From positions 389,689-453,688 of the forward strand of contig NZ_JANFNG010000001.1 of assembly GCF_024436035.1 (NCBI RefSeq): DNA of 64,000 nucleotides, read 5' to 3'. Below are positions 1-64,000 of this stretch, piece after piece; positions within the stretch are counted from its first letter, which is position 1; every line of letters begins with the position of its first letter. Origin of the DNA: Streptomyces humicola. GTDB lineage: Bacteria; Actinomycetota; Actinomycetes; Streptomycetales; Streptomycetaceae. Under the pieces are notes generated by a model. The model made no database searches. It worked only from the letters and a program-made list of their open reading frames with translations, and was not told where the DNA came from. The translations under genes and the position numbers were made by a program.

Positions 1-720
1 ATCTCGGTGCTCGACACCCGGACCAACAAGATCGCCGCCACCGTGCCGGTAGGGAACAAACCCACTGCTGTCCGCCTGAGCCCGGGCGGCGGCTCCCTCT
101 ATGTTGCCAACGGCGGTTCGGACAGCGTCTCGGTGATCGACACCCGAACCAACCAGGTGACCGCTTCGGTCCCGGTCGGCGTCTCCCCTGTGAGCGTCGC
201 TATCAGCCGCGACGGTGCCACGGCCTACGTCGCCAACTCCGGATCGCGTAGCGTTTCGGTCATCGACACCCGTACGCAACGCGTCGTCCGCAGCGTGCCT
301 GCCGGCCGCTCCCCGGTGGGCGTCGCCGTCACCCCGGACGGTGAATCGGCCTATGTGGCCAACGAGGCGGTAGCAACCGTCTCGGTCGTAGGACTCGGCG
401 CACGGGCGGTTACCGCCACCGTCCCGGTCGGCGAAGGCCCCTTCGACGTAGCGCTGGCACCTGATGGCTCAAGGGCTTATGTCGCTGATCTCGGCCCAGG
501 CAAGGTATCCGTGATCGACACCCGTAGCCACCACGTCTCGGCCACCGTTGCCGTGGGCCCCCCGGGCACCGACCCGTTCAACCTGGCGGTCACCTCTGGC
601 GCGGTCTACGTCACGGAGCAGGGAGCGGGCATCCTTACGGTCATCAACCCCAAAAGCCTGAAGGTCGTCGCAACCGTGACGGTCGGCACCAGCCCCTATG
701 GCGTGGCGGTGAGTCCGTGA
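1..720 (+). CDS. YVTN beta-propeller repeat protein (5' end outside window)
   Basis: The reading frame is open from the first base, so the true start lies upstream of the window. The 237 or more residues consist of beta-propeller blades of about 42 residues, each carrying a version of SVSVIDTRTNxV followed by VPVGxSPxxVA and DGxxAYVAN. This is the YVTN/NHL-like propeller family, usually secreted or cell-surface proteins of unknown ligand. No catalytic residues are evident. The last blade ends with SPYGVAVSP and the stop, so the C-terminus looks complete. Function beyond a repeat scaffold cannot be told. The gene is followed by a nitroreductase relic, so it appears to be the last gene of its unit. 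Confidence 0.85.
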   Translation: MSVLDTRTNKIAATVPVGNKPTAVRLSPGGGSLYVANGGSDSVSVIDTRTNQVTASVPVGVSPVSVAISRDGATAYVANSGSRSVSVIDTRTQRVVRSVPAGRSPVGVAVTPDGESAYVANEAVATVSVVGLGARAVTATVPVGEGPFDVALAPDGSRAYVADLGPGKVSVIDTRSHHVSATVAVGPPGTDPFNLAVTSGAVYVTEQGAGILTVINPKSLKVVATVTVGTSPYGVAVSP

Positions 721-903
721 CCGCGGTGTCACCCGCTTCGAGCGGTCAATCCCGCACCTGGCGCAGGCCGGGTCGACAACAGCGTCCGGATCGGCACGTC
801 CGTACGGATCACAGCCAGGTGCAGCGCTGCGCCCGGCCCGGCAAGGGCTGGACTGATCAGGACGGGGCACGCGGGCCGGTGCCGTCCGCACCTCGAGACT
901 GGA

Positions 904-1135
904 ATGGCCGCGATACTTCAGTTGCTGACGGCCGTGGACGAAGGCATCGGCGCGCTGTTTCGGGATCCATCCGGGGCACGTTCACCCTTTCAAGGACGCT
1001 GTCGGTGTCCCCGGCGAATTCGAGCCGATCGCCGCCATGGCGATCGGTTACGACGCCGAGGAGCGCGAGCGCGATCTGCGGGCCGGACGGCGGCCGCTGC
1101 AGAGCATGGTTCACTACGGCACGTGGAACGGGTGA
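904..1135 (+). pseudogene. Nitroreductase C-terminal relic, frameshifted
   Basis: Two frames together read as the end of a nitroreductase: one gives LLTAVDEGIGALF near 920-960, and another resumes at about 980 with HPFKDAVGVPGEFEPIAAM, GYDAEERERDLRAGRRPL and MVHYGTWNG before a TGA at 1133-1135. The ending resembles the RRPLxxxVHxGxW tail common in this flavoprotein family. The N-terminal FMN-binding half is absent, so this is a remnant. The rest of 721-1287 shows no coding pattern. Confidence 0.55.
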
Positions 1136-1287
1136 AACCCACTCGAGCTCTGGTCCATCAGGGTGAAATATTTGGCCCGAGCGAGTGAATGGCGTGCGTG
1201 GCGTGGTATCTGTTCGACGGTTCCGGTTATATGCGGTGGCATGGGTGTGCCGTGCCCCGTGAATCCCCGAAATCGAGGAGCGTCAAA

Positions 1288-1665
1288 GTGAGAAATACCC
1301 TGCGCGCGAGCGCCTTGATAACCGGAGCGTGTGGCCTTTTGCTGGCCGCGGCCGGACCGTCGTTCGCCCAGACCCAGCGCGCACCCACTGGCGGCTTTGG
1401 CTCCGGCGGCTGGGGCGGCGGGTTGAAATCCATCGACAGCGACACGATCGCCGACTTCCGCATCTTCTTCCACTGCTCGTCGCCCTCCCGGACGTGCATC
1501 AACGGGCCGGTGAACAGCGGCAACCTCTGGGGTTCCCAGAACCTCTGGTGGAAGTCCGGCGCCGCCGACGACAGCGGCAGCCCCACCAACACCAACGGCA
1601 ACACCAACGGCCACATCGAGACCCACGGTCCGCAGGGCCCCAAGGACATTCAAACCGTCCGCTAG
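1288..1665 (+). CDS. Small secreted protein with Asn/Gly repeats (plus-strand partner)
   Basis: A 125-residue protein. The GTG at 1288 is chosen because GAGGAG lies 7 bases upstream and a classical signal peptide follows (VRNTLRASALI, a hydrophobic core, then SFAQ). The mature part has a Gly-rich segment, a CINGP motif, NSGN and SQN units, then alternating Asn-Gly and Asn-Thr (NTNGNTNGH). It shares CINGP followed by xxSxN, a DSGS/NSGD element and NTNG units with the convergent gene at 1750-2322, so the two look like paralogues. The NxGN pattern recalls the pentapeptide-like repeats of mycobacterial PPE-MPTR proteins, but there is no PPE domain. It has two Cys after the signal. Function is unknown; an extracellular or cell-wall location is inferred. 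Confidence 0.7.
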   Translation: MRNTLRASALITGACGLLLAAAGPSFAQTQRAPTGGFGSGGWGGGLKSIDSDTIADFRIFFHCSSPSRTCINGPVNSGNLWGSQNLWWKSGAADDSGSPTNTNGNTNGHIETHGPQGPKDIQTVR

Positions 1666-1749
1666 GACGCAGGTCAGATACACCGCCGTGATCGCCTGGC
1701 CAGTCCTTCCGGGCGAGCACGGACGGCGTCCAAGGCGAGCGTGATCAGG

Positions 1750-2322
1750 TCAGTGGCGGCCCCTCGCCTTCTGCCGCACCTCCTGCGGCGGCTTGGCCGC
1801 ACCCTGCGACAACCCCCCGGCGGGGGCGGCACCGCCGGGGGGCGGATCGGCGTGAGCGCCCATGACGGAGTCTCCACTGTTCGTGGAACCGTTCGTGTTC
1901 GCAAGGTTCCCGCTGCTGGTGGGGTTCCCCTGGTTGAGGAAGTTCCCGCTGTTCTGGCTGTTTCCGCTGTCTGCCGGACCGTTCACGTCCAAGATGTTAC
2001 CGGTGTGATAGGGATTTCCCTGGTTGGAGAAATTCCCGCTGTTCAGGCGGTTGTCGCTGTGCGCCGGGCCGTTGATGCAGGGGTGTGGAGAACTGCTCAC
2101 AGGTGATTTGTAGTTGTAGTCGACGAGGTGGTTGTTGCACAGTACGCCGGAGACCATCCTGCCCAGCGTGCCCACGTCGATACCCACCAGTGAGGAGAGC
2201 AGGGATTGTGGCGACGGCTGCGGCGCCGGTTGCGCGTGCGCGGTTCCGGCGCCACACATCACCAGCCCACAGGTGCCGACGACGGTCACGGCCTGCGCGA
2301 CTCTTCTCACAAAGCTCACCAT
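1750..2322 (-). CDS. Secreted Asn/Gly-repeat protein (minus-strand partner)
   Basis: A 190-residue protein. The ATG at 2322 is followed by a signal peptide (MVSFVRRVAQAV, hydrophobic core, GTAHAQ); a longer reading from 2406 is possible but adds a non-signal N-terminus. AGGAG lies about 12 bases upstream. After a short PQPSPQSLLSSLVGIDVG segment comes CINGP and a run of N-x-G-N units (NSGNFSNQGN, NSGNFLNQGN, SSGNLANTNG). It ends in a Pro/Gly/Ala-rich basic tail. The repeat is also visible in the DNA as two similar 30-base blocks near 1922 and 2012. It is convergent with, and paralogous to, the gene at 1288-1665. No catalytic motif is seen; surface location is inferred from the signal peptide. 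Confidence 0.7.
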   Translation of the reverse strand: MVSFVRRVAQAVTVVGTCGLVMCGAGTAHAQPAPQPSPQSLLSSLVGIDVGTLGRMVSGVLCNNHLVDYNYKSPVSSSPHPCINGPAHSDNRLNSGNFSNQGNPYHTGNILDVNGPADSGNSQNSGNFLNQGNPTSSGNLANTNGSTNSGDSVMGAHADPPPGGAAPAGGLSQGAAKPPQEVRQKARGRH

Positions 2323-2584
2323 CCTCTGAATACGCTCCTGCGGGCCTAATCGTGCGGCATCTGCTACGGCTATGTGGTCGGTAACCCGCCGAAAAAAGCT
2401 GATCATCCGTCAAATTCATTCGCACGGCTCAGTCGCGGGCTCTCCGGCGTCCCATCTCGAGGGCGAATCAAAGGCGGGTTGACCTCTTCTCTGAGGGCCG
2501 GAAGATCGGCGAAGTGAAGTGCAAGGACATCTACACCAAGGGCCGCGAGGGCTGATGGCGGGCCACCCGCGCCAGTTCGGCCCC

Positions 2585-2848
2585 TGCGGCGCCTACGGCG
2601 TCCCCGGGGGAGGGAGCGCCTGCCCGGCAGCTCGACGAGCTGGTCACCGGCATCTCTTCCGCGGTGGAGACCGAGCCGCGGCCTGCATGCGCTACCTCAC
2701 CACCGGCACTCACGGCTACGAGGCGAAGCGCACGCATCGGCTGGCGGCATCGTCCGGGCTGCGCTGGTGCGCTGACCTGCTGCACGCGATCATCGACTGC
2801 TTCGAGAAGCACGCCTGGATGGTCAGCGCGGAGAACCGATCCGCCTGA
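2585..2848 (+). pseudogene. Dps-like DNA-protection protein C-terminal relic
   Basis: One frame around 2625-2670 reads QLDELVTGISSAVET. A second frame ends with LLHAIIDCFEKHAWMVSAENR and a stop at 2846-2848. Together they match the last two helices of Dps-family ferritin-like proteins, where the tail is typically DLLxEIIxGLEKxxWMLxAxxR. The first half, including the ferroxidase residues, is missing and the two pieces are out of frame, so this cannot make a working Dps. Confidence 0.5.
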
Positions 2849-2934
2849 AGTTGGTCCTCTGGCTTGTCGCGCACTGGCGTAGCGGCCGGGCGACACGCTC
2901 GGGGAACCGTTCCGCAGACGCGCCGCACGCGCCG

Positions 2935-3030
2935 GCCGCGCTCCGCGAACTGGTCCACGCCGAGCTGCGCGAACGGATCATCGGCGGCCGCCCGCAACCC
3001 GGCAGCCGCCTGGTCGCGCCCTGCGCCACG
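2935..3030 (+). pseudogene. GntR-type regulator N-terminal relic
   Basis: The segment reads ALRELVHAELRERIIGG followed by PQPGSRLV, the usual first helix and wing of a GntR/FadR-type DNA-binding domain. The recognition helix and everything downstream are replaced by unrelated sequence. The remaining parts of 2323-3163 show no further recognisable coding content. Confidence 0.4.
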
Positions 3031-3163
3031 TCCGGCTCAACCACGCGCCCGCCCTCCGTCTCCTCTTCGGGTCGGCGCCTCGCCCGCCGTCGGAGCATAA
3101 ACTCCACGAGATCGGCACCATCGGCAACGCCGGACGCGGCCAGAACCAGCGAGGTCGTCCCAC

Positions 3164-4804
3164 GTGAGCGAAGAGATCGGCATACCGCCCACCCACACAT
3201 CGTCGCTGACCGTGCGCGATGTGCTGGACCTCGACGTGGTGACCCCATGGGGCCCCGAGGTGGTGGCCGGTGCGGGGAACCTGGGGCGCCGGGTGCGCTG
3301 GATTCACGTGGCCGAGGCGACCGACGTGGGGGTCATGCTCACCGGCGGGGAGATGCTGCTGACCACGGGCGTCCTGCTGGCCGGGGACGAGCAGGCCCAG
3401 GTGGCCTACGTCCAGTCGCTGCACCAGGCTGACGCTGCCGCCGTGCTGCTGGGCCTGGGGCGGGCGTTCCGGACCACGCCTCCCGCGATGCGGCGCGCAG
3501 CGGAGCATTGCGGGCTGCCCTTGATCGTCCTGCATCGACCGGCGCCGTTCGCCCGGCTCACCGAGGAGGTGCACTCCCGGCTGGTGCACGGCCGGTTCGC
3601 GGCGCTCAACCTGTCCGAGCGGATCCGTTCCTCGCTCACCGCGCTCAACCTCTCCGGCGCCTCGTTGCAGCAGCTGCTCGACGAGATCGCCTCGTACAGC
3701 GGTTGTCCGGCAGTGCTGGTGAACCTGGCGCACCGGGTGCTCGCCACCGCCGGGGAGAAGAACGCGCTGAGCGAGCTGCTGCGTGACTGGGACCGGGTCT
3801 CCCGGCAGGTGGCCGATCTGGTGCGCAACGAGCCGGTGACCGTCGGCCCGGACGGCTGGATTGTGGCGGCGCTGGAGGCGCGCGGCCGGCAGTGGGGGCG
3901 GCTGGTCCTCTTCGGCTACCAGGGCTCGGAGGAGTCCGGCCAGGTGCTGGCCCGGCGGGCTGCGGAGGCGCTGGCGATGCACCGCCTGCTCGGGGAGGGC
4001 GACCGTGGCTGGGAAGGGCATGCGGCGGAGTCGCTCCTCACCGACCTTGCCTCGGGGACGGCGAGGCCGGAGCAGCTGCTCACCCGGGTTCGGGCCGCCG
4101 GCCTTCCGGTGAACCGCCGCGTCTTCGTGCCCCTGGTGGTCCGGCTGCCGGGCAACCGGGGGACGGCCGGCCGGGAGCAGCTGCCGGAGCTGATCGACCG
4201 GATCCTCGGCGAGGAGCCCGCGGTGGCGGGCCTGGCGGGGCGCATCGGACCGGACGGCGCCGCGGTGCTGCTCAGCATCGCCTTCGACCACGACGTCGAC
4301 GCCGCCGTGCAGCGGGTCGCGGTGCAGGTCCACGAGCGGCTGGCGGTCCGGGAGTCGGCGGCGGTGATCGGCGCGGGCTTCGGGTGTACGACCCTCGACG
4401 AGGTGCGGCGCTCCTTCGTCGAGGCGGTGCATGTCGCCGACGCCGCGGTGGCGGGCCCGCCGGCTGCTCCCGTGGCGCGGCTGCGGGACGTACGGCTGCG
4501 CGGGCTCGTGCGGCTGCTGCGCGACGAGCCGCAGTTGCAGGCGTTCATCGAACGCGAACTCGGGCCGCTGCTGGAGAAAAGGACGCTCCTTGGCGTGTTG
4601 CGCACCTATCTGGAGACGGGCCGCAACAAGTCGCTCGCCGCGCAGGCGCACCACATCAGCCGGCCCGCGCTCTACCGGCGTCTGGAGTCCATCGAGACGC
4701 TGCTCGGGATCGACTTGGACGACTGGGAGCAGGTGGCGTCGCTGTACGTCGCGTTGCTCGCCCACCAGGCGCAGCGGGCCGCCGGCCCCGAGTCCGCCCA
4801 GTGA
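3164..4804 (+). CDS. PucR-family transcriptional regulator of the pyrimidine operon
   Basis: A 546-residue protein starting at GTG 3164. An N-terminal purine-catabolism regulator domain (about residues 15-135, VRDVLDLDVVTPWG then WIHVAEATDVG and GGEMLLTTG) is followed by a GAF-like middle and a C-terminal PucR helix-turn-helix (about 475-535, LLGVLRTYLETGRNKSLAA then HISRPALYRRLESIE). Regulators of this type sense nucleobase catabolites and control purine or pyrimidine breakdown. It is convergent with the adjacent permease gene, with only 33 bases between the stops, and the four-gene operon 4838-9788 is its likely target. That link is inference from position. Length and domain order are normal for the family. 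Confidence 0.9.
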   Translation: MSEEIGIPPTHTSSLTVRDVLDLDVVTPWGPEVVAGAGNLGRRVRWIHVAEATDVGVMLTGGEMLLTTGVLLAGDEQAQVAYVQSLHQADAAAVLLGLGRAFRTTPPAMRRAAEHCGLPLIVLHRPAPFARLTEEVHSRLVHGRFAALNLSERIRSSLTALNLSGASLQQLLDEIASYSGCPAVLVNLAHRVLATAGEKNALSELLRDWDRVSRQVADLVRNEPVTVGPDGWIVAALEARGRQWGRLVLFGYQGSEESGQVLARRAAEALAMHRLLGEGDRGWEGHAAESLLTDLASGTARPEQLLTRVRAAGLPVNRRVFVPLVVRLPGNRGTAGREQLPELIDRILGEEPAVAGLAGRIGPDGAAVLLSIAFDHDVDAAVQRVAVQVHERLAVRESAAVIGAGFGCTTLDEVRRSFVEAVHVADAAVAGPPAAPVARLRDVRLRGLVRLLRDEPQLQAFIERELGPLLEKRTLLGVLRTYLETGRNKSLAAQAHHISRPALYRRLESIETLLGIDLDDWEQVASLYVALLAHQAQRAAGPESAQ

Positions 4805-4837
4805 ACCGGACGGCCTGCGGCTCGCCGCGTGGTGCTG

Positions 4838-6385
4838 TCAACGCACGGCCGGGGTCGGCCCGCCCGCCATCTGCCCGGCCGGTGCCAGCCGTGTCAGACC
4901 GGTGTAGAGCACGAGTGCGCAGGCGAGTCCGACCGCCCAGCCGTAGTCGGCAAGCGGTTTGAGGAAGGAGATCATGCCGCCGGACGGGAACGGGCCGCCG
5001 TACGAGCCGCCGACGGCGAGCAGACCGCCGACGACGAAGGCCACAAGCGCCCGCCAGTTCCAGCCGGAGGCGTACCAGTAGCTGCCGCCGGGGGTGTAGA
5101 GCTGGTCCAGCTCCAGGCGGGTGCGGCGCACGATCCAGTAGTCGGCGATGAGGATGCCGGCGACAGTGCCGAGCAGACCGCCCACCACGCCCAGCCACGT
5201 GAAGATGTAGATGTGCGGGTTGGAGATCAGCTTCCACGGCATGATGGCGATGCCGACCACGCCGGTGATCAGTGCCCCGGTGCGGAAGGTGATCAGCTTG
5301 GGCAGCAGGTTGGCCAGGTCGTAGGCGGGGCTGACGACATTGGCGGCGATGTTCACCGACAGGGTGGCGATCAACACCGTGAACAGCGCGAAGAGGGTGC
5401 CCGCGACGCTGTTCATCTTGGCGGCGAGCGCGATCGGGTCCCAGATCGGGGTGTGGTAGACGGCCTGTGAGCCCGAGGTGACCAGCACCGAGAGCAGCGC
5501 GAAGAGTGTCATGGTGGTCGGCAGCCCGAGCGCCTGTCCGCGGATCTGGGAGCGCTGGCTGCCGCCGAACCGGGTGAAGTCCGGGATGTTGAGGGAGAGC
5601 GTCGACCAGAAGCCGATCATGCCCATCAGAGAGGGGAAGAAGACCTTCCAGAAGCTGCCGCCCCAGCCGAGCTTGGACGGCTGGTGGAGCAGTGGGCCGA
5701 AGCCGCCTGCCTTGACGGTGATCCACGCCAGCAGCGCCAGGGCGCCGACGATGACGAACGGCGCTGCCCAGTTCTCGAAGCGCCGCAGCGTCTCCATGCC
5801 GCGGTGGATGACGATGATCTCCAGAACCCAGAAGAGCAGGAAGGAGAGCCACTGCGTCCACGGGAAGCCGCCGACGGCGGAGGCGGTCTGCCAGCCGTGC
5901 CCGAAGAGCTTACCCGCGAGCAGGAAGATGCCCTCGCCGCCGATCCATGACTGGATGCCGAACCAGGCGCAGGCGACGGCCGCCCGTACCAGCGCGGGAA
6001 GGTTGGCGCCACGCAGCCCGAAGGAGGCGCGGGCGAACACAGGGAAGGGAATGCCGTACTTGGTGCCCGCATGGCCGGTGAGCAGCATCGGGATCAGGAC
6101 GATGACGTTGGCCAGGGCGATGGTGAACACCGCCTGCTTCCAGTCCATTCCGATCGCCACAAGACCGGAGGCGAGGGTCCAGGAGGGGATGTTGTGGGCC
6201 ATGCCGACCCACAGGGCCAGGAAGTTGTAGGTGGTCCAGTGCCTGCGCTCCACCGGGACCGGCCGCAGGTCGGCGTTGGCGAAGTCGGGGTCGCTGAGCG
6301 AGACGCCGTCAGCCAGTTCGACGCGGCCGTCGGGGTGGGTGAGTTGGGCCGCCGAAGGCGAGGGCACGGGAGTTGCAGCGGACAT
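4838..6385 (-). CDS. NCS1-family nucleobase permease (uracil/hydantoin/allantoin type)
   Basis: A 515-residue integral membrane protein with about 12 hydrophobic helices. The start ATG at 6385 begins MSAATPVPSPSAAQL; the frame is open far upstream but that sequence is the antisense of other genes. NCS1 hallmarks include NADLRPVPVERRHWTTYNF near the N-terminus, WVGMAHNIPSWTLASG in helix 1, and later SLNIPDFTRFG. Members import uracil, allantoin, hydantoins or thiamine precursors with a cation. As the last gene of the operon after beta-ureidopropionase, dihydropyrimidinase and an LLM enzyme, it probably imports a pyrimidine or dihydropyrimidine. The exact substrate cannot be read from sequence. 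Confidence 0.9.
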   Translation of the reverse strand: MSAATPVPSPSAAQLTHPDGRVELADGVSLSDPDFANADLRPVPVERRHWTTYNFLALWVGMAHNIPSWTLASGLVAIGMDWKQAVFTIALANVIVLIPMLLTGHAGTKYGIPFPVFARASFGLRGANLPALVRAAVACAWFGIQSWIGGEGIFLLAGKLFGHGWQTASAVGGFPWTQWLSFLLFWVLEIIVIHRGMETLRRFENWAAPFVIVGALALLAWITVKAGGFGPLLHQPSKLGWGGSFWKVFFPSLMGMIGFWSTLSLNIPDFTRFGGSQRSQIRGQALGLPTTMTLFALLSVLVTSGSQAVYHTPIWDPIALAAKMNSVAGTLFALFTVLIATLSVNIAANVVSPAYDLANLLPKLITFRTGALITGVVGIAIMPWKLISNPHIYIFTWLGVVGGLLGTVAGILIADYWIVRRTRLELDQLYTPGGSYWYASGWNWRALVAFVVGGLLAVGGSYGGPFPSGGMISFLKPLADYGWAVGLACALVLYTGLTRLAPAGQMAGGPTPAVR

Positions 6386-6486
6386 GTACGGCCACCTCGG
6401 TTCGCGAGATCTCGCACGGGGGACGGGAGGAAACCCGGCGTGCACGGCGCTGGGCCGCCGGAGGTGCTCCGCTCCGGCCGGAGCGG

Positions 6487-7503
6487 TCAGCCGAGTGCGG
6501 GGATGACGTGGGCGCCGTAGGCGTCGATGACCGGCTCCACGGCATCGTGCATGGCGTAGACCGCGAACTGGTCCACGCCCAGGTCGCGCAGCGCCTTCAA
6601 CTGGGCGGTCTGTGCCTCGGGCGGACCGATGAGGCAGAACCGGTCCACGATCTCGTCGGGCACGAACGCGGTGTCCGGGTTCCCGGTGCGGCCGTGGTGA
6701 CGGTAGTCGTACCCCTGCCGCTCCTTGATGTACGCGGTGAGCGCCTCCGGCACCCTCGCCGAGTGCTCGCCGTATCGCGCGACCAGGTCGGCGACGTGGT
6801 TGCCGACCATGCCGCCGAACCAGCGGCACTGCTCCCGGGCGTGTGCCAGGGCCCCGGGAGAGTCGTCGTCGGTGACGTACGCGGGCGCCGCCACGCAGAT
6901 CGTCACCTCGTCCGGGTCCCGTCCGGCCTCGGCGGCCGCGTTCCGTACCGCCTTGACCATCCACTCCGTGAGGAAGGGGTCGGCGAGCTGAAGAATGAAC
7001 CCGTCGGCCTGCCTCCCCGTCAGGGCCAGCGCCTTCGGCCCGTACGCCCCCATCCACACCGGCAGCGAGGCGCCCTCCCTCACCCACGGCAGGCGCATCG
7101 CGGTGCCGTCCACCACCGCTTCCCGGCCCTCCGCTAGCTCCTTGATCGCATGCATCGCCTCGGACAGCCGCCCCAGCGTCGCCGGTTTGCGGCCTGCCAC
7201 GCGCATGGCCGAGTCGCCGCGCCCGATCCCGCACACCGTCCGGTTGCCGAACATGTCGCCCAACGTGGCGAACAGTGATGCCGTCACCTCCCAGGTGCGG
7301 GTCGATGGATTGGTCACCATCGGGCCGACGACCATCCGTTCGGTGGCCGCCAGGATCTGGCTGTAGATGACGAACGGTTCCTGCCACAGCACCGCCGAGT
7401 CGAAGGTCCAGCCATGGGTGAAGCCTGCCGACTCGGCGCGCTTCATCCGCTCGACCAGCAGCGAGGCGGGCGGGTCGGTCTGCAGCACAAGGCCGATGTC
7501 CAT
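6487..7503 (-). CDS. LLM-class F420/flavin-dependent oxidoreductase in the pyrimidine operon
   Basis: A 338-residue luciferase-like monooxygenase-fold protein, with GGAGG 6 bases before ATG 7503. It carries the typical LLM pattern: MDIGLVLQTDPP, then GFTHGWTFDS, the strand ATERMVVGPMVTNPSTR, and VCGIGRGDSAMRVAGRKP with the substrate-side Gly/Arg. It is 21 bases downstream of the dihydropyrimidinase stop and 101 bases upstream of the permease. This subfamily is found repeatedly beside dihydropyrimidinase genes in actinobacteria. Because no dihydropyrimidine dehydrogenase is visible here, a role in the pyrimidine/dihydropyrimidine redox step is a reasonable inference, not shown. F420 versus FMN use is not resolved. 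Confidence 0.85.
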   Translation of the reverse strand: MDIGLVLQTDPPASLLVERMKRAESAGFTHGWTFDSAVLWQEPFVIYSQILAATERMVVGPMVTNPSTRTWEVTASLFATLGDMFGNRTVCGIGRGDSAMRVAGRKPATLGRLSEAMHAIKELAEGREAVVDGTAMRLPWVREGASLPVWMGAYGPKALALTGRQADGFILQLADPFLTEWMVKAVRNAAAEAGRDPDEVTICVAAPAYVTDDDSPGALAHAREQCRWFGGMVGNHVADLVARYGEHSARVPEALTAYIKERQGYDYRHHGRTGNPDTAFVPDEIVDRFCLIGPPEAQTAQLKALRDLGVDQFAVYAMHDAVEPVIDAYGAHVIPALG

Positions 7504-7524
7504 GGGAAACCTCCGGTTCTCGGG

Positions 7525-8925
7525 TCAGCTGAGGTACTGGCAGGTCGAGCGCGTCTGGTAGCGGCCGTGGCCGGACCGGCCCAGATAGGTGCCGTCGTCG
7601 ATCACCACCGTGCCCCTGGAGAGCACGGTGGCAGACTTGCCGCGCACGCGCATGCCCTCGTACGCCGAGTAGTCGACGTTCATGTGATGGGTTGTCACGG
7701 ACAGGATGTGCGTCACGTCCGGGTCGTAGATCACGATGTCGGCGTCGGAGCCGGGCGCGATGGTTCCCTTGCGGGGATAGAGCCCGAACATCCGCGCAGG
7801 CGTCGCCGAGGCGATCTCGACCCACCGCCGTCGTGAGATGCGGCCGTCCACCACTGCCTGGTGCAGCAGGTCCATCCGGTTCTCCACCCCAGGCAGGCCG
7901 TTGGGGATCTTCGAGAAGTCCCCCGTGCCCAGCTCCTTCTGACCCGCGAAACAGAACGGGCAGTGGTCCGTCGAGACCACCTGGAGGTCGTTGGTCCGCA
8001 ACCCCTGCCACAGCGCCGCCTGGTGCTCCTTGGGCCGCAGCGGCGTGGAGCAGACGTACTTCGCTCCTTCGAACCCGGGCTCGGCGAGGTTGTCCGTCGA
8101 CAGGAACAGGTACTGCGGACACGTCTCGCCGAAGACATTGAGTCCCCGGTCGCGGGCCGCCGCAAGCTCCGCCACCGCCGACTCGGCAGAGACGTGCACC
8201 ACATACAGCGGCGCGCCCGCCACCTCCGCCAGCCGGATCGCCCGGTGCGTCGCCTCGGCCTCCAGCAGCTCGCGGCGCGCCTCACCGTGGTACCGCGGAT
8301 CCGTCCGGCCGGCCGCCAGCGCCTGCTCGACGAGGACGTCGATGGCGATGCCGTTCTCGGCGTGCACCATCACCAGGCCGCCGCCCGCCGCACCCTGCTG
8401 CATCGCCCGCAGAATCTTCCCGTCGTCGCTGTAGAAGACCCCGGGGTAGGCCATGAACAGCTTGAAGGAGGTGACCCCCTCATCCACCAGGAGGTCCATC
8501 TCCTTCAGGCTGTCCTCGGTCACGTCTGCGAGGATCATGTGGAAGGCGTAGTCGATGGCGCAGTTGCCTTCCGCCTTGGCATGCCAGGCGTCGAGGCCCT
8601 CGCGCAGCGACCGCCCGACGCTCTGCACGGCGAAGTCCACGATGGTCGTCGTGCCGCCCCAGGCCGCCGCCCGGCTGCCGGTCTCGAAGGTGTCCGAGGC
8701 GTACGTTCCGCCGAACGGCAGCTCCATGTGCGTATGGGCGTCCACTCCGCCGGGGATGACGTACTTCCCCGATGCGTCGATCACCGTCTGCGCCGACCAG
8801 CCCTCCGCCACCGCACTGCCGGTGGTAGCCAGCGCCACCACCCGCTCACCTTCGATCAGGACGTCCGCCGCCATCTCCTCGGCTGCCGTGATCACCAGTC
8901 CGCCGCGTATCACCGTACGAGCCAC
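7525..8925 (-). CDS. hydA: Dihydropyrimidinase (D-hydantoinase type)
   Basis: A 466-residue amidohydrolase that opens the dihydrouracil or dihydrothymine ring to give N-carbamoyl-beta-amino acids. The binuclear metal site is visible: DAHTHMELPFGG (about residues 60-70), the carboxylated lysine in SFKLFMAYPGVFY (near 150), the histidines of VMVHAEN and YVVHVSAESA, and the aspartate of STDHCPF. Length is normal. The start is GTG 8925 with GGAG about 10 bases upstream. The upstream gene, beta-ureidopropionase, ends 20 bases before it, so the two are co-transcribed and catalyse successive steps. Confidence 0.93.
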   Translation of the reverse strand: MARTVIRGGLVITAAEEMAADVLIEGERVVALATTGSAVAEGWSAQTVIDASGKYVIPGGVDAHTHMELPFGGTYASDTFETGSRAAAWGGTTTIVDFAVQSVGRSLREGLDAWHAKAEGNCAIDYAFHMILADVTEDSLKEMDLLVDEGVTSFKLFMAYPGVFYSDDGKILRAMQQGAAGGGLVMVHAENGIAIDVLVEQALAAGRTDPRYHGEARRELLEAEATHRAIRLAEVAGAPLYVVHVSAESAVAELAAARDRGLNVFGETCPQYLFLSTDNLAEPGFEGAKYVCSTPLRPKEHQAALWQGLRTNDLQVVSTDHCPFCFAGQKELGTGDFSKIPNGLPGVENRMDLLHQAVVDGRISRRRWVEIASATPARMFGLYPRKGTIAPGSDADIVIYDPDVTHILSVTTHHMNVDYSAYEGMRVRGKSATVLSRGTVVIDDGTYLGRSGHGRYQTRSTCQYLS

Positions 8926-8945
8926 TGCCAGTTCTCTCCTTCACG

Positions 8946-9788
8946 TCAGGATTCGGTGAGGGGGCTGTACGCCTCGGGGCGGCGGTCGCGGTAGAACGCC
9001 CACCGCCGGCGGACCTCGTCGATCACCGCGAAGTCCAGGTCGCGGACGAGGAGTTCCTCCTCCTTGTCGGAGGCGACGTCGCCGACGAACTGGCCACGCG
9101 GGTCGACGAAGTAGCTGGTGCCGTAGAAGTCGTTGTCGCCGTACTCCTCGACGCCCACCCGGTTGATGGCGGCGACGAAGTACTCGTTGGCGACCGCGGC
9201 CGCAGGCTGCTCCAGCTGCCACAGGTACCCGGACAGGCCGCGCGAGGTCGCGGACGGGTTGTAGACGAGCTGGGCGCCGGCGAGGCCGAGGGCACGCCAG
9301 CCCTCGGGGAAGTGCCGGTCGTAGCAGATGTAGACCCCGACCCTGCCGACGGCGGTGTCGAAGACCGGCCAGCCCAGGTTGCCCGGCTTGAAGTAGTACT
9401 TCTCCCAGAACCCCTTGACCTGCGGGATGTGGTGCTTGCGGTACTTGCCCAGGTAGCTTCCGTCCGCGTCGATCACGGCCGCGGTGTTGTAGTAGAAACC
9501 GGACTGCTCGATCTCGAAGACCGGGACGACGATCACCATGCGGAGCTCCTTGGCGAGCGCCTGCATCCGCTGAATCGTGGGTCCGTCCGGGACCGGCTCC
9601 GCCCAGTCGTAGTGCTCCGCCTCCTGCACCTGGCAGAAGTACGGGGCATTGAACACCTCCTGGAACCCGATGATCTGCGCACCTTGGCCGGCTGCCTCAC
9701 GCACGTACCGCTCGTGCAGATCAATCATCGACTCCTTGTCACCCGTCCACTTCGTCTGGACAAGGGCGGCGCGCACCACACGACTCAT
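8946..9788 (-). CDS. Nitrilase-superfamily beta-ureidopropionase (N-carbamoyl-beta-alanine amidohydrolase)
   Basis: A 280-residue carbon-nitrogen hydrolase with the complete catalytic triad in family context: Glu44 (GFQEVFNAPYF), Lys118 (KYRKHHIP) and Cys155 (GVYICYDRHFPE). These, with EHYDWAEPVPDGPT, are characteristic of beta-ureidopropionase-like enzymes that release CO2 and ammonia from N-carbamoyl-beta-alanine or its methyl homologue. It is the first gene of the minus-strand operon, with GGGAGA before ATG 9788. The order, hydrolase then dihydropyrimidinase then LLM then permease, fits the last steps of reductive pyrimidine degradation. Neither a beta-alanine aminotransferase nor a dihydropyrimidine dehydrogenase is in the window. 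Confidence 0.92.
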   Translation of the reverse strand: MSRVVRAALVQTKWTGDKESMIDLHERYVREAAGQGAQIIGFQEVFNAPYFCQVQEAEHYDWAEPVPDGPTIQRMQALAKELRMVIVVPVFEIEQSGFYYNTAAVIDADGSYLGKYRKHHIPQVKGFWEKYYFKPGNLGWPVFDTAVGRVGVYICYDRHFPEGWRALGLAGAQLVYNPSATSRGLSGYLWQLEQPAAAVANEYFVAAINRVGVEEYGDNDFYGTSYFVDPRGQFVGDVASDKEEELLVRDLDFAVIDEVRRRWAFYRDRRPEAYSPLTES

Positions 9789-10298
9789 CGGTCATCTCCC
9801 ACGGAATATCGGATTTCCCCGTTGGCGGTGATTCCGCTGACATTAGGAGCCGGTACGACGTCAGGTGTAGTGCCACGGTGTAACGCGTGCTCACCTTTGC
9901 GTTCCACGGCGCCAACCCGAAAGTCACCGTGCCGCTGTATGTCAAGAACGGCGACGCGACCGGTGAATTCCTGGTCTCTTCGCGGGCGTCGGCGTTTCCG
10001 CCGCGTAACGGCTGACGTCCGGGCGCGGCACCGCCGGCCGTGGGCAGCCGGCCGCGCTGCTGCTGCATGCTGCCCGCGAACGGACGGTCGTCGACGTAGG
10101 GACCCCGCCCGGCAGACGGCACAAGCCGGAGGAGGTGGGTCGGGCAGCGCTGCGGGGGTGGCTGCCCGCCGCAGGGATCGACTGACTCGCGCGCTCTGCT
10201 CGCGTCGCGAGCACCGAACGGAGTGCTGCCGCTGCCGCTGTCGCTGACCGCACCGGGTCCGTGGGGGCCATGCACAGGGCAACCCCACGTGAGCTGCT
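9789..10298 (+). other. Gene-free stretch with an unassigned coding scrap
   Basis: This contains the promoter side of the pyrimidine operon and no recognisable full gene. A short open frame from GTG 9887 to TGA 10013-10015 reads VLTFAFHGANPKVTV then PLYVKNGDATGEFLV, which looks protein-like rather than random but matches no family I can name. It may be the tail of a lost gene. No terminator hairpin stands out. Confidence 0.3.
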
Positions 10299-10680
10299 TC
10301 AGCCGGTGAACAGGCCGGCGTTCTTGCGAACGAAATCGGCTACCCCTGAAGGGGGCCTCCCGGTGACCTGCTCCACGCCGTCCGCCGTGCGATCGTACCG
10401 GTTCTCCGCATGAAGCCGAGCCATGGTCGAGATGTGCTGGAAAACGTGGTCCGGAAGCCCGAGCGAACCGAGATCGTTGTCGAGCCATTCCTGCAGTGGA
10501 ACGTCGGTATAGCTGACCGGCCTTCCCAGAGCCGCGGAAACCTCCGCCGCCATAGCGGCGATGTCGTCCGAGCGCGGGCCGGTCAGCTCGTAGATCCGGC
10601 CGATGTGCGGGGCCGGGTCGGCCAGGATCTCCTCCACGACTGCGGCGACGTCGTCAGCCTCCACCGGGGAGGTCTGCTGG
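10299..10680 (-). pseudogene. NmrA-like NAD(P)-binding protein, C-terminal relic
   Basis: About 120 residues correspond to the C-terminal half of an NmrA/quinone-oxidoreductase-2-like atypical SDR. The features are VEADDVAAVVEEILADP followed by YELTGPRSDDIA, GRPVSYTDVPLQEW and a tail GRPPSGVADFVRKNAGLF. The N-terminal Rossmann part with the GxxGxxG nucleotide-binding motif is absent, and the sequence upstream of about 10680 is not homologous. It is therefore a truncated remnant, although the remaining piece is an open frame. Confidence 0.7.
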
Positions 10681-11272
10681 TCCGAGGAATCGGGCGACAG
10701 AGTCCTCGTGGGACAACATCAGTTCGGTGCCGAGGTACCGGCTGATCTGGCGTGGCGGGCTCGGCGGTCCAGCTTGCCGGCAGCCGAAGTGCCTCAGCGG
10801 ACGGTGACCAAGCTCGGCGGCGTAGATGCCGAGGACCTGCTCCGGGTCGCTGCCAGCAAGCCGGCCCCCACCAGCACGGGGTGCGCCGCGGCATCACCGC
10901 CCACGCCCTCGACGCGGACAAGGCCCCCACCTTGTGGTGGCTGTCCACGGAATTACTGGCCCTCTGAGGGAACGTCAAGGATCGTGACGGGTCGCCCGCG
11001 GACGGCCCCGTGCTGGGGAGGTCCAGCCCTGGCCAGCACTGCTCATCGCTGGTCGGACGCGCCTCAGCCCGGATCCGGACTGAGGCGCGTTCCGCGCCGC
11101 TCGTGGACGTTGTCCTCGTCCGGGGCGGCCACTGGATCCGTGTACGCCGGCCTTAGCGGCTGCGCAGTTGGCCTGGCCGCGGTTGCCGAGCACAGAGCGC
11201 CGCCGCCGTCTCACTTGTACGCATCCCGACGCCGAGCCGCTCACCAGGTGGATGAGCGGGAACGGCAGGTGC
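10681..11272. other. Gene-free stretch
   Basis: No complete gene is supported. A short plus-strand frame ends with GITAHALDADKAPTLWWLS at about 10967 and may be the tail of a lost gene, but no family is recognised. The rest is GC-rich sequence without clear codon structure, repeats or hairpins. Confidence 0.4.
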
Positions 11273-11959
11273 TCAGGTGGTCTGGTACAGACCGCGGCCG
11301 ACGCGCTGGATGTCGTGGTTCACCACGAGCCGCTCCAGGGCAGTGCGTACCGAGTTCACACTGCCGTCGGTCTTCTCCCGGCCGAGAAGTTCATTGACCT
11401 CTCCGGCACGCAGGGGCTTTTTGGACTTGCCCAGCACTGCAACGATGGACTTCGACAGTCCCGGCGTCCTGGTGCGCTTCGTGGTTGCGGGGTTGTCCTG
11501 CTTGGCTGTTCCGGTGGCCTTTCGAGCTGCCCGAGTCTCGTTCTTCTTCGGCGTCGTCGTCTTCGGGGTCTTGTCGCGGCCGTCGGCGGCCGTTGAATTC
11601 TTCACCGCCCGCGGTGCTTTCGTGCCCTTCGCGCGACGCGGCGCGGGTACCGTTTTTGCGGACGCGGTGCTCGGCGTCTGCTCCTCGAGGGCAGATTCCG
11701 GCTCTGCGATGGCGGGTGCCGCGGCAGCCGCCGGCGTTGCCGGCGTTGTCGTCGTGGATGCCGGCTCGGGCAGCGGCGCGGGGGCACCGTTGAGGGCCTT
11801 CAAGCCGGCCACAGCGGTGCGGACGATCTCAAGGCGTTGGGTCACTGCCGCGAGGTCGTTCTCCAGCGACTTCTGCCGATGTTCGAGCTGGGGGAGTTCC
11901 GCCTCCAAGGCGGTGATGGTCGATGCAATGCCGCTATGCGTGCCAGTCGTTGTTGCCAC
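11273..11959 (-). CDS. Coiled-coil / winged-helix protein with an Ala-Pro-Lys linker
   Basis: A 228-residue protein from GTG 11959, with AAGGAA 6 bases upstream. Three parts are seen. An N-terminal helical heptad region (about 15-55, ITALEAELPQLEHRQKSLEND) probably forms a coiled coil. A long low-complexity linker rich in Ala, Pro, Thr and Lys (about 57-165) follows. A C-terminal segment (about 170-228, LSKSIVAVLGKSKKPLRAGEV then VRTALERLVVNHDIQRVGRG) has the shape of a winged helix-turn-helix. The basic linker suggests DNA binding. Such proteins occur in Streptomyces without an assigned role. A nucleoid-associated or regulatory function is only a guess. Confidence 0.75.
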   Translation of the reverse strand: MATTTGTHSGIASTITALEAELPQLEHRQKSLENDLAAVTQRLEIVRTAVAGLKALNGAPAPLPEPASTTTTPATPAAAAAPAIAEPESALEEQTPSTASAKTVPAPRRAKGTKAPRAVKNSTAADGRDKTPKTTTPKKNETRAARKATGTAKQDNPATTKRTRTPGLSKSIVAVLGKSKKPLRAGEVNELLGREKTDGSVNSVRTALERLVVNHDIQRVGRGLYQTT

Positions 11960-12599
11960 CGTGTGTTCCTTCTTCTCTCAGATGGCCATAGCTACGCCGT
12001 ACGCAGCTTGGGAGCGATCACACAGATCCTGTGCATGGCCGTTAGTGATCCCATTACGTTAACGCACGTGCTGGATGACGGCATCCAACCGGTGCATCAC
12101 CGTGTGGTTCGACATCCTTACCAACGCCTGGACGCCTCGCAGGGAAGAGCCCGGTCACTAAGCCGGTAGCGATTGAACTTCCCTGTGTGGACGCGTACTT
12201 GGGCGATGCAGGCCAAGCCGGGGGACGGTATGTCGTTGACAGCGGCTGGTCAATACCTGCCGCGGCAACGGGGGAGCGCGCGCTGAGAATGCTCGCGTCC
12301 CCAATGATGACGGCATCGCACCGCTTGAGGCCGGCTTCCCATCCTCGGCCGCGCATCACGAAAGGTGCCGAGGGGGGTTGGGGCATACGGAGCACGCTTG
12401 GCAGATCCTGGCCTCGGGCGGTCCGTGGACCGTAGGGCACAGACCGGGATCGCGGCGAGAGTCAGGCGTGATCCCGGGCGGGCCCGAGCGCGCGTGCCAG
12501 TCGGCTCAAGGGGTGACAGCCGTCATGCTGCCTGCAGTGAGTCTGTCGCGGAGCGTGGCCACCGTGGGCGGCGCCGGTGCACCTCCCGGGCGGCACTTC
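11960..12599. other. Gene-free stretch
   Basis: Several open frames exist on both strands, but none shows family motifs, a convincing ribosome binding site or consistent third-position GC. The part next to 11959 holds the promoter of the coiled-coil gene. The distal end, next to 12600, may contain unrecognisable remains of the DUF5134-like gene. Confidence 0.4.
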
Positions 12600-12778
12600 C
12601 GCGGTGCTCAAGATGAGCCGGCACGCGGCCATGGCGATGCCCATTGCGAGATGTGCTGCGTCGATGTCCGGTTCGATCGTCCGACGGCGTAGTGGCGCCA
12701 CTGCCAGGCGTCCGGCGCAGTAGAGGCGACGACGAGCATGATCACGGCGAATGAGTCGGTCAGCCATGCAGGCCCCAT
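12600..12778 (-). pseudogene. DUF5134-like membrane protein, N-terminal relic with frameshift
   Basis: From ATG 12778 the frame reads MGPAWLTDSFAVIMLVVAS. The homology then jumps frame near 12720 to YCAGRLAVAPLRRR and DIDAAHLAMGIAMAA. This is the N-terminal pattern of Streptomyces DUF5134 proteins (a first membrane helix, an RLAxxRLRR loop, then DAAHxxMGxAMA). Beyond about 12600 the match is lost. A shift plus the missing C-terminal helices make this non-functional. It lies just downstream of another broken membrane protein gene on the same strand. Confidence 0.65.
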
Positions 12779-12819
12779 CGTGTTGCCGTCCTTCCGCGAT
12801 GTGAATGGTGATGAGGTCG

Positions 12820-13745
12820 TCAGGCCGCGGCCGTATCGGGCACTGGTCGCGCGACTCGGCGGGGCCAGTAGGCGGCGGCCAGCAGTGCCAGCAGCGGTCC
12901 GGAGTTGGGGTCGGTGCCCTGGCCGGTGAGCATGCCTCCCAATGCTTCGCCGACCAGCCAGATCACCGCTGAGGGCGAGCAAGGCCAGCACCAGGACTGC
13001 GCGAGCGGCCGGAGCGGGGAGGAAGATTCCTGCCGCGACGACGGCGAGGATCACGGCGAGCGCGATCGAAGCGTCGAGTCCGCGGTGCGCGACCACTGTG
13101 GCCGAGTGGTTGAGGATCGTGGTCAGCCAGCGGGGTTGCCCGGAGGCCATCTGCGCGATCATGTCGTGCAGCCCTTGCGGGGCCCGATTCGCCCGCAGGA
13201 CCGCGAAGTAGGCCAGGCTCCCCCACAGCACCAGCCACAGCAACCGTGCCGCCGTGGCGCCTACGGTTTGCGCGGCCACGAACGTATCGGCCCCGCTCTG
13301 CTCGCTGCCCGTCGGCCACAGCAGCACCGCCAGCAGTGCGTAGAGGATCACCGCGCCGGGTGCTCCCGAGACGGGGCTCGCGGTATCGGCGAGTACGCCG
13401 CCGAGGCCCTCGCCGAACTACCACACCGCCAGTGCCCAGCCGATCGAGGCGGCCAGTGCCCATTTCGTCGTCGGCCGCCAGGCGATCCCCAGGCCCACAG
13501 CGAGCTGGACGGTGGCGAAAACGGCGTTCGTCCACACCGGGTGACGTGCGACGATCCCGGCCGCCCAGGTGATCGAGTGCGCGATCCAGGCCGGGTTGCC
13601 CTGTGCCGTGACCGCGAGGGTCTGGCTGCCGAAGGCTTTGGTGAACATGTAGGGCTGGAACTGCAGGACTGCGTCGAGGACCCAGATCGCCGAGACCGAG
13701 GACTGGCAGACCGCGGCGGAGAGAGCCCAGCCCAGATGGGTACCG
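12820..13745 (-). pseudogene. Polytopic membrane protein gene broken by an amber codon, a frameshift and 5' truncation
   Basis: Conceptual translation starts inside the protein at about 13745 (HLGWALSAAVCQSSV, then VLQFQPYMFTKAFG) and runs through several hydrophobic helices. An in-frame TAG at 13418-13420 falls exactly between ALAVW and FGEGLGGVL. Reading then continues in the same frame to about 12965, where a frameshift moves it to VIWLVGEALGGMLTG and GTDPNSGPLLALLAAAYWP, ending at 12820. The protein has two similar halves, because W-x-F/V-GE-x-LGG-x-L occurs before the amber codon and again after the frameshift. Three independent lesions show that the gene is dead. Confidence 0.8.
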
Positions 13746-13754
13746 GGATTCGAC

Positions 13755-13985
13755 GAGGGAGTGGTGCTGCGCGAGCTCCTCAACGCGCTGGACGAGACCC
13801 GCCGCGAGGCGTTTGTCCTCACCCAGATGATCGGACTGCCGTACGCGGACGCGGCAGCAGTCGTAGGGTGCCCGGCTGGCACCGTCCGCTCCCGCGTCGC
13901 CCGGGCCCGCGCGGATCTCAGCGGATGGCTGAGCACGGCCGAGGACGGTGCGTACGCGGTGGCCCCTGAGGTAGTCGCCGCATAG
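13755..13985 (+). pseudogene. ECF sigma factor, region 4 relic
   Basis: The frame reads VLRELLNALDETRREAFVLTQ, then LPYADAAAVVGCPAGTVRSR and VARARADLSGWL, a typical sigma-70 region 4.2 with its helix-turn-helix. Region 2 and the linker are missing: homology begins at about 13755, within 15 bases of where the divergent membrane protein on the minus strand also loses its 5' end. The C-terminus looks complete at TAG 13983-13985. A GTG at 13761 could start a 74-residue protein, but without region 2 it would not act as a normal sigma factor. Confidence 0.75.
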
Positions 13986-14178
13986 CTGTTGCCAGTTCCC
14001 GGTGATCTCGGTTGCGCTGAAGCACTGGAGGGGCGCGTTGGGGCACTGACGCCCTCGCTTTTGCCTCCGCGCCGGGATCGGTTCGCGCTTCCCCGCCCAG
14101 GTGTTCGGGTATCCCCCCTTCATCAGGGCGGGGACGCGCGAGGCCAACCGCCGTAGAGCGCTCGAAAGGTCGACAACG

Positions 14179-14394
14179 ATGGCGGGGATGAAGGGTCTGG
14201 AGCCGGTGGCGACATTCTGCGGGAAGTGCAGCTGTGGCTGCCCGCAGCTCTTCGTGGACTCCGCGGCCGCCAGCGAGCGCCGAGTGGTGATCACCGACGA
14301 CTTCGGTCAGCGCATACAGATGAGTGCCGACCAGTTCTCGTCGCTGATAGAGGAGGCGAAGGCCGGGCACCTGGACGGCGTCGCGACCGCCTGA
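14179..14394 (+). CDS. Small cysteine-rich conserved actinobacterial protein
   Basis: A 71-residue protein. ATG 14179 is preferred because GAAAGG lies about 9 bases upstream and the conserved start MAGMKGLEPVATFCG follows. Four cysteines form CGKCSCGCP near residues 14-22, a possible metal or Fe-S ligand cluster. The rest is LFVDSAAASERRVVITDDFG then QRIQMSADQFSSLIEEAK. Similar small proteins are widespread in Streptomyces without a described function. It is one of the few intact genes within a decayed stretch, which suggests selection. Metal binding is inference from the Cys spacing. Confidence 0.75.
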   Translation: MAGMKGLEPVATFCGKCSCGCPQLFVDSAAASERRVVITDDFGQRIQMSADQFSSLIEEAKAGHLDGVATA

Positions 14395-14404
14395 CGCCCG
14401 GGGG

Positions 14405-14610
14405 CACGATCGTCGGCGCCACCGTGGGTCCGGGTGAGCATCGTCGCACCGGTGACCGGCGATGTGACGCCTACGAGGTCGTCATCAGCGTCCCCGGTGT
14501 TGCTCACGGTGAACATGGCGGCGGTCGGCTCACCGTTGCAGGGGGGAGCAGTTCCGCATCGGTGACGCCGACGTCCGCCGGTCTGCCCGCCGATCCACTG
14601 ACGACGGTCC
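14405..14610 (-). pseudogene. PCu(A)C copper-chaperone-like relic
   Basis: The minus strand reads AMFTVSNTGDADDDLVGVTS followed by PVTGATMLTRTH, which corresponds to the core beta-strands of PCu(A)C (DUF461) periplasmic copper chaperones (xFTVxNxGxxDDxLxxVxSPxA then xxxHxT). The conserved C-terminal half is replaced by unrelated sequence and the N-terminal part is out of frame, so it is a remnant. It lies immediately downstream of, and on the same strand as, the ferric-reductase-like membrane gene. Confidence 0.55.
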
Positions 14611-14702
14611 AGGCGCGCTGGTACTGCTGCCCAAGCGGTACCGCGCCTCGCCCTTCGGTCGTCGTACGTCTGCTCAGCCGCCTCGGAAGACGGGTCTCGG
14701 GG

Positions 14703-15533
14703 TCACTGGATGCTGTGAACCACCGACGCATAGCTCCCGTTCGCGAGGATCACGACGATGCCGACCGCCGCGGCGGCGCTTGCACAGGCAAGTCCGTAGC
14801 GGACAGCCCCGGACCACACTCCGTTCCTGCTGCGAGCCGCGGGGTGCAGCAGCCTCCGGATGAAGAGGACGAGGAGCGGGATCTGGGCGACCCAGAGGAG
14901 CGGCCGTACCCAGTTGTAGTACTTGATGTCGGCACCGATGATCAGTGTGTGCCACACCGAAAGGACGTAGACGACCAGGGCGAATCGATGGGCCAGCCGC
15001 CACGTGCGGACTCCGATCGTGTCGCGCAGGTAGTAAGTGGGGCCGAGCAGCACCGCGAGGTAGAAGGCGAAGATCCCCAGGTTGTATGCGAGGACGGCTG
15101 CTTGCCAGCTCGCCTGCCATGGCACGAAAACCGATACGAGACTGTCGCCCATCGCGTCGAAGGCGGTCGCCAGCGCGTGGACCAGGATGAGCGCGATCAC
15201 CAACACCGAAATCTGACGGTGCAACCGGTCCGTCTGCCGCCGGGACAGCGGGAGCCACCGCATCCTGCGGCCCGACCGGGTAAGACCCAGCGCCACACCG
15301 GCATAGGCCCAGACCAGGGCCGCCAACCCGGTGGCCTGAAGGACCGGGAACGCCCAGAAGACGCCCATCTGGTTCATGTGCATCGACGGCATACCGATCG
15401 CCGCGGCACTACTGTCACGGGACTGGAGCCGATAGATCCACACATAGAACGGCGCAGTCGTAAGGATGCCCAGCAGCCCCACAATCGCTGCTGAACGCCA
15501 GGCGCTCGTGCGGCCGCCATTCGAACTGTCCAT
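14703..15533 (-). CDS. Ferric-reductase-like transmembrane protein
   Basis: A 276-residue integral membrane protein, start ATG 15533 (MDSSNGGRTSAW); the ribosome site is weak and a GTG start about 15 codons upstream is possible. About seven hydrophobic segments are present. Paired histidines in neighbouring helices (LHRQISVLVIALILVHALAT, then LAHRFALVVYVLSVWHTL) fit the bis-heme pattern of ferric-reductase-like (YedZ/FRE) domains. There is no FAD/NADPH-binding C-terminal domain, so electrons would have to come from another protein. Its position next to a copper chaperone relic and upstream of metal genes suggests a role in metal reduction or membrane redox. This is inference. Confidence 0.75.
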   Translation of the reverse strand: MDSSNGGRTSAWRSAAIVGLLGILTTAPFYVWIYRLQSRDSSAAAIGMPSMHMNQMGVFWAFPVLQATGLAALVWAYAGVALGLTRSGRRMRWLPLSRRQTDRLHRQISVLVIALILVHALATAFDAMGDSLVSVFVPWQASWQAAVLAYNLGIFAFYLAVLLGPTYYLRDTIGVRTWRLAHRFALVVYVLSVWHTLIIGADIKYYNWVRPLLWVAQIPLLVLFIRRLLHPAARSRNGVWSGAVRYGLACASAAAAVGIVVILANGSYASVVHSIQ

Positions 15534-15806
15534 CGGTCGGCCGGCCGCTAGATCCGGCCGCTGCTTGCTGAGTTCCACGGCACAGTAGTCGGACCGATTC
15601 CTCCGATGGTTCCCCGCGAAATCGCAGATGGATTCAGTGGCGCCCCCGGAACCTACGGGCTGGGAGGACAGCCGCCGGGCGTGGGGCAGACACGGGCGCC
15701 TCACCTGCCATCCCAGTGCTCTCCTGGTCCCTGGGCTCAAGCGGGTTGGAGTGGAGCCGGCTTGACATTGCGTCACGTGATGCGTGAGGCTGTGAGTAGA
15801 TCAGAA

Positions 15807-15821
15807 TGGTTTTCATGTTCG
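15807..15821. promoter_or_regulatory. Zur-like box upstream of the CooC-like ATPase
   Basis: TGGTTTTCATGTTCG lies 18 bases before the ATPase start. It shares GAA, then TGGTTTTCAT, then TTC with the site at 17404-17418. The shape resembles the 7-1-7 AT-rich Zur operator of Streptomyces but with a poor left half. Zinc control is inferred. Confidence 0.45.
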
Positions 15822-15839
15822 TTAGGGGATCCGGGCATC

Positions 15840-16814
15840 ATGAAGATTGCCTTCGTGGGCAAGGGCGGCAGTGGCAAGACCACCCTGTCGGCGCTCTTCT
15901 CCCGTCATCTGGCGGCCTCGGGCGGCACTGTCGTCGCGGTGGACGCCGACATCAACCAGCACCTGGGGGTGGCGCTCGGGCTGTCGGAGGAGGAGGCGGC
16001 CTCGCTGCCGGGCATGGGCGGGCGGCTGGCGGAGATCAAAGAGTATCTGCGCGGGAGCAATCGGTTGATCAGCTCCGCAGCGGCCATGGTCAAGACGACG
16101 CCGCCCGGGCGTGGATCGCGACTGCTGCGGCCTGGTGGACCCGATCCCCTCCACGATGAATTGGCCCGCCACGTGGACGGAGTGCAGTTGCTGGCGGCGG
16201 GCGCCTTCACCGAGGAGGATCTGGGAGTTGCCTGCTACCACTCCAAGGTTGGCGCAGTGGAGCTGTACATGAACCATCTGGTCGATCTGCCCGGCGAGTA
16301 CGTGGTGGTCGACATGACGGCCGGTGCCGACTCCTTCGCCTCCGGGATGTTCACCCGGTTCGATCTGACCTTCATCGTGGCCGAGCCGACACGTAAGGGC
16401 GTGTCGGTCTACCGCCAGTACCGGGACTATGCATCCGAGTACGGGGTCGCACTCGCCGTCGTCGGCAACAAGATCACCGGACCGGACGACGTGGCATTCC
16501 TGCAGGAGCAGGTGGGCGAGGATCTGCTGGCGTGCCTGGAGTTCTCGCCGTACGTCCGCGCCCAGGAACAGGGGCGGCACGCCACATTGGAGGAGCTGGA
16601 GTCGGCCAACCGTGCCGCACTGGACCGGTTGCACGCGGCGGTGGACGCCCGGCCGAAGAAATGGGCCGCCTTCCAGGCGCATGCGGTGCAGTTCCACCTG
16701 AAGAACGCCGCGGCCTGGGCGAACAGCGCCACGGGCGAGGACCTGACCGCCCAGATCGACCCGGACTTTGTTCACGGCCCCGACGCCCTTCGGGCTCAGG
16801 CCGGCCTGCACTGA
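15840..16814 (+). CDS. CooC/MinD-like P-loop ATPase
   Basis: A 324-residue SIMIBI-class ATPase starting at ATG 15840 with AGGGGA 9-10 bases upstream. The deviant Walker A is at residues 7-15 (GKGGSGKTT). The switch I aspartate is in VAVDADINQHLG and the Walker B/switch II region in VVVDMTAGADSF. This matches CooC/MinD-like proteins, which insert metals such as nickel or act as maturation ATPases. It is followed 52 bases later by a SCO5389-like protein, a pairing I recall as typical in Streptomyces. A Zur-like site just upstream suggests metal-dependent expression. The client protein is unknown. Confidence 0.85.
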   Translation: MKIAFVGKGGSGKTTLSALFSRHLAASGGTVVAVDADINQHLGVALGLSEEEAASLPGMGGRLAEIKEYLRGSNRLISSAAAMVKTTPPGRGSRLLRPGGPDPLHDELARHVDGVQLLAAGAFTEEDLGVACYHSKVGAVELYMNHLVDLPGEYVVVDMTAGADSFASGMFTRFDLTFIVAEPTRKGVSVYRQYRDYASEYGVALAVVGNKITGPDDVAFLQEQVGEDLLACLEFSPYVRAQEQGRHATLEELESANRAALDRLHAAVDARPKKWAAFQAHAVQFHLKNAAAWANSATGEDLTAQIDPDFVHGPDALRAQAGLH

Positions 16815-16866
16815 CCCCCGGCGCCGACTCAGCACCCCCAACCACGCGCCAACGATTGGAATTCGC

Positions 16867-17259
16867 ATGTCCCTCGAGGTTTCTCCCACGCTCCTCGCTC
16901 AGGCGGAGCGTGGCGAGGTCGACGAAGCCGCCTTCGTCGACACCGTCCGCACCTCCCTGCCGTATGCGTACGGGCTGATCTCAGGTCTGGTCGATGAGCT
17001 GGAGCGCGGTTCGGCTCCGTTCGCGGACAACACGACCCCGCCGCCCTCGGAGGCCGAGCGCGGCCAGTTGCTGCGGGCCCTGGCGAGCGACGCGATCCGC
17101 GCCAGCCTGGAGCGGCACTTCGGGGTGCGCCTGGCCTTCCAGAACTGCCACCGGGTCGCCGCATTCCGCCCGCAGGAGGCGCAGGGCGACAGCTACGCCC
17201 GCTTCACCTCGCTGCGTGCCCAGGTACTCAACCAGTCGCCACAGCTACGCGACTGCTGA
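16867..17259 (+). CDS. SCO5389-family conserved protein, partner of the ATPase
   Basis: A 130-residue soluble protein from ATG 16867 (MSLEVSPTLLAQAERGEVDE). Conserved-looking blocks are FVDTVRTSLPYAYGLISGLV, DNTTPPPSEAERGQLLRALA and RHFGVRLAFQNCHRVAAF. There is no signal peptide or membrane helix. It resembles proteins I know as the SCO5389 family, which follow a MinD/CooC-like ATPase gene in Streptomyces. The single Cys-His pair (NCH) is the only obvious candidate metal or catalytic site. Function is not established; a complex with the upstream ATPase is inferred from adjacency. Confidence 0.75.
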   Translation: MSLEVSPTLLAQAERGEVDEAAFVDTVRTSLPYAYGLISGLVDELERGSAPFADNTTPPPSEAERGQLLRALASDAIRASLERHFGVRLAFQNCHRVAAFRPQEAQGDSYARFTSLRAQVLNQSPQLRDC

Positions 17260-17403
17260 CCCGCCACGCACGATGAATCACCCTCCGTCCGCCTGGTGCG
17301 GTCGGCGGAGAGTGAACCTGTTTGCGGCCGGTCCCGGCGGTGGATTTGAGCTTGATGATCGGGCGGAGTTCGTTGCGGGCCATGGCGCCACGATATAAAG
17401 AAC

Positions 17404-17418
17404 TGGTTTTCATTTTCA
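17404..17418. promoter_or_regulatory. Zur-like box upstream of the zinc-free ribosomal protein genes
   Basis: TGGTTTTCATTTTCA lies 60 bases before the L28/S14 fusion start. Its right half (ATTTTCA) is a perfect Zur half-site of the Streptomyces consensus and its left half is degenerate. Zinc-free ribosomal paralogues are classic Zur targets, so the genes downstream support the call. Confidence 0.6.
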
Positions 17419-17477
17419 TCAAGCGTTACGGTGAGGAGGTGAGGACTTCTACCTCGACCGCCCACCGGAGGGAAACC

Positions 17478-17675
17478 GTGTCAGCCCATTGCCGGCTCAC
17501 CGGCCGCAAGCCCGCAGTCGGCAACAGCATCTCCCACTCGCACCGGCATACCAGGCGCCGCTTCGTCGACGGTCGGCCCCGCGGCCACCTGCGCGCCTTC
17601 GGCATCTCCCGCATCCGGCTGTGCGAGATGGCGCGCGCGGGAGAACTGCTCGGCGTCCGCGAGAGCAGCTGGTAG
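17478..17675 (+). CDS. Chimera of zinc-free ribosomal proteins L28 (N-terminus) and S14 (C-terminus)
   Basis: A 65-residue open frame from GTG 17478, with GGAGGG 5 bases upstream. Residues 1-29 ([20 protein letters not shown] then SHRHTRRRF) match the start of the Cys-free L28 paralogue (rpmB2 type). Residues 30-65 ([19 protein letters not shown] then [14 protein letters not shown]) match the last third of the zinc-free S14 paralogue (rpsN2 type, normally VDGRPRG through VRKSSW). In Streptomyces these genes sit together in one Zur-controlled operon, often with rpmG between. The simplest explanation is a deletion fusing rpmB2 to rpsN2 and removing rpmG2. Several S14-conserved positions have changed, such as L-C-E-M-A-R. 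It is unlikely to act as either protein, but the start, ribosome site and frame remain intact. Confidence 0.85.
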
Positions 17676-17735
17676 CGGACGGCCGACCCGAGAAAAACCC
17701 AGAGCCGAGAGAGCCCCAGAGCAAGGAGGCAGGCC

Positions 17736-17906
17736 ATGGCCGTGCCCAAGCGGAAGATGTCCCGCAGCAACACCCGTCATCGCCGTGCGCAGTGGAAGGC
17801 GAGCCGCCCCGATCTGGTGCCCATCACCATCGACGGCTCTGAGTACCTGGTGCCACGCAGGCTCGTGCGGGCCTACCAGCGCGGCTTGATCGAGCCCGAG
17901 AGCTGA
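17736..17906 (+). CDS. rpmF: 50S ribosomal protein L32, zinc-free paralogue
   Basis: A 56-residue protein with AAGGAGG 6-7 bases before ATG 17736. The N-terminus [20 protein letters not shown] is diagnostic of L32. The C-terminal half ([20 protein letters not shown]) lacks the two CxxC pairs of the zinc-binding form, so this is the C-minus paralogue made under zinc starvation. It lies 60 bases downstream of the L28/S14 chimera and probably shares its Zur-controlled promoter. Unlike its neighbour it looks intact. Confidence 0.92.
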
Positions 17907-17913
17907 CGGTGCC

Positions 17914-18336
17914 ATGAGGCGTCGGGCTGCGGGCGGCGGGCGGGCGTGGGCTCCGGGGGCGCGGCCGTTCACGCTCGTCGTGTGTCGCGCCGGATGCGAC
18001 GGACCCGCCGCTGCGGAGATCATGGACGAGTTCCGGCGCACCGTACGGGCATGCAGGCACGGGGTCCTGGTATCGACCGGGTGCCTGCGCGGAGCGCTGC
18101 GCTGCGACGCCTTCGGACCGTACCGCAGCGGCGCCCGGGGGCTGTTCGCCGTGGCCCAGCCGTGCGATGCGCATCGCCGGCCGGTCGGCGGGGCGATCGC
18201 ACTCGGGCCCGTCGCCGGTCGTGCGGATGCCTCAGCGGTGTGCCGATGGCTGCTTGCGGGCCTGCCCGACGACGGCAGCCTGCCGGCGCGACTGCTGGCC
18301 GCCCCGCCGCCGTGGAAGCTCGCTCACCTGAACTGA
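17914..18336 (+). CDS. Ferredoxin-like (thioredoxin-fold [2Fe-2S]) small protein
   Basis: A 140-residue protein beginning 7 bases after the L32 stop, so probably co-transcribed. After a Gly/Arg-rich start it reads FTLVVCRAGCDGPAAAEIMD. Later it has STGCLRGALRC, a GLFAVAQPCDAHRR segment and a tail SAVCRWLLAGLPDDGSLPAR. The early CRxGC followed by two further spaced cysteines is the layout of thioredoxin-fold [2Fe-2S] ferredoxin-like proteins (LVVCxxxxC then GCL-x-xC). Cluster binding is inferred. Its linkage to a zinc-stress ribosomal gene suggests metal homeostasis. The last 13 bases overlap the convergent ArsR gene. Confidence 0.65.
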   Translation: MRRRAAGGGRAWAPGARPFTLVVCRAGCDGPAAAEIMDEFRRTVRACRHGVLVSTGCLRGALRCDAFGPYRSGARGLFAVAQPCDAHRRPVGGAIALGPVAGRADASAVCRWLLAGLPDDGSLPARLLAAPPPWKLAHLN

Positions 18337-18602
18337 TCCCGGTCGCGGTCGTCGCCGGCCTTGGTGAGGGCATCGAGCAGGGTGCCGATCTCCTCGTCGC
18401 GCAGGCTGTAGCGGACGATGCGGCCGTCCTTGTCTGCCCACACAGCGCCGGAGGCACGCAACAGACGCAGCGCCTGGGAGACGGCGGTGTCATTGATTCC
18501 GGTGGCGGTGGCCAGGTCGGAGACGGCGATGGGCCCGGCCCGGTGCACGGCGAGCAGCAGCGACAGGATGAGCCTGTTCGACACCCTCGACGGCACATTC
18601 AT
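18324..18602 (-). CDS. ArsR-family metalloregulator, N-terminally truncated
   Basis: A 92-residue winged-helix protein: GPIAVSDLATATGINDTAVS then QALRLLRASGAV and GRIVRYSLRDEEIGTLLDAL. This is the ArsR/SmtB DNA-binding core with the alpha-5 region where NmtR/CzrA-type metal sites lie. Family members have 20-30 more N-terminal residues. Here homology starts at about RLILSLLLAV, and the codons before it are the antisense of a nickel transporter fragment. An ATG at 18602 provides a start, so a short protein could be made, but no ribosome site is seen. It may be a relic. Ni/Co sensing is inferred from the neighbouring transporter piece. Confidence 0.65.
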   Translation of the reverse strand: MNVPSRVSNRLILSLLLAVHRAGPIAVSDLATATGINDTAVSQALRLLRASGAVWADKDGRIVRYSLRDEEIGTLLDALTKAGDDRDRDQFR

Positions 18603-18903
18603 GAACTTCGCCTACCACTGGGCCTTCGCCAACCCGGTACGCAAGGTCTACTACAACCTCACCATCACCGGCCTGTCCATCGCCGTCGCCTTCATCATCG
18701 GCACCATCGAGCTGGTCGGCGTCCTGCACGACCAACTCGCCCTCCACGACCCGGTCACCGACTACATCAGCACCGTCAACCTCAACAACGTCGGCTTCCT
18801 CATCGTGGGCCTGTTCGCTGCGGTATGGGCGTGCGCCGTCACGTACTGGCGCCTTGCCAAGGTCGAACACCGTTGGCAGACACCCGCGAACGGCGACCGC
18901 TGA
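18571..18903 (+). pseudogene. NiCoT nickel/cobalt permease, C-terminal relic
   Basis: The frame reads MSLFDTLDGTFMNFAYHWAF, NPVRKVYYNLTITGLSIAVA then FIIGTIELVGVL and a last membrane helix (FLIVGLFAAVWACAVTYWRL) before TGA. This is the conserved C-terminal third of HoxN/NixA permeases (MxxxDTxDGxFMxFAYxWAF, PVRKxYYNxTITxLS). The first five helices with the HX4DH nickel motif are missing. Homology starts within about 30 bases of where the antisense ArsR gene also loses its N-terminus. An ATG at 18571 exists but a two- or three-helix fragment would not transport. Confidence 0.85.
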
Positions 18904-18951
18904 GCGCGTCGAGCGTCGGCGCCCAGCAACGTCGCGCAGTGTCGCGCTCGT

Positions 18952-19277
18952 TCAGCTCTCGGCGGCGTGGCGGATCGCGTCCAGGACGATGTGGGCGATG
19001 TGTTCGTCGGTGAGGGAGTATTCGATCTCACGGGCCTTGCGGTGGGCGGTGACGATCCGCGCGGTGCGCAGCACCCGCAGGTGCTGGGAGACCAGGGGTT
19101 GGCTCACCCTGAGGGCGTTGACGAGTTCGTGGACGCGCCGGTGCCCGCTGGAGAGCTCGCGCACGATCCCCAGGCGGACGGGTGCGGCCAGCGCGCGCAG
19201 GAGTTCGCCTGCGGCCTGCAGATCGGCTGGTGGTTCACCGGGTCGGTGCCGGGGTTGGTACTGAGGTCGGGATGCAT
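18952..19277 (-). pseudogene. ArsR-family regulator, probably frameshifted near its start
   Basis: The body is a clean ArsR winged helix: LLRALAAPVRLGIVRELSSG, VHELVNALRVSQPLVSQHLR then VRTARIVTAHRK and EIEYSLTDEHIAHIVLDAIR. No ATG, GTG or TTG lies in this frame for many codons upstream. The plausible start, ATG 19277 (MHPDLSTNPGTDP), is in another frame, so a one-base indel near 19240 is likely. Such regulators with a VLDAIRHAAE tail respond to zinc or other metals in Streptomyces. Without the shift the protein would be about 108 residues. A sequencing error would restore an intact gene. Confidence 0.6.
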
Positions 19278-19287
19278 CACCACATGC

Positions 19288-19321
19288 GTACTTTAGTACA
19301 TGGCAATGGAAATCGATTGCC
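19288..19321. promoter_or_regulatory. Two inverted repeats upstream of the second ArsR gene
   Basis: GTACTTTAGTAC (19288-19299, 5-base arms) and GGCAAT with ATTGCC (19302-19321, 6-base arms, 8-base spacer) lie directly upstream of ATG 19277. This AT-rich patch is unusual for the region and is a good place for an ArsR autoregulatory operator. Function is inferred. Confidence 0.4.
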
Positions 19322-19429
19322 GTTCGGCGGGGTCGGGGGACGGGATGAGCGGTCGGCGGGTTCGGGCCGCCGAGGCACTTCGAGAGCGGAGCTTCGCCGG
19401 CTCGCCGACGGTAGTCGGAGACGGGCCCA

Positions 19430-20587
19430 CTACGTCCCGTGGTCCTCATCGGGGAGTCGGTACGCGGCGAGGGCGGCGGTGTCGTCGTCGAGGGTGGCGT
19501 TGCTGTAGGCGAGCAGGTCCCGGTGCAGGCTGTCCAGGAGCTCGCGGGGAGGGAGACCGGCCCATGTGCGGATGCGCTGGGTGAGCGGGTAGAAGGCTCC
19601 GGTACGGTCGCGGGTTTCGGTCACGCCGTCGGTGTAAAGCAGTAGTTGGTCGCCGACTCGGAAGGGCTTTATGTCGACGTGGTAGTCGTTCCCGACCAGC
19701 ATGCCGAGATTGAGAGGCGGTGACGGATCGGTCGGGACCAGCTCGCTGACCTGATCACGGTGGATAAGCAGGGGCGGGGGGTGGCCGCAATTGACGATGC
19801 GGACTACGGGTTCGTCGTCGGGAATCTCGGCGAGTACTGCTGTGATGAAGCGTTCATCGCTCCCCGGGAGCTGGGCTGCCCTGCGGCTCATGCTTGTTTC
19901 CAGTCGGCGCGCTACACCGGGCAGGTCGGGCTCATCGAAGGCCGCCTCGCGGAAGGCGCTGAGCATGGCCGCGGCTGATTCTACCGCGAGCAGGCCCTTG
20001 CCCCGGACGTCGCCGATGAGCAGGCGCACTCCGCGCGCAGTGCTCAGAGCCTCGTACAGGTCACCGCCGATCCGGGCCTCCGCGGCGGCGGACAGGTACA
20101 GGGTCTCGATGATGACGTGGCCGAGATGGTGCGGTACCGGGCGCAGCAGCACACGCTGCGCTGTCTCAGCCACGGAGCGCACAGTGGCGAGGGTGCGTTC
20201 TCGGCGCCTTCGGTGAGTGGCGAGAATGGTGCCGAGGACGCCGACCATGGCCGTGGATATGTAGGTGGCTACGTAATGGCGCTCCCACAGGTAACCCACG
20301 GACCGGCCTGCGCAGCATGGAGTGCCGGCCAGGACGCCTTCGAAGATCACAGCAAAAACCGTGATGGCGGCAACGCTGGCGGGGCCGTGGGCGTAGGCGG
20401 CGGCCACGGGAAGGGCGATGAGCAGAAAGCTCACTGGCCACTGCACGGGCGTAATCGGCTCGAGCACCAGGATCGCCGCGACATAGATGGCCGGCAGCCA
20501 GCGCATCCACGCTGGCGGAGCAGGCACCTGTAGGCCTGTGCTGCTCTCACGGTGTCTGTCGGTTTTGCCGCGGCTCGGCCGTTTCAT
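19430..20587 (-). CDS. Membrane-anchored PP2C (SpoIIE-type) phosphatase
   Basis: A 385-residue protein from ATG 20587. After a short basic start there are about three or four membrane segments (PAIYVAAILVLEPITPVQWP, SFLLIALPVAAAYA, and around HYVATYISTAMVGVLGTIL). A SpoIIE/PP2C domain from about residue 155 follows, with the metal-binding aspartates in EARIGGDLYEAL, LIGDVRGKGLLAVES, LLLYTDGVTETRD and DDDTAALAAY. It is a serine/threonine phosphatase likely acting on anti-sigma antagonists in stress signalling. No sensor domain other than the membrane region is seen. It is monocistronic and ends just upstream of the ArsR relic. Confidence 0.9.
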   Translation of the reverse strand: MKRPSRGKTDRHRESSTGLQVPAPPAWMRWLPAIYVAAILVLEPITPVQWPVSFLLIALPVAAAYAHGPASVAAITVFAVIFEGVLAGTPCCAGRSVGYLWERHYVATYISTAMVGVLGTILATHRRRRERTLATVRSVAETAQRVLLRPVPHHLGHVIIETLYLSAAAEARIGGDLYEALSTARGVRLLIGDVRGKGLLAVESAAAMLSAFREAAFDEPDLPGVARRLETSMSRRAAQLPGSDERFITAVLAEIPDDEPVVRIVNCGHPPPLLIHRDQVSELVPTDPSPPLNLGMLVGNDYHVDIKPFRVGDQLLLYTDGVTETRDRTGAFYPLTQRIRTWAGLPPRELLDSLHRDLLAYSNATLDDDTAALAAYRLPDEDHGT

Positions 20588-21034
20588 TGCTTGCCCCGGT
20601 ACAGGTGTAGTGGGCGTAGACGCCTCGGAGGACCGGACGAGCGGACGGAGTGCACCTTTCTGACCTGGCATCCTGCGGATCCATCCGGGTGAAACATGTC
20701 GATGGGGGTGAGACGTGCATACTCACTCATACGTTTCCTATCATGTCGAACTGCCCTGTGGCCTACACCTCCCAAACCGGAAAGCACGCGAGTGCGCAGG
20801 CCCTGAGACAGGTCAGGCCATGCTTGAGGCGAATCGATCCGTGCGGATGCTCGTAAGCCTGGTTCTCGATGAGCCAACCGAACTTGTCTGAGGCGCACGC
20901 CGCGGTCAACAAGCCGTCAGGAACCCCGCCCCACATTGAACGGAACGACCCAGCGAAGGGCTCGTCGTTCGACCCGCCGGACACGCCCTAGCCAGTCCTG
21001 GCCCGGGCTCCGACGGACGGGCCCTGACAGAGAT
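20588..21034. other. Gene-free stretch with possible short relics
   Basis: A minus-strand frame near 20980-20763 reads FGWLIENQAYEHPHGSIRLK and looks coding, possibly from a mobile-element protein. Another short minus-strand frame from ATG at about 20727 (MSEYARLTPIDMFHPDG) is preceded by AGGAAACGT. Neither can be assigned or shown to be complete. No hairpin or repeat is evident. Confidence 0.3.
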
Positions 21035-21415
21035 CTATGCCGCAGGCGCTTCCGCCTCGGTCAACCGCGGCTCCAGCAGCCGGTGCGGCTTGCGCAGCGC
21101 GCGGCTGACGGGGTTTCGGGGATCCGACGGGCTGTGCGGACCGGGGCGCATCTCCACGTCCTCCGGTGGCACCAGCACGCCGCACCGCGGGCACACTCCC
21201 CGTACTCACCCAGATCGGTGCCGCACGCGACATGGCTGAAGACGTAGACGGGGCCGTTCCCGGTCAGCTCCTGTCCCTGCACGCTCAGCGCCCGCAGCGC
21301 GGGCCATAGCCCGTGCCCCTTCGGGGTGAGTACGTACTCCTCGCGCGGCGGCGATTCCTGGTAGCGCCGCTTCTCCAGCGCCCCGGCCTGGGTGAGGGAC
21401 TGCAGCCGCGCGGCC
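21035..21415 (-). pseudogene. HxlR-family regulator, C-terminal relic fused to an FUSC fragment
   Basis: The segment reads LQSLTQAGALEKRRYQ, EEYVLTPKGHGLWPALRAL and CGTDLGEYGECAR. After a frameshift near 21200 it continues in another frame as CGVLVPPEDVEMRPGPHSPS and ends at 21035. This is the wing and C-terminal metal-like Cys region of an HxlR regulator. The N-terminal recognition helix is missing. Upstream, without a break in frame, the sequence becomes that of an FUSC-family transporter, so a deletion has joined two unrelated genes. Confidence 0.7.
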
Positions 21416-22150
21416 TGCGCGGGGTCACCGACTGCGTGCTCGGCCAGCGCGGCGAGGCAGGCGCGGACGCGTTCGGCCTGCTCCAGCAGGTCGAGGTGGT
21501 GCAGTCGCACCACCTGGGGCAGCAGCGGATTGGGGTCGGCGAGACGGTCGGCGGCAGGCAAGGCAACGGGTGGCGGCGGGCCGACCGGCCCAGCGGCCAG
21601 GTCGTTGGCGTACGCGGCCAGGCTCCGGTAGGACGCAGCGCCGCGCGCTCCGGATCACCGCGCCGGAGCGCCCAGGAGACGGTGACAAGGCCCCTTGGAA
21701 CAGCCCGCCGGCGACCACCAGACCGGCTCGCAGCGCGGCCTGTGACGGGCTCAGCGGAAGACCGACCGCGATCAGCAGCGCGACGGGCCACTGAAGGACT
21801 GCCGTGCTCAACCGCGGCCCCAGGCACATGGCAAGCCCGGTGGCGTACCCCCAGATGATGACGACGAGGACGAGCAGCCAAGGAGCGGCAGCCGCGGTGG
21901 TGGCGCCGACAAAGGCCGACACCGCCATGCCGGCACTGGCCGCCGCCACGGCCGCCACCTGGGTGCGTGTCACGCCCTGAAACGAGGCGAGCCCGGCAGG
22001 CAACGCCCCCAGTGACGCGAAGGCGCCGTAGTCCACATGCCCGCCGGCCGACCCCAGCGCGAGCGGAACCACCACCCCCACGGCCACTCGTACCGCACGC
22101 CAGGGTGCGACATCACCCCATCGGAACGGCCCGAACTGCAGCAGTTTTCC
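21416..22150 (-). pseudogene. FUSC-family (aromatic acid exporter-like) membrane protein, truncated and frameshifted
   Basis: The N-terminal part LQFGPFRWGDVAPWRAVRVA, ALGSAGGHVDYGAFASLGAL and the following helices match FUSC/FusC-like exporters. The frame shifts near 21700 (GLVTVSWALRRGDPERAALR) and again near 21610 (LADPNPLLPQVVRLHHLDLL), and homology stops at about 21416 where an HxlR tail begins. No normal start codon precedes the first homologous codons; the first in-frame GTG is at 22087. Several lesions show that the gene is dead. Confidence 0.7.
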
Positions 22151-22363
22151 GCCACTGGAAACCGGCCCAGATAGCTGCCGGTCGCCCGCAGATCGCCGCG
22201 CGTTCGTCCAGGCTCATGATCGGCCATACTCGATGCCTATCGTAGAGCGATGCGTGTCATGGATCGATGCGTGCCCGGCGACGGGCGAGCACCTGTGATG
22301 GCACGTCGTGCGCCCCCTCAAGGAGTAGACCGCGGGGTGCCTTCGTGATCAGGTTGCGGTGGG

Positions 22364-24100
22364 TTACTCGAGGCTGAGTTGGCGAAGGTTGGTCCTGGTG
22401 AGCTCCAAGATCTCGTCTCCCTGACCGGAGAGGACGGTGCGGGTGGCGAACAGGGTGAAGCCTTTGAGCTGCTCGAGGGTGATCTTTGGCGGGAGTGAGA
22501 GCTCCTGCCGTTCGGTGGAGGCGTCGACCAGTGCGGGCCCGTCGTGCGCGAAGGCCGCTCGCAGGGCGTCCTCCAACTCGCCAGCACGTTCGACTCGGGA
22601 GGCGTACAGGCCGGCGGCGCGTGCCTGCGCGGCGAAGTCGGGGTTGTCCAGGCCGGTGCCGTAGTTGACGATGCCGGCGGCTTTCATCTCCAGCTCGACG
22701 AACGACAGCGCCGAGTTGTTGAAGACGACGATCTTCACCGGGAGGTCGAGCTGGCGCAGTGTGAGAAGCTCGCCAAGCAGCATGGCCAGGCCGCCGTCGC
22801 CGGCGAGCGCGACCACCTGTCGGCCGGGATGGCTGGCCTGGATCCCGATCGCGTGGGGTAGTGCGTTGGCCATGCTGCCGTGGTTGAAGGAGCCGATAAG
22901 CCGCCGCTCGCCATTCATGCGCAGGTAGCGGGCCGCCCACACGGTGGGGGTTCCGACATCGGCGGTGAAGGCCGCGTCGCGCGTCGCGAGCCGGTCGATG
23001 GCGGCGGCGACGTACTGGGGGTGCATGGGGGAGTCGGTGGGCTTGGCCTCGGCCAGCCGGTCCAGGCGGGAGCGCACCCGCCGGTAGTGGCCGGTCATCG
23101 TCCGGGCGAAGGCGTCATCGGTCCGCCGCTCCAGCAGCGGCAACAGGGCCTGAGCCGTGTCCTTGACCGTGCCGACCAGGGCGACGTCCACCGGCGTGCG
23201 ACGGCCGATGTGCTCGCCGCGCATGTCGACCTGCACCACAGGCACGCTCTCGGGGTAGAACTGGCGGTAGGGGAAGTCCGTGCCGAGCATCAGCAGCCCG
23301 TCGCAGTGCTCCATCGCTCGGTAGCCGGAGCTGTAGCCGATAAGCCCGGTCAGACCCACGTCGTAGGGGTTGTCGTACTCGAGAAACTCCTTGCCCCGCA
23401 GCGAATGGACCATCGGCGCCTTCAGCACGTCGGCCAGTGCTACCGCCTCGTCGTGCGCGTCCTCGCAGCCGGCCCCTGCCAGGATCGTCACCCGACTGGC
23501 TGCGCCCAGGACCTGCGCCGCCCGGGCGAGGGAGGCGTCGTCCGGCCGAATATGGGAGGAGGCTTTCACCACCGGGCGCGGGGCGGCCCCCTTCGGTGCG
23601 TCGGCCAGGAACAGCCCGCCGGGGATGACGAGCACCGCCACCCCGCTGCGCTCGAGGGCGTGGCGCATGGCCGACTGCAGCAGCCGTGGCACCTGCTCGG
23701 CCAGGCTGGCCATCTCGCAGTAGACGCTGCATTCGCGGAACAGCTCTTGCGGGTGGGTCTCCTGGAAGTAGGAGCTGCCGATCTCCTCCTGCGGGATGTG
23801 TGCGGCGATGGCGAGTACCGGCACCCGGCTGCGCTGGGCGTCGAACAGGCCGTTGATCAGGTGCAGGTTCCCCGGTCCGCAGCTGCCTGCGCAGACCGCG
23901 AGCCGGCCGGTGACGCCGGCCTCCGCGGCGGCCGCGAACGCAGCGGCCTCCTCGTGCCGTACGTGTCCCCAAGCGATGCCGCCGTCGCGGCGCAGGGCGT
24001 CGGTGAAGCCGTTGAGGGAGTCTCCGGGCAGCCCGTAGATGCGCCGCACCCCGGACGCCTTGAGCGTGGCCACGATGACATCCGCGACTGTGCGGGCCAT
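22364..24100 (-). CDS. poxB: Pyruvate oxidase / pyruvate dehydrogenase (quinone), ThDP-dependent
   Basis: A 578-residue thiamine-diphosphate enzyme with AGGAGG before ATG 24100. N-terminal Pyr domain (GVRRIYGLPGDSLNGFTDAL; catalytic Glu in HVRHEEAAAFAAA), central FAD/DHS domain (about 190-330) and C-terminal PP domain with the ThDP motif GDGGLAMLLGELLTLRQL through VFNNSALSF are all present. Overall order and sequence (HGSMANALPHAIG, SSYFQETHPQELFRECS) match PoxB, which oxidises pyruvate to acetate and CO2 and passes electrons to quinone at the membrane. The last ~25 residues form the membrane-activation tail region. It stands alone in the window. Acetolactate synthase is less likely given the PoxB-type FxECSxYCE region. 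Confidence 0.92.
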   Translation of the reverse strand: MARTVADVIVATLKASGVRRIYGLPGDSLNGFTDALRRDGGIAWGHVRHEEAAAFAAAAEAGVTGRLAVCAGSCGPGNLHLINGLFDAQRSRVPVLAIAAHIPQEEIGSSYFQETHPQELFRECSVYCEMASLAEQVPRLLQSAMRHALERSGVAVLVIPGGLFLADAPKGAAPRPVVKASSHIRPDDASLARAAQVLGAASRVTILAGAGCEDAHDEAVALADVLKAPMVHSLRGKEFLEYDNPYDVGLTGLIGYSSGYRAMEHCDGLLMLGTDFPYRQFYPESVPVVQVDMRGEHIGRRTPVDVALVGTVKDTAQALLPLLERRTDDAFARTMTGHYRRVRSRLDRLAEAKPTDSPMHPQYVAAAIDRLATRDAAFTADVGTPTVWAARYLRMNGERRLIGSFNHGSMANALPHAIGIQASHPGRQVVALAGDGGLAMLLGELLTLRQLDLPVKIVVFNNSALSFVELEMKAAGIVNYGTGLDNPDFAAQARAAGLYASRVERAGELEDALRAAFAHDGPALVDASTERQELSLPPKITLEQLKGFTLFATRTVLSGQGDEILELTRTNLRQLSLE

Positions 24101-25008
24101 TCGTCCTCCTGACTCGGTCAGCGGTCACACCCACGCGCCCCAAGCCCCGGCCGGTTGCGGCTGCCCCGCAGCCGTATGCGCGAGCGCGGACTCTGCGAAT
24201 GCCGGTACCTGATGCCGCCAGCGCCACCAGCATGGACCGGCTCCGGCGCTACCGCACCCGCTGGCCGCGGCGCAGCGATCGCCAGCCGGCAAGCGGGACG
24301 CCGGCGTGGTTGCCCGCTTTTCGTTCGACCGGTCGAGGCGAAGGCCAGGCCACGGGAGCCGGCAGAACCCACGGCCTCACCGGGACACCTGGACCAGGCC
24401 AAGGTCAGCGAGCGGGCGCATTCCGGTTCCGTCGCGTCCGTCGCCGCTGCCTCGCCTCGTACATGCGCCAGGTGAGCGCTTCGGCTGATATGAGCGGCAT
24501 TGCGGACTGGCAGAGTCCGCTCCGGTCTGGGTGGTGGGACCGGCCTTGATCCCGCCCGGGCGGCGGGCGCTGCCTCTGGCGGCTTGTACAGACATGTTGA
24601 ACCGTAAACCTACCTTGCAGTAATGTGCGCGGCGCGCGTGGACGGGGTCTTGATCGGACCCGTTCGGTTCCGCTGTTCCCCCGTGGCGAGAACCGGGATG
24701 TGCCGCGTGCATCGGGCCCCGCCTGGATCCCCCCGTTCAGGCGGGGCCTCCCCACCATCCGGTCGCGCCGCGATCTCAGGGGCACGGGCCGGCCGGGGCT
24801 CGGCCATCGCCGTTCACGCGAGGAGCCGGTCTCTTACCAGAGGCCGGAGGGTCCTTTTTGCATCATCTTGGATGGATAACGCTGATGGCAACGGGTGAGG
24901 TAGGTGCGTCGTGGCGGATGAGCGAACGGACTGGCCCTGCCGGCGAGCGGCGTCAACTGCTTCATCGACGTCGACGCCGACGAGGAGAGCGTGCATGGGC
25001 CTGCCCCC
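24101..25008. other. Gene-free stretch
   Basis: About 900 bases without a supportable gene. Several Arg-rich open frames reflect GC content only. A plus-strand frame near 24930-25000 reads LALPASGVNCFIDVDADEES, possibly a scrap of a lost gene. A promoter-like pair, TTGAAC at about 24597 with TAATGT at about 24620, faces right but has no gene behind it. Confidence 0.4.
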
Positions 25009-25510
25009 TCAGCGGCCCAAATCCACGGTCGCGGCTGAGTAACCTACCGCGACGCAGTACTCAAGCGTGGTGCGCAGCGTGGCCCGCCCGGTGCCGGCGG
25101 GGTCGCTGCCTCGTTCGCGGCGGTATGGGAGGGCGCCCAGGCGCAGCCCCCAGTCGGCATGGCGTTGGAGCTCTTCCGCCCGTTCGTCGTGCAGCCGCTG
25201 TCGGCGCGCCGGTTCGGCCGCCTGGTAGGCGGCGTATTCGGCTGGGTCATCGCTGGTGCCGTCGGACTCGATGTAGGCGCGCAGGAGTTCGTCGTCGCTG
25301 CGGTGGCCGGGCGTTGGCCGCTGTGCGTCCGGTGCCCGGACCGCCTCGGCGTGGGCGGCCAGCGCGGCGCTCAGTTCGTCGGAGAGGGTGCCGCCGGGTG
25401 CCGCCCCCACAGCCATCCGCACCATACTGGGATCGGCCCTGCGCAGCAGAATCGCCAGGAATTCCTGCGTGTTGGGGGAGGCGGCGTGCACATCATCGAA
25501 CGCCACCGTC
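25009..25510 (-). pseudogene. LuxR-type AAA/TPR regulator, internal fragment
   Basis: The minus strand reads LTVAFDDVHAASPNTQEFLA then ILLRRADPSMVRMAVG, DELLRAYIESDGTSDDPAEY, RRQRLHDERAEELQ and EYCVAVGYSAATVDLG. The DD-x-H Walker B and the following layout are those of large Streptomyces LuxR/MalT-type ATPase regulators. The Walker A side is cut at about 25510, where an IS110 left end begins, and the TPR/HTH side ends at 25009. It is therefore an internal piece of a once large gene, probably split by the insertion. Confidence 0.65.
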
Positions 25511-26240
25511 AGCGCACCACCATGTAGGTGGCACCGCTCGGGGGTCTGACCCTCCAACTGACTGACGCTTCGGCTGTCCTTATGTGGAATCGTCGGCCGT
25601 CCGGGGGGTGCCGCCATGCACGCGGCCGGTCGGGCGTCTGTGACCTCATAGGAGCCCGGCCAAAGGTCCCATCACAGTCTTGTCCTGCCGCCCGACCGGC
25701 GCGTGCCATCCCTCGCACGTCGCACGGAAGGACAGCAGTACCCAGCATGGCAGACGAGATAGCGGTGGTCGGCGGCGTGGATACCCACACCGACTTCCAC
25801 CAGGCCGCCGTGATCGACTCCATCGGCCGACACCTGGCCACCGAGGCGTTCCCCACCAACCCCGACGGCTACCAGCGCCTGCTGGAGTGGCTGCGTTCGC
25901 ACGGCGACCTCATGGCCGTCGGCGTCGAGGGCACCGGCGCCTACGGCTCCCAACTCGCCCGCCACCTGCGGGCGAATCAGGTAACCGTCATCGACGTGGA
26001 CCGACCCGACCGCCGGGCCCGCCGAGCCAACGGCAAGTCCGACCCCGTCGACGCCTACGCCGCCGCCACCGCGGTGCTCTCGGGCCGAGCCGCCGGCATG
26101 CCAAAGACCCGCAACGGCATCGTCGAAGCCATCCGGTCCCTACGTGTGGTGCGCCGCTCGGCCATCAAGTCCCGTACCCAGACCATCAACCAGATCCGCA
26201 ACCTCATCGTCACCGCCCCCGCCGAGGTGCGCGAGAAGCC
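25511..26240 (+). mobile_element. IS110-family element, left half only
   Basis: A transposase from ATG 25747 reads AVVGGVDTHTDFHQAAVIDS, GVEGTGAYGSQLARHLRANQ, ANGKSDPVDAYAAATAVLSG and AIKSRTQTINQIRNLIVTAP. This is the DEDD (RuvC-like) N-terminal domain of IS110 transposases, with its D in GVDTH, E in VEGTG and DxxDA in SDPVDA. At about 26240 the sequence changes to a monooxygenase, so the C-terminal serine domain is lost. The 230 bases upstream of the ATG, non-coding and starting where the LuxR-type gene is cut, are the expected left end; in this family that end encodes the bridge RNA. It cannot transpose on its own. Confidence 0.8.
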
Positions 26241-26244
26241 ACCG

Positions 26245-26999
26245 GCGCCCGGGCGCTGGGCGACGGCTCCCACGAGGTCACCTTCGCCGACGGCACCACC
26301 ATCGCCACCGGCCTGCTCATCGGCGCGGATGGAGCCTGGTCGAGGGTCCGTCCGCTCGTCTCCGACGCCACGCCCGACTACACCGGCATCTCCTTCGTCG
26401 AGACGGACCTGCTGGATGCCGACACCCGCCATCCGGGAAGTGCCGCCCTCATCGGTGGCGGCTTCTTCATCAGCCTCGGTGAACGCAAAGGCTTCCTCGC
26501 CCACCGCGAGGCAGATGGCAGCCTGCACGTCTACACCGCGCTGAAGACCGGTGAGGACTGGCTCGGCAGCATCGACTTCACCGACGCCGACGCGGCCAAG
26601 AAAGCCGTCCTCACCCACTTCGAGGTCTGGGACGAGGGACTGCGGGCGCTGGTCGCCGACGCCGACGGCGTTCCGGCACCGCGCCGCATCCACGCCCTGC
26701 CTGTCGGCCACCGCTGGGACCGCACCCCCCCGGGGGTGACCCTGCTGGGTGACGCCGCGCACCTGATGTCCCCCTTCGCCGGCGAAGGCGCCAACCTCGC
26801 CATGTTCGACGGCGCCCAGTTCGGCCGGGCCATCGCCGACCACCCCGGCGACACCGAGGCCGCCCTGACCGCCTATGAGCACGCGCTCTTCCCGCGCAGC
26901 CAGACCTCGGCCGCCACGTCCGCCGCCAACCTCAAGCTGATGTTCGGCGACAACGCCCTGGAACGCCTGCTCGACCAGTTCACCTCCGGCCGCCCGTAA
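26245..26999 (+). pseudogene. FAD-dependent monooxygenase (TetX/PHBH-like), N-terminally truncated
   Basis: About 250 residues of a class A flavin monooxygenase: FADGTTIATGLLIGADGAWS, RVRPLVSDATPDYTG, the second FAD motif GVTLLGDAAHLMSPFAGEGA followed by NLAMFDGAQFGRAIADHP, and a C-terminal tail ERLLDQFTSGRP. The N-terminal Rossmann fold (GxGxxG) is missing because the gene is joined at about 26240 to an IS110 transposase in a different frame. The remainder is open and well conserved, so the deletion may be recent. The substrate is unknown. Confidence 0.85.
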
Positions 27000-27288
27000 G
27001 ACGACCAACCGGTCGCCTTGCACGCTCGATGCCGACCACCGACCTCGGGGTCATCGCGGGTCGCACCCGCCCTGGCGATCGAGCGACGGCCGGGCGAGGA
27101 CCGAAACACCGGCCCGCCCACGGGACGTGTGGGCGCTGAACCTGCGACGCCATCAGCCTGTCCCACCGGACCGTTCGCCGATTCCGCTGTGCCATTCGCA
27201 ACGGACTCTGCGGCCACGTCACCGGCCGCCCCAACAGCGGGGACAGAGGACCTCCGGCCGGCGCATCCATTCGGCACCCTCCATTCCG

Positions 27289-29289
27289 CTACACCGAGTG
27301 ACCGGCCTTCATGCCCTCCAGTACAGCCTCCTCGACCGTGCGGGGGGCGACGCAGTCGCCGATCGCGCGTACGTCGCCCGGACAGTCCGCCAGCTCAGTC
27401 AGGAGTCCGTCGACCGGCTCCGGCGCGTGCGCCATGACGACAGCTGAGACCCCGTCCACGATGACAGGTTCCCGTGTGAGGGTGTGCTGGAGGTAGACAG
27501 TGTCGTCATCCACGCCGTAGATCCGCACGTTGGGCAGGATGCTGATCGAGGCGCGTGCCGCCCTCGCGAGCATGGCGTCGCGGACGTATTGCTGCAGGCG
27601 CTGGCCGGCTGTGTAGCCGTTGACTGCGAGTGTCACTGTGCGGCTCCTGTCCGCCAGCAGATGTGCGACCCCCAGGCCGACCCAGTCGCAGCGCCAGTCC
27701 GCGATGACGATGTGCCCTGATGGCACATCAGTGCCTCGCACGATGTCCCAGGCATCGATGATGGTCGGCTCGCCGAGAATTTCCAGATTGCTGCGGCGTG
27801 GCCGAGCCCCGGTCGCGACGAGGACCATGTCGGGCGACTCGTGCATGACGAATGCCGAGTCAGCCTTGGTACGGGTGAGGATTCGCGCACCGGCCCGCTC
27901 AAGTTCACTCGACAGGTTGGTGATGGCGCCACCGAACTCGGAACGGTCGGGTAGACGCTCGGCCAGCAGAACCTGACCGCCGAGCCGGCGCTCGGCTTCG
28001 ACGAGGGTGACGTCGTGGCCGCGCTGGGCGCAGACGGCTGCCGCCTTCATGCCCGCCGGACCGCCGCCGATGACGAGCACCTTGCGCCGGCGGGTGGTGA
28101 TGCGCAGGGTGCCGAAGGACAGTTCTCGCCCGGTCTCCGGGTGTTGGATGCAGGAGATCGGGTAGCCCGAGTGGAAGTGGCCGATGCACGCCTGGTTGCA
28201 GGCGATGCATGCCCGGATGTCGTCGGTCCGACCGGCCGCTGCCTTCGCCGGCATCTCCGGATCGCAGATCAGTGCGCGGGTCATGGCGCAGGCGTCAGCC
28301 TGTTCGGAGGTGATGATCTGCTCGGCCTCCTGCGGTTGGTTGATCCGACCGGCGACCATGACAGGCACCCGGACCTTCGCCTTGATGGCGGCGGCGAGCG
28401 GCGCAGTGTATGCGGTTCGTTCGGTCATCGGCGGTGCGATGTGGTCGGATCCGGCCGATGTGGCCGATGTGCCCGCGCAGACGCTGATGTAGTCCAGCCC
28501 GCCGTCGGCGTCGAGTTTCTCGCAGACTCCGGCCGTCTGACCGACGTCGAGTCCGGTGTCGTCGTATTCGGTGGCGGAGATTCGCAGCCCCACGACGAAG
28601 CCATCACCCACAGCTGCCCGCACCGCCTTGATCGTCTCGCGGAGGAAGCGCAGCCGGTTGTCCTCGGTGCCGCCGTAGCGGTCCTGGCGAAGGTTCACGG
28701 CGGGATCGAGGAACTGAGCAGGTAGGTAGCCGTGGCTGCCGACGATCTCGACGCCGTCCAGGCCCGCCGCCTGGATGCGCACGGCGGCATCTGCGTATCC
28801 GGCGATGATCTCGTGGATCAGGTCGGTCGTCAGGGCGCGCGGGACCACGTGGAACCGGTCGCTGGGAACAGCCGAGGGAGCCAACGCAACCGGCGCGGAG
28901 CCGTCCTGGGATTCCATGATCTCCCGACCCGGGTGGAAGAGCTGTGCGAACACAGCGCATCCGTGGGCGTGGACTGCCTCACCGAGGCGCCGGTAGCCGG
29001 GTATCGATGCGTCGTCGGTGGCCATCAGGAGATGGGCGGAGTAGCGCGCGGACTCGTGCACCCCGGATACCTGCAGGACGATCAGTCCGGCACCGCCCTT
29101 GGCGCGCGCCTCGTGATAGGCAATAAGCCGGTCGCCGATCACGCCGTCCTCGGCCATCACCGTGTCGTGCCCGGAGGAGAGCACCCGGTTCTTCAGCGTG
29201 ACGGACCCGATTCGCAGCGGACTGAACAGGCGCGGGAAGCGCCCGGCGGCCCCGTCCGTGGGGAGTTGGTGATTGGCGGTCGTCGTCAT
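27289..29289 (-). CDS. FMN/FAD/[4Fe-4S] old-yellow-enzyme-type dehydrogenase (2,4-dienoyl-CoA reductase / N-demethylase group)
   Basis: A 666-residue protein from ATG 29289 with AGGGAAAG upstream. The N-terminal OYE barrel (about 25-370) carries LFSPLRIGSVTLKNRVLSSG, the substrate-side HGYLPAQFLDPAVNLRQDRY and GGTEDNRLRFLRE. A [4Fe-4S] motif follows: C-x2-C-x3-C-x11-C in ACIACNQACIGHF through SCIQHPETGRE. The C-terminal FAD/NAD(P) domain starts with RRKVLVIGGGPAGMKAAAVC. This architecture serves in 2,4-dienoyl-CoA reductase and in demethylases of trimethylamine, dimethylproline and similar methylated amines. Substrate is uncertain. It lies on the same strand as, and 600 bases downstream of, a purine permease. 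Confidence 0.88.
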   Translation of the reverse strand: MTTTANHQLPTDGAAGRFPRLFSPLRIGSVTLKNRVLSSGHDTVMAEDGVIGDRLIAYHEARAKGGAGLIVLQVSGVHESARYSAHLLMATDDASIPGYRRLGEAVHAHGCAVFAQLFHPGREIMESQDGSAPVALAPSAVPSDRFHVVPRALTTDLIHEIIAGYADAAVRIQAAGLDGVEIVGSHGYLPAQFLDPAVNLRQDRYGGTEDNRLRFLRETIKAVRAAVGDGFVVGLRISATEYDDTGLDVGQTAGVCEKLDADGGLDYISVCAGTSATSAGSDHIAPPMTERTAYTAPLAAAIKAKVRVPVMVAGRINQPQEAEQIITSEQADACAMTRALICDPEMPAKAAAGRTDDIRACIACNQACIGHFHSGYPISCIQHPETGRELSFGTLRITTRRRKVLVIGGGPAGMKAAAVCAQRGHDVTLVEAERRLGGQVLLAERLPDRSEFGGAITNLSSELERAGARILTRTKADSAFVMHESPDMVLVATGARPRRSNLEILGEPTIIDAWDIVRGTDVPSGHIVIADWRCDWVGLGVAHLLADRSRTVTLAVNGYTAGQRLQQYVRDAMLARAARASISILPNVRIYGVDDDTVYLQHTLTREPVIVDGVSAVVMAHAPEPVDGLLTELADCPGDVRAIGDCVAPRTVEEAVLEGMKAGHSV

Positions 29290-29891
29290 CGCTTTCCCTT
29301 TCGTCCGGCTCCCGGTGCCGTGTCTGCGGGCCTTGCATCCGGCGGGAGCGCCGCCAGATCTGCCGGTGACACGCGAGCAGCACCGCGGCGGCGGCGAGTA
29401 CGAGGGTGCCGAAGCGCCGCCCGTCCATCCACGCACTGCTGGTCGCCATCTCGCAGCCGTCGATCTCGACGGTCACGAATCGGCCACGTCGGCGGCGGGC
29501 AGCACAGGATGGAACACGCCCGATTGGATGCCCGCCCGACTCCGACCGTCCGTTCGCGCCATTGCTCTTGGACAGCAGCGACCGCGGGCCGCAGCCCTCG
29601 ATGGCGTGCTGAGCTCGCACAGAACTCGGTCCAGGTCATCGATCGTGCGCACAGATCTCCTCGCATCATCAGCGACTCCGATCAGCGCCGTCAGCCGCTG
29701 CCAGGGATCCCGGTCCTCACGGGCAAGTCCCGTCCAGTGCGATACCAGTTCGCGAGTCGCCCAGGTGACCGCCTCGGCCTTGAGACCGTCGCGCGTCTCG
29801 GGCAATGCCTTCGTCGAAGTCGGCGGGGACGGTGACACACGTACACCTTGGTGGCAGAGGAGGCGCCGCAAGATCAAATACCGGACTCGGC
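29290..29891. other. Gene-free stretch with a possible relic
   Basis: A minus-strand open frame between about 29810 and 29610 reads AEAVTWATRELVSHWTGLA and DPWQRLTALIGVADDARRSV, which looks coding but matches no family I can name and lacks both ends. It may be the remains of a gene once between the permease and the dehydrogenase. Confidence 0.35.
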
Positions 29892-31367
29892 CTAGCCGAA
29901 CGCCCTGGAACCCAGCAGCTCTTTGATGGGGTCGAGCGCGAAGTAGACCGCGAAGAAGCCGGAGACCAGCCACATGAGGCCGTGAACCTCACGGATCTTG
30001 CCGACCGCCGCCTTGATCACCACGTACGAGATGAACCCCGCGCCGATACCGTCGGAGATCGAGTACGTGAAGGGCATCACGGCGATGGTGAGGAAGGACG
30101 GGACGGCGATGTCGAGGCTGGTCCAATCGATTTTGCGGACCTGCGCCATCAGCAGGAACCCGACGCCGACCAGCGCCGGGGTCGCGGCCTGGGACGGGAC
30201 GATGGTGGCCAGCGGGGCGAGGAACAGCGCGACGGCGAACAGCGCTCCGGTGATGATGCTGGCGAGTCCGGTGCGCGCGCCCTCGGCAACGCCTGCGGCC
30301 GACTCCACGTAGGCGGTGTTGGACGAGGATGATGCCGCACCCCCTATGACGGCGGCCATGCCGTCGATGAACAGCGCTTGGCCGATGCGAGGAATCCGGC
30401 CCTGGTCGTCCATCAGTCCGGCCTCGCTGCTGACGCCCACGATCGTCCCCATGGCATCGAAGAAGTCGCTGAGAATCAGGGTGAAGACGAAGACGATGGC
30501 GGTGGTGAGGCCGGCGTGCGTGAAGCCGCCGAGCAGGCTGAAGTGGCCGATGAGCCCGAAATCGGGGCTGGCCACGAGGTGCACTGGCAGTTTCGGTACG
30601 GTCATGCCCCAGTCGGCGTCGGGCACGCCGGCTGCCGCGTTGATGGCGATAGCCAGCAGGGTCGTGGTCGCGATGCTGATGAGGATGGCGCCCTTCACCC
30701 GCCGGGTGAGCAGTGCAATCGTGAGCAGCACCCCCAGGCAGAACACCAGGAGGGGCCAGCCGGTCAGGGTGCCGTCGGCGCCGAGCTGTACAGGGGTGGT
30801 GGTCTTGGCGGAGTCTGGGACCCGGCTGACGAAACCGGAGTCGACGAAGCCGATGAAGGTGATGAGAAGGCCGATGCCCACGCTGACGGCTTGCTTGAGC
30901 GGCTGGGGGATCACGTCCATGACCGCCTGCCGGAACCCGGTGGCGACAAGCACGCAGATGCCCAGCCCTTCCAGGACGACCAGTCCCATGGCGTCCGGCC
31001 AGCTCATGACCGGGGCGATCTGGAAGGCGACGACTGCGTTGAGGCCCAGTCCGGTGCCGATGGCCAGCGGAAGGTTGCCGCCCAGCCCCATGAGCAGGGT
31101 CATCACGGCGGCGGCCAGGGCGGTAGCTGTCACCAGCTGGGCCGCCGAGAGGTGATTCCCGTATTTGTCCGTACTGCTGCCAAGAATAATGGGATTGAGC
31201 ACCAGGATGTACGCCATGGTGAAGAAGGTGGCGACACCGCCGCGTATCTCCCGGCTGTACGTCGAGCCGCGCTCAAAGATCCGGAAGTAGCGGCCGATCG
31301 GACCGCTGTCGGCGATGGAGGGGGGCGGCGGGGGCTGCACCGTGGAGGAGGGTGCAAATCCGGACAT
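29892..31367 (-). CDS. NCS2-family (AzgA-like) purine permease
   Basis: A 491-residue membrane protein with AAGGAG 5 bases before ATG 31367. It has about 12-14 hydrophobic segments. AzgA-like motifs include STYSREIRGGVATFFTMAYI near the N-terminus, LPLAIGTGLGLNAVVAF in the first repeat, DFFDAMGTIVGVSSEAGLM in the substrate-binding region and AASSSSNTAYVESAAGVAEG. These are proton symporters for adenine, guanine or hypoxanthine (AzgA/GhxP branch). An imperfect palindrome lies 17 bases upstream of the start. No purine-degrading enzyme is adjacent, so salvage rather than catabolism is possible. Confidence 0.92.
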   Translation of the reverse strand: MSGFAPSSTVQPPPPPSIADSGPIGRYFRIFERGSTYSREIRGGVATFFTMAYILVLNPIILGSSTDKYGNHLSAAQLVTATALAAAVMTLLMGLGGNLPLAIGTGLGLNAVVAFQIAPVMSWPDAMGLVVLEGLGICVLVATGFRQAVMDVIPQPLKQAVSVGIGLLITFIGFVDSGFVSRVPDSAKTTTPVQLGADGTLTGWPLLVFCLGVLLTIALLTRRVKGAILISIATTTLLAIAINAAAGVPDADWGMTVPKLPVHLVASPDFGLIGHFSLLGGFTHAGLTTAIVFVFTLILSDFFDAMGTIVGVSSEAGLMDDQGRIPRIGQALFIDGMAAVIGGAASSSSNTAYVESAAGVAEGARTGLASIITGALFAVALFLAPLATIVPSQAATPALVGVGFLLMAQVRKIDWTSLDIAVPSFLTIAVMPFTYSISDGIGAGFISYVVIKAAVGKIREVHGLMWLVSGFFAVYFALDPIKELLGSRAFG

Positions 31368-31383
31368 GGTGCTCCTTGAGGGG

Positions 31384-31400
31384 TTCAACAAATGTTTGAA
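31384..31400. promoter_or_regulatory. Palindrome upstream of the purine permease
   Basis: TTCAACAAATGTTTGAA has 5-base perfect outer arms (TTCAA/TTGAA) and partial inner symmetry. It lies 17 bases upstream of the permease ATG, where an operator or an RNA leader hairpin could act. It is AT-rich in a GC-rich setting. No regulator gene is adjacent. Confidence 0.4.
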
Positions 31401-31592
31401 GCGTGGGGGGGAAGCCGCCAGTTGTACTCCATAGCCCGTGCTCACGGCGAGAGCCGTGCGGCAACAGGTCGGGCACAAAGGGCAGTCGTTCAGGGCAGGT
31501 TACGAGTGGTGCACTTCGTCTCGGTGGCCCTCATGCGCGATCCGTTGGCGCCGGGCGCAGCGGACGAGGAGTTGACGCACGCTCCGTCGGGG

Positions 31593-32483
31593 CTACTCGG
31601 ACGATGTTCCGGTGCGCAGATGGTCTTGTGCGTTGCCGGGCGTACGGGTGGTGGTCGGTCGGGGAGCGCGGCCGGGGGTGCGGGTGGCGCCGATAGAGGC
31701 GAGGGCTACCGCGAGCACTCCGGCCCATTGCGCGGTGGTGAGGTGCTGGCCGATGAAGAGCAGACCGATGAGTGCTCCGACTGCGGGTTCAAGGCTCGTC
31801 AGGATGCCGAAGGTACGAGGTGGCAGCCGACGGAGGGCCTCGAGTTGGGCGGTGTAGGGCAGGATGCTGGAGAGGATGGCGACAGCGGCGGCGAGGACGA
31901 GTGTGCCGGGGGCCAGGAGCCGAGTGCCCGCTTGGGCGATGCCGTAGGGCAGGCTGAGAAGGGCGCCCCAACTGACGGCGAGGGCCAGGCCTCGGCCGTC
32001 GGGAACGCGTTCGGCGAGCCGTTTGGCGACGAGGATGTAGCCGCCCCAGCAGCACCCGGCGAGCGTGGCAAAAGCGAGTCCTGTGGCGTTGAGCGAAACG
32101 CCCGAATGGCTGAGCAGCACGACCCCTGCCGCGGCGAGGCAGGCCCACAGCAGGTCGGTGGCACGGCGTGAGGCGAACAAGGCGATGGCAAACGGTCCCA
32201 GGAACTCCATGGTGGTGGCGGCGCCGAGCGGGAGCCGGTCGACTGCCTCGTAGTAGCTGAGGTGGTGGACGGCGAGCAGGGTTCCGGCGGCGGCGGCGAC
32301 CCTCAAGGTGGCCCGGTCCCACCGCATCCCCGGCCGCCACACCGTGATGAGCACCACTGCGGCGATACACAGACGCAGGGTGACCACTCCGGCCGGCCCC
32401 ACGAGCGGATACATCCGGGTGGTGAGCGCGGCGCCGCATTGCAGACCGACCACGCCGCCCATGACGAGCCCGGGGGCGGGCAC
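31593..32483 (-). CDS. EamA-family (DMT superfamily) transporter
   Basis: A protein of about 296 residues with ten hydrophobic segments in two EamA repeats: first half GPAGVVTLRLCIAAVVLITV and HHLSYYEAVDRLPLGAATTM; second half CCWGGYILVAKRLAERVPDG and LPPRTFGILTSLEPAVGALI. This matches RhtA/YdcZ-like drug/metabolite exporters, often for amino acids such as threonine or homoserine. The start is uncertain: GTG 32483 (VPAPGLVMGG) sits at the usual family start but has no good ribosome site, and the frame continues open upstream. The C-terminus is Pro/Arg/Thr-rich. It is monocistronic. Confidence 0.85.
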   Translation of the reverse strand: MPAPGLVMGGVVGLQCGAALTTRMYPLVGPAGVVTLRLCIAAVVLITVWRPGMRWDRATLRVAAAAGTLLAVHHLSYYEAVDRLPLGAATTMEFLGPFAIALFASRRATDLLWACLAAAGVVLLSHSGVSLNATGLAFATLAGCCWGGYILVAKRLAERVPDGRGLALAVSWGALLSLPYGIAQAGTRLLAPGTLVLAAAVAILSSILPYTAQLEALRRLPPRTFGILTSLEPAVGALIGLLFIGQHLTTAQWAGVLAVALASIGATRTPGRAPRPTTTRTPGNAQDHLRTGTSSE

Positions 32484-33345
32484 GGCGCCCAGCCCGCGAC
32501 TGATCGCTTCGACGACGTGCTCACGACGGGCGTTGAGCTGACTGATGGGTGGACCTCCGTCATCTCGGGCATGCGACGATCGCCTGCCACCTTCAAGGTT
32601 GAGCCGTTGTCGTCGCCCGGGCCCGACCGCCGCACCCCGGCGGGCATTTGGGTGACGGTGGCACGGTGGATCTTGGCTTTGAGCGTCTCGAAATACACAG
32701 TGGCCCTTCGCGGTTGCGTTTGGTCGGGCGGTGATCTCGGCGTCGCGACGCAGTGGAGCGTGCCATGGCGAAAACGTCGCCACAACCCCGTGATGCCAAC
32801 GGAATCCGAAGGTCTGACGCTCTCCTTGCTGTGTAAAGCGCAGGCAGGTGCCCTTGTCTGTGGAAACCTCCGCGATCAGGTTTCCGTGGTGCTCAGCGAG
32901 GCCCGCCATCACGGCTTTGCTGGTTCTTTGCAGGGCTCGTCCGTTCCTCAGCCCTCCGCCGCCTTGGTGGCCTTGCCCGGGCCGCGGCGTGCACTGTCAG
33001 GGCCTTGGCCGGGGCAGGACGCTCGGGGAGACCTTCCCGCCCGGTGTCCTTGGGCGACCTGCCGCGTGAACGGGCTGATCGCGTAGGCCTGTCGCCCGTC
33101 CTGCCGGTGTCGCGCTGTTCGACGTGTTACCGCGCATCGGAGGCCGTACGGGCCGAGCGCGTCGCCCATTGCGGCAGTTGCGCGCCGAGGCAATCATCAA
33201 ACCTCACACGAGCGCACCCGTTTGCTCGAGCAATGTCAACGTGTCGGCGACGGCTCAGTGCGATGGGTAGTGGTCCGCTGCTCGGCCTCGAAGGCTATGC
33301 ACCGTTCACCGAAGGCCGGCCTCCTGTGAGCGCAATGCGGCTTCG
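32484..33345. other. Gene-free stretch
   Basis: About 860 bases with no supportable gene on either strand. Open frames are Arg/Pro-rich and lack motifs or ribosome sites. The left end probably holds the transporter promoter. The right end leads into the cupin relic at 33346. Confidence 0.4.
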
Positions 33346-33528
33346 GTGAGGGCGGTGGCGGTCGGCGACGAGCCGGCCGTGATGCTCAACACCTTCACAC
33401 CCGACCTGTACGTGAACTACTTCCGCGACCTGCGGGACATGATCGCCGGCGGCCAGGAGCTGACCGCGCAGGCGACCGTCGGCGCGATGAGCCGCTACGC
33501 CACCGTTCCCGCCACCGACTTCGCGTAA
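33346..33528 (+). pseudogene. Cupin-domain protein, C-terminal relic
   Basis: The frame reads AVMLNTFTPDLYVNYFRDLR, DMIAGGQELTAQATVGAMS and RYATVPATDFA, matching the C-terminal tail of cupin proteins (MLNxFxPxxYxxYFRDLxxL then ATxxYxA). The cupin barrel itself is missing. The stop lies 26 bases before the hydrolase start, so the two were probably one operon. Confidence 0.55.
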
Positions 33529-33554
33529 AGACCTCCACCAACGAGGAGCAATGA

Positions 33555-34345
33555 ATGACCAGTACCCTCCACACCCTGACCCTCGCCCAGGGCGACCTGG
33601 AGATCACGGTCGACGACCAGGGCCAGGGCCGTACGTTCGTGCTGCTGCACGGCGGCGGCGGCCCGCAGACCGTCACCCCGTTCGCCCAACCCCTCGCCGA
33701 GCAGCGGCCCGCGAGGGTGATAACGCCCGTCCACCCCGGCTTCGGCGGCACCACCCGGCCCGACTGGCTGCACGACATCCCCACCCTCGCCCAGACCTAT
33801 GCACGCCTGCTCGACGAGCTCGACCTGCACGACGTCACGGTCGTCGGCAACTCCATCGGCGGCTGGATCGCCTCCGAACTGGCACTGCTCGGCTCCGACC
33901 GGATCAGCGGCTTCGTCCTCGTCAACGCCGTCGGCATCCAGGTCCCCGGCCACCCCATCGCCGACATCTTCCCCCCCTGACGCCCGCCGAGCTGTCCAAG
34001 CTCTCCTTCCACGACCCCGTGAAGTTCGCCATCGACCCCGCAGCCCTTCCCGGGGCCGCGCGTGCGGTGATGGCCGCCAACCGCGCCGCCCTCGCGGTCT
34101 ACCAGGGCCCGCACTCCACGGGCGACCCCTCCCTGCGCGAACGCCTGGCCAAGGTCACGCGACCGACGCTCGTCGTGTGGGGCGAGAGCGACCAGGTCGT
34201 CGACGCCGACTACGGACGAGCCTTCGCCGCCGCCATCCCCGAAGCCGGCTTCCAACTGCTGCACGACACCGGCCACCTGCCTCAGATCGAGACCCCCGAC
34301 CAACTCCTCGCCGTAGTCTGGGACTTCACCGAGAACCACGCCTGA
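33555..34345 (+). pseudogene. Alpha/beta hydrolase split by a frameshift at a C7 run
   Basis: From ATG 33555 (GAGGAG 6 bases upstream) the frame carries LLHGGGGPQTV with the oxyanion HGG, VHPGFGGTTRP and the nucleophile elbow VVGNSIGGWIASELALLG. It stops at TGA 33978-33980 right after seven C's (33971-33977). The homology resumes in another frame as LTPAELSKLSFHDPVKF, TLVVWGESDQVVDADYG (catalytic Asp) and LLHDTGHLPQIETP (catalytic His), ending at 34345. Adding one C or removing two restores a normal protein of about 263 residues. It could be a real null, a phase-variable tract or a sequencing error. Confidence 0.85.
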
Positions 34346-34584
34346 GCCAAGGAGTGCCAGATCAATGGGCACCCGGCCATCAGCATTCCCGGCGGTACGG
34401 CGCTCGCGGGAGATCGTAGGGGACCGGCTCGTCACGCGACGCCTCTCGGTCCGGGCTACGCACCACCAGCACCGCGCCCCATTGACGAAGCCGCCCGCTC
34501 CACGCGTAACTCGTCCAACAGGCCGCCCTGCCGCACCGACGGACGCACAGCGCAGCTCGCGCCGCTGCTGCGGGCGGCTTCAGC

Positions 34585-35175
34585 TCAGGGCTCCGCCCAT
34601 GGGTTCGGGCGCCGGACGGCGTCCATCAGGAGGTCGAGCATGCGGCCCAGCTGCTGGCGCCCGCCGGCCAGTGAGGTCGCTGTGAACATGCCGACGAGGG
34701 TGGCGACGATGTCGTCGGCGCGGACGTCGTCGCGCAGCGTCCCGGCGGCGATTCCGGCATCAAGGATGGTCTGCACCGCGGCGGAGAGCTGCTCACGCGC
34801 CTGGGACACGGTCACGGCACCCGACGCGAGAACCGCCCGTAGCGCGTCGGCCATCTCTCGCTTTGTCGTCGCGTAGTCAGCAAAGCGGTCCATCCAGCTG
34901 CGCAGTGCACGGTCGGGGTCCTTTGCACCGAGGAGTTCCTCGGCGTCGGCGCACAGCTGGGCCAGTTCCTGCCGGTAGAGCGCCTCGACCAGGGCCTCTC
35001 GGGTGGGGAAGTGCCGGTAGAGCGTACCGATCCCGACACCCGCGTCCCGCGCGATCTGCTCCAGGGGCACCGCCGCTCGCCCGGACGCGAAGGCAACGCG
35101 CGCGGCATCGAGCAGACGGGCGCGGTTACGCGCTGCGTCTGCACGGATGGGCTTGGTCCTGTGGTGGCCCGACAT
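34585..35175 (-). CDS. TetR-family regulator of the divergent aldo/keto reductase
   Basis: A 196-residue TetR/AcrR protein. The N-terminal helix-turn-helix (ARLLDAARVAFASGRAAVP, LEQIARDAGVGIGTLYRHFP, TREALVEALYR) is followed by an all-helical ligand domain. Start ATG 35175 is read divergently from the aldo/keto reductase at 35266. Two copies of a CGGAGG-N-TCCTCCG palindrome lie in the 90-base intergenic space, one directly upstream of this ATG. Autorepression and repression of the reductase are therefore likely. The C-terminal pattern (ATLVGMFTATSLAGGRQQLG) is common among TetR repressors controlling oxidoreductases. Confidence 0.9.
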   Translation of the reverse strand: MSGHHRTKPIRADAARNRARLLDAARVAFASGRAAVPLEQIARDAGVGIGTLYRHFPTREALVEALYRQELAQLCADAEELLGAKDPDRALRSWMDRFADYATTKREMADALRAVLASGAVTVSQAREQLSAAVQTILDAGIAAGTLRDDVRADDIVATLVGMFTATSLAGGRQQLGRMLDLLMDAVRRPNPWAEP

Positions 35176-35179
35176 GATT

Positions 35180-35193
35180 CGGAGGATCCTCCG
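35180..35193. promoter_or_regulatory. Operator palindrome 1 (TetR/AKR intergenic region)
   Basis: CGGAGGATCCTCCG is a perfect 14-base palindrome 5 bases upstream of the TetR start. It matches the second palindrome at 35215-35228 except for the centre. Centre-to-centre spacing is 35 bases. Confidence 0.75.
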
Positions 35194-35213
35194 GTTATGC
35201 TATGGTCGTAATA

Positions 35214-35229
35214 GCGGAGGGTCCTCCGC
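35214..35229. promoter_or_regulatory. Operator palindrome 2 (TetR/AKR intergenic region)
   Basis: GCGGAGGGTCCTCCGC is palindromic apart from the central two bases and repeats the CGGAGG-TCCTCCG half-sites of the first site. It is 37 bases upstream of the aldo/keto reductase ATG. The stretch between the two sites (TATGCT, GTCGTAAT) is AT-rich and probably holds the promoters. Confidence 0.75.
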
Positions 35230-35265
35230 ATGATGGAACCACTCTGCCACGACAGGAGCGCGCGG

Positions 35266-36177
35266 ATGACGGCAACCGCACCGCTGACCGATCCGTCCAA
35301 GACCCCGCCGGGGGGTACCGCGAAGCTGGCGGGACGTACAGTCGCTCGCATCGGCTTCGGCGCGATGCAATTGGAGCGCACGACGGTCGGACGAGACGCT
35401 CTTCTTGCCCTGCTGCGCCAGGCGGTCCGATGCGGCGTCAACCACGTCGACACCGCACACTTCTACGGCGTCGGCACCTGCAACGGCCTCATCCGCGAGG
35501 CCCTGGCGCCCTACCCCGACAACGTGGTCCTCGTCAGCAAAGTGGGCGCGGACAACGACGCCCGCGGCGCACTGGTCCCCGGGCAGCGGCCTGAACAACT
35601 GCGTGCCCAGGTCGAGGCCAATCTCGCGACGCTCGGTGTCGAGCGGCTGGACGTCGTGAACCTGCGGCGTCTCGACGCGCCTCCCGGCCTGATCGCCGAG
35701 GGAGACCAGAAGGTCGACCTCGACAGCCAGCTCGGCGAACTGACCGCGCTGCGCGACGCCGGCAAGATCGGCGGCATCGGACTCAGCAACGTCTCCGCCG
35801 GCCAACTCCGACAGGTCCTGCCCGCCGGCGTCGCATGCGTGCAGAACGCCTACAGCGTCCTCGACCGGTCCACCGAACCGACGCTCGCCCTGTGCCGTGA
35901 GCATGGCATCGCGTGGGTGCCGTTCTTCCCGCTCGGATCGGCGTTTCCAAGCCGCCCGAGAGCAACCGAAAACCCCACCGTTGCCGCCATCGCCGGCGAT
36001 CTCGCCGCAACGCCGGCTCAGGTGGCACTCGCCTGGCTACTGGCACGCTACGACCACATGCTCCTGATCCCGGGAACATCTGATCCATCCCATTTGGCCG
36101 AAAATATCGCAGCCGGCAGCCTTCGACTCCCCCCGGAGGCGGTCGTAGCACTGGACCAACTCGCCGCGGACAGCTGA
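35266..36177 (+). CDS. Aldo/keto reductase
   Basis: A 303-residue NADPH-dependent AKR. ATG 35266 has AGGAG 10 bases upstream; an in-frame ATG at 35230 overlaps the operator and is less likely. Catalytic positions are visible: Asp and Tyr in NHVDTAHFYGVG (Asp-x-Ala-x-x-Tyr), Lys in VLVSKVG, and the replacement NLRRLD where many AKRs have HxxD. Cofactor-side motifs GIGLSNVSAGQLRQ and LLIPGTSDPSHLAENIA are present. The lack of the usual catalytic His (VVNLRRLD) places it in the AKR subgroup common in actinobacteria. It is controlled by the divergent TetR. The substrate is unknown. Confidence 0.9.
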   Translation: MTATAPLTDPSKTPPGGTAKLAGRTVARIGFGAMQLERTTVGRDALLALLRQAVRCGVNHVDTAHFYGVGTCNGLIREALAPYPDNVVLVSKVGADNDARGALVPGQRPEQLRAQVEANLATLGVERLDVVNLRRLDAPPGLIAEGDQKVDLDSQLGELTALRDAGKIGGIGLSNVSAGQLRQVLPAGVACVQNAYSVLDRSTEPTLALCREHGIAWVPFFPLGSAFPSRPRATENPTVAAIAGDLAATPAQVALAWLLARYDHMLLIPGTSDPSHLAENIAAGSLRLPPEAVVALDQLAADS

Positions 36178-36404
36178 GGCGGCTCCGAGCAGACAGCTCG
36201 CGTACTCCCCATCGATCTCGTCAAGTTCGGCATCATCTCGTTGCTCACCCCGGGCCCGGCTGCGACGTCCCACCGGTGGCCACTGGCCGCAGCCGTCCAA
36301 GCCGTCAACCGCGATCGGGTCCCAGGTCTTCGTCGTCAGGTGTGACTGGTGAAGCCGGCGGACCGGCAGCGGGCACGACGTCGCGGCCGGCCTGACGCCG
36401 GTGG

Positions 36405-36971
36405 TCATGTGCCCGCGGTCACGGCTTTGAGCTCGTCGAGCGACTCCCGGATGAGGTGCGACAGGTCCCGCTGGTTGGCTTCGTTGATCCAGCGTTCGAA
36501 CGCGATCTTGAAGACGGCGATCCCCGCCTCGGCGGCCAGACTCGCGGTCGGCTCTGTGACGCCGCGCCGGCGCAACGCGTCGGCGAGCGCCGAGGCGAGC
36601 GATGCGAGCTTGATCAGTTCGCGTTCTTGGAGCTCCGCGTTCGCGGCGATGACGGCCTGACGCTGTCGGGCGTGTTCGCGCCGCTCCCGGAACAGCGCGG
36701 AAACGGCCTCGAGGGTCGCGGCGATCGCATCGATGGGCGCTGCCGAATCAGGAGTGCTGGCGAGGGTGCTCACGAAGAACTCCTGCAGTGAGCCCGCGCC
36801 CGCGAACAGCACCTCGCGCTTGTCGGCGAAGTGCCGGAAGAACGTCCGCTCCGTGAGCCCCGCCCGCTTGGCGATCTCCTCCACGGTGGTCTGGTCGAAG
36901 CCGCGCTCGCTGTAGAGCTCCAGCGCTGCCTGCTCCAGCCGCCCGCGCGCGTTTGGCTCCCATCGACTCAT
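36405..36971 (-). CDS. TetR-family regulator
   Basis: A 188-residue TetR protein from ATG 36971 (MSRWEPNARGRLEQAALELY). The DNA-binding domain reads ERGFDQTTVEEIAKRAGLTE then RTFFRHFADKREVLF, of the MftR/'TTVEEIA...RTFFRHF' type. The C-terminal domain (AVIAANAELQERELIKLASL, AFERWINEANQRDL) is typical for this actinobacterial subgroup. A striking 51-base inverted repeat lies 17-67 bases upstream, the expected operator. No gene is divergently transcribed from it now; the region beyond holds an AraC relic on the same strand, so the original partner may be gone. Confidence 0.88.
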   Translation of the reverse strand: MSRWEPNARGRLEQAALELYSERGFDQTTVEEIAKRAGLTERTFFRHFADKREVLFAGAGSLQEFFVSTLASTPDSAAPIDAIAATLEAVSALFRERREHARQRQAVIAANAELQERELIKLASLASALADALRRRGVTEPTASLAAEAGIAVFKIAFERWINEANQRDLSHLIRESLDELKAVTAGT

Positions 36972-36987
36972 GTTCCCGATCGTACGT

Positions 36988-37038
36988 GATGACAGCAGCT
37001 GACATGGGCGGTTGCGGTGGATGTCAGGAACTGTCATC
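36988..37038. promoter_or_regulatory. Long inverted repeat upstream of the TetR gene
   Basis: The left arm GATGACAG-cag-CTGACAT (36988-37005) and the right arm ATGTCAG-gaa-CTGTCATC (37021-37038) are reverse complements except for their three central bases. The spacer is 15 bases. It therefore contains four TGACA/TGTCA half-sites, fitting two TetR dimers or cooperative binding. Confidence 0.75.
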
Positions 37039-37083
37039 GGCCTATCTCTTCCCGCAACCCTGCAGCGAGGACGGCCGACCCAC

Positions 37084-37470
37084 CTGGAGGCTTTCGGCAG
37101 CTCCGCCATGAGCGAGTGGACGCGGCTGCGGTCGAGCCGGTACTTGCCGCACCACACCTCCACCTCGCCGCAGGCGGCTTGGGGCCCGGGCCGCTGCGTC
37201 TGCTCCCGCCAGCTGTCGAAAGGCACTGCCCGCTTCACGGCTGCCGCATCGGCAGGGGAGTCGGCGAGTACATGCCCCGTGCCATGTGGCAGCAGCACCG
37301 CGTCTCCGGTGCTGAGCGAGACCGGGGCGCCGCCGTCGGGCAGCAGCCAGCAGCCGCCCTTCAGCACGACATGGAATCCTGCGCCGTCGTACGGCGCGAG
37401 CCGCGAGCTCCCGCCCACCCTCACCCGGTTGGACGAGGGTTGCCGCCCTCGGGCGATGGGCGGCTTACAG
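37084..37470 (-). pseudogene. AraC-type regulator, cupin sensor domain fragment
   Basis: The minus strand reads YDGAGFHVVLKGGCWLLPDG, PVSLSTGDAVLLPHGTGHVL and VWCGKYRLDRSRVHSLMAEL. This is the cupin-like sensor domain of AraC regulators (GAGFHVVLxGxCWL, DxVLLPHGxGHxL, CGxYRxDRxRxHPLLxxLP). The C-terminal helix-turn-helix pair and the first N-terminal strand are missing. The rest of 37039-37587 shows no other coding content. Confidence 0.7.
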
Positions 37471-37587
37471 CACGGAGTCGAGGACGTCTCCGTCAGCTGG
37501 GCCTCCTCGTGGAGGCGCGCAATGCGCTGGCCGCGGCGGACGCCGCCCGGGGCGCCGTCGCCGCCGCGACCCCGGGCAGCCCCATGC

Positions 37588-38628
<1,041 letters not shown>

Positions 38629-38727
38629 GGGGATCTCCTATCATGCCTGTTCGACACACTGGTTGGTGCGTTCCGGGTGCGCGGCAGTGTGGTGGCGGCG
38701 GGTTGTACGGTCTCGGCAAGCGCCTGG

Positions 38728-38810
38728 TCAGGCCGCATCGAGGCGGCTCATTTCCTCGTCGGTCAGGTTGAGGTCGACCGCGCCGCGGACACCGCTCTTG
38801 CCGAACTGGA
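38728..38810 (-). pseudogene. Aldo/keto-reductase-like C-terminal scrap in a gene-free stretch
   Basis: The minus strand reads FGKSGVRGAVDLNLTDEEMS then RLDAA and a TGA at 38728-38730, the usual last helix of AKR or related oxidoreductases. Nothing upstream is homologous. The rest of 38629-39127 has no recognisable gene. Confidence 0.4.
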
Positions 38811-39127
38811 GGGTCCTGCCCGGCAGGTGCTCGACACCGGCGTACTACTGTTCCCCAACCCCATCGGCCTGCCCCGCCCCGTGCGAACCGGCGGGACCTC
38901 CGTTGACGGCCTGTTGCCCGCCCCGGCCGTCACCGCCGAGTGTCACGGCGACGACTCCGGCGCCGGTCTCCCCTCGGGGGAGTCGGCGGCGCCACCCGAC
39001 TCGGCCTACGCCGGCGCAACCGACGTGCTAGGGGCCTGGGGTGGGCGGCCTGGGCAGTGTGTGCTGTGTCAGCCACTCGTCAAGGGCCTGGCGCTCGGTT
39101 TTCCGCTGCCTGAAATCTTCGGGAGCT

Positions 39128-39328
39128 TCACTTTTGCTGGTGAAACGCCCTGAGGGCGCGGTTCGAAGCCCACATCCGCACGCGGATCATGGTGATGCCG
39201 TTCAAGGTGCCGTTTGCATGCCATGCCTGGGATGCTGCGTTCGCCTTGTCCTGCTCTGTCAGATCAGGCCAGCGCTCGGCGTCTGCGACGAGCTCAACGA
39301 AGAACTGATCAATGAGGCGCTCGGCCAA
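39128..39328 (-). CDS. Small protein of unknown function
   Basis: A 66-residue protein reading AERLIDQFFVELVADAERWP, DLTEQDKANAASQAWHANGT and ITMIRVRMWASNRALRAFHQ. The start is TTG 39328, chosen because AGGAGG lies 9 bases upstream, a strong ribosome site. The composition is balanced and not Arg-rich, unlike chance frames here. It is predicted soluble and mainly helical. I do not recognise the family. It sits alone between decayed sequence and a MarR gene. Confidence 0.55.
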   Translation of the reverse strand: MAERLIDQFFVELVADAERWPDLTEQDKANAASQAWHANGTLNGITMIRVRMWASNRALRAFHQQK

Positions 39329-39558
39329 GCTGGCACACCTCCTCGCCTGGTGGTGCTACTCCCAGGTTCTACCTGCGCATCAACCGTGCCGAGGGCCATT
39401 CGGCCCCCGATGGGACCTGATCGGGGCGGAGGGCTGAGCGGCTGTGCCCGCTCGTCGAGCGCCTGGGCACCGACCGGGGGAGTGTGAGGCTGTCTCTTGG
39501 TCTCGTGGCCGGTTGGAGGAGCTTGCCGTTCGGCAGGGCACCTCTGCGGAGTGGTAGG

Positions 39559-40020
39559 TCAGTCGCGGGGGCGTTGCTTGAGCTTGGTCCAGACGGTGTT
39601 CAGCGCCTCGATGTCCTCGTCGTCGAGGAGGTCGTCGAAGGGCTCGGCCAGGGCCTGGCGGCGGGTGGCGTCGGCCTCGGCGAACGCTCGGCGGCCGGCC
39701 TCGGTGAGTGCTATCAGCACCGAGCGGGCGTCGGAGCGGGAGGGGACGCGCTCGACCAGTCCTCGGGCTCGCAGAGCGTCGACGACCCGGGATACCTGGC
39801 TGCGGCTGAGCAGGGTCTTGGCGCCCAGTTCGGAGGCGGCGACCGGCTCGGTCCGGCCGTGCAGCCACAGCATCACCTCGAACCAGGACAGCGGCAGGTC
39901 GTGCGCTCGGACGAGGGCCTGGTCGACCTGGGCGGTCAGCGTCGAGCCTGCCCATACCAGGCCGTAGAAGGCGTGGTCGCGGGCGGGCAGTTCTCCCAGG
40001 GTGAGGTCGTCGCGGGCCAT
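39559..40020 (-). CDS. MarR-family regulator of the divergent SDR
   Basis: A 153-residue MarR protein. The winged helix-turn-helix is in AASELGAKTLLSRSQVSRVV, DALRARGLVERVPSRSDARS and VLIALTEAGRRAFAEADATR, flanked by dimerisation helices. The start at ATG 40020 has no clear ribosome site, and ATGs 3 and 4 codons upstream (MMHV) are alternatives; the transcript may be leaderless or nearly so. It faces the SDR gene at 40110 across two TGTGTGCACACA palindromes, so it probably represses both. The inducer is unknown. Confidence 0.9.
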   Translation of the reverse strand: MARDDLTLGELPARDHAFYGLVWAGSTLTAQVDQALVRAHDLPLSWFEVMLWLHGRTEPVAASELGAKTLLSRSQVSRVVDALRARGLVERVPSRSDARSVLIALTEAGRRAFAEADATRRQALAEPFDDLLDDEDIEALNTVWTKLKQRPRD

Positions 40021-40045
40021 GACGTGCATCATACGCGGTTGCGTG

Positions 40046-40057
40046 TGTGTGCACACA
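40046..40057. promoter_or_regulatory. MarR operator palindrome 1
   Basis: TGTGTGCACACA is a perfect 12-base palindrome in the MarR/SDR intergenic region, 26 bases from the MarR start. Its core is repeated at 40069-40082, with centres 24 bases apart and so roughly on the same helix face. Confidence 0.75.
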
Positions 40058-40068
40058 AGTCATATGGT

Positions 40069-40082
40069 GTGTGTGCACACAC
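40069..40082. promoter_or_regulatory. MarR operator palindrome 2
   Basis: GTGTGTGCACACAC is a perfect 14-base palindrome 28 bases upstream of the SDR ATG. It repeats the core of the first site. CATATGG between the sites may belong to a promoter -10 region. Confidence 0.75.
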
Positions 40083-40109
40083 GGAAATGCGAGCAGAGAA
40101 GAGACCGAC

Positions 40110-40949
40110 ATGGCCAAGACCGTCCTGATCACCGGTGCCTCCTCCGGCATCGGCCTGGCCGCCACCGTCGCCGCGGCCGAGGCGGGCTGGACCACCATCG
40201 CCACCATGCGCGACACCAGCAAGGCCGACGCCCTGCACAAGGCCGCCGCCGAGGCCGGCGTCGCCGACCGCGTCCACATCAAGCGCCTCGACGTGGTCGA
40301 CCCCGAGCTGGTGACCGCCTGCATCGACGAGGCCATCACCGAGTTCGGGCAGCTGGACGCCCTGGTCAACAACGCCGGCGCCGGCCAGGTCGGCACCATC
40401 GAGCAGGGCACCGTCGAGGACGTCCGCGCCACCATGGAGGTCAACTTCTTCGGGGTGGTGAACACAACCCGGGCCGCAATGCGGCACCTGCGTGCCTCCG
40501 AAGGCCGGCTGATCACCGTCACCAGCGTCGGCGGCGTCGTCGGCCAGCCGTTCAACGAGGCTTACTGCGCTGCCAAGTTCGCGGTCGAAGGTTTCATGGA
40601 ATCGCTGGCCCCTGTCGCCGCCACCGTCGGCGTCAGCGTCACCGTGGTCGAGCCCGGCGCCGTGGCCAGCGCGTTCGTCGCCAACGTGGGCCTGGACCTG
40701 CCCGCCATGCTGGCCGCCGCGGGCCCGTACGCCCCCGCCCTGCAGGCCTATATCGACCGCACCACCAAGTCCTTCGGCAACGCACAGACCCCCGCGCAAG
40801 CCGCTGCGCCGATCATCGAAGCACTCACCGCCGAGCAGCCCGCCTTCCGCGTCCAGACCTCCGACTGGGCCCGTCAGTTCGCCGGCACCAAGCTTGCCGA
40901 CCTCGACGGTTCCGCCGTCCTCGCCCTCACCAACACCTGGGTGCGCTGA
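40110..40949 (+). CDS. Short-chain dehydrogenase/reductase
   Basis: A 279-residue classical SDR from ATG 40110. NAD(P) binding is by TVLITGASSGIGLAATVAAA (Gly-x3-Gly-x-Gly); NNAG is in LDALVNNAGAGQVG. The catalytic Ser-Tyr-Lys is in VTSVGGVVGQPFNEAYCAAKFAVEG with Y-x3-K. The Arg in ATMRDTSKAD after beta-2 suggests NADPH preference. The C-terminus (SFGNAQTPAQAAAPIIEALT, then FRVQTSDWARQFAGTK) resembles actinobacterial SDRs of unknown substrate. It is expressed divergently from MarR with shared operators. Confidence 0.92.
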   Translation: MAKTVLITGASSGIGLAATVAAAEAGWTTIATMRDTSKADALHKAAAEAGVADRVHIKRLDVVDPELVTACIDEAITEFGQLDALVNNAGAGQVGTIEQGTVEDVRATMEVNFFGVVNTTRAAMRHLRASEGRLITVTSVGGVVGQPFNEAYCAAKFAVEGFMESLAPVAATVGVSVTVVEPGAVASAFVANVGLDLPAMLAAAGPYAPALQAYIDRTTKSFGNAQTPAQAAAPIIEALTAEQPAFRVQTSDWARQFAGTKLADLDGSAVLALTNTWVR

Positions 40950-41190
40950 CTGCAGGGCCTCCCCGCACGGCGCCGTCAGGACCACTCGAACAGTGCTGTC
41001 AGACCGCGCCGCCTCCGAAGTCGCCGCCGGCACCAAGGGCTTCCGGCACCAAGGGCTTCCGGCGCCGGACGGCGTCGGCGGAGCGGGCGGCGGCCGTGGC
41101 CGTGTGTGTGCACTGCTAAATGTTGACGGTGTCAGTCTATCTACGCAACTCTGATGGTCAGGGCAGTGAGTGGCGAGGAGGTGTCGTACG

Positions 41191-41697
41191 GTGGAGTGGA
41201 CAGGTGCGCGTTACGCGGACAAGCCCACGGTGGAGGTGCGGATCTGGGTGGACGCACCGCCGGAGCGAGTGTGGGAGTTCGTCTCCGACGTGGAGCTGAT
41301 GCCGGAGATGAGCGACGAACTCCAGACCGTCGAGTGGCTCGACGGAGCCACTCGACCCGCTCTGGGGGCCAGGTTCATCGGTCGCAGCAGGCATGCGGCC
41401 TTGGGGGAGTGGGCGACCACCTCGCACATCGTCGAGTGCGAACCTGGCAGGGTGCTCGCGTGGGCGGTGCAGGACCCGGCTCAGCCCAGCGCGATCTGGC
41501 GCTTCCGCCTCGAACCGAGGGACGGCGGAACCGAGCTGTCGCAGTGGATGCAGATGGGCCCCGGTCGCTCCGGCCTGTGTTCCGCCATCGACCGCATGCC
41601 GGACAAGGAGCAGAAGATCGTCTTCGTGCGGATGCGCGAGTTCGAGCGCAGCATGACCGTCACCCTGGCACACATCAAGACACTGGCGGAGGCCTGA
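41191..41697 (+). CDS. SRPBCC-family (START/polyketide-cyclase-like) protein
   Basis: A 168-residue protein. GTG 41191 is chosen because GAGGAGG ends 9 bases upstream. The fold signature of SRPBCC proteins is present: VEVRIWVDAPPERVWEFVSD, MSDELQTVEWLDGATRPALG, CEPGRVLAWAVQD and AIWRFRLEPRDGGTELSQWM. Such proteins bind hydrophobic ligands or act as cyclase/dehydratase-like helpers. Its stop overlaps the start of the LLM gene (TGATG), so the two are translationally coupled and probably act on one substrate. The substrate is unknown. Confidence 0.85.
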   Translation: MEWTGARYADKPTVEVRIWVDAPPERVWEFVSDVELMPEMSDELQTVEWLDGATRPALGARFIGRSRHAALGEWATTSHIVECEPGRVLAWAVQDPAQPSAIWRFRLEPRDGGTELSQWMQMGPGRSGLCSAIDRMPDKEQKIVFVRMREFERSMTVTLAHIKTLAEA

Positions 41698-42752
41698 TGC
41701 GGACCGCGACGACGGTAGAGGCGTCCGGCTTCGGCTCCTGGACGGAACAGAGGGACTTCGTCGTCGAGGCGGAGAAGCTCGGCCTGGACATCTGCTGGGT
41801 GGCCGAGGCGTGGGGCTCCGACGCGCCCTCCGCCCTGGGCTACTACGCCGCCCGCACCGAGCGGATGCTCCTCGGCTCGGCTGTCATGCAGGTCGGCACG
41901 CGCACCCCGGTGGCTGTCGCGCAGACGGCGATCACCGTGTCCAACCTGTCCGGTGGGCGGTTCCTGCTGGGCCTGGGCGCTTCCGGGCCCCAGGTGATCG
42001 AGGGCCTGCACGGGGTGCGGTTCGCACGTCCCCTGACACGCGTCCGCGAGACCGTGGAGATCGTGCGGCGGGTGCTGGACGGCGGGAAGATCTCCTACTC
42101 GGGCACCGAGTTCCAGATTCCACTGCCCGGCGGCGAAGCGGTGCCCATGAGGCTGTCCCTCCACGCCGAGCACCCGATCCCGATCTACCTCGCCGCGCTT
42201 TCGCCGGCCATGCTCCGGCTCACCGGCGAGGTCGCGGACGGCTGGCTCGGCACCAGCTTCGTGCCCGAGGGCGCGGCCGATGCCTACTTCGCGCATCTGG
42301 ACGCAGGGCTGGCCCGCAGCGGGCGTATTCGCGCAGACCTCGACGTCTGCCAGGGTGCCGAGGTGGCCTTCGCACCCGACGAGGACGCGCTGAGCGCGAT
42401 GGTCGCCGGCCGCAAGAAGGAGCTGGCCTTCAGCCTGGGCGGCATGGGCTCGGCGTCGACCAACTTCTACAACCAGGCATACAGCCGCCAGGGCTGGGCT
42501 GAAGTGGCCGAGGAGGTGCGTCAGCGCTGGCAGGCAGGCGACCGTGACGGCGCGGTGGGGCTGGTGACCGACGAGATGGTACTGGCGACGACGTTGATCG
42601 GCACCGAGGACATGGTCCGGCGGCGGTTGCGCGTCTGGCGTGATGCCGGCGTGGACACCGTCCGGCTCTATCCGGCCGGGGAGAACCTGGACGCCCGGCT
42701 CACCACTTTGGCCAGGGCGATCGGGATGGTCCGGGATGTCGGACGGGTCTGA
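41697..42752 (+). CDS. LLM-class flavin/F420-dependent oxidoreductase
   Basis: A 351-residue luciferase-like protein. ATG 41697 overlaps the upstream stop. Motifs include FVVEAEKLGLDICWVAEAWG, TERMLLGSAVMQVGTRTPV, AQTAITVSNLSGGRFLLGLG, VRETVEIVRRVLDGGKISYS and DGWLGTSFVPEGA. This is the F420-binding LLM pattern (GSAV-x-x-x-TRTP followed by GRFxLGLG). The coupled SRPBCC gene upstream and an HxlR regulator 60 bases downstream suggest a small, inducible detoxification or modification unit. Reaction unknown. Confidence 0.88.
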   Translation: MRTATTVEASGFGSWTEQRDFVVEAEKLGLDICWVAEAWGSDAPSALGYYAARTERMLLGSAVMQVGTRTPVAVAQTAITVSNLSGGRFLLGLGASGPQVIEGLHGVRFARPLTRVRETVEIVRRVLDGGKISYSGTEFQIPLPGGEAVPMRLSLHAEHPIPIYLAALSPAMLRLTGEVADGWLGTSFVPEGAADAYFAHLDAGLARSGRIRADLDVCQGAEVAFAPDEDALSAMVAGRKKELAFSLGGMGSASTNFYNQAYSRQGWAEVAEEVRQRWQAGDRDGAVGLVTDEMVLATTLIGTEDMVRRRLRVWRDAGVDTVRLYPAGENLDARLTTLARAIGMVRDVGRV

Positions 42753-42812
42753 CCCGGCTGCGCACGGCTGCCAGCAGCAGGGTTTCTCAATGAGACTCCG
42801 TATGCTCGAGGT

Positions 42813-43313
42813 ATGAAGCGTACGTCGTTCGCGAGCTGGCCCTGCTCGATCGCACGCACCATGAATCTGCTGGGCGACTGGTGGACCCCGCTCGTCCTGC
42901 GGGAGGCGTTCTACGGGAGCCGTCGCTTCGATCAGTTCCAGAGGGAGTTGGGAATCGCCCGCAACACGCTCGCCGACCGGCTGCGCCGGCTGGTGGACGA
43001 CGGACTGATGGAAAAGCGCCTCTACGAGAGCGAGCCGCGCCGCTGGGAGTACCTGCTGACGGAGAAAGGCCGGGACTTCTTCCCGGTCCTGGCCGCGATG
43101 TCGCGGTGGGGTGACCGGTGGCTCGCGGGGGAAGAAGGCGCTCCGGTCACCCTCCACCACGATGCGTGCGACCACGACGTCCACGCCGAGGTGGTCTGCT
43201 CCGCGTGCGGTGAGACGTTGCAGGCCGAGGACACGTCAATGAGGATGGGCCCCGGGTATCCAGAGCGGCTCAGGACACGGCCCGACGTGCAGCGCCGATT
43301 CATGCAGCCCTGA
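42813..43313 (+). CDS. HxlR-family transcriptional regulator
   Basis: A 166-residue winged-helix regulator from ATG 42813. Diagnostic HxlR pattern: CSIARTMNLLGDWWTPLVLR, EAFYGSRRFDQFQRELGIAR, NTLADRLRRLVDDGLMEKRL and EYLLTEKGRDFFPVLAAMSR. The C-terminal extension has cysteines (HDACDHDVHAEVVCSACG) that could bind a metal or sense thiol-reactive compounds. It lies downstream of the SRPBCC-LLM pair in the same orientation with a 60-base gap and its own upstream AT-rich patch, so it probably controls them. Confidence 0.9.
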   Translation: MKRTSFASWPCSIARTMNLLGDWWTPLVLREAFYGSRRFDQFQRELGIARNTLADRLRRLVDDGLMEKRLYESEPRRWEYLLTEKGRDFFPVLAAMSRWGDRWLAGEEGAPVTLHHDACDHDVHAEVVCSACGETLQAEDTSMRMGPGYPERLRTRPDVQRRFMQP

Positions 43314-43329
43314 CGTGTAGTTGACGAGG

Positions 43330-43500
43330 TCACGCATTGTAACTTCTCGCCGACGGACGGTCGCGAAAACGGCCTGGGACAGGAACAGCCTGCCGACGTG
43401 GCGTTCCAGGACGGCCATCTGGAACTTCACCAGCAGGATTTCTATGTCTTTGTCCCGCTCACTCAAGGCTGGCAGGCGTAGGAGCGTGCGAGTGGCGGCC
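43330..43500 (-). mobile_element. IS3/IS481-like integrase, N-terminal relic
   Basis: The minus strand reads LPALSERDKDIEILLVKFQM, AVLERHVGRLFLSQA and VFATVRRREVTMRDL. This corresponds to the SDRDKDxEILxLRHQxAVLxRQxGRxRLxxxDRAxxAALxR start of common actinobacterial rve-type transposases. The catalytic core is missing and conserved residues have drifted, so it is an old fragment beside the molybdenum hydroxylase operon. Confidence 0.55.
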
Positions 43501-43521
43501 AGCCCATCCCGGGATCCGCGG

Positions 43522-43998
43522 TCACATGTTCTTCGCGCCTGCCTTGATGGCTTCGCGGATGCGGGAGTAGGTCCCGCACCGGCAGATGTTGCGCAGTTCG
43601 TCGATGTCGGCGTCGCTGATCTCGCGGCCTGCCGCGCGGACCTGCTCGACCTTGGCGACGGCTGCCATGATCTGACCGGGCTGGCAGTAGCCGCACTGGG
43701 CAACGTCGTAGTCCAGCCAGGCCTGCTGCATCGGGTGGAGCTCCTGCCCGACGGTCGCGGGCAGGCCCTCGATGGTGGTGATCTCGTCGGTGGGCCCGAT
43801 GTCCTTCACCTGTACCGAGCACGGGTTGAACGCCTTGCCGTTGATGTGGCACGTGCACGCCTTGCAGACGTCCAGTGCGCAGCCGTACTTCGGTCCGGTG
43901 ACGCCGAGCAGGTCGCGCAGGACCCAGAGCAGCCGCACGTTGTCCTCGGCTTCGACGGTGATCTGCCGGCCATTGAGCATGAAAGTGTGAGTGGGCAT
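43522..43998 (-). CDS. [2Fe-2S] subunit of a molybdenum hydroxylase (IorA/CoxS type)
   Basis: A 158-residue iron-sulfur protein from ATG 43998. The N-terminal plant-type ferredoxin domain has the cysteines of GVTGPKYGCALDVCKACTCH and later NPC. The C-terminal domain has CGYCQPGQIMAAVAKV and ICRCGTYSRIREAI. This two-cluster layout belongs to the small subunit of xanthine-oxidase-family enzymes such as isoquinoline 1-oxidoreductase IorA. It lies 7 bases downstream of the large molybdopterin subunit, so they form one heterodimeric enzyme. No FAD subunit gene is present, as in the IorAB type that donates electrons to a cytochrome. Confidence 0.93.
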   Translation of the reverse strand: MPTHTFMLNGRQITVEAEDNVRLLWVLRDLLGVTGPKYGCALDVCKACTCHINGKAFNPCSVQVKDIGPTDEITTIEGLPATVGQELHPMQQAWLDYDVAQCGYCQPGQIMAAVAKVEQVRAAGREISDADIDELRNICRCGTYSRIREAIKAGAKNM

Positions 43999-44005
43999 GG
44001 GTCCC

Positions 44006-46348
44006 TCAGAAGGTTTGGTCGAGGCCGTCGGTGGGGGATTGCGGCGTGGACGGTTCCAGCGGAAGCGGCACGAAGCCGAGGGTGCCGTGGTTGATGGGGA
44101 AGCGAGTCGGCATCGTTCCGGTGGCCCGGGCGTAGGCACAGGCGACCGCGGCGAAGGATGGTGCCACGCCGAGTTCGCCGGCGCCGCTCGGGTTGTCGCT
44201 GGTGTTCGGCATGACGATCACCTGCAGATCCAGCGGGGAGTTCCACTCCCGGGTGTAGAAGTAGTCGTCCCAACTGCCTTCCAGTGGAATGCCGTTCTCG
44301 ATGTGCAGGCTGGAGGTCAGGGCCAGCGCGATGCCGTCCTGCATGCCGCCGATCATCTGCGCTTCCAGCCCTCGGGGGTTGATGGCGAATCCGGCGTCGA
44401 CCACGATCAGCGCCTTGGTCACTCGTGGGCCACTCACTCCGTCACGGATCGGACGGTTCACGGTCTCAGGTGTGCAGTCGATCTCTACGAGGGCTGCCGC
44501 CGCGCCCCGGTACTCCGCGTGCAGTCCAATGCCTTGGGCGATTCCGGCCGGCATCGCCCTGCCCCAGCCGCCTGCCTCGGCCGCCTTGTCGAGCACGGCG
44601 AGCAGCCGCTGGTCCTTGAGGAATTCGCGGCGGAACTGCACCGGGTCCTTCCCCATCTTCTCGGCCAGCCGGTCGACGACGAGTTCCTGCGCGCACACCA
44701 CGTTCGGTGAGTAGATATTGCGCATGCTGCCGGTGTTGAACTGCAGCGGAACCTCGTTGAGGAGCTGTGTGGTGATGCCGAAATCGTAGGGGGAGGACTG
44801 GGTCAGTTCGAAGATGGTCTCCGCGAAGCTGAGGTTGCCGGCGACCGGCAGATGCGCTGCCGTCGCTGTGATCATTTCGCCGAGGCCGTGGCCGAAGTCG
44901 GTCTGGACGCTGGTGTGCCGCTGTTCGTAGCTGATCACGTTGCCCAGCGCGTAGGTGGCCCGGACCCGGGAGATGCACATCGGGTGGGTCCGGCCCTGGC
45001 GGAAGTTGTCGGTGCGGGACCAGGACAGCCTCACCGGCTTGCCCATCTTCTGCGAGGTCTCGGCCGCCTCGGCGGCCACGTCGTGGAAGAGATGCCTGCC
45101 GAACGAGCCACCGCCCTGGATGACGTGCACTTTCACTGCATCCACCGGCAGTCCGAGCTGCTTGGCGATCTCCTCCTGGGCGACGATCGGCACCTTGAGG
45201 CTGGCCCAGATCTCCGCGCTGTCGGACCGCACATCGGCGATCGCGTTGTCGGGTTCGAGCGGGCTGTTGCTGGCGAACGCGAAGGTGAACTCGGCGTCGA
45301 TGGACTCGGTCAGCAGGGGCGGTACGGTCATGGGCAGTTGGGCCGCGCGGAGTTTGCTCTCGACGGTGGCGTCGGACTCGCCGTCCACCGTCCCCGGGCC
45401 CCAGGTCACATCCAGCACTTGGATGGCGTCGATGCACTGGCCGAACGTCTCTGCGCGCACCGCCACGCCGTGGGTGATGGCGGCGACGTCGGTGACGCCC
45501 GGCATGGCCCGCACAGTGTCGGCGTTGTTGACGGACACCACCGTGCCGTTGATCGTCGGCGGCCGGGCCACCATGGTGGGCTTCGCATTCGGGACCTGCA
45601 TGTCCATCCCGAACTGCTTGCGGCCGGTGACGATGTCGTAGGCATCGATACGGTTCTGCGGCGTGCCGAGGACGGCGAACTCGGACGAGGGCTTGAGCCG
45701 GGCGGTCACCGCGACCGTCTGGGCGCTGGCCGCTGCCGCGGTGAGCGACCCGTAGTCGGCAGCCCTGCCGCCCGGGCCGGTGACGACGCCGCCCCGGGTG
45801 GTCAGCTCGGAGGCGGGGACGCCCCACTGAGCGGCCGCCGTGTCCACCAGTCGCTGCCGGGCGATGGCGGCGGCCGTGCGGACCGGGATGTACATGCTGC
45901 GCATCGAATTCGAGCCGCCGGTGAGCTGGTTCATCAGGAGCTCGGGCCGCGCGTCCGCCAGAGCGACGGACACCTTGTCCATCGGCAGGTCCAGCTCTTC
46001 GGCGACCATCATCGCAATCGCCGTGGTCATGCCCTGGCCGACCTCGGCACGGGGGACGGCGAAGTACGCAGTGCCGTCCGTGTTCACGCGGACAGCGATC
46101 AGGCCTGCGGTGGGCGCCGCGGCGAGGTTCTGCAGGTCCCCGAGGTCGAACAGGTCCTCCGGTTGGGGCAGGGACGGGACGGCAGCCTGTGCCTGTGGCG
46201 GGTCGGCCGCGCCGGCCGCCCAGTCGACGGCCACCGCGAGCGTGGGCGCGGCGAGCAGATATCCGAGAAAGCGGCGGCGGCCCGGTCGGCTGCCGCCGTC
46301 GGACGGCTCCTCGGCCCGATCCTGCGGCGAACGACTCTGCTCGGCCAT
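44006..46348 (-). CDS. Molybdopterin-binding large subunit of a xanthine-oxidase-family enzyme (IorB type)
   Basis: A 780-residue protein from ATG 46348. A twin-arginine signal lies at about residues 22-50 (RPGRRRFLGYLLAAPTLAVA), so the folded enzyme is exported by Tat. The two-domain aldehyde-oxidase/xanthine-dehydrogenase molybdopterin fold follows, with VPRAEVGQGMTTAIAMMVAE, HVIQGGGSFGRHLFHDVAAE, EYRGAAAALVEIDCTP and the catalytic Glu-region near GAGELGVAPSFAAVACAYAR. The single-polypeptide order and Tat export match IorB-like subunits. With the [2Fe-2S] gene downstream it hydroxylates an aldehyde or N-heterocycle outside the membrane. Substrate unknown. A CdaR-type regulator lies upstream on the same strand. 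Confidence 0.92.
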   Translation of the reverse strand: MAEQSRSPQDRAEEPSDGGSRPGRRRFLGYLLAAPTLAVAVDWAAGAADPPQAQAAVPSLPQPEDLFDLGDLQNLAAAPTAGLIAVRVNTDGTAYFAVPRAEVGQGMTTAIAMMVAEELDLPMDKVSVALADARPELLMNQLTGGSNSMRSMYIPVRTAAAIARQRLVDTAAAQWGVPASELTTRGGVVTGPGGRAADYGSLTAAAASAQTVAVTARLKPSSEFAVLGTPQNRIDAYDIVTGRKQFGMDMQVPNAKPTMVARPPTINGTVVSVNNADTVRAMPGVTDVAAITHGVAVRAETFGQCIDAIQVLDVTWGPGTVDGESDATVESKLRAAQLPMTVPPLLTESIDAEFTFAFASNSPLEPDNAIADVRSDSAEIWASLKVPIVAQEEIAKQLGLPVDAVKVHVIQGGGSFGRHLFHDVAAEAAETSQKMGKPVRLSWSRTDNFRQGRTHPMCISRVRATYALGNVISYEQRHTSVQTDFGHGLGEMITATAAHLPVAGNLSFAETIFELTQSSPYDFGITTQLLNEVPLQFNTGSMRNIYSPNVVCAQELVVDRLAEKMGKDPVQFRREFLKDQRLLAVLDKAAEAGGWGRAMPAGIAQGIGLHAEYRGAAAALVEIDCTPETVNRPIRDGVSGPRVTKALIVVDAGFAINPRGLEAQMIGGMQDGIALALTSSLHIENGIPLEGSWDDYFYTREWNSPLDLQVIVMPNTSDNPSGAGELGVAPSFAAVACAYARATGTMPTRFPINHGTLGFVPLPLEPSTPQSPTDGLDQTF

Positions 46349-46501
46349 GGGCGTTCCTCTCCCGCGGACACCTGGTTGCTCTGAGCTGCGGAGGAGAGTG
46401 CCACGCCGCTCAGCGCGCGGGGATGGCCGCGGTGCCCAGCTTTGTTCCGCTCGGTTGTGCCGCATGCACAACTGGAGGGAGCCCGACCGGTTGACTCCTC
46501 G

Positions 46502-47734
46502 TCAGGTGTCCTGAGCCGGTGGGAAAAGCCGTGCGGCGCGGAGCGCCAGCGCAAGGTCCACCTGGAATGCGGCACCGGTGAGGTCACGGCCGGTGATCTG
46601 ATGGATCCGGTGCAACCGGTTGATAACGGTGTTGCGGTGGCAGTGCGCCAGCTCGGCGGTACGCCTGACCGAACCGGCCGCGGCCACCCAGGTCTCCAGC
46701 GTGTCGAGCAGCACTTGGCGTTCGGCGGCGGACACCTTGAGCAGCGGCGCGAGCCAGACTTGGACGAGCTGCGCGGCCAGTTCCGGAGAACTCAGTAGCA
46801 GCGCCTCGGGCAGCCGGTCCTCAAGCGACGCCACCTCGCTCCGGTCCGACGGCACGGCCCGCCGGGCCAGCGTCGCCTGTCGGTAGGCGACGTCCGCATC
46901 GGACAGTCCGGGTACCACACCGGACAGGCCGGCAGGAGCGTCCACCGCTCGCTGCAGCACGTCGAGCGCCGTATCCAGCGAGACGTTCCGGAGTGCGAGC
47001 AATCCGACGAGTGTGCTGGCGCGCACCTGCCAGGCAGAGTCGATGCGTGCGGCGGCGAGTCGTCGTTCCAGCAGAGCAGCGGTGTGGTGCTCCTCGGCAC
47101 GGACATCGACGGTCACCACGGCGTACCGGCCGTCCACCGGAACGCCAAGGATCCTCGCAGCCTCGAAGGCGAACGCCGGGTCCTTCGCCCGACCGTGCAG
47201 CAGTCCCTCCCACAGCGCGGCTCGACGCTGTTCGTCGGCGCGAAGGAGCCGGCGCTCGGTGCGGTGATAGGCGACCGCAACCTCCGAGGAGATGGTGTCG
47301 ACGATCTCCCAGACCTGGCTCGCCACGTTCAACAGGGCGTCCGCATCGTCCGTACCCTGCTCGCGGGCCTGCTCGATCAGAGCCTCCCAGACGAGTCGAC
47401 CGCCGATACGGAACGACCGGAGCACATCGTCCAGCGGCATCCGCTGCTCGGCTCGACGCTGTCCCGTCGCATGAGCCGCGTCGAAGTAGTCCTCGATGGC
47501 GGACCGGCCGGAACCGGCAGCCCCACCGGCGACCATCTGCACAACGCGAGCGATGTTGTCGTGGCACGACTGCCACAAGTCATCGGCAGGAACCGCGGTC
47601 ATCAGACGGTAGCCGGGGTTCTGCTCATAGATGGTGCGCACCAGCACGTCGGTCAAGGCGGGCACCCGCAACAGCACACTCGCGGCCAGCGATTCCGCGA
47701 CCCGCATGCTCCCACGATCTACCGTGTCACCCAT
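46502..47734 (-). CDS. CdaR/PucR-type helix-turn-helix regulator
   Basis: A regulator of about 410 residues; ATG 47734 (MGDTVDRGSMRVAESLAA) is preferred over a longer reading to 47854. Central GGDEF-like/'RsbR-type' helical region (YRLMTAVPADDLWQSCHDNI, DDVLRSFRIGGRLVWEALIE). The C-terminal PucR/CdaR helix-turn-helix reads LLDTLETWVAAAGSVRRTAE then LAHCHRNTVINRLHRIHQIT. Regulators of this shape activate sugar-diacid or heterocycle catabolic operons. Located 153 bases upstream of the molybdenum hydroxylase operon in the same direction, it is the obvious candidate to control it. No purine-binding N-domain like that of the regulator at 3164 is present. Confidence 0.87.
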   Translation of the reverse strand: MGDTVDRGSMRVAESLAASVLLRVPALTDVLVRTIYEQNPGYRLMTAVPADDLWQSCHDNIARVVQMVAGGAAGSGRSAIEDYFDAAHATGQRRAEQRMPLDDVLRSFRIGGRLVWEALIEQAREQGTDDADALLNVASQVWEIVDTISSEVAVAYHRTERRLLRADEQRRAALWEGLLHGRAKDPAFAFEAARILGVPVDGRYAVVTVDVRAEEHHTAALLERRLAAARIDSAWQVRASTLVGLLALRNVSLDTALDVLQRAVDAPAGLSGVVPGLSDADVAYRQATLARRAVPSDRSEVASLEDRLPEALLLSSPELAAQLVQVWLAPLLKVSAAERQVLLDTLETWVAAAGSVRRTAELAHCHRNTVINRLHRIHQITGRDLTGAAFQVDLALALRAARLFPPAQDT

Positions 47735-48121
47735 GGTCTGTACGTTCTCATACCGGCCTGCGCCCCTACAGATGAGAGTGAGGAGACCTCGGTCGCGGGC
47801 GAACTTGTGGACCTTTCGGATCTGCCGGATCAATGTGGCGCGGAGTGAAGACAACAGCGGGGTCGTACGGAATCACGACTCAGGTCGCCGACCGCCTCCT
47901 GCGCACGGGGGAGCGTCGGCTGACTCAGCGACGGGGTGCCGGTCAGCCCTAGTGCACCATCCTCCGAGAGCTGGGGGTTCGGGGCAGGCAACCTTGGGGG
48001 GAACGGCGCAGGGTCGCCGGAGGGGCTGCCGGAGAGGGTGAGGACGCGGGCGTTGCGGGGCACGGAGGGATTATTTCCGGCTGGGCCGGGGCGCGCGCCG
48101 GTCGGCGCTGGAAACGGTGGC

Positions 48122-48183
48122 TCAGGTCCCCTGGCCGGGGCTGATGATGTGGTGCGGGTCGAAGGCCGCCTGCAGCACGTACC
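48122..48183 (-). pseudogene. FAD-linked oxidase C-terminal scrap in a gene-free stretch
   Basis: The minus strand reads YVLQAAFDPHHIISPGQGT before TGA at 48122-48124, the typical LKxxFDPxxIxxPG end of FAD-linked oxidases of the GlcD/BBE type. Nothing else of the gene is visible. The remaining parts of 47735-48211 contain no other supported gene; a minus-strand piece VLTLSGSPS near 48050 could be an FMN-reductase start but is too short to call. Confidence 0.4.
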
Positions 48184-48211
48184 GTTACCGGGCCGGCCAT
48201 CGTTGGGCCCT

Positions 48212-48261
48212 GCTTGTTTCTCGGTCCCCGCTGCGGCCGCGACGGGGACCGACAAACAAGC
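48212..48261 (-). terminator. Long stem-loop after the sulfonate operon
   Basis: GCTTGTTT-c-t-CGGTCCCCG (48212-48230) pairs with CGGGGACCG-a-c-AAACAAGC (48243-48261), giving an 18-base-pair stem with one mismatch and a 12-base loop. It begins 17 bases after the TauD stop (48278). It is a strong terminator or 3'-end stabiliser for the sulfonate operon. Confidence 0.8.
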
Positions 48262-48277
48262 GGAGCCCGCAGGGGAT

Positions 48278-49189
48278 CTAAACGACCGTTGTGTAGTGCG
48301 AGGCGTCACCCGCGATCGAGTAGCTCGACTTGCCGTCGATGCCGACCGGGACGTCACCTGCGACCGTCACACGGTTCAGACGGCGTGGCCGGCCGTCGTA
48401 GTTGTCGATGGCGTAGTGCTGGGTGATCCGGTTGTCGAACAGCACGAGCTGGTTGGGCGACCAGCGCCACCGCAGGATGTTCTCCGGCCGGGTGACGCAG
48501 CTCTGCAGCAGGTCCAGGATCTTGCGCGATTCGGCTGTGGACAGGCCCACGATCCGCTGCGCGAACCCTCCGATGAACAGCCCGCGCTCACCGGTCAGCG
48601 GGTGCACCCTCACAACGGGGTGGGCGGTGCGGAAGGTGATGGAGGTGAACACCGCACGCTGTCGGGCCTTCTCCTCGTCGACGCTCTCCTCGGGCACCGC
48701 GTAGTCGTAGTCGTTGGTGTGTTCCGCCCACAGGGAGTCGGCGAGGAGACGCAGCGGCTCGGGCAGATCACGGTAGGCGCCGGCGGCGTTCGCGATCAGC
48801 GTTTCGCCGCCGTAGGGCGGAACGACGATGCTGCGCAGGGTGCTGGCCTGCGGAGGGTTGACGACGAAGGTGACGTCGGTGTGCCAGTGGTTCGCCCGGC
48901 CTCGCTCACTGTCGACGGGGAGGACGTTCGGGGTGCCCTCGACGGAGGGGACGGTCGGGTGCGCGGTGGTCAGTTCGCCGAAGTGCCGGGCGAAGCGCTG
49001 CTGGCCCTCGTCGTCGAGATCGACGTCGTCGAACACCAGCGCCTTGTGCTCGTTGAGGGCGGCGCGCAGGACGGCGACGGTCTCGCCGTCCAGCTCCTTG
49101 CCGATGTCGACGCCCGCCACCAGCGCGCCGATGCGAGCGGTGACCTTGCGGATCTCCAGACGGTTCTGGGTTTCGATACTCGTGGACAT
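48278..49189 (-). CDS. TauD/TfdA-family alpha-ketoglutarate-dependent dioxygenase
   Basis: A 303-residue non-heme iron dioxygenase from ATG 49189. The iron site HxD is in RANHWHTDVTFVVNPP and the distal His and 2-oxoglutarate-binding Arg are in the region DNRITQHYAIDNYDGRPRRL then NRVTVAG. N-terminal IRKVTARIGALVAGVDIGKE is typical of TauD/AtsK. These enzymes release sulfite from taurine or cleave alkyl sulfates. It is the last gene of the five-gene sulfonate operon, 28 bases downstream of the LLM monooxygenase. Substrate (taurine, alkylsulfonate or alkylsulfate) is not determined. Confidence 0.92.
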   Translation of the reverse strand: MSTSIETQNRLEIRKVTARIGALVAGVDIGKELDGETVAVLRAALNEHKALVFDDVDLDDEGQQRFARHFGELTTAHPTVPSVEGTPNVLPVDSERGRANHWHTDVTFVVNPPQASTLRSIVVPPYGGETLIANAAGAYRDLPEPLRLLADSLWAEHTNDYDYAVPEESVDEEKARQRAVFTSITFRTAHPVVRVHPLTGERGLFIGGFAQRIVGLSTAESRKILDLLQSCVTRPENILRWRWSPNQLVLFDNRITQHYAIDNYDGRPRRLNRVTVAGDVPVGIDGKSSYSIAGDASHYTTVV

Positions 49190-49217
49190 GCGGGTTTCTC
49201 TCCTTCTCGGCGGGTGC

Positions 49218-50564
49218 TCAGTGGGTGGCCAGTACCGGGACCGTGTACTGGTTGGCGGGGCGCGGCAGTCCGTACCGCTCGCGCAAGGTCTGTCGGGGGC
49301 CGTACTCGCTGCGCAGCAGTCCGCGGGTGCGCAGGACCGGCACGACGTGGTCGACAAAGAGTTCGAGACCCGAGGGCAGCACGGCGGGCATGATGTTGAA
49401 CCCGTCGGCGGCGCCGTGGCGGAACCAGTCCTCGATGGCGTCGGCGACCTGTTCGGGTGTTCCGGTGAAAGTGCGGTGACCGCGGCCTCCGCCGAGCCGT
49501 CCGATCAGTTGGCGGACGGTGAGGTCGTCGCGCCGGGCGAGTTCCACGACGAGGGTGTAGCGGCTCTTCGCTCCTTCGATCGCGCTTTCCGGCGGAAGGC
49601 CGTCCGGCAGCCGGGAGTCCAGGTCGAGCGCGCCGGGCTCCACGTGCAGCAGGCGTTCGAGGCGGTGCAGGCTGTGCTCGTACACGATGTGCTCTTCGAG
49701 TTCGGCCTCACGGCGCCGCGCCTCCGCCTCGGTGTCGCCGATGACGGGGACGATCCCGGGAAGAATCTTGATCCCTTCCGGATCGCGTCCGCCCGCTCGG
49801 GTCCGGGCCTTGAGGTCCGCGTAGAACTCCTGCGCGTCGCGGAGCGTCTGCTGTGCGGTGAACACCGCCTCCGCGTGGCGCGCCGCGAACCGCCTGCCGT
49901 CCTCGGACGAACCCGCCTGCACCAGCAGCGGATAGCCCTGCGGCGAGCGCGGCACGTTGAGCGCACCCTCGACGCTGAAGTGGGTGCCCCGATGCTTGGG
50001 CGGGTGGAGTTTGGCGGTGTCGCCCCAGACGCCGGCGATCTTGTCCGCGACGATGAGGTCATCCTCCCAGCTGTCCCACAGCTTGAGCACCACATCCAGG
50101 AACTCGGCGGCGCGTTCGTACCGGGTGGCATGCGACGGCTCGTCGTCAAGGCCGAAGTTGCGGGCGGCTTCCGCGCCGGCGGTGGTGACGATGTTCCACC
50201 CGGCGCGCCCGCCACTGATGTGGTCGAGCGAGGCGAAGGCGCGGGCCAGGTTGTACGGGGCGTTGTAGGACGTCGACGCGGTGGCGATCAGGCCGATGTG
50301 CTCGGTGGCGGTGGCCAGCGCGGTGAGCAGCGTGATCGGTTCCAGCGAGCCGGACGGGCGCTGGCCGACGCTGTTGAAGAGCACCGGTCCATCGGCGAGG
50401 AAGAGCGAGTCGAAGGTGCCGCGCTCCGCGATGCGGGCGAGGTTGCGGTAGTGGTCGATCGCAACGCTCGCATACGGGTTGCTCTCCGGCAGCCGCCACG
50501 ACGCCTCGTGGTGGCCGGTGTTCATCAGAAACGCGTTGAGGTGCAGCTGTCGGTGTCGGGTCAC
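49218..50564 (-). CDS. NtaA/SnaA/DszA-type flavin-dependent monooxygenase
   Basis: A 448-residue class C (two-component) monooxygenase. The start is GTG 50564 (VTRHRQLHLNAFLMNTGHHE) with AAGGAG 7 bases upstream, overlapping the ATPase stop by four bases. Family motifs are FDSLFLADGPVLF, LEPITLLTALATATEHIGLI, NLARAFASLDHISGGRAGWN and GYPLLVQAGSSEDGRRFAAR. Enzymes of this clade use reduced FMN to attack sulfonates, sulfones, nitrilotriacetate or EDTA. A partner FMN reductase is not present in the operon. In a sulfonate-uptake context it likely desulfonates an imported compound. Confidence 0.92.
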   Translation of the reverse strand: MTRHRQLHLNAFLMNTGHHEASWRLPESNPYASVAIDHYRNLARIAERGTFDSLFLADGPVLFNSVGQRPSGSLEPITLLTALATATEHIGLIATASTSYNAPYNLARAFASLDHISGGRAGWNIVTTAGAEAARNFGLDDEPSHATRYERAAEFLDVVLKLWDSWEDDLIVADKIAGVWGDTAKLHPPKHRGTHFSVEGALNVPRSPQGYPLLVQAGSSEDGRRFAARHAEAVFTAQQTLRDAQEFYADLKARTRAGGRDPEGIKILPGIVPVIGDTEAEARRREAELEEHIVYEHSLHRLERLLHVEPGALDLDSRLPDGLPPESAIEGAKSRYTLVVELARRDDLTVRQLIGRLGGGRGHRTFTGTPEQVADAIEDWFRHGAADGFNIMPAVLPSGLELFVDHVVPVLRTRGLLRSEYGPRQTLRERYGLPRPANQYTVPVLATH

Positions 50565-51307
50565 GTGGTGGCTCCTTGGACGTCTTCGGTCACGCCGAGA
50601 GCGGCAAACAGCCGCTCGCGGTACTCGCCGAGCAAGGGGTCGCGATAGGACCGCGGGTGGGGGACGTCGACGCTCACGTCGAGACCGATACGTCCCTGGT
50701 CGAGTACGAGGACACGGTCGGCGAGCACGATCGCCTCGTCCACGTCGTGGGTGACGAGCAGCACGGACGGCCTGTGGCGCTCCCACAGTTCACGCAGGAG
50801 GGTGTGCATCCGGATGCGCGTCAGCGCGTCCAGGGCGCCGAACGGCTCGTCGGCGAGGAGGAGCTCGGGGTCCCACACCAGGGACCGGGCCAGCGCGGCG
50901 CGCTGTGCCTCTCCGCCAGACAGCTCATTGGGCCAGGCGCGTTCCCGCCCGGCGAGGCCGACCTCGGTGAGGGCCGCCCGCCCCCGTTCAGCGGCGTCCT
51001 TCCCGCGGGTCCCGAGGATCACGTTGTCGAGCACACGGCGCCACGGCAGCAGCCGGGAGTCCTGGAAGACGACGGACAGGCGTTGCGGGGCGGCCAGTTC
51101 GCCACTGCCGGTGACCTGGTGGTCGAGGCCTGCAATGGCCCGCAGCAAGGTGCTCTTCCCGGAACCGCTGTGGCCGAGCAGGGCGACGAACTGCCCCGCC
51201 GGGATGTCGAGGTCGATCCCGTCGAGCACGTCGCGGGCGCCGAAGCTCCGGGTCAGGCCGCTGATCCGGACGGCGGGCGGGGTCAGTTGCTCAGCGTGCG
51301 TCGCCAT
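50561..51307 (-). CDS. ABC transporter ATPase (SsuB/TauB type)
   Basis: A 248-residue ATPase from ATG 51307. Walker A is GHSGSGKST (about residues 45-53), Q-loop VFQDSRLLPW, signature LSGGEAQRAALARSL, Walker B LLLADEPFGALDALTR and H-loop LLVTHDVDEA. This is the nitrate/sulfonate/taurine importer ATPase subtype. It overlaps the permease gene by 25 bases upstream and the monooxygenase start by four bases downstream, so the operon is tightly coupled. Confidence 0.94.
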   Translation of the reverse strand: MATHAEQLTPPAVRISGLTRSFGARDVLDGIDLDIPAGQFVALLGHSGSGKSTLLRAIAGLDHQVTGSGELAAPQRLSVVFQDSRLLPWRRVLDNVILGTRGKDAAERGRAALTEVGLAGRERAWPNELSGGEAQRAALARSLVWDPELLLADEPFGALDALTRIRMHTLLRELWERHRPSVLLVTHDVDEAIVLADRVLVLDQGRIGLDVSVDVPHPRSYRDPLLGEYRERLFAALGVTEDVQGATT

Positions 51308-52167
51308 GACAGCACCCTTCGTTCGATCAGGCGGACCGCGCTGTCGGAGACCAGGCCGAAGATCCCGTAGATCAGCAGGCCGACGATGATCACATCCGTA
51401 CGGCCGTAGTTCTGGGCCTGGAACATCATGTAGCCGAGGCCGCTGGTCGCGTTGATCTGCTCCAGGACGACCAGGGACAGCCACGAACCGGTTACGCCGA
51501 GCCGCAGTCCGACGAAGAAGCCGGGTAGTGCGCCGGGGATGACGATTTGCCGGATGAACTGGACCCTGCTCAGCCCGAGGACCTCGCCCAGCTCCACGAA
51601 GCGGTTGTCGATGCCGGAGAGCGCGGAGTGCAGGTTGAGATAGATCGGGATGTAGACGACGATGGCGATGATGGTGATCTTGAAGGTTTCGCCGATGCCC
51701 AGCCAGAGGATGAACAGAGGTATCAGGCCGAGGGTGGGGATCGCCCGGTTGAGCTGGACCGTGCCGTCGATCAGCGCCTCGCCGACCCGGCTGAGCCCGG
51801 CGGCCAGGGCGAGCGCCACCCCGCCGACCAGGCCGATGGCGAAACCGTACCCGGCACGCCGCAGCGAGGTGGTGATGTCGGAGCCCAGTGTGCCGTCGGT
51901 CCACAGGTGGGCGGCGGTACGCAGGACCGTCCAGGGTGCCGGTATGGCCCCGGGGTCGAGCTGTCCGGCGGCGGAGGCGGCTGCCCAGAGCGCCAGGAAG
52001 AGCACGGGACCGGTCAGCCGCGAGGCGGGCAGCCGCCTGCCCGGGGCGAGCCCGCGGGTGCTGCGGCGCGTGACCGGCGCCCGCTCGTGCGCACGCCCGT
52101 GCTCGGGCTCGTGATCTGCAGGACGTGGCCGTATCGCGGTGCTGCCGTCAAGGACGCGTTCGGTCAC
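51283..52167 (-). CDS. ABC transporter permease (SsuC/TauC type)
   Basis: A 294-residue permease starting at GTG 52167 with GGAGG 8 bases upstream. Six hydrophobic segments follow an Arg/Pro-rich N-terminus. The cytoplasmic coupling loop is EVLGLSRVQFIRQIVIPGAL (EAA-like motif), and LIPLFILWLGIGETFKI is the usual SsuC/TauC signature. It works with the ATPase downstream and the lipoprotein upstream to import sulfonates or related oxyanion-bearing compounds. Neighbour gaps are 5 bases upstream and a 25-base overlap downstream. Confidence 0.93.
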   Translation of the reverse strand: MTERVLDGSTAIRPRPADHEPEHGRAHERAPVTRRSTRGLAPGRRLPASRLTGPVLFLALWAAASAAGQLDPGAIPAPWTVLRTAAHLWTDGTLGSDITTSLRRAGYGFAIGLVGGVALALAAGLSRVGEALIDGTVQLNRAIPTLGLIPLFILWLGIGETFKITIIAIVVYIPIYLNLHSALSGIDNRFVELGEVLGLSRVQFIRQIVIPGALPGFFVGLRLGVTGSWLSLVVLEQINATSGLGYMMFQAQNYGRTDVIIVGLLIYGIFGLVSDSAVRLIERRVLSWRRTLSN

Positions 52168-52172
52168 GGGTA

Positions 52173-53240
52173 TCACCTCCGATAGGTGGCAGGGACGGCG
52201 TTGGCTGCCAGGCTCTCGAACCGGCGGTCGAAGAGCGACGCGGCCTGGAAGGACTTCACGAAGCCGCCCTCGGCCAACAGGTCGGCCGTGTCCTGCTCCC
52301 AGGCGATGGCTTCGTTCCAACTCCGTGGGAACAGTGGCTTGTTGCCGAGCTCGGTGATCTCCCGGGCCTGGGCGAGGGCGATGTTCTGGGTCTTGACGTA
52401 GAACTGCTCGTTCCACTCATCAGGGTGTTCGTAGACCCAGACCAGGCCCTGGGCCCAGCGCGGGATGAACCCCGCGATCGCCGCAGCCTTGGAGGAGTCG
52501 GCCAGCACCTCGGCCGGGGCCCACAGCAGGCTGAGGAGGTCGACGACGTCGGTAGTGATCGTGTGCGCCCCCTTGGCTCCGTACTGGTTGAGGTAGGAGG
52601 GAACCTGGCTGATGGCGAGGGGTGCGATGTCCACCTGCCCGGCCTGCAGCGCGGTGAGGAACTGGTTGCTGGTCAGCGGCACCAGCTGGACGTCGGAGTA
52701 CGTCAACCCGGCCTCCCTCAGGGCGCGGAGCAGGACGACACCTTGTGCCTGGCCCTGGGAGAACGCCAGTTTCCTGCCCTTGAAGCCCGCGACATCCTTG
52801 ATGTCGCTGTGCGGTGCGGTGGCGAAGACATAGGAGGGTTTGCGGGTGAGGTTGACGGCCACGATCTTCGCGTCGTAGCCCTGGTAGTGCGCCTGGATGG
52901 GAGGGATGCCTGCATTGTTGGCCAGGTCCAGGGAGCGGGCGCGGAAGGCGTTGATGACGTCGGGTCCGGCGCCGATGTTGAGCCAGTTGGACACCGTGAA
53001 GGGAAGACGGTCCAGTCCGGCGAGCTTGAGCTGTAGCTGCTGGGAGCCCTGGTACGAGGCGATCGCGAGGCTGGTGCCGGAAGGGACGGTGGTGGGCAGT
53101 GGAGCGTTGGAGGACAGCGTCGGCTCGGCGGCGGAGCTGCTCGCGCAGCCACCCAGACCGAAGGCCGCAGCGGCTCCGAGCAGGGAGTGCAGGAACAGGC
53201 GCCGGTCGGGACCGGACGCCGGCAAGGCGGAGTTGGACAT
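52173..53240 (-). CDS. ABC transporter substrate-binding lipoprotein (SsuA type)
   Basis: A 355-residue protein from ATG 53240. A lipoprotein signal with a Tat-like RR precedes the lipobox LGGC (RRLFLHSLLGAAAAFGLGGC). The mature region has the sulfonate/nitrate-binding fold: LAIASYQGSQQLQLKLAG, FRARSLDLANNAGIPPIQAH, DVAGFKGRKLAFSQGQAQGV and LTSNQFLTALQAGQVDIAPL. It captures an aliphatic sulfonate or similar anion. It is the first structural gene of the operon, 220 bases downstream of a short ORF with terminal Cys codons and a small hairpin. Confidence 0.93.
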   Translation of the reverse strand: MSNSALPASGPDRRLFLHSLLGAAAAFGLGGCASSSAAEPTLSSNAPLPTTVPSGTSLAIASYQGSQQLQLKLAGLDRLPFTVSNWLNIGAGPDVINAFRARSLDLANNAGIPPIQAHYQGYDAKIVAVNLTRKPSYVFATAPHSDIKDVAGFKGRKLAFSQGQAQGVVLLRALREAGLTYSDVQLVPLTSNQFLTALQAGQVDIAPLAISQVPSYLNQYGAKGAHTITTDVVDLLSLLWAPAEVLADSSKAAAIAGFIPRWAQGLVWVYEHPDEWNEQFYVKTQNIALAQAREITELGNKPLFPRSWNEAIAWEQDTADLLAEGGFVKSFQAASLFDRRFESLAANAVPATYRR

Positions 53241-53424
53241 CGGAACACTCCGTGATTTCTCGCGTAGGGAATTCGGCACGGGAACGTCAGCCGGGGAGGG
53301 GGGAATGCACGCATTGCCGCGGGAGATGCCGGAAGAGCGTGCCGCGGAAACCCGCGCACGCATCACAGAGGCGGAAGCGTCACCGCTGTCCGGGGCGGCC
53401 CGGCCGGCATGTAAGCCCGGAAAA

Positions 53425-53440
53425 CGCTGATATGTCAGCG
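53425..53440 (-). terminator. Attenuator-like hairpin between leader ORF and sulfonate operon
   Basis: On the minus strand CGCTGA-cata-TCAGCG is followed at once by TTTT, a short stem with a U tract like a weak intrinsic terminator. It lies 20 bases after the stop of the Cys-Cys leader ORF and 185 bases before the binding-protein start. This fits transcription attenuation; function is inferred. Confidence 0.5.
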
Positions 53441-53460
53441 CATGTCGATGTGTCGTCGAG

Positions 53461-53613
53461 TCAGCAACAGTGGCTGCGTCCGACCCGCATCAGGTCGATG
53501 ACACGGCACTTGGTGAGGACGATCCGGCGAGACGGGCGCTGCGCGACACCAGAAGCGCGGTCACGGCTCTGCCGTGACCGGACTACCTGGGAAAATCCCT
53601 GCGCGTTGCTCAC
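53461..53613 (-). CDS. Putative cysteine-responsive leader peptide
   Basis: A 50-codon ORF from GTG 53613 to TGA 53461-53463 upstream of the sulfonate operon. The C-terminal end LTKCRVIDLMRVGRSHCC carries the R-x-IDL-x-RV pattern found in the many small leader ORFs before Streptomyces sulfur and metabolite operons, and it ends with two adjacent Cys codons directly before the stop. Ribosome stalling at Cys codons when cysteine is scarce would alter folding of the downstream hairpin. In mycobacteria, short ORFs with consecutive Cys codons are known cysteine-responsive attenuators. The start is uncertain: AAGGGA is 14 bases upstream, and a shorter peptide from an internal start is possible. Confidence 0.6.
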   Translation of the reverse strand: MSNAQGFSQVVRSRQSRDRASGVAQRPSRRIVLTKCRVIDLMRVGRSHCC

Positions 53614-53667
53614 GAACAGGATGGTCCCTTTCGCGCGCAGCGCCTGTCAACATTCCGAGTTTCTGAA

Positions 53668-54903
53668 TTAATTCGCCCCGGTCGGCACGCCCAGCGGGTC
53701 CCGGTACAGCACGTCCAGGGCCACCGATCCGCCCGCCGTGGCCAGCACCGAGTCGGGAAAGCTACTCGGTACCACCGCCTGCTCGACATCGGTCGCCATG
53801 GACGTGTGCGTCCTGGCCTCCGCCCGAAGTGCGGCGAGGCAGTCCTCGCGGTGGATGACGCCGAGTTCGGTGACGACGACGGTGTCGGGGTTGAGTACGT
53901 CCAGCAGCAGGCCCACCGCGCGGCCGACCAGCCGAGCACGCTCGACCAGCAGGTCCGCCGCAACCGGATCGCCATTGTTCGCGGCGGCAAGTACGAGCAT
54001 CGGGTCCGGGGTGTCGATGACACCCGCTTCCCGGGCCCGGCGGCACAGCGTCTGCTCGCTCACCTCGGCCTGCAGGCATCCGGTCCGGCCGCAGCGGCAT
54101 GGCCGGATACCGCCGTTCACCGGCAGGTGGGCGATGGCTCCGGCCTGCGACCGAGGCCCGTAGTGCACCTGGTCGTTGGTGGCGAAGGCGGCATCCACCA
54201 CGTTGCCGATGAACAGGTGCAGCACGCTCTGGCCGCTCCGGGCGCGCCCGAACAGCCGCTCGCCATTGACCAGTGCCCTGGAGTGGCCGTCGACATGGAC
54301 CGGCAGGCCCGTATGCCCGCCGAGCATGTCGCGGACGGGCACACCACGCCAGCCCAGTAGCGCGTGGTCGACGATGGTCCCGGAGCCACGATCCACCCAA
54401 CCGCCGGCGGCCACGCCGACACCCAGCAGCGTGGTCCCCGGCGCGTGCTCGGCCAGCAAGGCGTGGAGCCCTTCGGCGGCCCGCGCCAGCACCCAACCGG
54501 GTTCGGTGCTGTCGTGGCTCCTACGCCGCTGCGCCACGATCCGGCCCCGCAGATCGAGGAGGGCGACCGTCGTGTACGGCACTGCAATGTGCACCCCACC
54601 GACCAGAAACCGGGAGACGTCCAGGTCGACCGGAAGATGCGGCCGCCCGACGCCGTTGGAACGCCGCGGCGCGTGCGCCTCCCGGATCAAGCCGAGCCCG
54701 ATGAACTGGGCGCAGTAGTCGGTCACCGAGGCCGGGGACAGCCCGGTCAGCCGAGCGATGGTGCTCCGGGCCACCGGCCCGTGCTCCAGAACGGCCCGCA
54801 GCACGAAGCTGGCGCTGGTCCTTCGACGCGCGCTGCCGGAGGCTCGCCGTCCAGGAACGAAAACAGCGGCTGGTGCGGATGGTGCTGCTGGGTTGCTGGG
54901 CAT
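53668..54903 (-). CDS. ROK-family transcriptional regulator
   Basis: A 411-residue protein from ATG 54903 (AGGAAG about 9 bases upstream). An N-terminal winged helix (RRTSASFVLRAVLEHGPVAR, STIARLTGLSPASVTDYCAQ) is followed by a ROK kinase-like fold with LVGGVHIAVPYTTVALLDLR, GVGVAAGGWVDRGSGT and the zinc-binding ROK motif CRCGRTGCLQAEVSEQTLCR. ROK regulators bind sugars or phosphosugars; members beside sulfonate operons in Streptomyces may act as their repressors. It is upstream of, and in the same direction as, the leader ORF and operon, 54 bases from the leader start. Its role in sulfur control is inferred. Confidence 0.9.
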   Translation of the reverse strand: MPSNPAAPSAPAAVFVPGRRASGSARRRTSASFVLRAVLEHGPVARSTIARLTGLSPASVTDYCAQFIGLGLIREAHAPRRSNGVGRPHLPVDLDVSRFLVGGVHIAVPYTTVALLDLRGRIVAQRRRSHDSTEPGWVLARAAEGLHALLAEHAPGTTLLGVGVAAGGWVDRGSGTIVDHALLGWRGVPVRDMLGGHTGLPVHVDGHSRALVNGERLFGRARSGQSVLHLFIGNVVDAAFATNDQVHYGPRSQAGAIAHLPVNGGIRPCRCGRTGCLQAEVSEQTLCRRAREAGVIDTPDPMLVLAAANNGDPVAADLLVERARLVGRAVGLLLDVLNPDTVVVTELGVIHREDCLAALRAEARTHTSMATDVEQAVVPSSFPDSVLATAGGSVALDVLYRDPLGVPTGAN

Positions 54904-55414
54904 AGGGGATCTTCCTCGGGAGCCGGTCCGACACTGCGCCATCTCAGTCGGCGAGCCGGATTCGCTCCGTCCGCCTCAAGCCGGGCAACAGGTGGCCGCA
55001 CCCTGGCGTCCCAGATCGAGGTATCGACGCGACGAGAGTTTTTCGGCCTGGGCAACCATGCCTCGAAGCTAGCAAACCGCTCCGCTCCTGCACAGCCGCC
55101 CGCGCCCGGCGACCCGATACAAACGCGGCCGACTCGGCGGCGTCACCCTGCCCCGCCGCTGAGCGGTCCCGCTCCCGAGCGATCGATGAAGCTCTCTTCG
55201 AGGTTCCGCCGGACCATCACCGATGTCCGAGCCGGCCAGAGATCTCTGACCGCTGAGGTATCGGCGACGGTGCGGGCGCCTACTCCAGGAACGCCGCGGT
55301 GGTCGCCACGAACCGGTCGGCGCCCCGGCGATCCGCCAGGGCGGTGCCGCCCCGGGCGCGGCGGCGCCGTAGCGCAGCCCTGGCAGCGTCCGCTGTGACC
55401 ATGACGGTCGCGAT
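54904..55414. other. Gene-free stretch
   Basis: The left part contains the ROK promoter. On the minus strand a short frame near 55410-55285 reads MVTADAARAALRR and DRFVATTAAFLE before a stop; it resembles the tail of a lost gene but is not assignable. The rest shows no coding pattern. Confidence 0.4.
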
Positions 55415-58400
55415 CTAGGGCAGCTGCCAGCTTTGGGCCTTCGTCCCGTTGCACGTGTAGATCTGCAGCTGGGTGCCCGGGGTCGTGGACGAGTTGGGGT
55501 CGTCCAGGCATTTGCCCGACTCGGGGTTGACCAGCGACGAGCTCGTTCCGGGTTTCCACTGCTGGGCGCCCGTGCCATTGCACTGATACCACTGGACCTT
55601 CGTGCCGTTCGCCGTACCGCTGCCGGTGACGTCCATGCAGCCACCCAGTGCTTGGATGGTTCCGTTCGTCGCGACCGTCCACAACTGGGCGTCCGTGCCG
55701 TTGCAGCCGTAGATCTGGATGGGGTTGCCGTTGGCGGTGGCGCTGTGGAGGTCGTCAACGCAGAGGGACGAGGAGATGCCGGAGACGATGGGGGCCGCGC
55801 CGGGACCGCTGCTGAAGCCGATGGCGAAGATGTGCATCCCCCCTGTGCTGACATCGGAGGGCAGCCGCACGTCGCGGACCGTCTTGCCCGAGGCCAGATC
55901 CACCGGTGCCGTGGCGAACAGATAGGTCTTGATGGTGTCGGGCGAGGCACCGGCGTGGTTGCGATAGGCGGTGGTAACGGCGATGGTGTTGCCCGCGGCG
56001 GGCGACGTGCTGCCGCCATTCAGCGTCCAGTCGGACAGCGTCAGCGGCACCGACTGGGTCGAACCGTCGGTGTAGACGACGGTGGCGGTACCCGACGACG
56101 GACCGTTGTTGGCCGAGCCGAGGAAGGTGATGGCACCGGTGCCCGACACCGGGACGGTCTGGCCGTTCGCCTCGTAGTTGTCGGACTGGCCGGAGGCGGC
56201 GGCCGGCCAGGTGAAGCCAGCGCCGTCCGCGGTGACGGTGGAGCCCGCAGTCACGCCCACCGCCGCCAGAGCGTTGCCCGAGTAGCTGTACCCTCCGCCG
56301 TCGAAGTCGGCTGAGCCGGACGCCGCATCACTGGAGACGCCCACGTCGGTGTAGGTGGGCGAACCGGCGTACGACGGCGGCGCGGCCGATGCGCCCGAAG
56401 CCCAGGCGGTGTTGGCTGAGCTGCCCAGGGTGTAGGCGAGCGTGCCCCCGCTGGTGATCGCACCCGGCGGTGCGTACGCGTTGTCCCATGGCGAACCGTT
56501 CCAGGTGGCCGATTGGACGTACGGCGCGTTGTCTGCCGCCCCTGTGCCGTCGATGGTCAGCGTGTTCCCGGAAGGCAGGGCGATCAGCGCCTGTGCGAAC
56601 TGCGGGCTGCCGAGGGCCAGATCCGACGTACCGGGGGTTTCCGGATACATCCCGAGGGCGGACCACACATACCAGGAACTCATCTCGCCCAGATCGTCGT
56701 TGCCGGCGAGGCCGCCAGGGGCGTCGGTCCAGATCTGATCCTGGATCTGCCGTACGACGTGCTGGGTCTCGTACGGCTGGCCGATGTAGTCGTACTCCCA
56801 CGGGATGTCCAGGCTGGGCTCGTTGCCGAGATCGGCGTACCCGTTCGCGCCGGTGAAGGAGGACAGATCGGTGTTCAAGTAGCGGGCCATGGCGGCATCG
56901 CCACCCATGGCGTCGGCCAGCCCGCGCAGGTTGAACGGGACCATCGGGGTGTACTTCCAGGAATCGCCCTCAACGAAGTCGGTGCCCGATGTGGCGGAGA
57001 AACCCGAGGTCCACGAGCCCGACTTGTCGCGCGGCTGAATGAATCCGCTGCCGAAGTCGAAGAGGTTGCGCCAGTCCTGCGCCCGGTTGACGAACGCGGT
57101 CTGGTCGGTGGAGTCGCCGAGCGCCCCGGCCAGGGCGGATACCGCGAAGTCGGCTGAGTCGTACTCGAGCGTGGTGGAGGCCGCACCGTAGAAGTTGCAG
57201 CAGCCGTAGCTGCCGTTGCTGGCCAGCCAGCCCATCTGCTCCAGATACTGCAGCCCCGGGCGGATGGTGTTCGGGTTGTCGGCCTCGGTGACCATGTCGG
57301 CCAGCGAGGTCGAGGTGTCGAAACTCCGAGCGCCGAACGCGTAGTAGTCGGCGAGGATCTCGTCGGCCGGGTCGCCGACCATGACGTATGTCTCGCCGTC
57401 GTTCTCCGACCACTTGGGGAATCGTCCGGTCTGGGCGAAGTCGTCGAGCATCGACTGTGCCGCGTCCGAGGCTGCCTGCGGATCGACCAGGGCTTCGAGT
57501 TGGGCCTGGGACCGGTAGACGTCCCAACCCGAGTAGTTGGCGTATGCGGCTGCATGCCCGGGATCGACTGTGTGGATCTTTCCGTCGAAGCCCGGGTACT
57601 CGCCGCCCGTGTCGCTGATGAGGTTGGGATGCAGCAGAGCGTGATACAGCGCCGTGTAGAAGACGGTCTGCTGGCCGGCGGTGCCACCGGCGACCTGGAT
57701 GCGGCCGAGCAGTGTGTTCCACGTGTTCTGTGCGGCACTGCGCATACTGTCGAAGTCCCAGCCGGGGTTCTCGGCCGTGCGGTTGGCCGCCGCGTCGGCC
57801 ACGGACACGTAGGAGAGACCGACCTTGGCCTGGACGACCGGGTTGCTGGTGGTGTCGAAGGTGACGTACCCGTCCGACGCGGCGGTCATGGGGGTGAAGG
57901 GCTTCGTCACGCTCGGGACGATGCCGTGCAGAGTCGGCCGGTTGGGCGCCTCCGGGGCGGTCGGCGGGACTCCTGTTCTGGGCGAAGGGGGTGCGTAGGT
58001 CGCGACGGCCGTGCCGTTGCCGCTGAACGGCTGGTCGAAGACCATGTCGAAGTAGACCGTGTAGGAGTTGCCAGAGCCGCAGAAGTTGCCACTGGTGACC
58101 TGCCCGCTCACTTCGGTGCTGCTGACCACGTCGAACTGGGTGTTGGTGTCGCCGCCCTGGCTTCCGGCCAGCTTGAAGATGAGGTTCGCCTGGGTGGTGG
58201 CGGGGAAGGTGAAACGGGCCATACCGCTGCGAGTGGTGGCCGTCAGCTCGGTCTTCACGCCGTTGTTGAGCGACACCGTGTACGCGCCGGCGCTCGCGGA
58301 CTCGTTGGCGTGTGAGAAGGCGTCCGTCGCGCTGGTGCTGACCGCGCCGACGGTCGGCAGGATCGGGACGTCGCCCGCTGCCCGGCACCCCGGCCCCGAG

Positions 58401-58690
58401 AGGTGGGTGAGGCTGAAGCCGGTGATGGATGAGTCGATGTAGGCGTAGCCGCCGCCGTCCGGGCTGGACGGCGTGTCCGGACTCCACTGCACCATGCCGA
58501 ACGGGACATCGGCACCGGGGAAGTCGTTGGCGCCGTTCGAGGTGCCGATGAAGGGGTTGACCAGCGATGCGGGCGAGGTGACGAGGGCGGAGGCCGCCGG
58601 TGCGGCGGGCGCGCTCATGCCCATGGCAGTGAGCGCGCCGACGGCGATGAGAGGGAGAACGCGTCTATGGCTTCTTCTCGGTCGTGCCAT
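55415..58690 (-). CDS. Secreted GH92 alpha-1,2-mannosidase with ricin-type lectin domain
   Basis: A 1091-residue secreted enzyme from ATG 58690. The N-terminus has a Tat/Sec-like basic signal (RPRRSHRRVLPLIAVGALTA to PAASA). The GH92 domain covers about residues 40-740, with VNPFIGTSNGANDFPGADVP, GFSLTHLSGPGC, FYTALYHALLHPNLISDTGG, GWDVYRSQAQLEALVDPQAA, WEYDYIGQPYETQHVVR and the catalytic-side GNDDLGEMSSWYVWSALGMY. A linker with a bacterial NPCBM/BACON-like beta-sandwich follows. A C-terminal ricin B-type domain (about 960-1091) has repeats CVDD, CMDVTG and CLDDPNS with QLWTV, QQWKP and QSWQLP. GH92 enzymes are calcium-dependent exo-alpha-mannosidases acting on N-glycans or yeast mannan. It is monocistronic. 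Confidence 0.93.
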   Translation of the reverse strand: MARPRRSHRRVLPLIAVGALTAMGMSAPAAPAASALVTSPASLVNPFIGTSNGANDFPGADVPFGMVQWSPDTPSSPDGGGYAYIDSSITGFSLTHLSGPGCRAAGDVPILPTVGAVSTSATDAFSHANESASAGAYTVSLNNGVKTELTATTRSGMARFTFPATTQANLIFKLAGSQGGDTNTQFDVVSSTEVSGQVTSGNFCGSGNSYTVYFDMVFDQPFSGNGTAVATYAPPSPRTGVPPTAPEAPNRPTLHGIVPSVTKPFTPMTAASDGYVTFDTTSNPVVQAKVGLSYVSVADAAANRTAENPGWDFDSMRSAAQNTWNTLLGRIQVAGGTAGQQTVFYTALYHALLHPNLISDTGGEYPGFDGKIHTVDPGHAAAYANYSGWDVYRSQAQLEALVDPQAASDAAQSMLDDFAQTGRFPKWSENDGETYVMVGDPADEILADYYAFGARSFDTSTSLADMVTEADNPNTIRPGLQYLEQMGWLASNGSYGCCNFYGAASTTLEYDSADFAVSALAGALGDSTDQTAFVNRAQDWRNLFDFGSGFIQPRDKSGSWTSGFSATSGTDFVEGDSWKYTPMVPFNLRGLADAMGGDAAMARYLNTDLSSFTGANGYADLGNEPSLDIPWEYDYIGQPYETQHVVRQIQDQIWTDAPGGLAGNDDLGEMSSWYVWSALGMYPETPGTSDLALGSPQFAQALIALPSGNTLTIDGTGAADNAPYVQSATWNGSPWDNAYAPPGAITSGGTLAYTLGSSANTAWASGASAAPPSYAGSPTYTDVGVSSDAASGSADFDGGGYSYSGNALAAVGVTAGSTVTADGAGFTWPAAASGQSDNYEANGQTVPVSGTGAITFLGSANNGPSSGTATVVYTDGSTQSVPLTLSDWTLNGGSTSPAAGNTIAVTTAYRNHAGASPDTIKTYLFATAPVDLASGKTVRDVRLPSDVSTGGMHIFAIGFSSGPGAAPIVSGISSSLCVDDLHSATANGNPIQIYGCNGTDAQLWTVATNGTIQALGGCMDVTGSGTANGTKVQWYQCNGTGAQQWKPGTSSSLVNPESGKCLDDPNSSTTPGTQLQIYTCNGTKAQSWQLP

Positions 58691-59307
58691 CGGTGCCCTT
58701 TCCCTCGTGCGGCAGCCGGCCGGACTCGCAGGGCAGCGTCGAGACAACGTTGCCGTGAGCAGGGTGGCGGTGTCGGCGGATGACTACGGTGCTGAATGGC
58801 GGCGCGCGGCATGCGACGTGCGCGTCATGTCGCCACCGGGACGAAGGGTGCCGGGCGGCGACAGAGAGCGGAAACGCGGAAGGGTGCCAAAAGCGGCTTT
58901 TCTTGGGAAGGTTGACGCCGACGTGGCACCCTGTCAAGCCTTCGCGTAGGCCGCTCTGGCCTGCCATGACCGTAAGTCGAACGCGACCGGCAGCCGACCC
59001 CGGCCGACCACGTCGCCAACGAGATCCTCGACGACGTCGTCCTGCCCTCGCTCAATGCCCCCTGACTGCACCGTGATCAGCTGCACGTATGGGTGACCGT
59101 GTGGCCCGGCTTGAGCGCCGCATAGGGCACGTGGGCCGTCCCGCCCGTCAAAGCAGGCTCCTCGCCCTGGATGGTGGCGAACTCCTTGCTGCCCACGTCG
59201 CACACCGCGCCTTGCGCGACGGGCGGCCTTGCCGGGCCGGCGGCGACCACGGCGAGCCCGGTGCGCCCCCAATCGGGCACACAAGCAGCCTCGCCAGGCA
59301 CCGTCTA
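58691..59307. other. Gene-free stretch
   Basis: The left part holds the mannosidase promoter. A plus-strand scrap near 58995-59064 reads ADHVANEILDDVVLPSLNAP before a stop. A minus-strand 74-codon frame (59077-59301, CDVGSKEFATIQGEEP, LKPGHTVTHTCS) looks partly protein-like but has no recognised family or ribosome site. I do not call a gene. Confidence 0.4.
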
Positions 59308-61119
59308 CTAGCTGTGGGGTGCGGACTCACCGGCCACAGGCCGGGGCCGGACCCTTGCGGCGAGGATGGCGATGTCGTCCTCGACCGCATGCGGGACCAA
59401 GGTGCGCAGCACCTGGTCGATCAGATCGTCGAGATCGCCAACCAGCGGGAGCCGCAGCTTCGCCAGGCGTGCCAGCGATTGGTCGATGTCCTCGTCCCGC
59501 CGCTCGACCAGGCCGTCGGTGTAGAGCAGCAGGACCTGTCCGGGCTGCAGATCGCCGATGACCAGTTCGTACCCGCCGAATCCGGTGCCGAGCGGCGGAC
59601 CGGTCGGCACGTCGATAAGTTCGGTGTCACTGTCCGGGCTGAAGATCGCGGGCGGCAGGTGGCCTGCGCTCGAGTACGTCCAGCGGGCCCGGGCGGGGTC
59701 GGCGAGGGCGAGCAGGCAGGTGGCCGGGCGGCGGGCGTACTCGCTCTCCTCGCAGATCATGGTGTCGAGCTGCCGGAGGATGCGGTGCGGAGGCAGGTCG
59801 GTGGCCGCCACGTAGCGCAGCACCGACCGGTAGTTGCTCATGTCGACGGCGGCCTCGATGCCGTGTCCCATGACGTCCCCGATGGCCAGCAGGGTGCGCC
59901 CGTACGGAAGGCGTATCGTCTCGAACCAGTCGCCGCCGACCACGGCGCTGGTGCCCGACGGCAGATAGCGGCAGGCCAACTCGACGTTGGGGTGCGGGCT
60001 GCCCGGCTCGGTGAGCAAGGCCCGCTGCAGCTCCAGGGCGATGTCTTGGGAGCGGGCGTAGCGGCGGGCGTTGTCGATGCTGATGGCGGCGCGGCCGGCG
60101 ACGTCCTGGGTGAGCACCACGTCCTTGTCGGTGAACGGCGGGGACTCGCCTGTCCGCGCCAAGGTCACGGTCCCAATCGTGTGGCCACGGGCAGTGAGCG
60201 GCACGACGAGAACGGAGTGGATCCCAGCGGCCCGGTACGCGGCCGCACGCCGGGTGCCGGACGGGTAGTGGGTCAGCTCGCCCTCCGACAGCCGGTTCAG
60301 CACGACGGGCTGACCCGTCTGCAAGCACCGCTGGACAGGCGCCCCGTCGGGGTATCTCGCATACTCGCTCGTCATGTCGGCAACACGACTGCGCAGCGCC
60401 GGGACGCAGGCGACGGCGGTGCGGTGCAGCCGTACCGTGCCCGTCCTGGTCGTTCCGCCGCCCTGCGCCACATGGGATGGCACGACCTCGACGGCGGCCA
60501 TGTCTGCCAGCTTCGCGACCGTCGAGATCACGAAGTCGGCCAGCTGCGCGCAGGTCGTCTCCACGTCGAGCGAGGTGCCGATCCGGGTGGCCACCTCGTC
60601 GAGCAGGGCGAGGCGGGCCCGGGTCCGCTCCAGGTCACGCCACTGCTGCACGGCCTCGGTGACCTCAAACACGATGCCGATGATCCCGGTCACCCGGCCC
60701 CCCACCTCCAACCGATGGTAGGTACCGCGCCACCACCGGCGCTCATGCGGCGCCTGCGGCGAGTCGAGACGCCCGAGGCCGCTGCTGACCGCTTCGCGTG
60801 GCTGCCCGTCGGCGAGCACCTGCCGGAGCACGTCGGCATTCCTGTTGATCCCCGGAAGCGTCTCGGCGAGGGTGCGGCCGACGACCTCGCCGGCGGGCAC
60901 GCCCGTCATGCGCACGAAGGACGGATTGACGTAGCGGTACCGCAACTGCGGATCGAGCATGACGACAGCAGCGGCCGTGCCGTGCACCATGCCGCGCAGG
61001 AGTTCCTCGGCGCCGCCCGTCGACAGCGCAGCAGCCGCCGAGTCCATCAGGGCTTCGTCTTCCTGTCCGGAACCTTCCGGGCGCGCCTGGGCGCCCCGCC
61101 GTCCGGTAGGGAATTCCAT
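59308..61119 (-). CDS. PAS-GAF-PP2C (SpoIIE-type) sensor phosphatase
   Basis: A 603-residue protein from ATG 61119 (MEFPTGRRGAQARPEG). PAS domain at about 45-155 (VVMLDPQLRYRYVNPSFVRM through GIIGIVFEVTEAVQQWRDLE). GAF domain at about 165-330 (LDEVATRIGTSLDVETTCAQ, HSVLVVPLTARGHTIGTVTL). PP2C/SpoIIE domain at about 355-595 with metal aspartates in VVGGDWFETIRLPYGRTLLA, GDVMGHGIEAAVDMSNYRSV, LLLYTDGLVERRDEDIDQSL and VEDDIAILAARV. Such proteins dephosphorylate anti-sigma antagonists in response to small-molecule or redox signals. There is no ATPase (HATPase_c) domain at the C-terminus, unlike some relatives. Monocistronic. Confidence 0.93.
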   Translation of the reverse strand: MEFPTGRRGAQARPEGSGQEDEALMDSAAAALSTGGAEELLRGMVHGTAAAVVMLDPQLRYRYVNPSFVRMTGVPAGEVVGRTLAETLPGINRNADVLRQVLADGQPREAVSSGLGRLDSPQAPHERRWWRGTYHRLEVGGRVTGIIGIVFEVTEAVQQWRDLERTRARLALLDEVATRIGTSLDVETTCAQLADFVISTVAKLADMAAVEVVPSHVAQGGGTTRTGTVRLHRTAVACVPALRSRVADMTSEYARYPDGAPVQRCLQTGQPVVLNRLSEGELTHYPSGTRRAAAYRAAGIHSVLVVPLTARGHTIGTVTLARTGESPPFTDKDVVLTQDVAGRAAISIDNARRYARSQDIALELQRALLTEPGSPHPNVELACRYLPSGTSAVVGGDWFETIRLPYGRTLLAIGDVMGHGIEAAVDMSNYRSVLRYVAATDLPPHRILRQLDTMICEESEYARRPATCLLALADPARARWTYSSAGHLPPAIFSPDSDTELIDVPTGPPLGTGFGGYELVIGDLQPGQVLLLYTDGLVERRDEDIDQSLARLAKLRLPLVGDLDDLIDQVLRTLVPHAVEDDIAILAARVRPRPVAGESAPHS

Positions 61120-61399
61120 AGTCGTAACCCTACGGCTCGGATCCGCACGCCCGGATCCACACACCAGTCTCCCGTGAAACGGCCTGAGCGGCCCTTCAAG
61201 GGACTGTGGAGCGGGTGGCCCGCGCCCAGGCCGGCACGGGCTGACTCTCTCCCAGCGGGATGAGGACGAGGTCAGGAAAGATCGCCTGTTCTCGTGATCG
61301 GCTCGACGGATCAAGGCGCTGCTCGTCGCGCCGTGCGGGGGTCCGGATCCTTCGCCGGCGTCGGACATGCCTGCCGGACCCGTGCGGGCGGGCCCATGA

Positions 61400-62388
61400 T
61401 CGACCGCGCGGGCCAGGTGCGGGAAGCCAATACGTGCAGCGCGGCACGGTGCGGTGTCCAACGGCACAGCTGTGCGCCCAGTGGCGTAAGGCTGTGCTCG
61501 ACCGCCCTGCCCTGGCCTGGTCTCCACCAGGCCGGCCGCACGGAGGGTCCTGGCGTGTTCGGAGGCGCTGGCCAGGCTGATGCCGAGTTCCCTGGCAAGC
61601 CCTGTGGTGGTGTACGGCCGCGTCAGAGCTCGGAGCACGGCGGCCCGGGTCGGGCCGAGCAGGTCGGCCAGCGGGGCGCCCGCCTGGGCCTGGGCCTCGG
61701 CCTCGGCGGCGACGAGCGGCAGCGGGTGAGCGCGGGGTAGAACAGCGGCCTGTCGTGTCCGGGTACCGCCCGAAGGGCGCCTCACCGGTCCAGAAGGCGC
61801 TCGGAAGCAGCGTCACCCCGCCGCCCACCGGGAACCGCCCTCGCGGCAGGACGGGAGAACGGGAGAACGAGGACCGTGCCCTCCCAGCGAGCGCCGGGCA
61901 GCAGGCCTGCCAGCATGGCGCCGAGGCCGCGCTCGGCAGCGACCCGGCGCCGCCAGTCCACGTCGGCACGGAATGCGGCGCACACCCGCTCCCACTCGGG
62001 GGCGAGCACCGCGTCGAACCCGGTCCTCAGGGCCCGCTCGACCTCGTCCCGCGGTTCGCGTTCCATGCGCCCCAGCGCTGCCGTCCACGCCGTGACGGCC
62101 GCTCCCCGCCGCAGACGCGCCGCAGCTCGCCACGCACCTGTTCGGGCGAGGCCGAGCGCACCGGCCGAGCCCCGTCTCGAGGTCCGGGAGGGCCGGGTGG
62201 GAAGAGCGGGCGGTGTGCCGCGGCTGAGCGCACTGCACGGCACGGTCGAGAACCTCTGCGGAACCCTGTCCAACTGAGGCGCCCCCGCAGGGGTCCTGCG
62301 CGGGTTCGGGGGAGTGCCGCGGTGTGCGATCCGGGCGATGGGTCCGCACTCCGCGGCACCCGAGGGCATGATCCACCGTCAGTTCCAT
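61400..62388 (-). pseudogene. ArsR-family (DUF5937-type) regulator with several frameshifts
   Basis: Pieces of one protein occur in order but in different frames. MELTVDHALGC starts at 62388. LAPEWERVCAAFRADVDWRR, VAAERGLGAMLAGLLPGARW and EGTVLVLPFS follow near 62000-61850, then LLPSAFWTGEAPFG near 61790, LADLLGPTRAAVLRALTRPY with TTTGLARELGISLASASEHA near 61690-61560, and EHSLTPLGAQLC near 61500. This is the order of Streptomyces DUF5937-ArsR regulators. At least three shifts and a lost N-terminal section make it a pseudogene. Confidence 0.75.
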
Positions 62389-63319
62389 CCGCCCGCCCTG
62401 GCGACGAGCAGCAGTTCCACGGCTCCTCAGTGATCGGTCTCAGGGTTCTCTCAGGCAGCAGGAGTAGGTGACGATCCGTCAGTTGGGGCAGTGCGGACAA
62501 TCGGCGCACGAGGTTGGTGGCCCCGTGTTATGCCTGCGGTCTGCGGGAACCGAGCGTGCCGTGCAACCGTCTGAAGTCGAACACGCCTGACGCGTCGAGG
62601 TGGGGCAGTCGCAGCAGCACGACCGGCCGGACCTACCTGTCCGCCGACCGGCGGCCGTTCACCAGAACTGGCATGTCACGGACCATGGACGGGGTTTCCG
62701 ACACCCGCAGGGCCACGGAAGGGGAGGCTTCCCCGCGGATGGGCGCGCGGCCCCGGCGAGGAGTCACCATCCCGGCGGGGCCCGATTGACGCTGGATAAG
62801 CCCTGCCCAGAGCGGAGACGCCACCAACTGCGTACGGGATTGACCGGATACCGCCTGTTCGCCCCTGAACCGACTGTCAAGCGCTCGCCCGTTGTCGGCG
62901 GCACCGCCCCTGGTGCGGGTGAACGGTTTCGCCAAGACGTGGCGCTGGGGGATGCCCTGACGTCGACCCACTCGCCTATGGGTGCCATCGTCTTCGGGTC
63001 CCAGGGAGTCGGACGCAAGGGACTGCTGTCGTTTCTGTCCAACCCCAGGTACTTGATCTGCCCGTTGGGGCGGCCAAGGCGGCTGCCACACCCGGGACGG
63101 AAGCCCGGTCACAGAAGCCCCATTCACTATCGCATCGACCGGGTCGGGCGGCGGATGGAGATGGGCCAACGGAGTGGCTATTCTCCCCTTTTAACTCTTT
63201 TGGCTGGCATTCGGGGTGTCCTTACGTGAATCTCATCTTACGTTCCTCTTAGCCCATCTGTGGCGATTCAGAGCGTGGATACAGAACCTCGCCGCCGCAG
63301 ACGCACAGGAGGAACAGAC
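62389..63319. other. Gene-free stretch
   Basis: About 930 bases without a supported gene. Open frames on both strands are Arg/Gly/Pro-rich and match nothing known to me. The last 150 bases before 63320 are AT-rich (CCCCTTTTAACTCTTTTGG, CTCATCTTACGTTCCTCTTAG) and probably contain the promoter of the His-rich gene. No repeats or att-like sites were seen. Confidence 0.4.
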
Positions 63320-63886
63320 ATGCGCCGCACGCGCTTTACTATCGCCACACTCTCGATGGCGGCCTCCGCCATGGTGCTCGGGATGCCGGCCGCCACCGCC
63401 GCGTCCGTCTCCCCGACGTCCGACAACGGACAGGTGCGGGTGGTGGGTCGCCACCACCACCACCGTCATCACCACCACCACCGCACCGAGCACCGTCACC
63501 AGTACATACGCTGGCACCACCGCTGCGGTCCCGGATGGGACAGCGGCTGGGTCCACGCCTCGGAACGCGACCGGGGCTTCCGTCGCGGCGGTGGCCGCTG
63601 GATCCGCGGCTGGATCAGCACCTGCAGCTGGCGCCGCGGCGGCGAGGAGGGCGGCTACCGGAGCAGCCGTCGTGTCGTAACACGGTATGTGGCTCCCAGG
63701 GTTTACACCACCTCAAGGGTCAGAGGTTCCAGCACCACCACACGCCCCGTCGGTGGAGTCCGTGCTGGTGTGGGCGGCTCAGTGAACAGCCCGAACCTGC
63801 CGGAGCTCGCCCTCGGCGGTTCGCTGGCCGCACTCGGTCTCGCCGGTTTCGTCGGCGCAGCGCGTCGCCGGTCGTCCGCACGCTGA
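63320..63886 (+). CDS. Secreted His-rich protein with a C-terminal membrane anchor
   Basis: A 188-residue protein from ATG 63320 with a strong AGGAGG 7 bases upstream. A signal peptide (MRRTRFTIATLSMAASAMVL to ATAAS) is followed by a histidine run with Arg and Tyr (VVGRHHHHRHHHHHRTEHRH then QYIRWHHRCGPGWDSGW). An Arg/Gly-rich middle (GGRWIRGWISTCSWRRG, YRSSRRVVTRYVAPRVYTTS) precedes a C-terminal NLPELALGGSLAALGLAGFV followed by GAARRRSSAR. This end resembles a sortase-type tail (hydrophobic helix plus basic residues) without a clear LPxTG/LAxTG, so it may be simply membrane-anchored. Metal binding by the His cluster is inferred. No family recognised. Confidence 0.8.
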   Translation: MRRTRFTIATLSMAASAMVLGMPAATAASVSPTSDNGQVRVVGRHHHHRHHHHHRTEHRHQYIRWHHRCGPGWDSGWVHASERDRGFRRGGGRWIRGWISTCSWRRGGEEGGYRSSRRVVTRYVAPRVYTTSRVRGSSTTTRPVGGVRAGVGGSVNSPNLPELALGGSLAALGLAGFVGAARRRSSAR

Positions 63887-63941
63887 CCTTCAGCAGACGG
63901 GCGTACTCGGGGCGTACTCGCTGCAGAACGGAACAGCTAAC

Positions 63942-63988
63942 CCATGGTTGAGCCCCGCCGAGCACCGCCCGGCGGGGCTCAACCATGG
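63942..63988. terminator. Perfect 19-bp stem-loop terminator
   Basis: CCATGGTTGAGCCCCGCCG (63942-63960) and its exact reverse complement (63970-63988) are separated by a 9-base loop. It lies 55 bases after the His-rich gene stop and is symmetric enough to stop transcription from both sides. Confidence 0.85.
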
Positions 63989-64000
63989 CTCTCTGGGGTT

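Follow-up and report, generated by a model that had tools for sequence, protein, structure and literature searches.

The window, by which we mean the whole 64,000-nt stretch of Streptomyces humicola DNA analysed here, contains a sulfonate-type ABC operon whose genes all lie on the minus strand, in the order SBP, permease, ATPase, FMN monooxygenase and TauD-like dioxygenase. A short leader ORF is located between this operon and a gene for a ROK-family regulator (Table 1). The initial annotation had described a 50-codon ORF ending in two Cys codons and a stop, 5´ of sulfonate transporter genes, and both the ORF and its position are as it stated. The ORF translates to MSNAQGFSQVVRSRQSRDRASGVAQRPSRRIVLTKCRVIDLMRVGRSHCC, its 3´ end reads TGT TGC TGA, and a gap of ~220 nt separates it from the SBP gene.

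Table 1. Features of the leader region and the downstream operon, in the order of transcription
Feature	Coordinates in window	Strand	Evidence or remark
ROK-family regulator gene, 5´ of leader	53668..54942	-	Pfam ROK
Conserved element TTAATTCAGAAACTCGGAATGTT, candidate operator	53649..53671	-	overlaps ROK stop codon and -35
Putative leader promoter, -35 TTGACA	53645..53650	-	conserved in all 60 loci
Putative leader promoter, -10 GACCAT	53621..53626	-	family consensus GA[AG]CAT; 7 nt 5´ of GTG
Leader ORF, 50 codons	53461..53613	-	GTG start 53613, TGA stop 53461
Conserved C-terminal motif LTKCRVIDLMRVGRSHCC (before stop), resembling cis_reg_atten leaders	53464..53517	-	12 long-type leaders and profile score
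Cys49-Cys50 codons TGT TGC	53464..53469	-	TGT conserved, TGC replaceable
Stem-loop CGCTGA-CATA-TCAGCG followed by TTTT, potentially a weak terminator	53421..53440	-	terminator role considered for this species only
GCGTGCATTC ... GAATTCCCTACGC, degenerate counterpart of relatives´ GAATTC inverted repeat	53262..53312	-	
SBP ribosome-binding site GGAG (GGAGTGTTCCG ATG)	53248..53251	-	
Sulfonate-type ABC SBP, first structural gene	52173..53240	-	ATG at 53240; TIGR01728 E 2e-27 (below cut-off), Pfam NMT1
SsuC-like ABC permease (start approximate)	51283..52140	-	
SsuB-like ABC ATPase (start approximate)	50561..51307	-	
NtaA/DmoA-family FMN monooxygenase (start approximate)	49218..50600	-	TIGR03860 551 bits, above cut-off
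TauD-like dioxygenase (start approximate)	48278..49192	-	Pfam TauD 199 bits

The leader ORF is real and conserved, far above chance. We sought SBP homologues in 395 genomes of the family and took 80 loci of 9-12 kb oriented on the SBP gene, counting a locus as syntenic where a ROK gene (>60% identical) lies directly 5´ of the SBP gene (59 loci, or 60 with the window). A leader ending [R/S/H][T/S]xC[C/S]-stop occupies the same spot in 59/59 of these relatives, with the end CC* in 58 and CS* in one (L053); the 60 loci are related by descent, and such counts are not independent events. Thus the ORF persists, with its own conserved promoter, where the operon is conserved, and the loss that the initial annotation had named as evidence against its proposal was seen in none of the syntenic relatives. 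None of the 21 loci without an adjacent ROK gene has this type of leader, and one of them, L100, carries an ordinary HVDLRR-type leader instead. A leader match in L127 was discarded as it lies 768 nt upstream.

Leaders vary both in length, from 8 to ~50 codons, and at the N-terminus, while the Cys end is kept. In most Streptomyces the leader has just 8-12 codons (MSCRTLCC, MSPLTSCRTLCC, MSLFVSCRTLCC), and in 12 loci, the window included, it is of a long type with LTKCRVxDLMRVxRTxCC; the short leader looks like the long one minus the VxDLMRVxR segment. A pattern for the short form, TGTCGCACNNNNTGTTGCTGA, matches 63 of the 395 family genomes, and 62 of the 63 matches lie just 5´ of the SBP gene; the reversed pattern, used as a control, has no match in the same 395 genomes. 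Genomes that are alike in this respect include Streptomyces scabiei, S. viridochromogenes and Actinacidiphila cocklensis, among others. The last codon can change, to give CS-stop in L053 and CR-stop in S. anandii (L171) and S. carpinensis (L180). A protein search of the S. humicola genome with the leader ORF returned the ORF itself and two matches at E ~1.5. We also observed a different leader ~150 nt 5´ of the homologous SBP gene in Rhodococcus phenolicus (L196), with the end CCCR; in this one genome the 3´ end reads TGT TGT TGT CGC TGA, and the leader is probably GTG-initiated and leaderless.

The codons used for cysteine in these leaders follow a strict pattern. The penultimate Cys codon is TGT in 59/60 operon leaders, and the Cys codons of the operon genes at the same loci are TGT in 43/447 cases (9.6%). 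Within the 12 long-type leaders, the Cys at -15 is TGC in 12/12, the Cys at -2 is TGT in 12/12 and the Cys at -1 is TGC in 11/11. The window Cys49, the penultimate residue, lies nine residues after the motif Asp (D+9) and is encoded by TGT. The same position is TGT in 36/36 matches to the NCBIfam leader-peptide family NF042934 in this and related genomes, where the other Cys codons are TGC in 37 cases and TGT in 3, and in 28/28 leaders of the NF042933 family across the class, where TGC is found at D+2 in 26/28, at D+7 in 19/22 and at non-sensing Cys codons overall in 58/69. With a degenerate DNA pattern that permits either codon, 85 of 86 matches in 148 class genomes have TGT, and the reversed pattern has none in these genomes. 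Loci L004-L009, L011, L012 and L200-L257, with leader matches from locus position 1501 onward, are among those that show this near-invariant TGT in actinobacterial cis_reg_atten leaders. Chance codon usage was rejected as the cause, because most of the remaining Cys codons in these leaders are TGC. RNA pairing was likewise rejected, with the third base of the penultimate Cys codon unpaired in the consensus fold.

These counts refine the initial annotation, which had pointed to two consecutive Cys codons: a leader of this kind is indeed kept in 59/59 relatives, but its conserved sensing part appears to be a single UGU codon, Cys49, and Ser or Arg codons can stand in the last position. We suggest a broader rule, that in actinobacterial cysteine leaders the sensing Cys must be UGU, even though the far commoner UGC would encode the same peptide, that wobble decoding and not the residue alone sets the sensitivity of the switch, and that the operon leader reduces the sensor to its minimum, at the extreme the eight codons M-S-C-R-T-x-C-C; we see the odds on this rule as evenly balanced. 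Near-invariant UGU against a background of ~90% UGC amounts to a position-specific synonymous constraint across Actinomycetes leaders, and UGU at D+9 provides a criterion for finding leaders that profile models miss. We know of no report of a UGU rule for cysteine leaders, and the literature passages on such leaders that were consulted make no mention of one; its novelty is not certain. The rule leads to a testable question, namely what a single synonymous change from UGU to UGC in the leader does to the regulation of the genes.

The sequence 5´ of the leader points to a dedicated promoter. Across the family the layout is TTGACA-N18-GA[AG]CAT-N7-ATG with fixed spacing, the distance from the -35 to the start codon being 37 nt in 56 of the 60 loci and 36 nt in the other 4. 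This spacing puts the start of transcription at the start codon, and the leader mRNA is therefore probably leaderless. A scan with promoter and terminator consensus sequences gave no match because the -10 is not TATAAT-like. The conserved sequence TTAATTCAGAAACTCNGAATNTTGACA lies directly 5´ of the promoter across loci; in the window, TTAATTCAGAAACTCNGAATNTT adjoins the -35. In a genome search allowing as many as 3 mismatches, the core of this 23-nt element had one occurrence; the element makes a good operator candidate, perhaps for the adjacent ROK protein. Since a single-copy element overlaps the -35, control at the promoter and control at the leader probably act together.

We propose that the leader is a regulatory uORF on a leaderless mRNA, which ties expression of the sulfonate and sulfur-scavenging operon to charged tRNA-Cys, and we put the probability of this reading at roughly 0.8. 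Because it occupies the same place in all syntenic relatives, and because its key Cys is nearly always the rare UGU, the leader very probably acts as a sensor of cysteine, with the operon turned on when the amino acid is scarce. In this model, when cysteine is plentiful, the ribosome would run through UGU at Cys49 to the stop and leave, and the untranslated, pyrimidine-rich gap would then permit attenuation. When Cys-tRNA is short, the ribosome would pause at UGU, which would be the slower Cys codon owing to G-U wobble, and the operon would be expressed. Transcription from the leader promoter, translation of the ORF, stalling and the direction of the response are steps that we infer. If the model holds, much of the Streptomycetaceae would adjust sulfonate scavenging to cysteine supply as read on the mRNA, in addition to using a dedicated ROK-type regulator.

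One different account of the sensing step is that the nascent chain itself arrests the ribosome, with tunnel contacts of LTKCRVxDLMRV playing a part, so that the arrested ribosome would sense cysteine or a thiol, and not the supply of tRNA-Cys alone. In favour of this account, the residues L, T, C, R, D, L, M and R are invariant in the 12 long-type leaders, and non-Cys residues are also conserved across the NF042934 and NF042933 families (consensus LTKRRAVDLCRVASCLC). Most Streptomyces leaders, however, have lost the segment and keep M...CRTxCC, a peptide whose length would not span the exit tunnel, and we regard arrest of this kind as unlikely.

How a paused ribosome at UGU would be converted into operon expression is a separate matter. 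The initial annotation had envisaged classical attenuation, in which a stem (53440-53425) followed by TTTT (53424-53421) is an intrinsic terminator that stalling at the Cys codons would block. The 6-bp stem and the T-run are present, starting 20 nt past the leader stop. Alone the stem is weak (-6.9 kcal/mol), but when 110-nt stretches of the gap are Markov-shuffled, 0.5% contain a perfect 6-bp stem followed by four or more T in 5 nt, so that the hairpin is improbable by chance. In addition, a duplex of -7.5 kcal/mol is possible between TTGCTGA at the leader end and TCAGCG, the 3´ arm of the hairpin, and in the close relative L053 two copies of GCTGA are followed by TCAGC and TTTTTT. Other properties of the hairpin speak against this role. 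A comparable stem (minimum 5 bp, plus a minimum of 4 T in 5 nt, within 110 nt) occurs in just 4/60 loci, the window included; on this ground an intrinsic terminator was rejected as the family-wide output and kept as a possibility for this species. Moreover, a ribosome stalled at Cys49 would not reach the start of the stem, and the predicted fold contains the hairpin whether such a ribosome is present or absent; alternative pairing as its switch, which the annotation had named as a point to check, is not supported. The one alternative pairing found, that of the leader end with the 3´ arm, would itself be blocked by stalling, and would thus presumably act with the opposite sign. The conserved terminator and antiterminator pairings that a trp-type attenuator requires were not found across the 60 loci. 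We therefore consider termination at this hairpin a doubtful output for the operon.

The gap between the leader and the SBP gene offers two other possible outputs. Compared with 46 control gaps, which come from a rough gene caller in a comparison that is phylogenetically dependent, the leader-SBP gaps are poor in G (0.24 vs 0.30) and rich in pyrimidines (0.66 vs 0.54), a composition that fits Rho-type termination; in the window gap the excess of pyrimidines is slight (Y 0.58, G 0.28). As the output we favour, tentatively and at a little under even odds, premature termination of the Rho type within the C-rich gap over both control at the SBP ribosome-binding site, which we find somewhat improbable, and the intrinsic terminator discussed above. 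The length of the gap ranges from ~105 to nearly 400 nt between species (L059, L064, L071 and others), and any output structure must therefore tolerate large changes in length. Many Streptomyces have a conserved GAATTC inverted repeat between the leader and the SBP gene (including the L087 gap). Although 85% of its cells are paired, its covariation is no better than that of shuffles, 134-449 of 500 of which reach the observed values; therefore it could be an RNA or a DNA element, and it may be an RNA hairpin, a DNA site or a second operator. An Rfam covariance-model search gave no match over the gathering score, and two sub-threshold chance matches.

Two further accounts would leave the leader peptide without a role. 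The ROK protein at the promoter could be the sole control, with the leader having no present function, and it is true that the 23-nt element occurs once in the genome and overlaps the -35, and that leaders of this type occur only where a ROK gene is adjacent. A non-functional ORF, however, would not keep its Cys codons and the choice of TGT in 59/60 loci, and S. carpinensis (L180) keeps the leader while no ROK gene is seen within 700 nt upstream, which makes this account very improbable. The notion that the conservation reflects a small element at the RNA or DNA level, with the ORF incidental, is the least probable: TGTCGCAC....TGTTGCTGA hardly varies among short-type leaders and might fold into a small hairpin spanning the end of the leader, and the -35 region is strongly conserved too, but leaders of very different length and sequence keep the frame, the start 36/37 nt from the -35 and the Cys end, synonymous changes are present at Thr and at codon x, and the Rhodococcus leader shares almost no sequence yet has CCCR-stop.

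Among known families, the leader is closest to NF042934 cis_reg_atten (´putative leader peptide´, NCBIfam), whose members are likewise short ORFs 5´ of sulfur genes. The two share L-T-x-x-R-x-[VI]-D-L-x-R-V-x4-C, with the sensing Cys at D+9 encoded by UGU. They differ on the N-terminal side of the Asp, where the window peptide has C and V in place of R and H/A; in addition, its DL is followed by M, its Cys is preceded by RSH, and it ends CC-stop. An NCBIfam scan with E values up to 10 gave no match of the 50-residue peptide, nor of its last 20 residues, to NF042934 (whose curated HMM has a cut-off of 27 bits) or to NF042933, and the window leader is absent among the NF042934 matches of a search of its own genome. 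The NF042934 motif [LT]TxRx[HA][VI]DLxRVxxAxC was assessed with our own profile of 41 members, on which the window peptide reaches 20.0 bits and the lowest member 31.9; the score of 20.0 bits is attained by 4/200000 shuffles and, among the 1281 segments from the six frames of the window, by a single one. Because its score is below that of the lowest member, we do not file the leader under NF042934 or NF042933; by our model it would nevertheless work as the members do, and it is probably a divergent homologue of the cis_reg_atten leaders. The core LTK-x-R-x-VDL-x-RV and UGU at D+9 are also shared with the Cys-rich leaders of the NF042933 (Ms5788A) family; the NF042933 leader of this genome (L007), unlike the window leader, precedes a mercaptopyruvate sulfurtransferase-like gene. 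A text search of the literature returned nothing on SCRTLCC or NF042934.

About nine NF042934-type leaders are present in the same genome, most of them 5´ of recognisable sulfur genes, and by analogy these support the initial annotation´s assignment of the leader to the cysteine attenuators. Six precede genes for cysteine synthase, dimethylsulfone monooxygenase, a sulfite/nitrite reductase-like protein, a mercaptopyruvate sulfurtransferase-like protein, a sulfonate permease-like protein and an FMN monooxygenase; three further ORFs 3´ of such leaders gave no family match. Just outside the window, a leader ending TGT TGT TCC TGA (SHIDLLRVAGALCCS; G000:C11:362637-362693) lies 5´ of an FMN monooxygenase gene. 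The window also has a weak NF042934 match (E 0.18) at 33214-33261 on the minus strand (LSRRRHVDIARANGCARV), which lacks Cys at D+9 and is located ~300 nt 5´ of the start of ORF 31593-32912; this ORF presumably encodes an EamA-type transporter.

Related systems have been described in other bacteria. Cys-rich leaderless uORFs of M. smegmatis are experimentally cysteine-responsive and are described as being attenuated according to cysteine availability (Canestrari 2020, as related in PMC9031893 and PMC13236596), and the latter describes mycobacterial polycysteine uORFs as acting by translation attenuation. In these accounts the M. smegmatis sORFs are, as the window leader probably is, leaderless uORFs with Cys codons 5´ of a sulfur operon; they differ in having poly-Cys tracts, and the window leader in having a 220-nt gap to the first gene. 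The candidate Cys leaders of Mycobacterium, P. acnes and B. longum (Seliverstov 2005) resemble ours, in the sections of PMC1262725 drawn on here, in that the Cys codons stand beside the stop and there is no conserved terminator, with Rho-type termination proposed for the mycobacterial cys operons (Seliverstov et al., PMC1262725). They differ in that they precede cys and cbs operons, and those sections contain no ROK/sulfonate operon and no statement on UGU. The uORFC-8-2 found 5´ of cysS in Rhodobacterales has two tandem Cys codons and is likewise predicted to act by ribosome-mediated attenuation, but, according to PMC8632094, this alphaproteobacterial leader has UGC as the dominant codon and a clear intrinsic terminator. 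The window leader has the features of this functional class, a uORF that is leaderless by promoter spacing and conserved Cys codons 5´ of an operon, and on sequence grounds we class it as a variant of cysteine-responsive uORF attenuation, a known kind of regulation.
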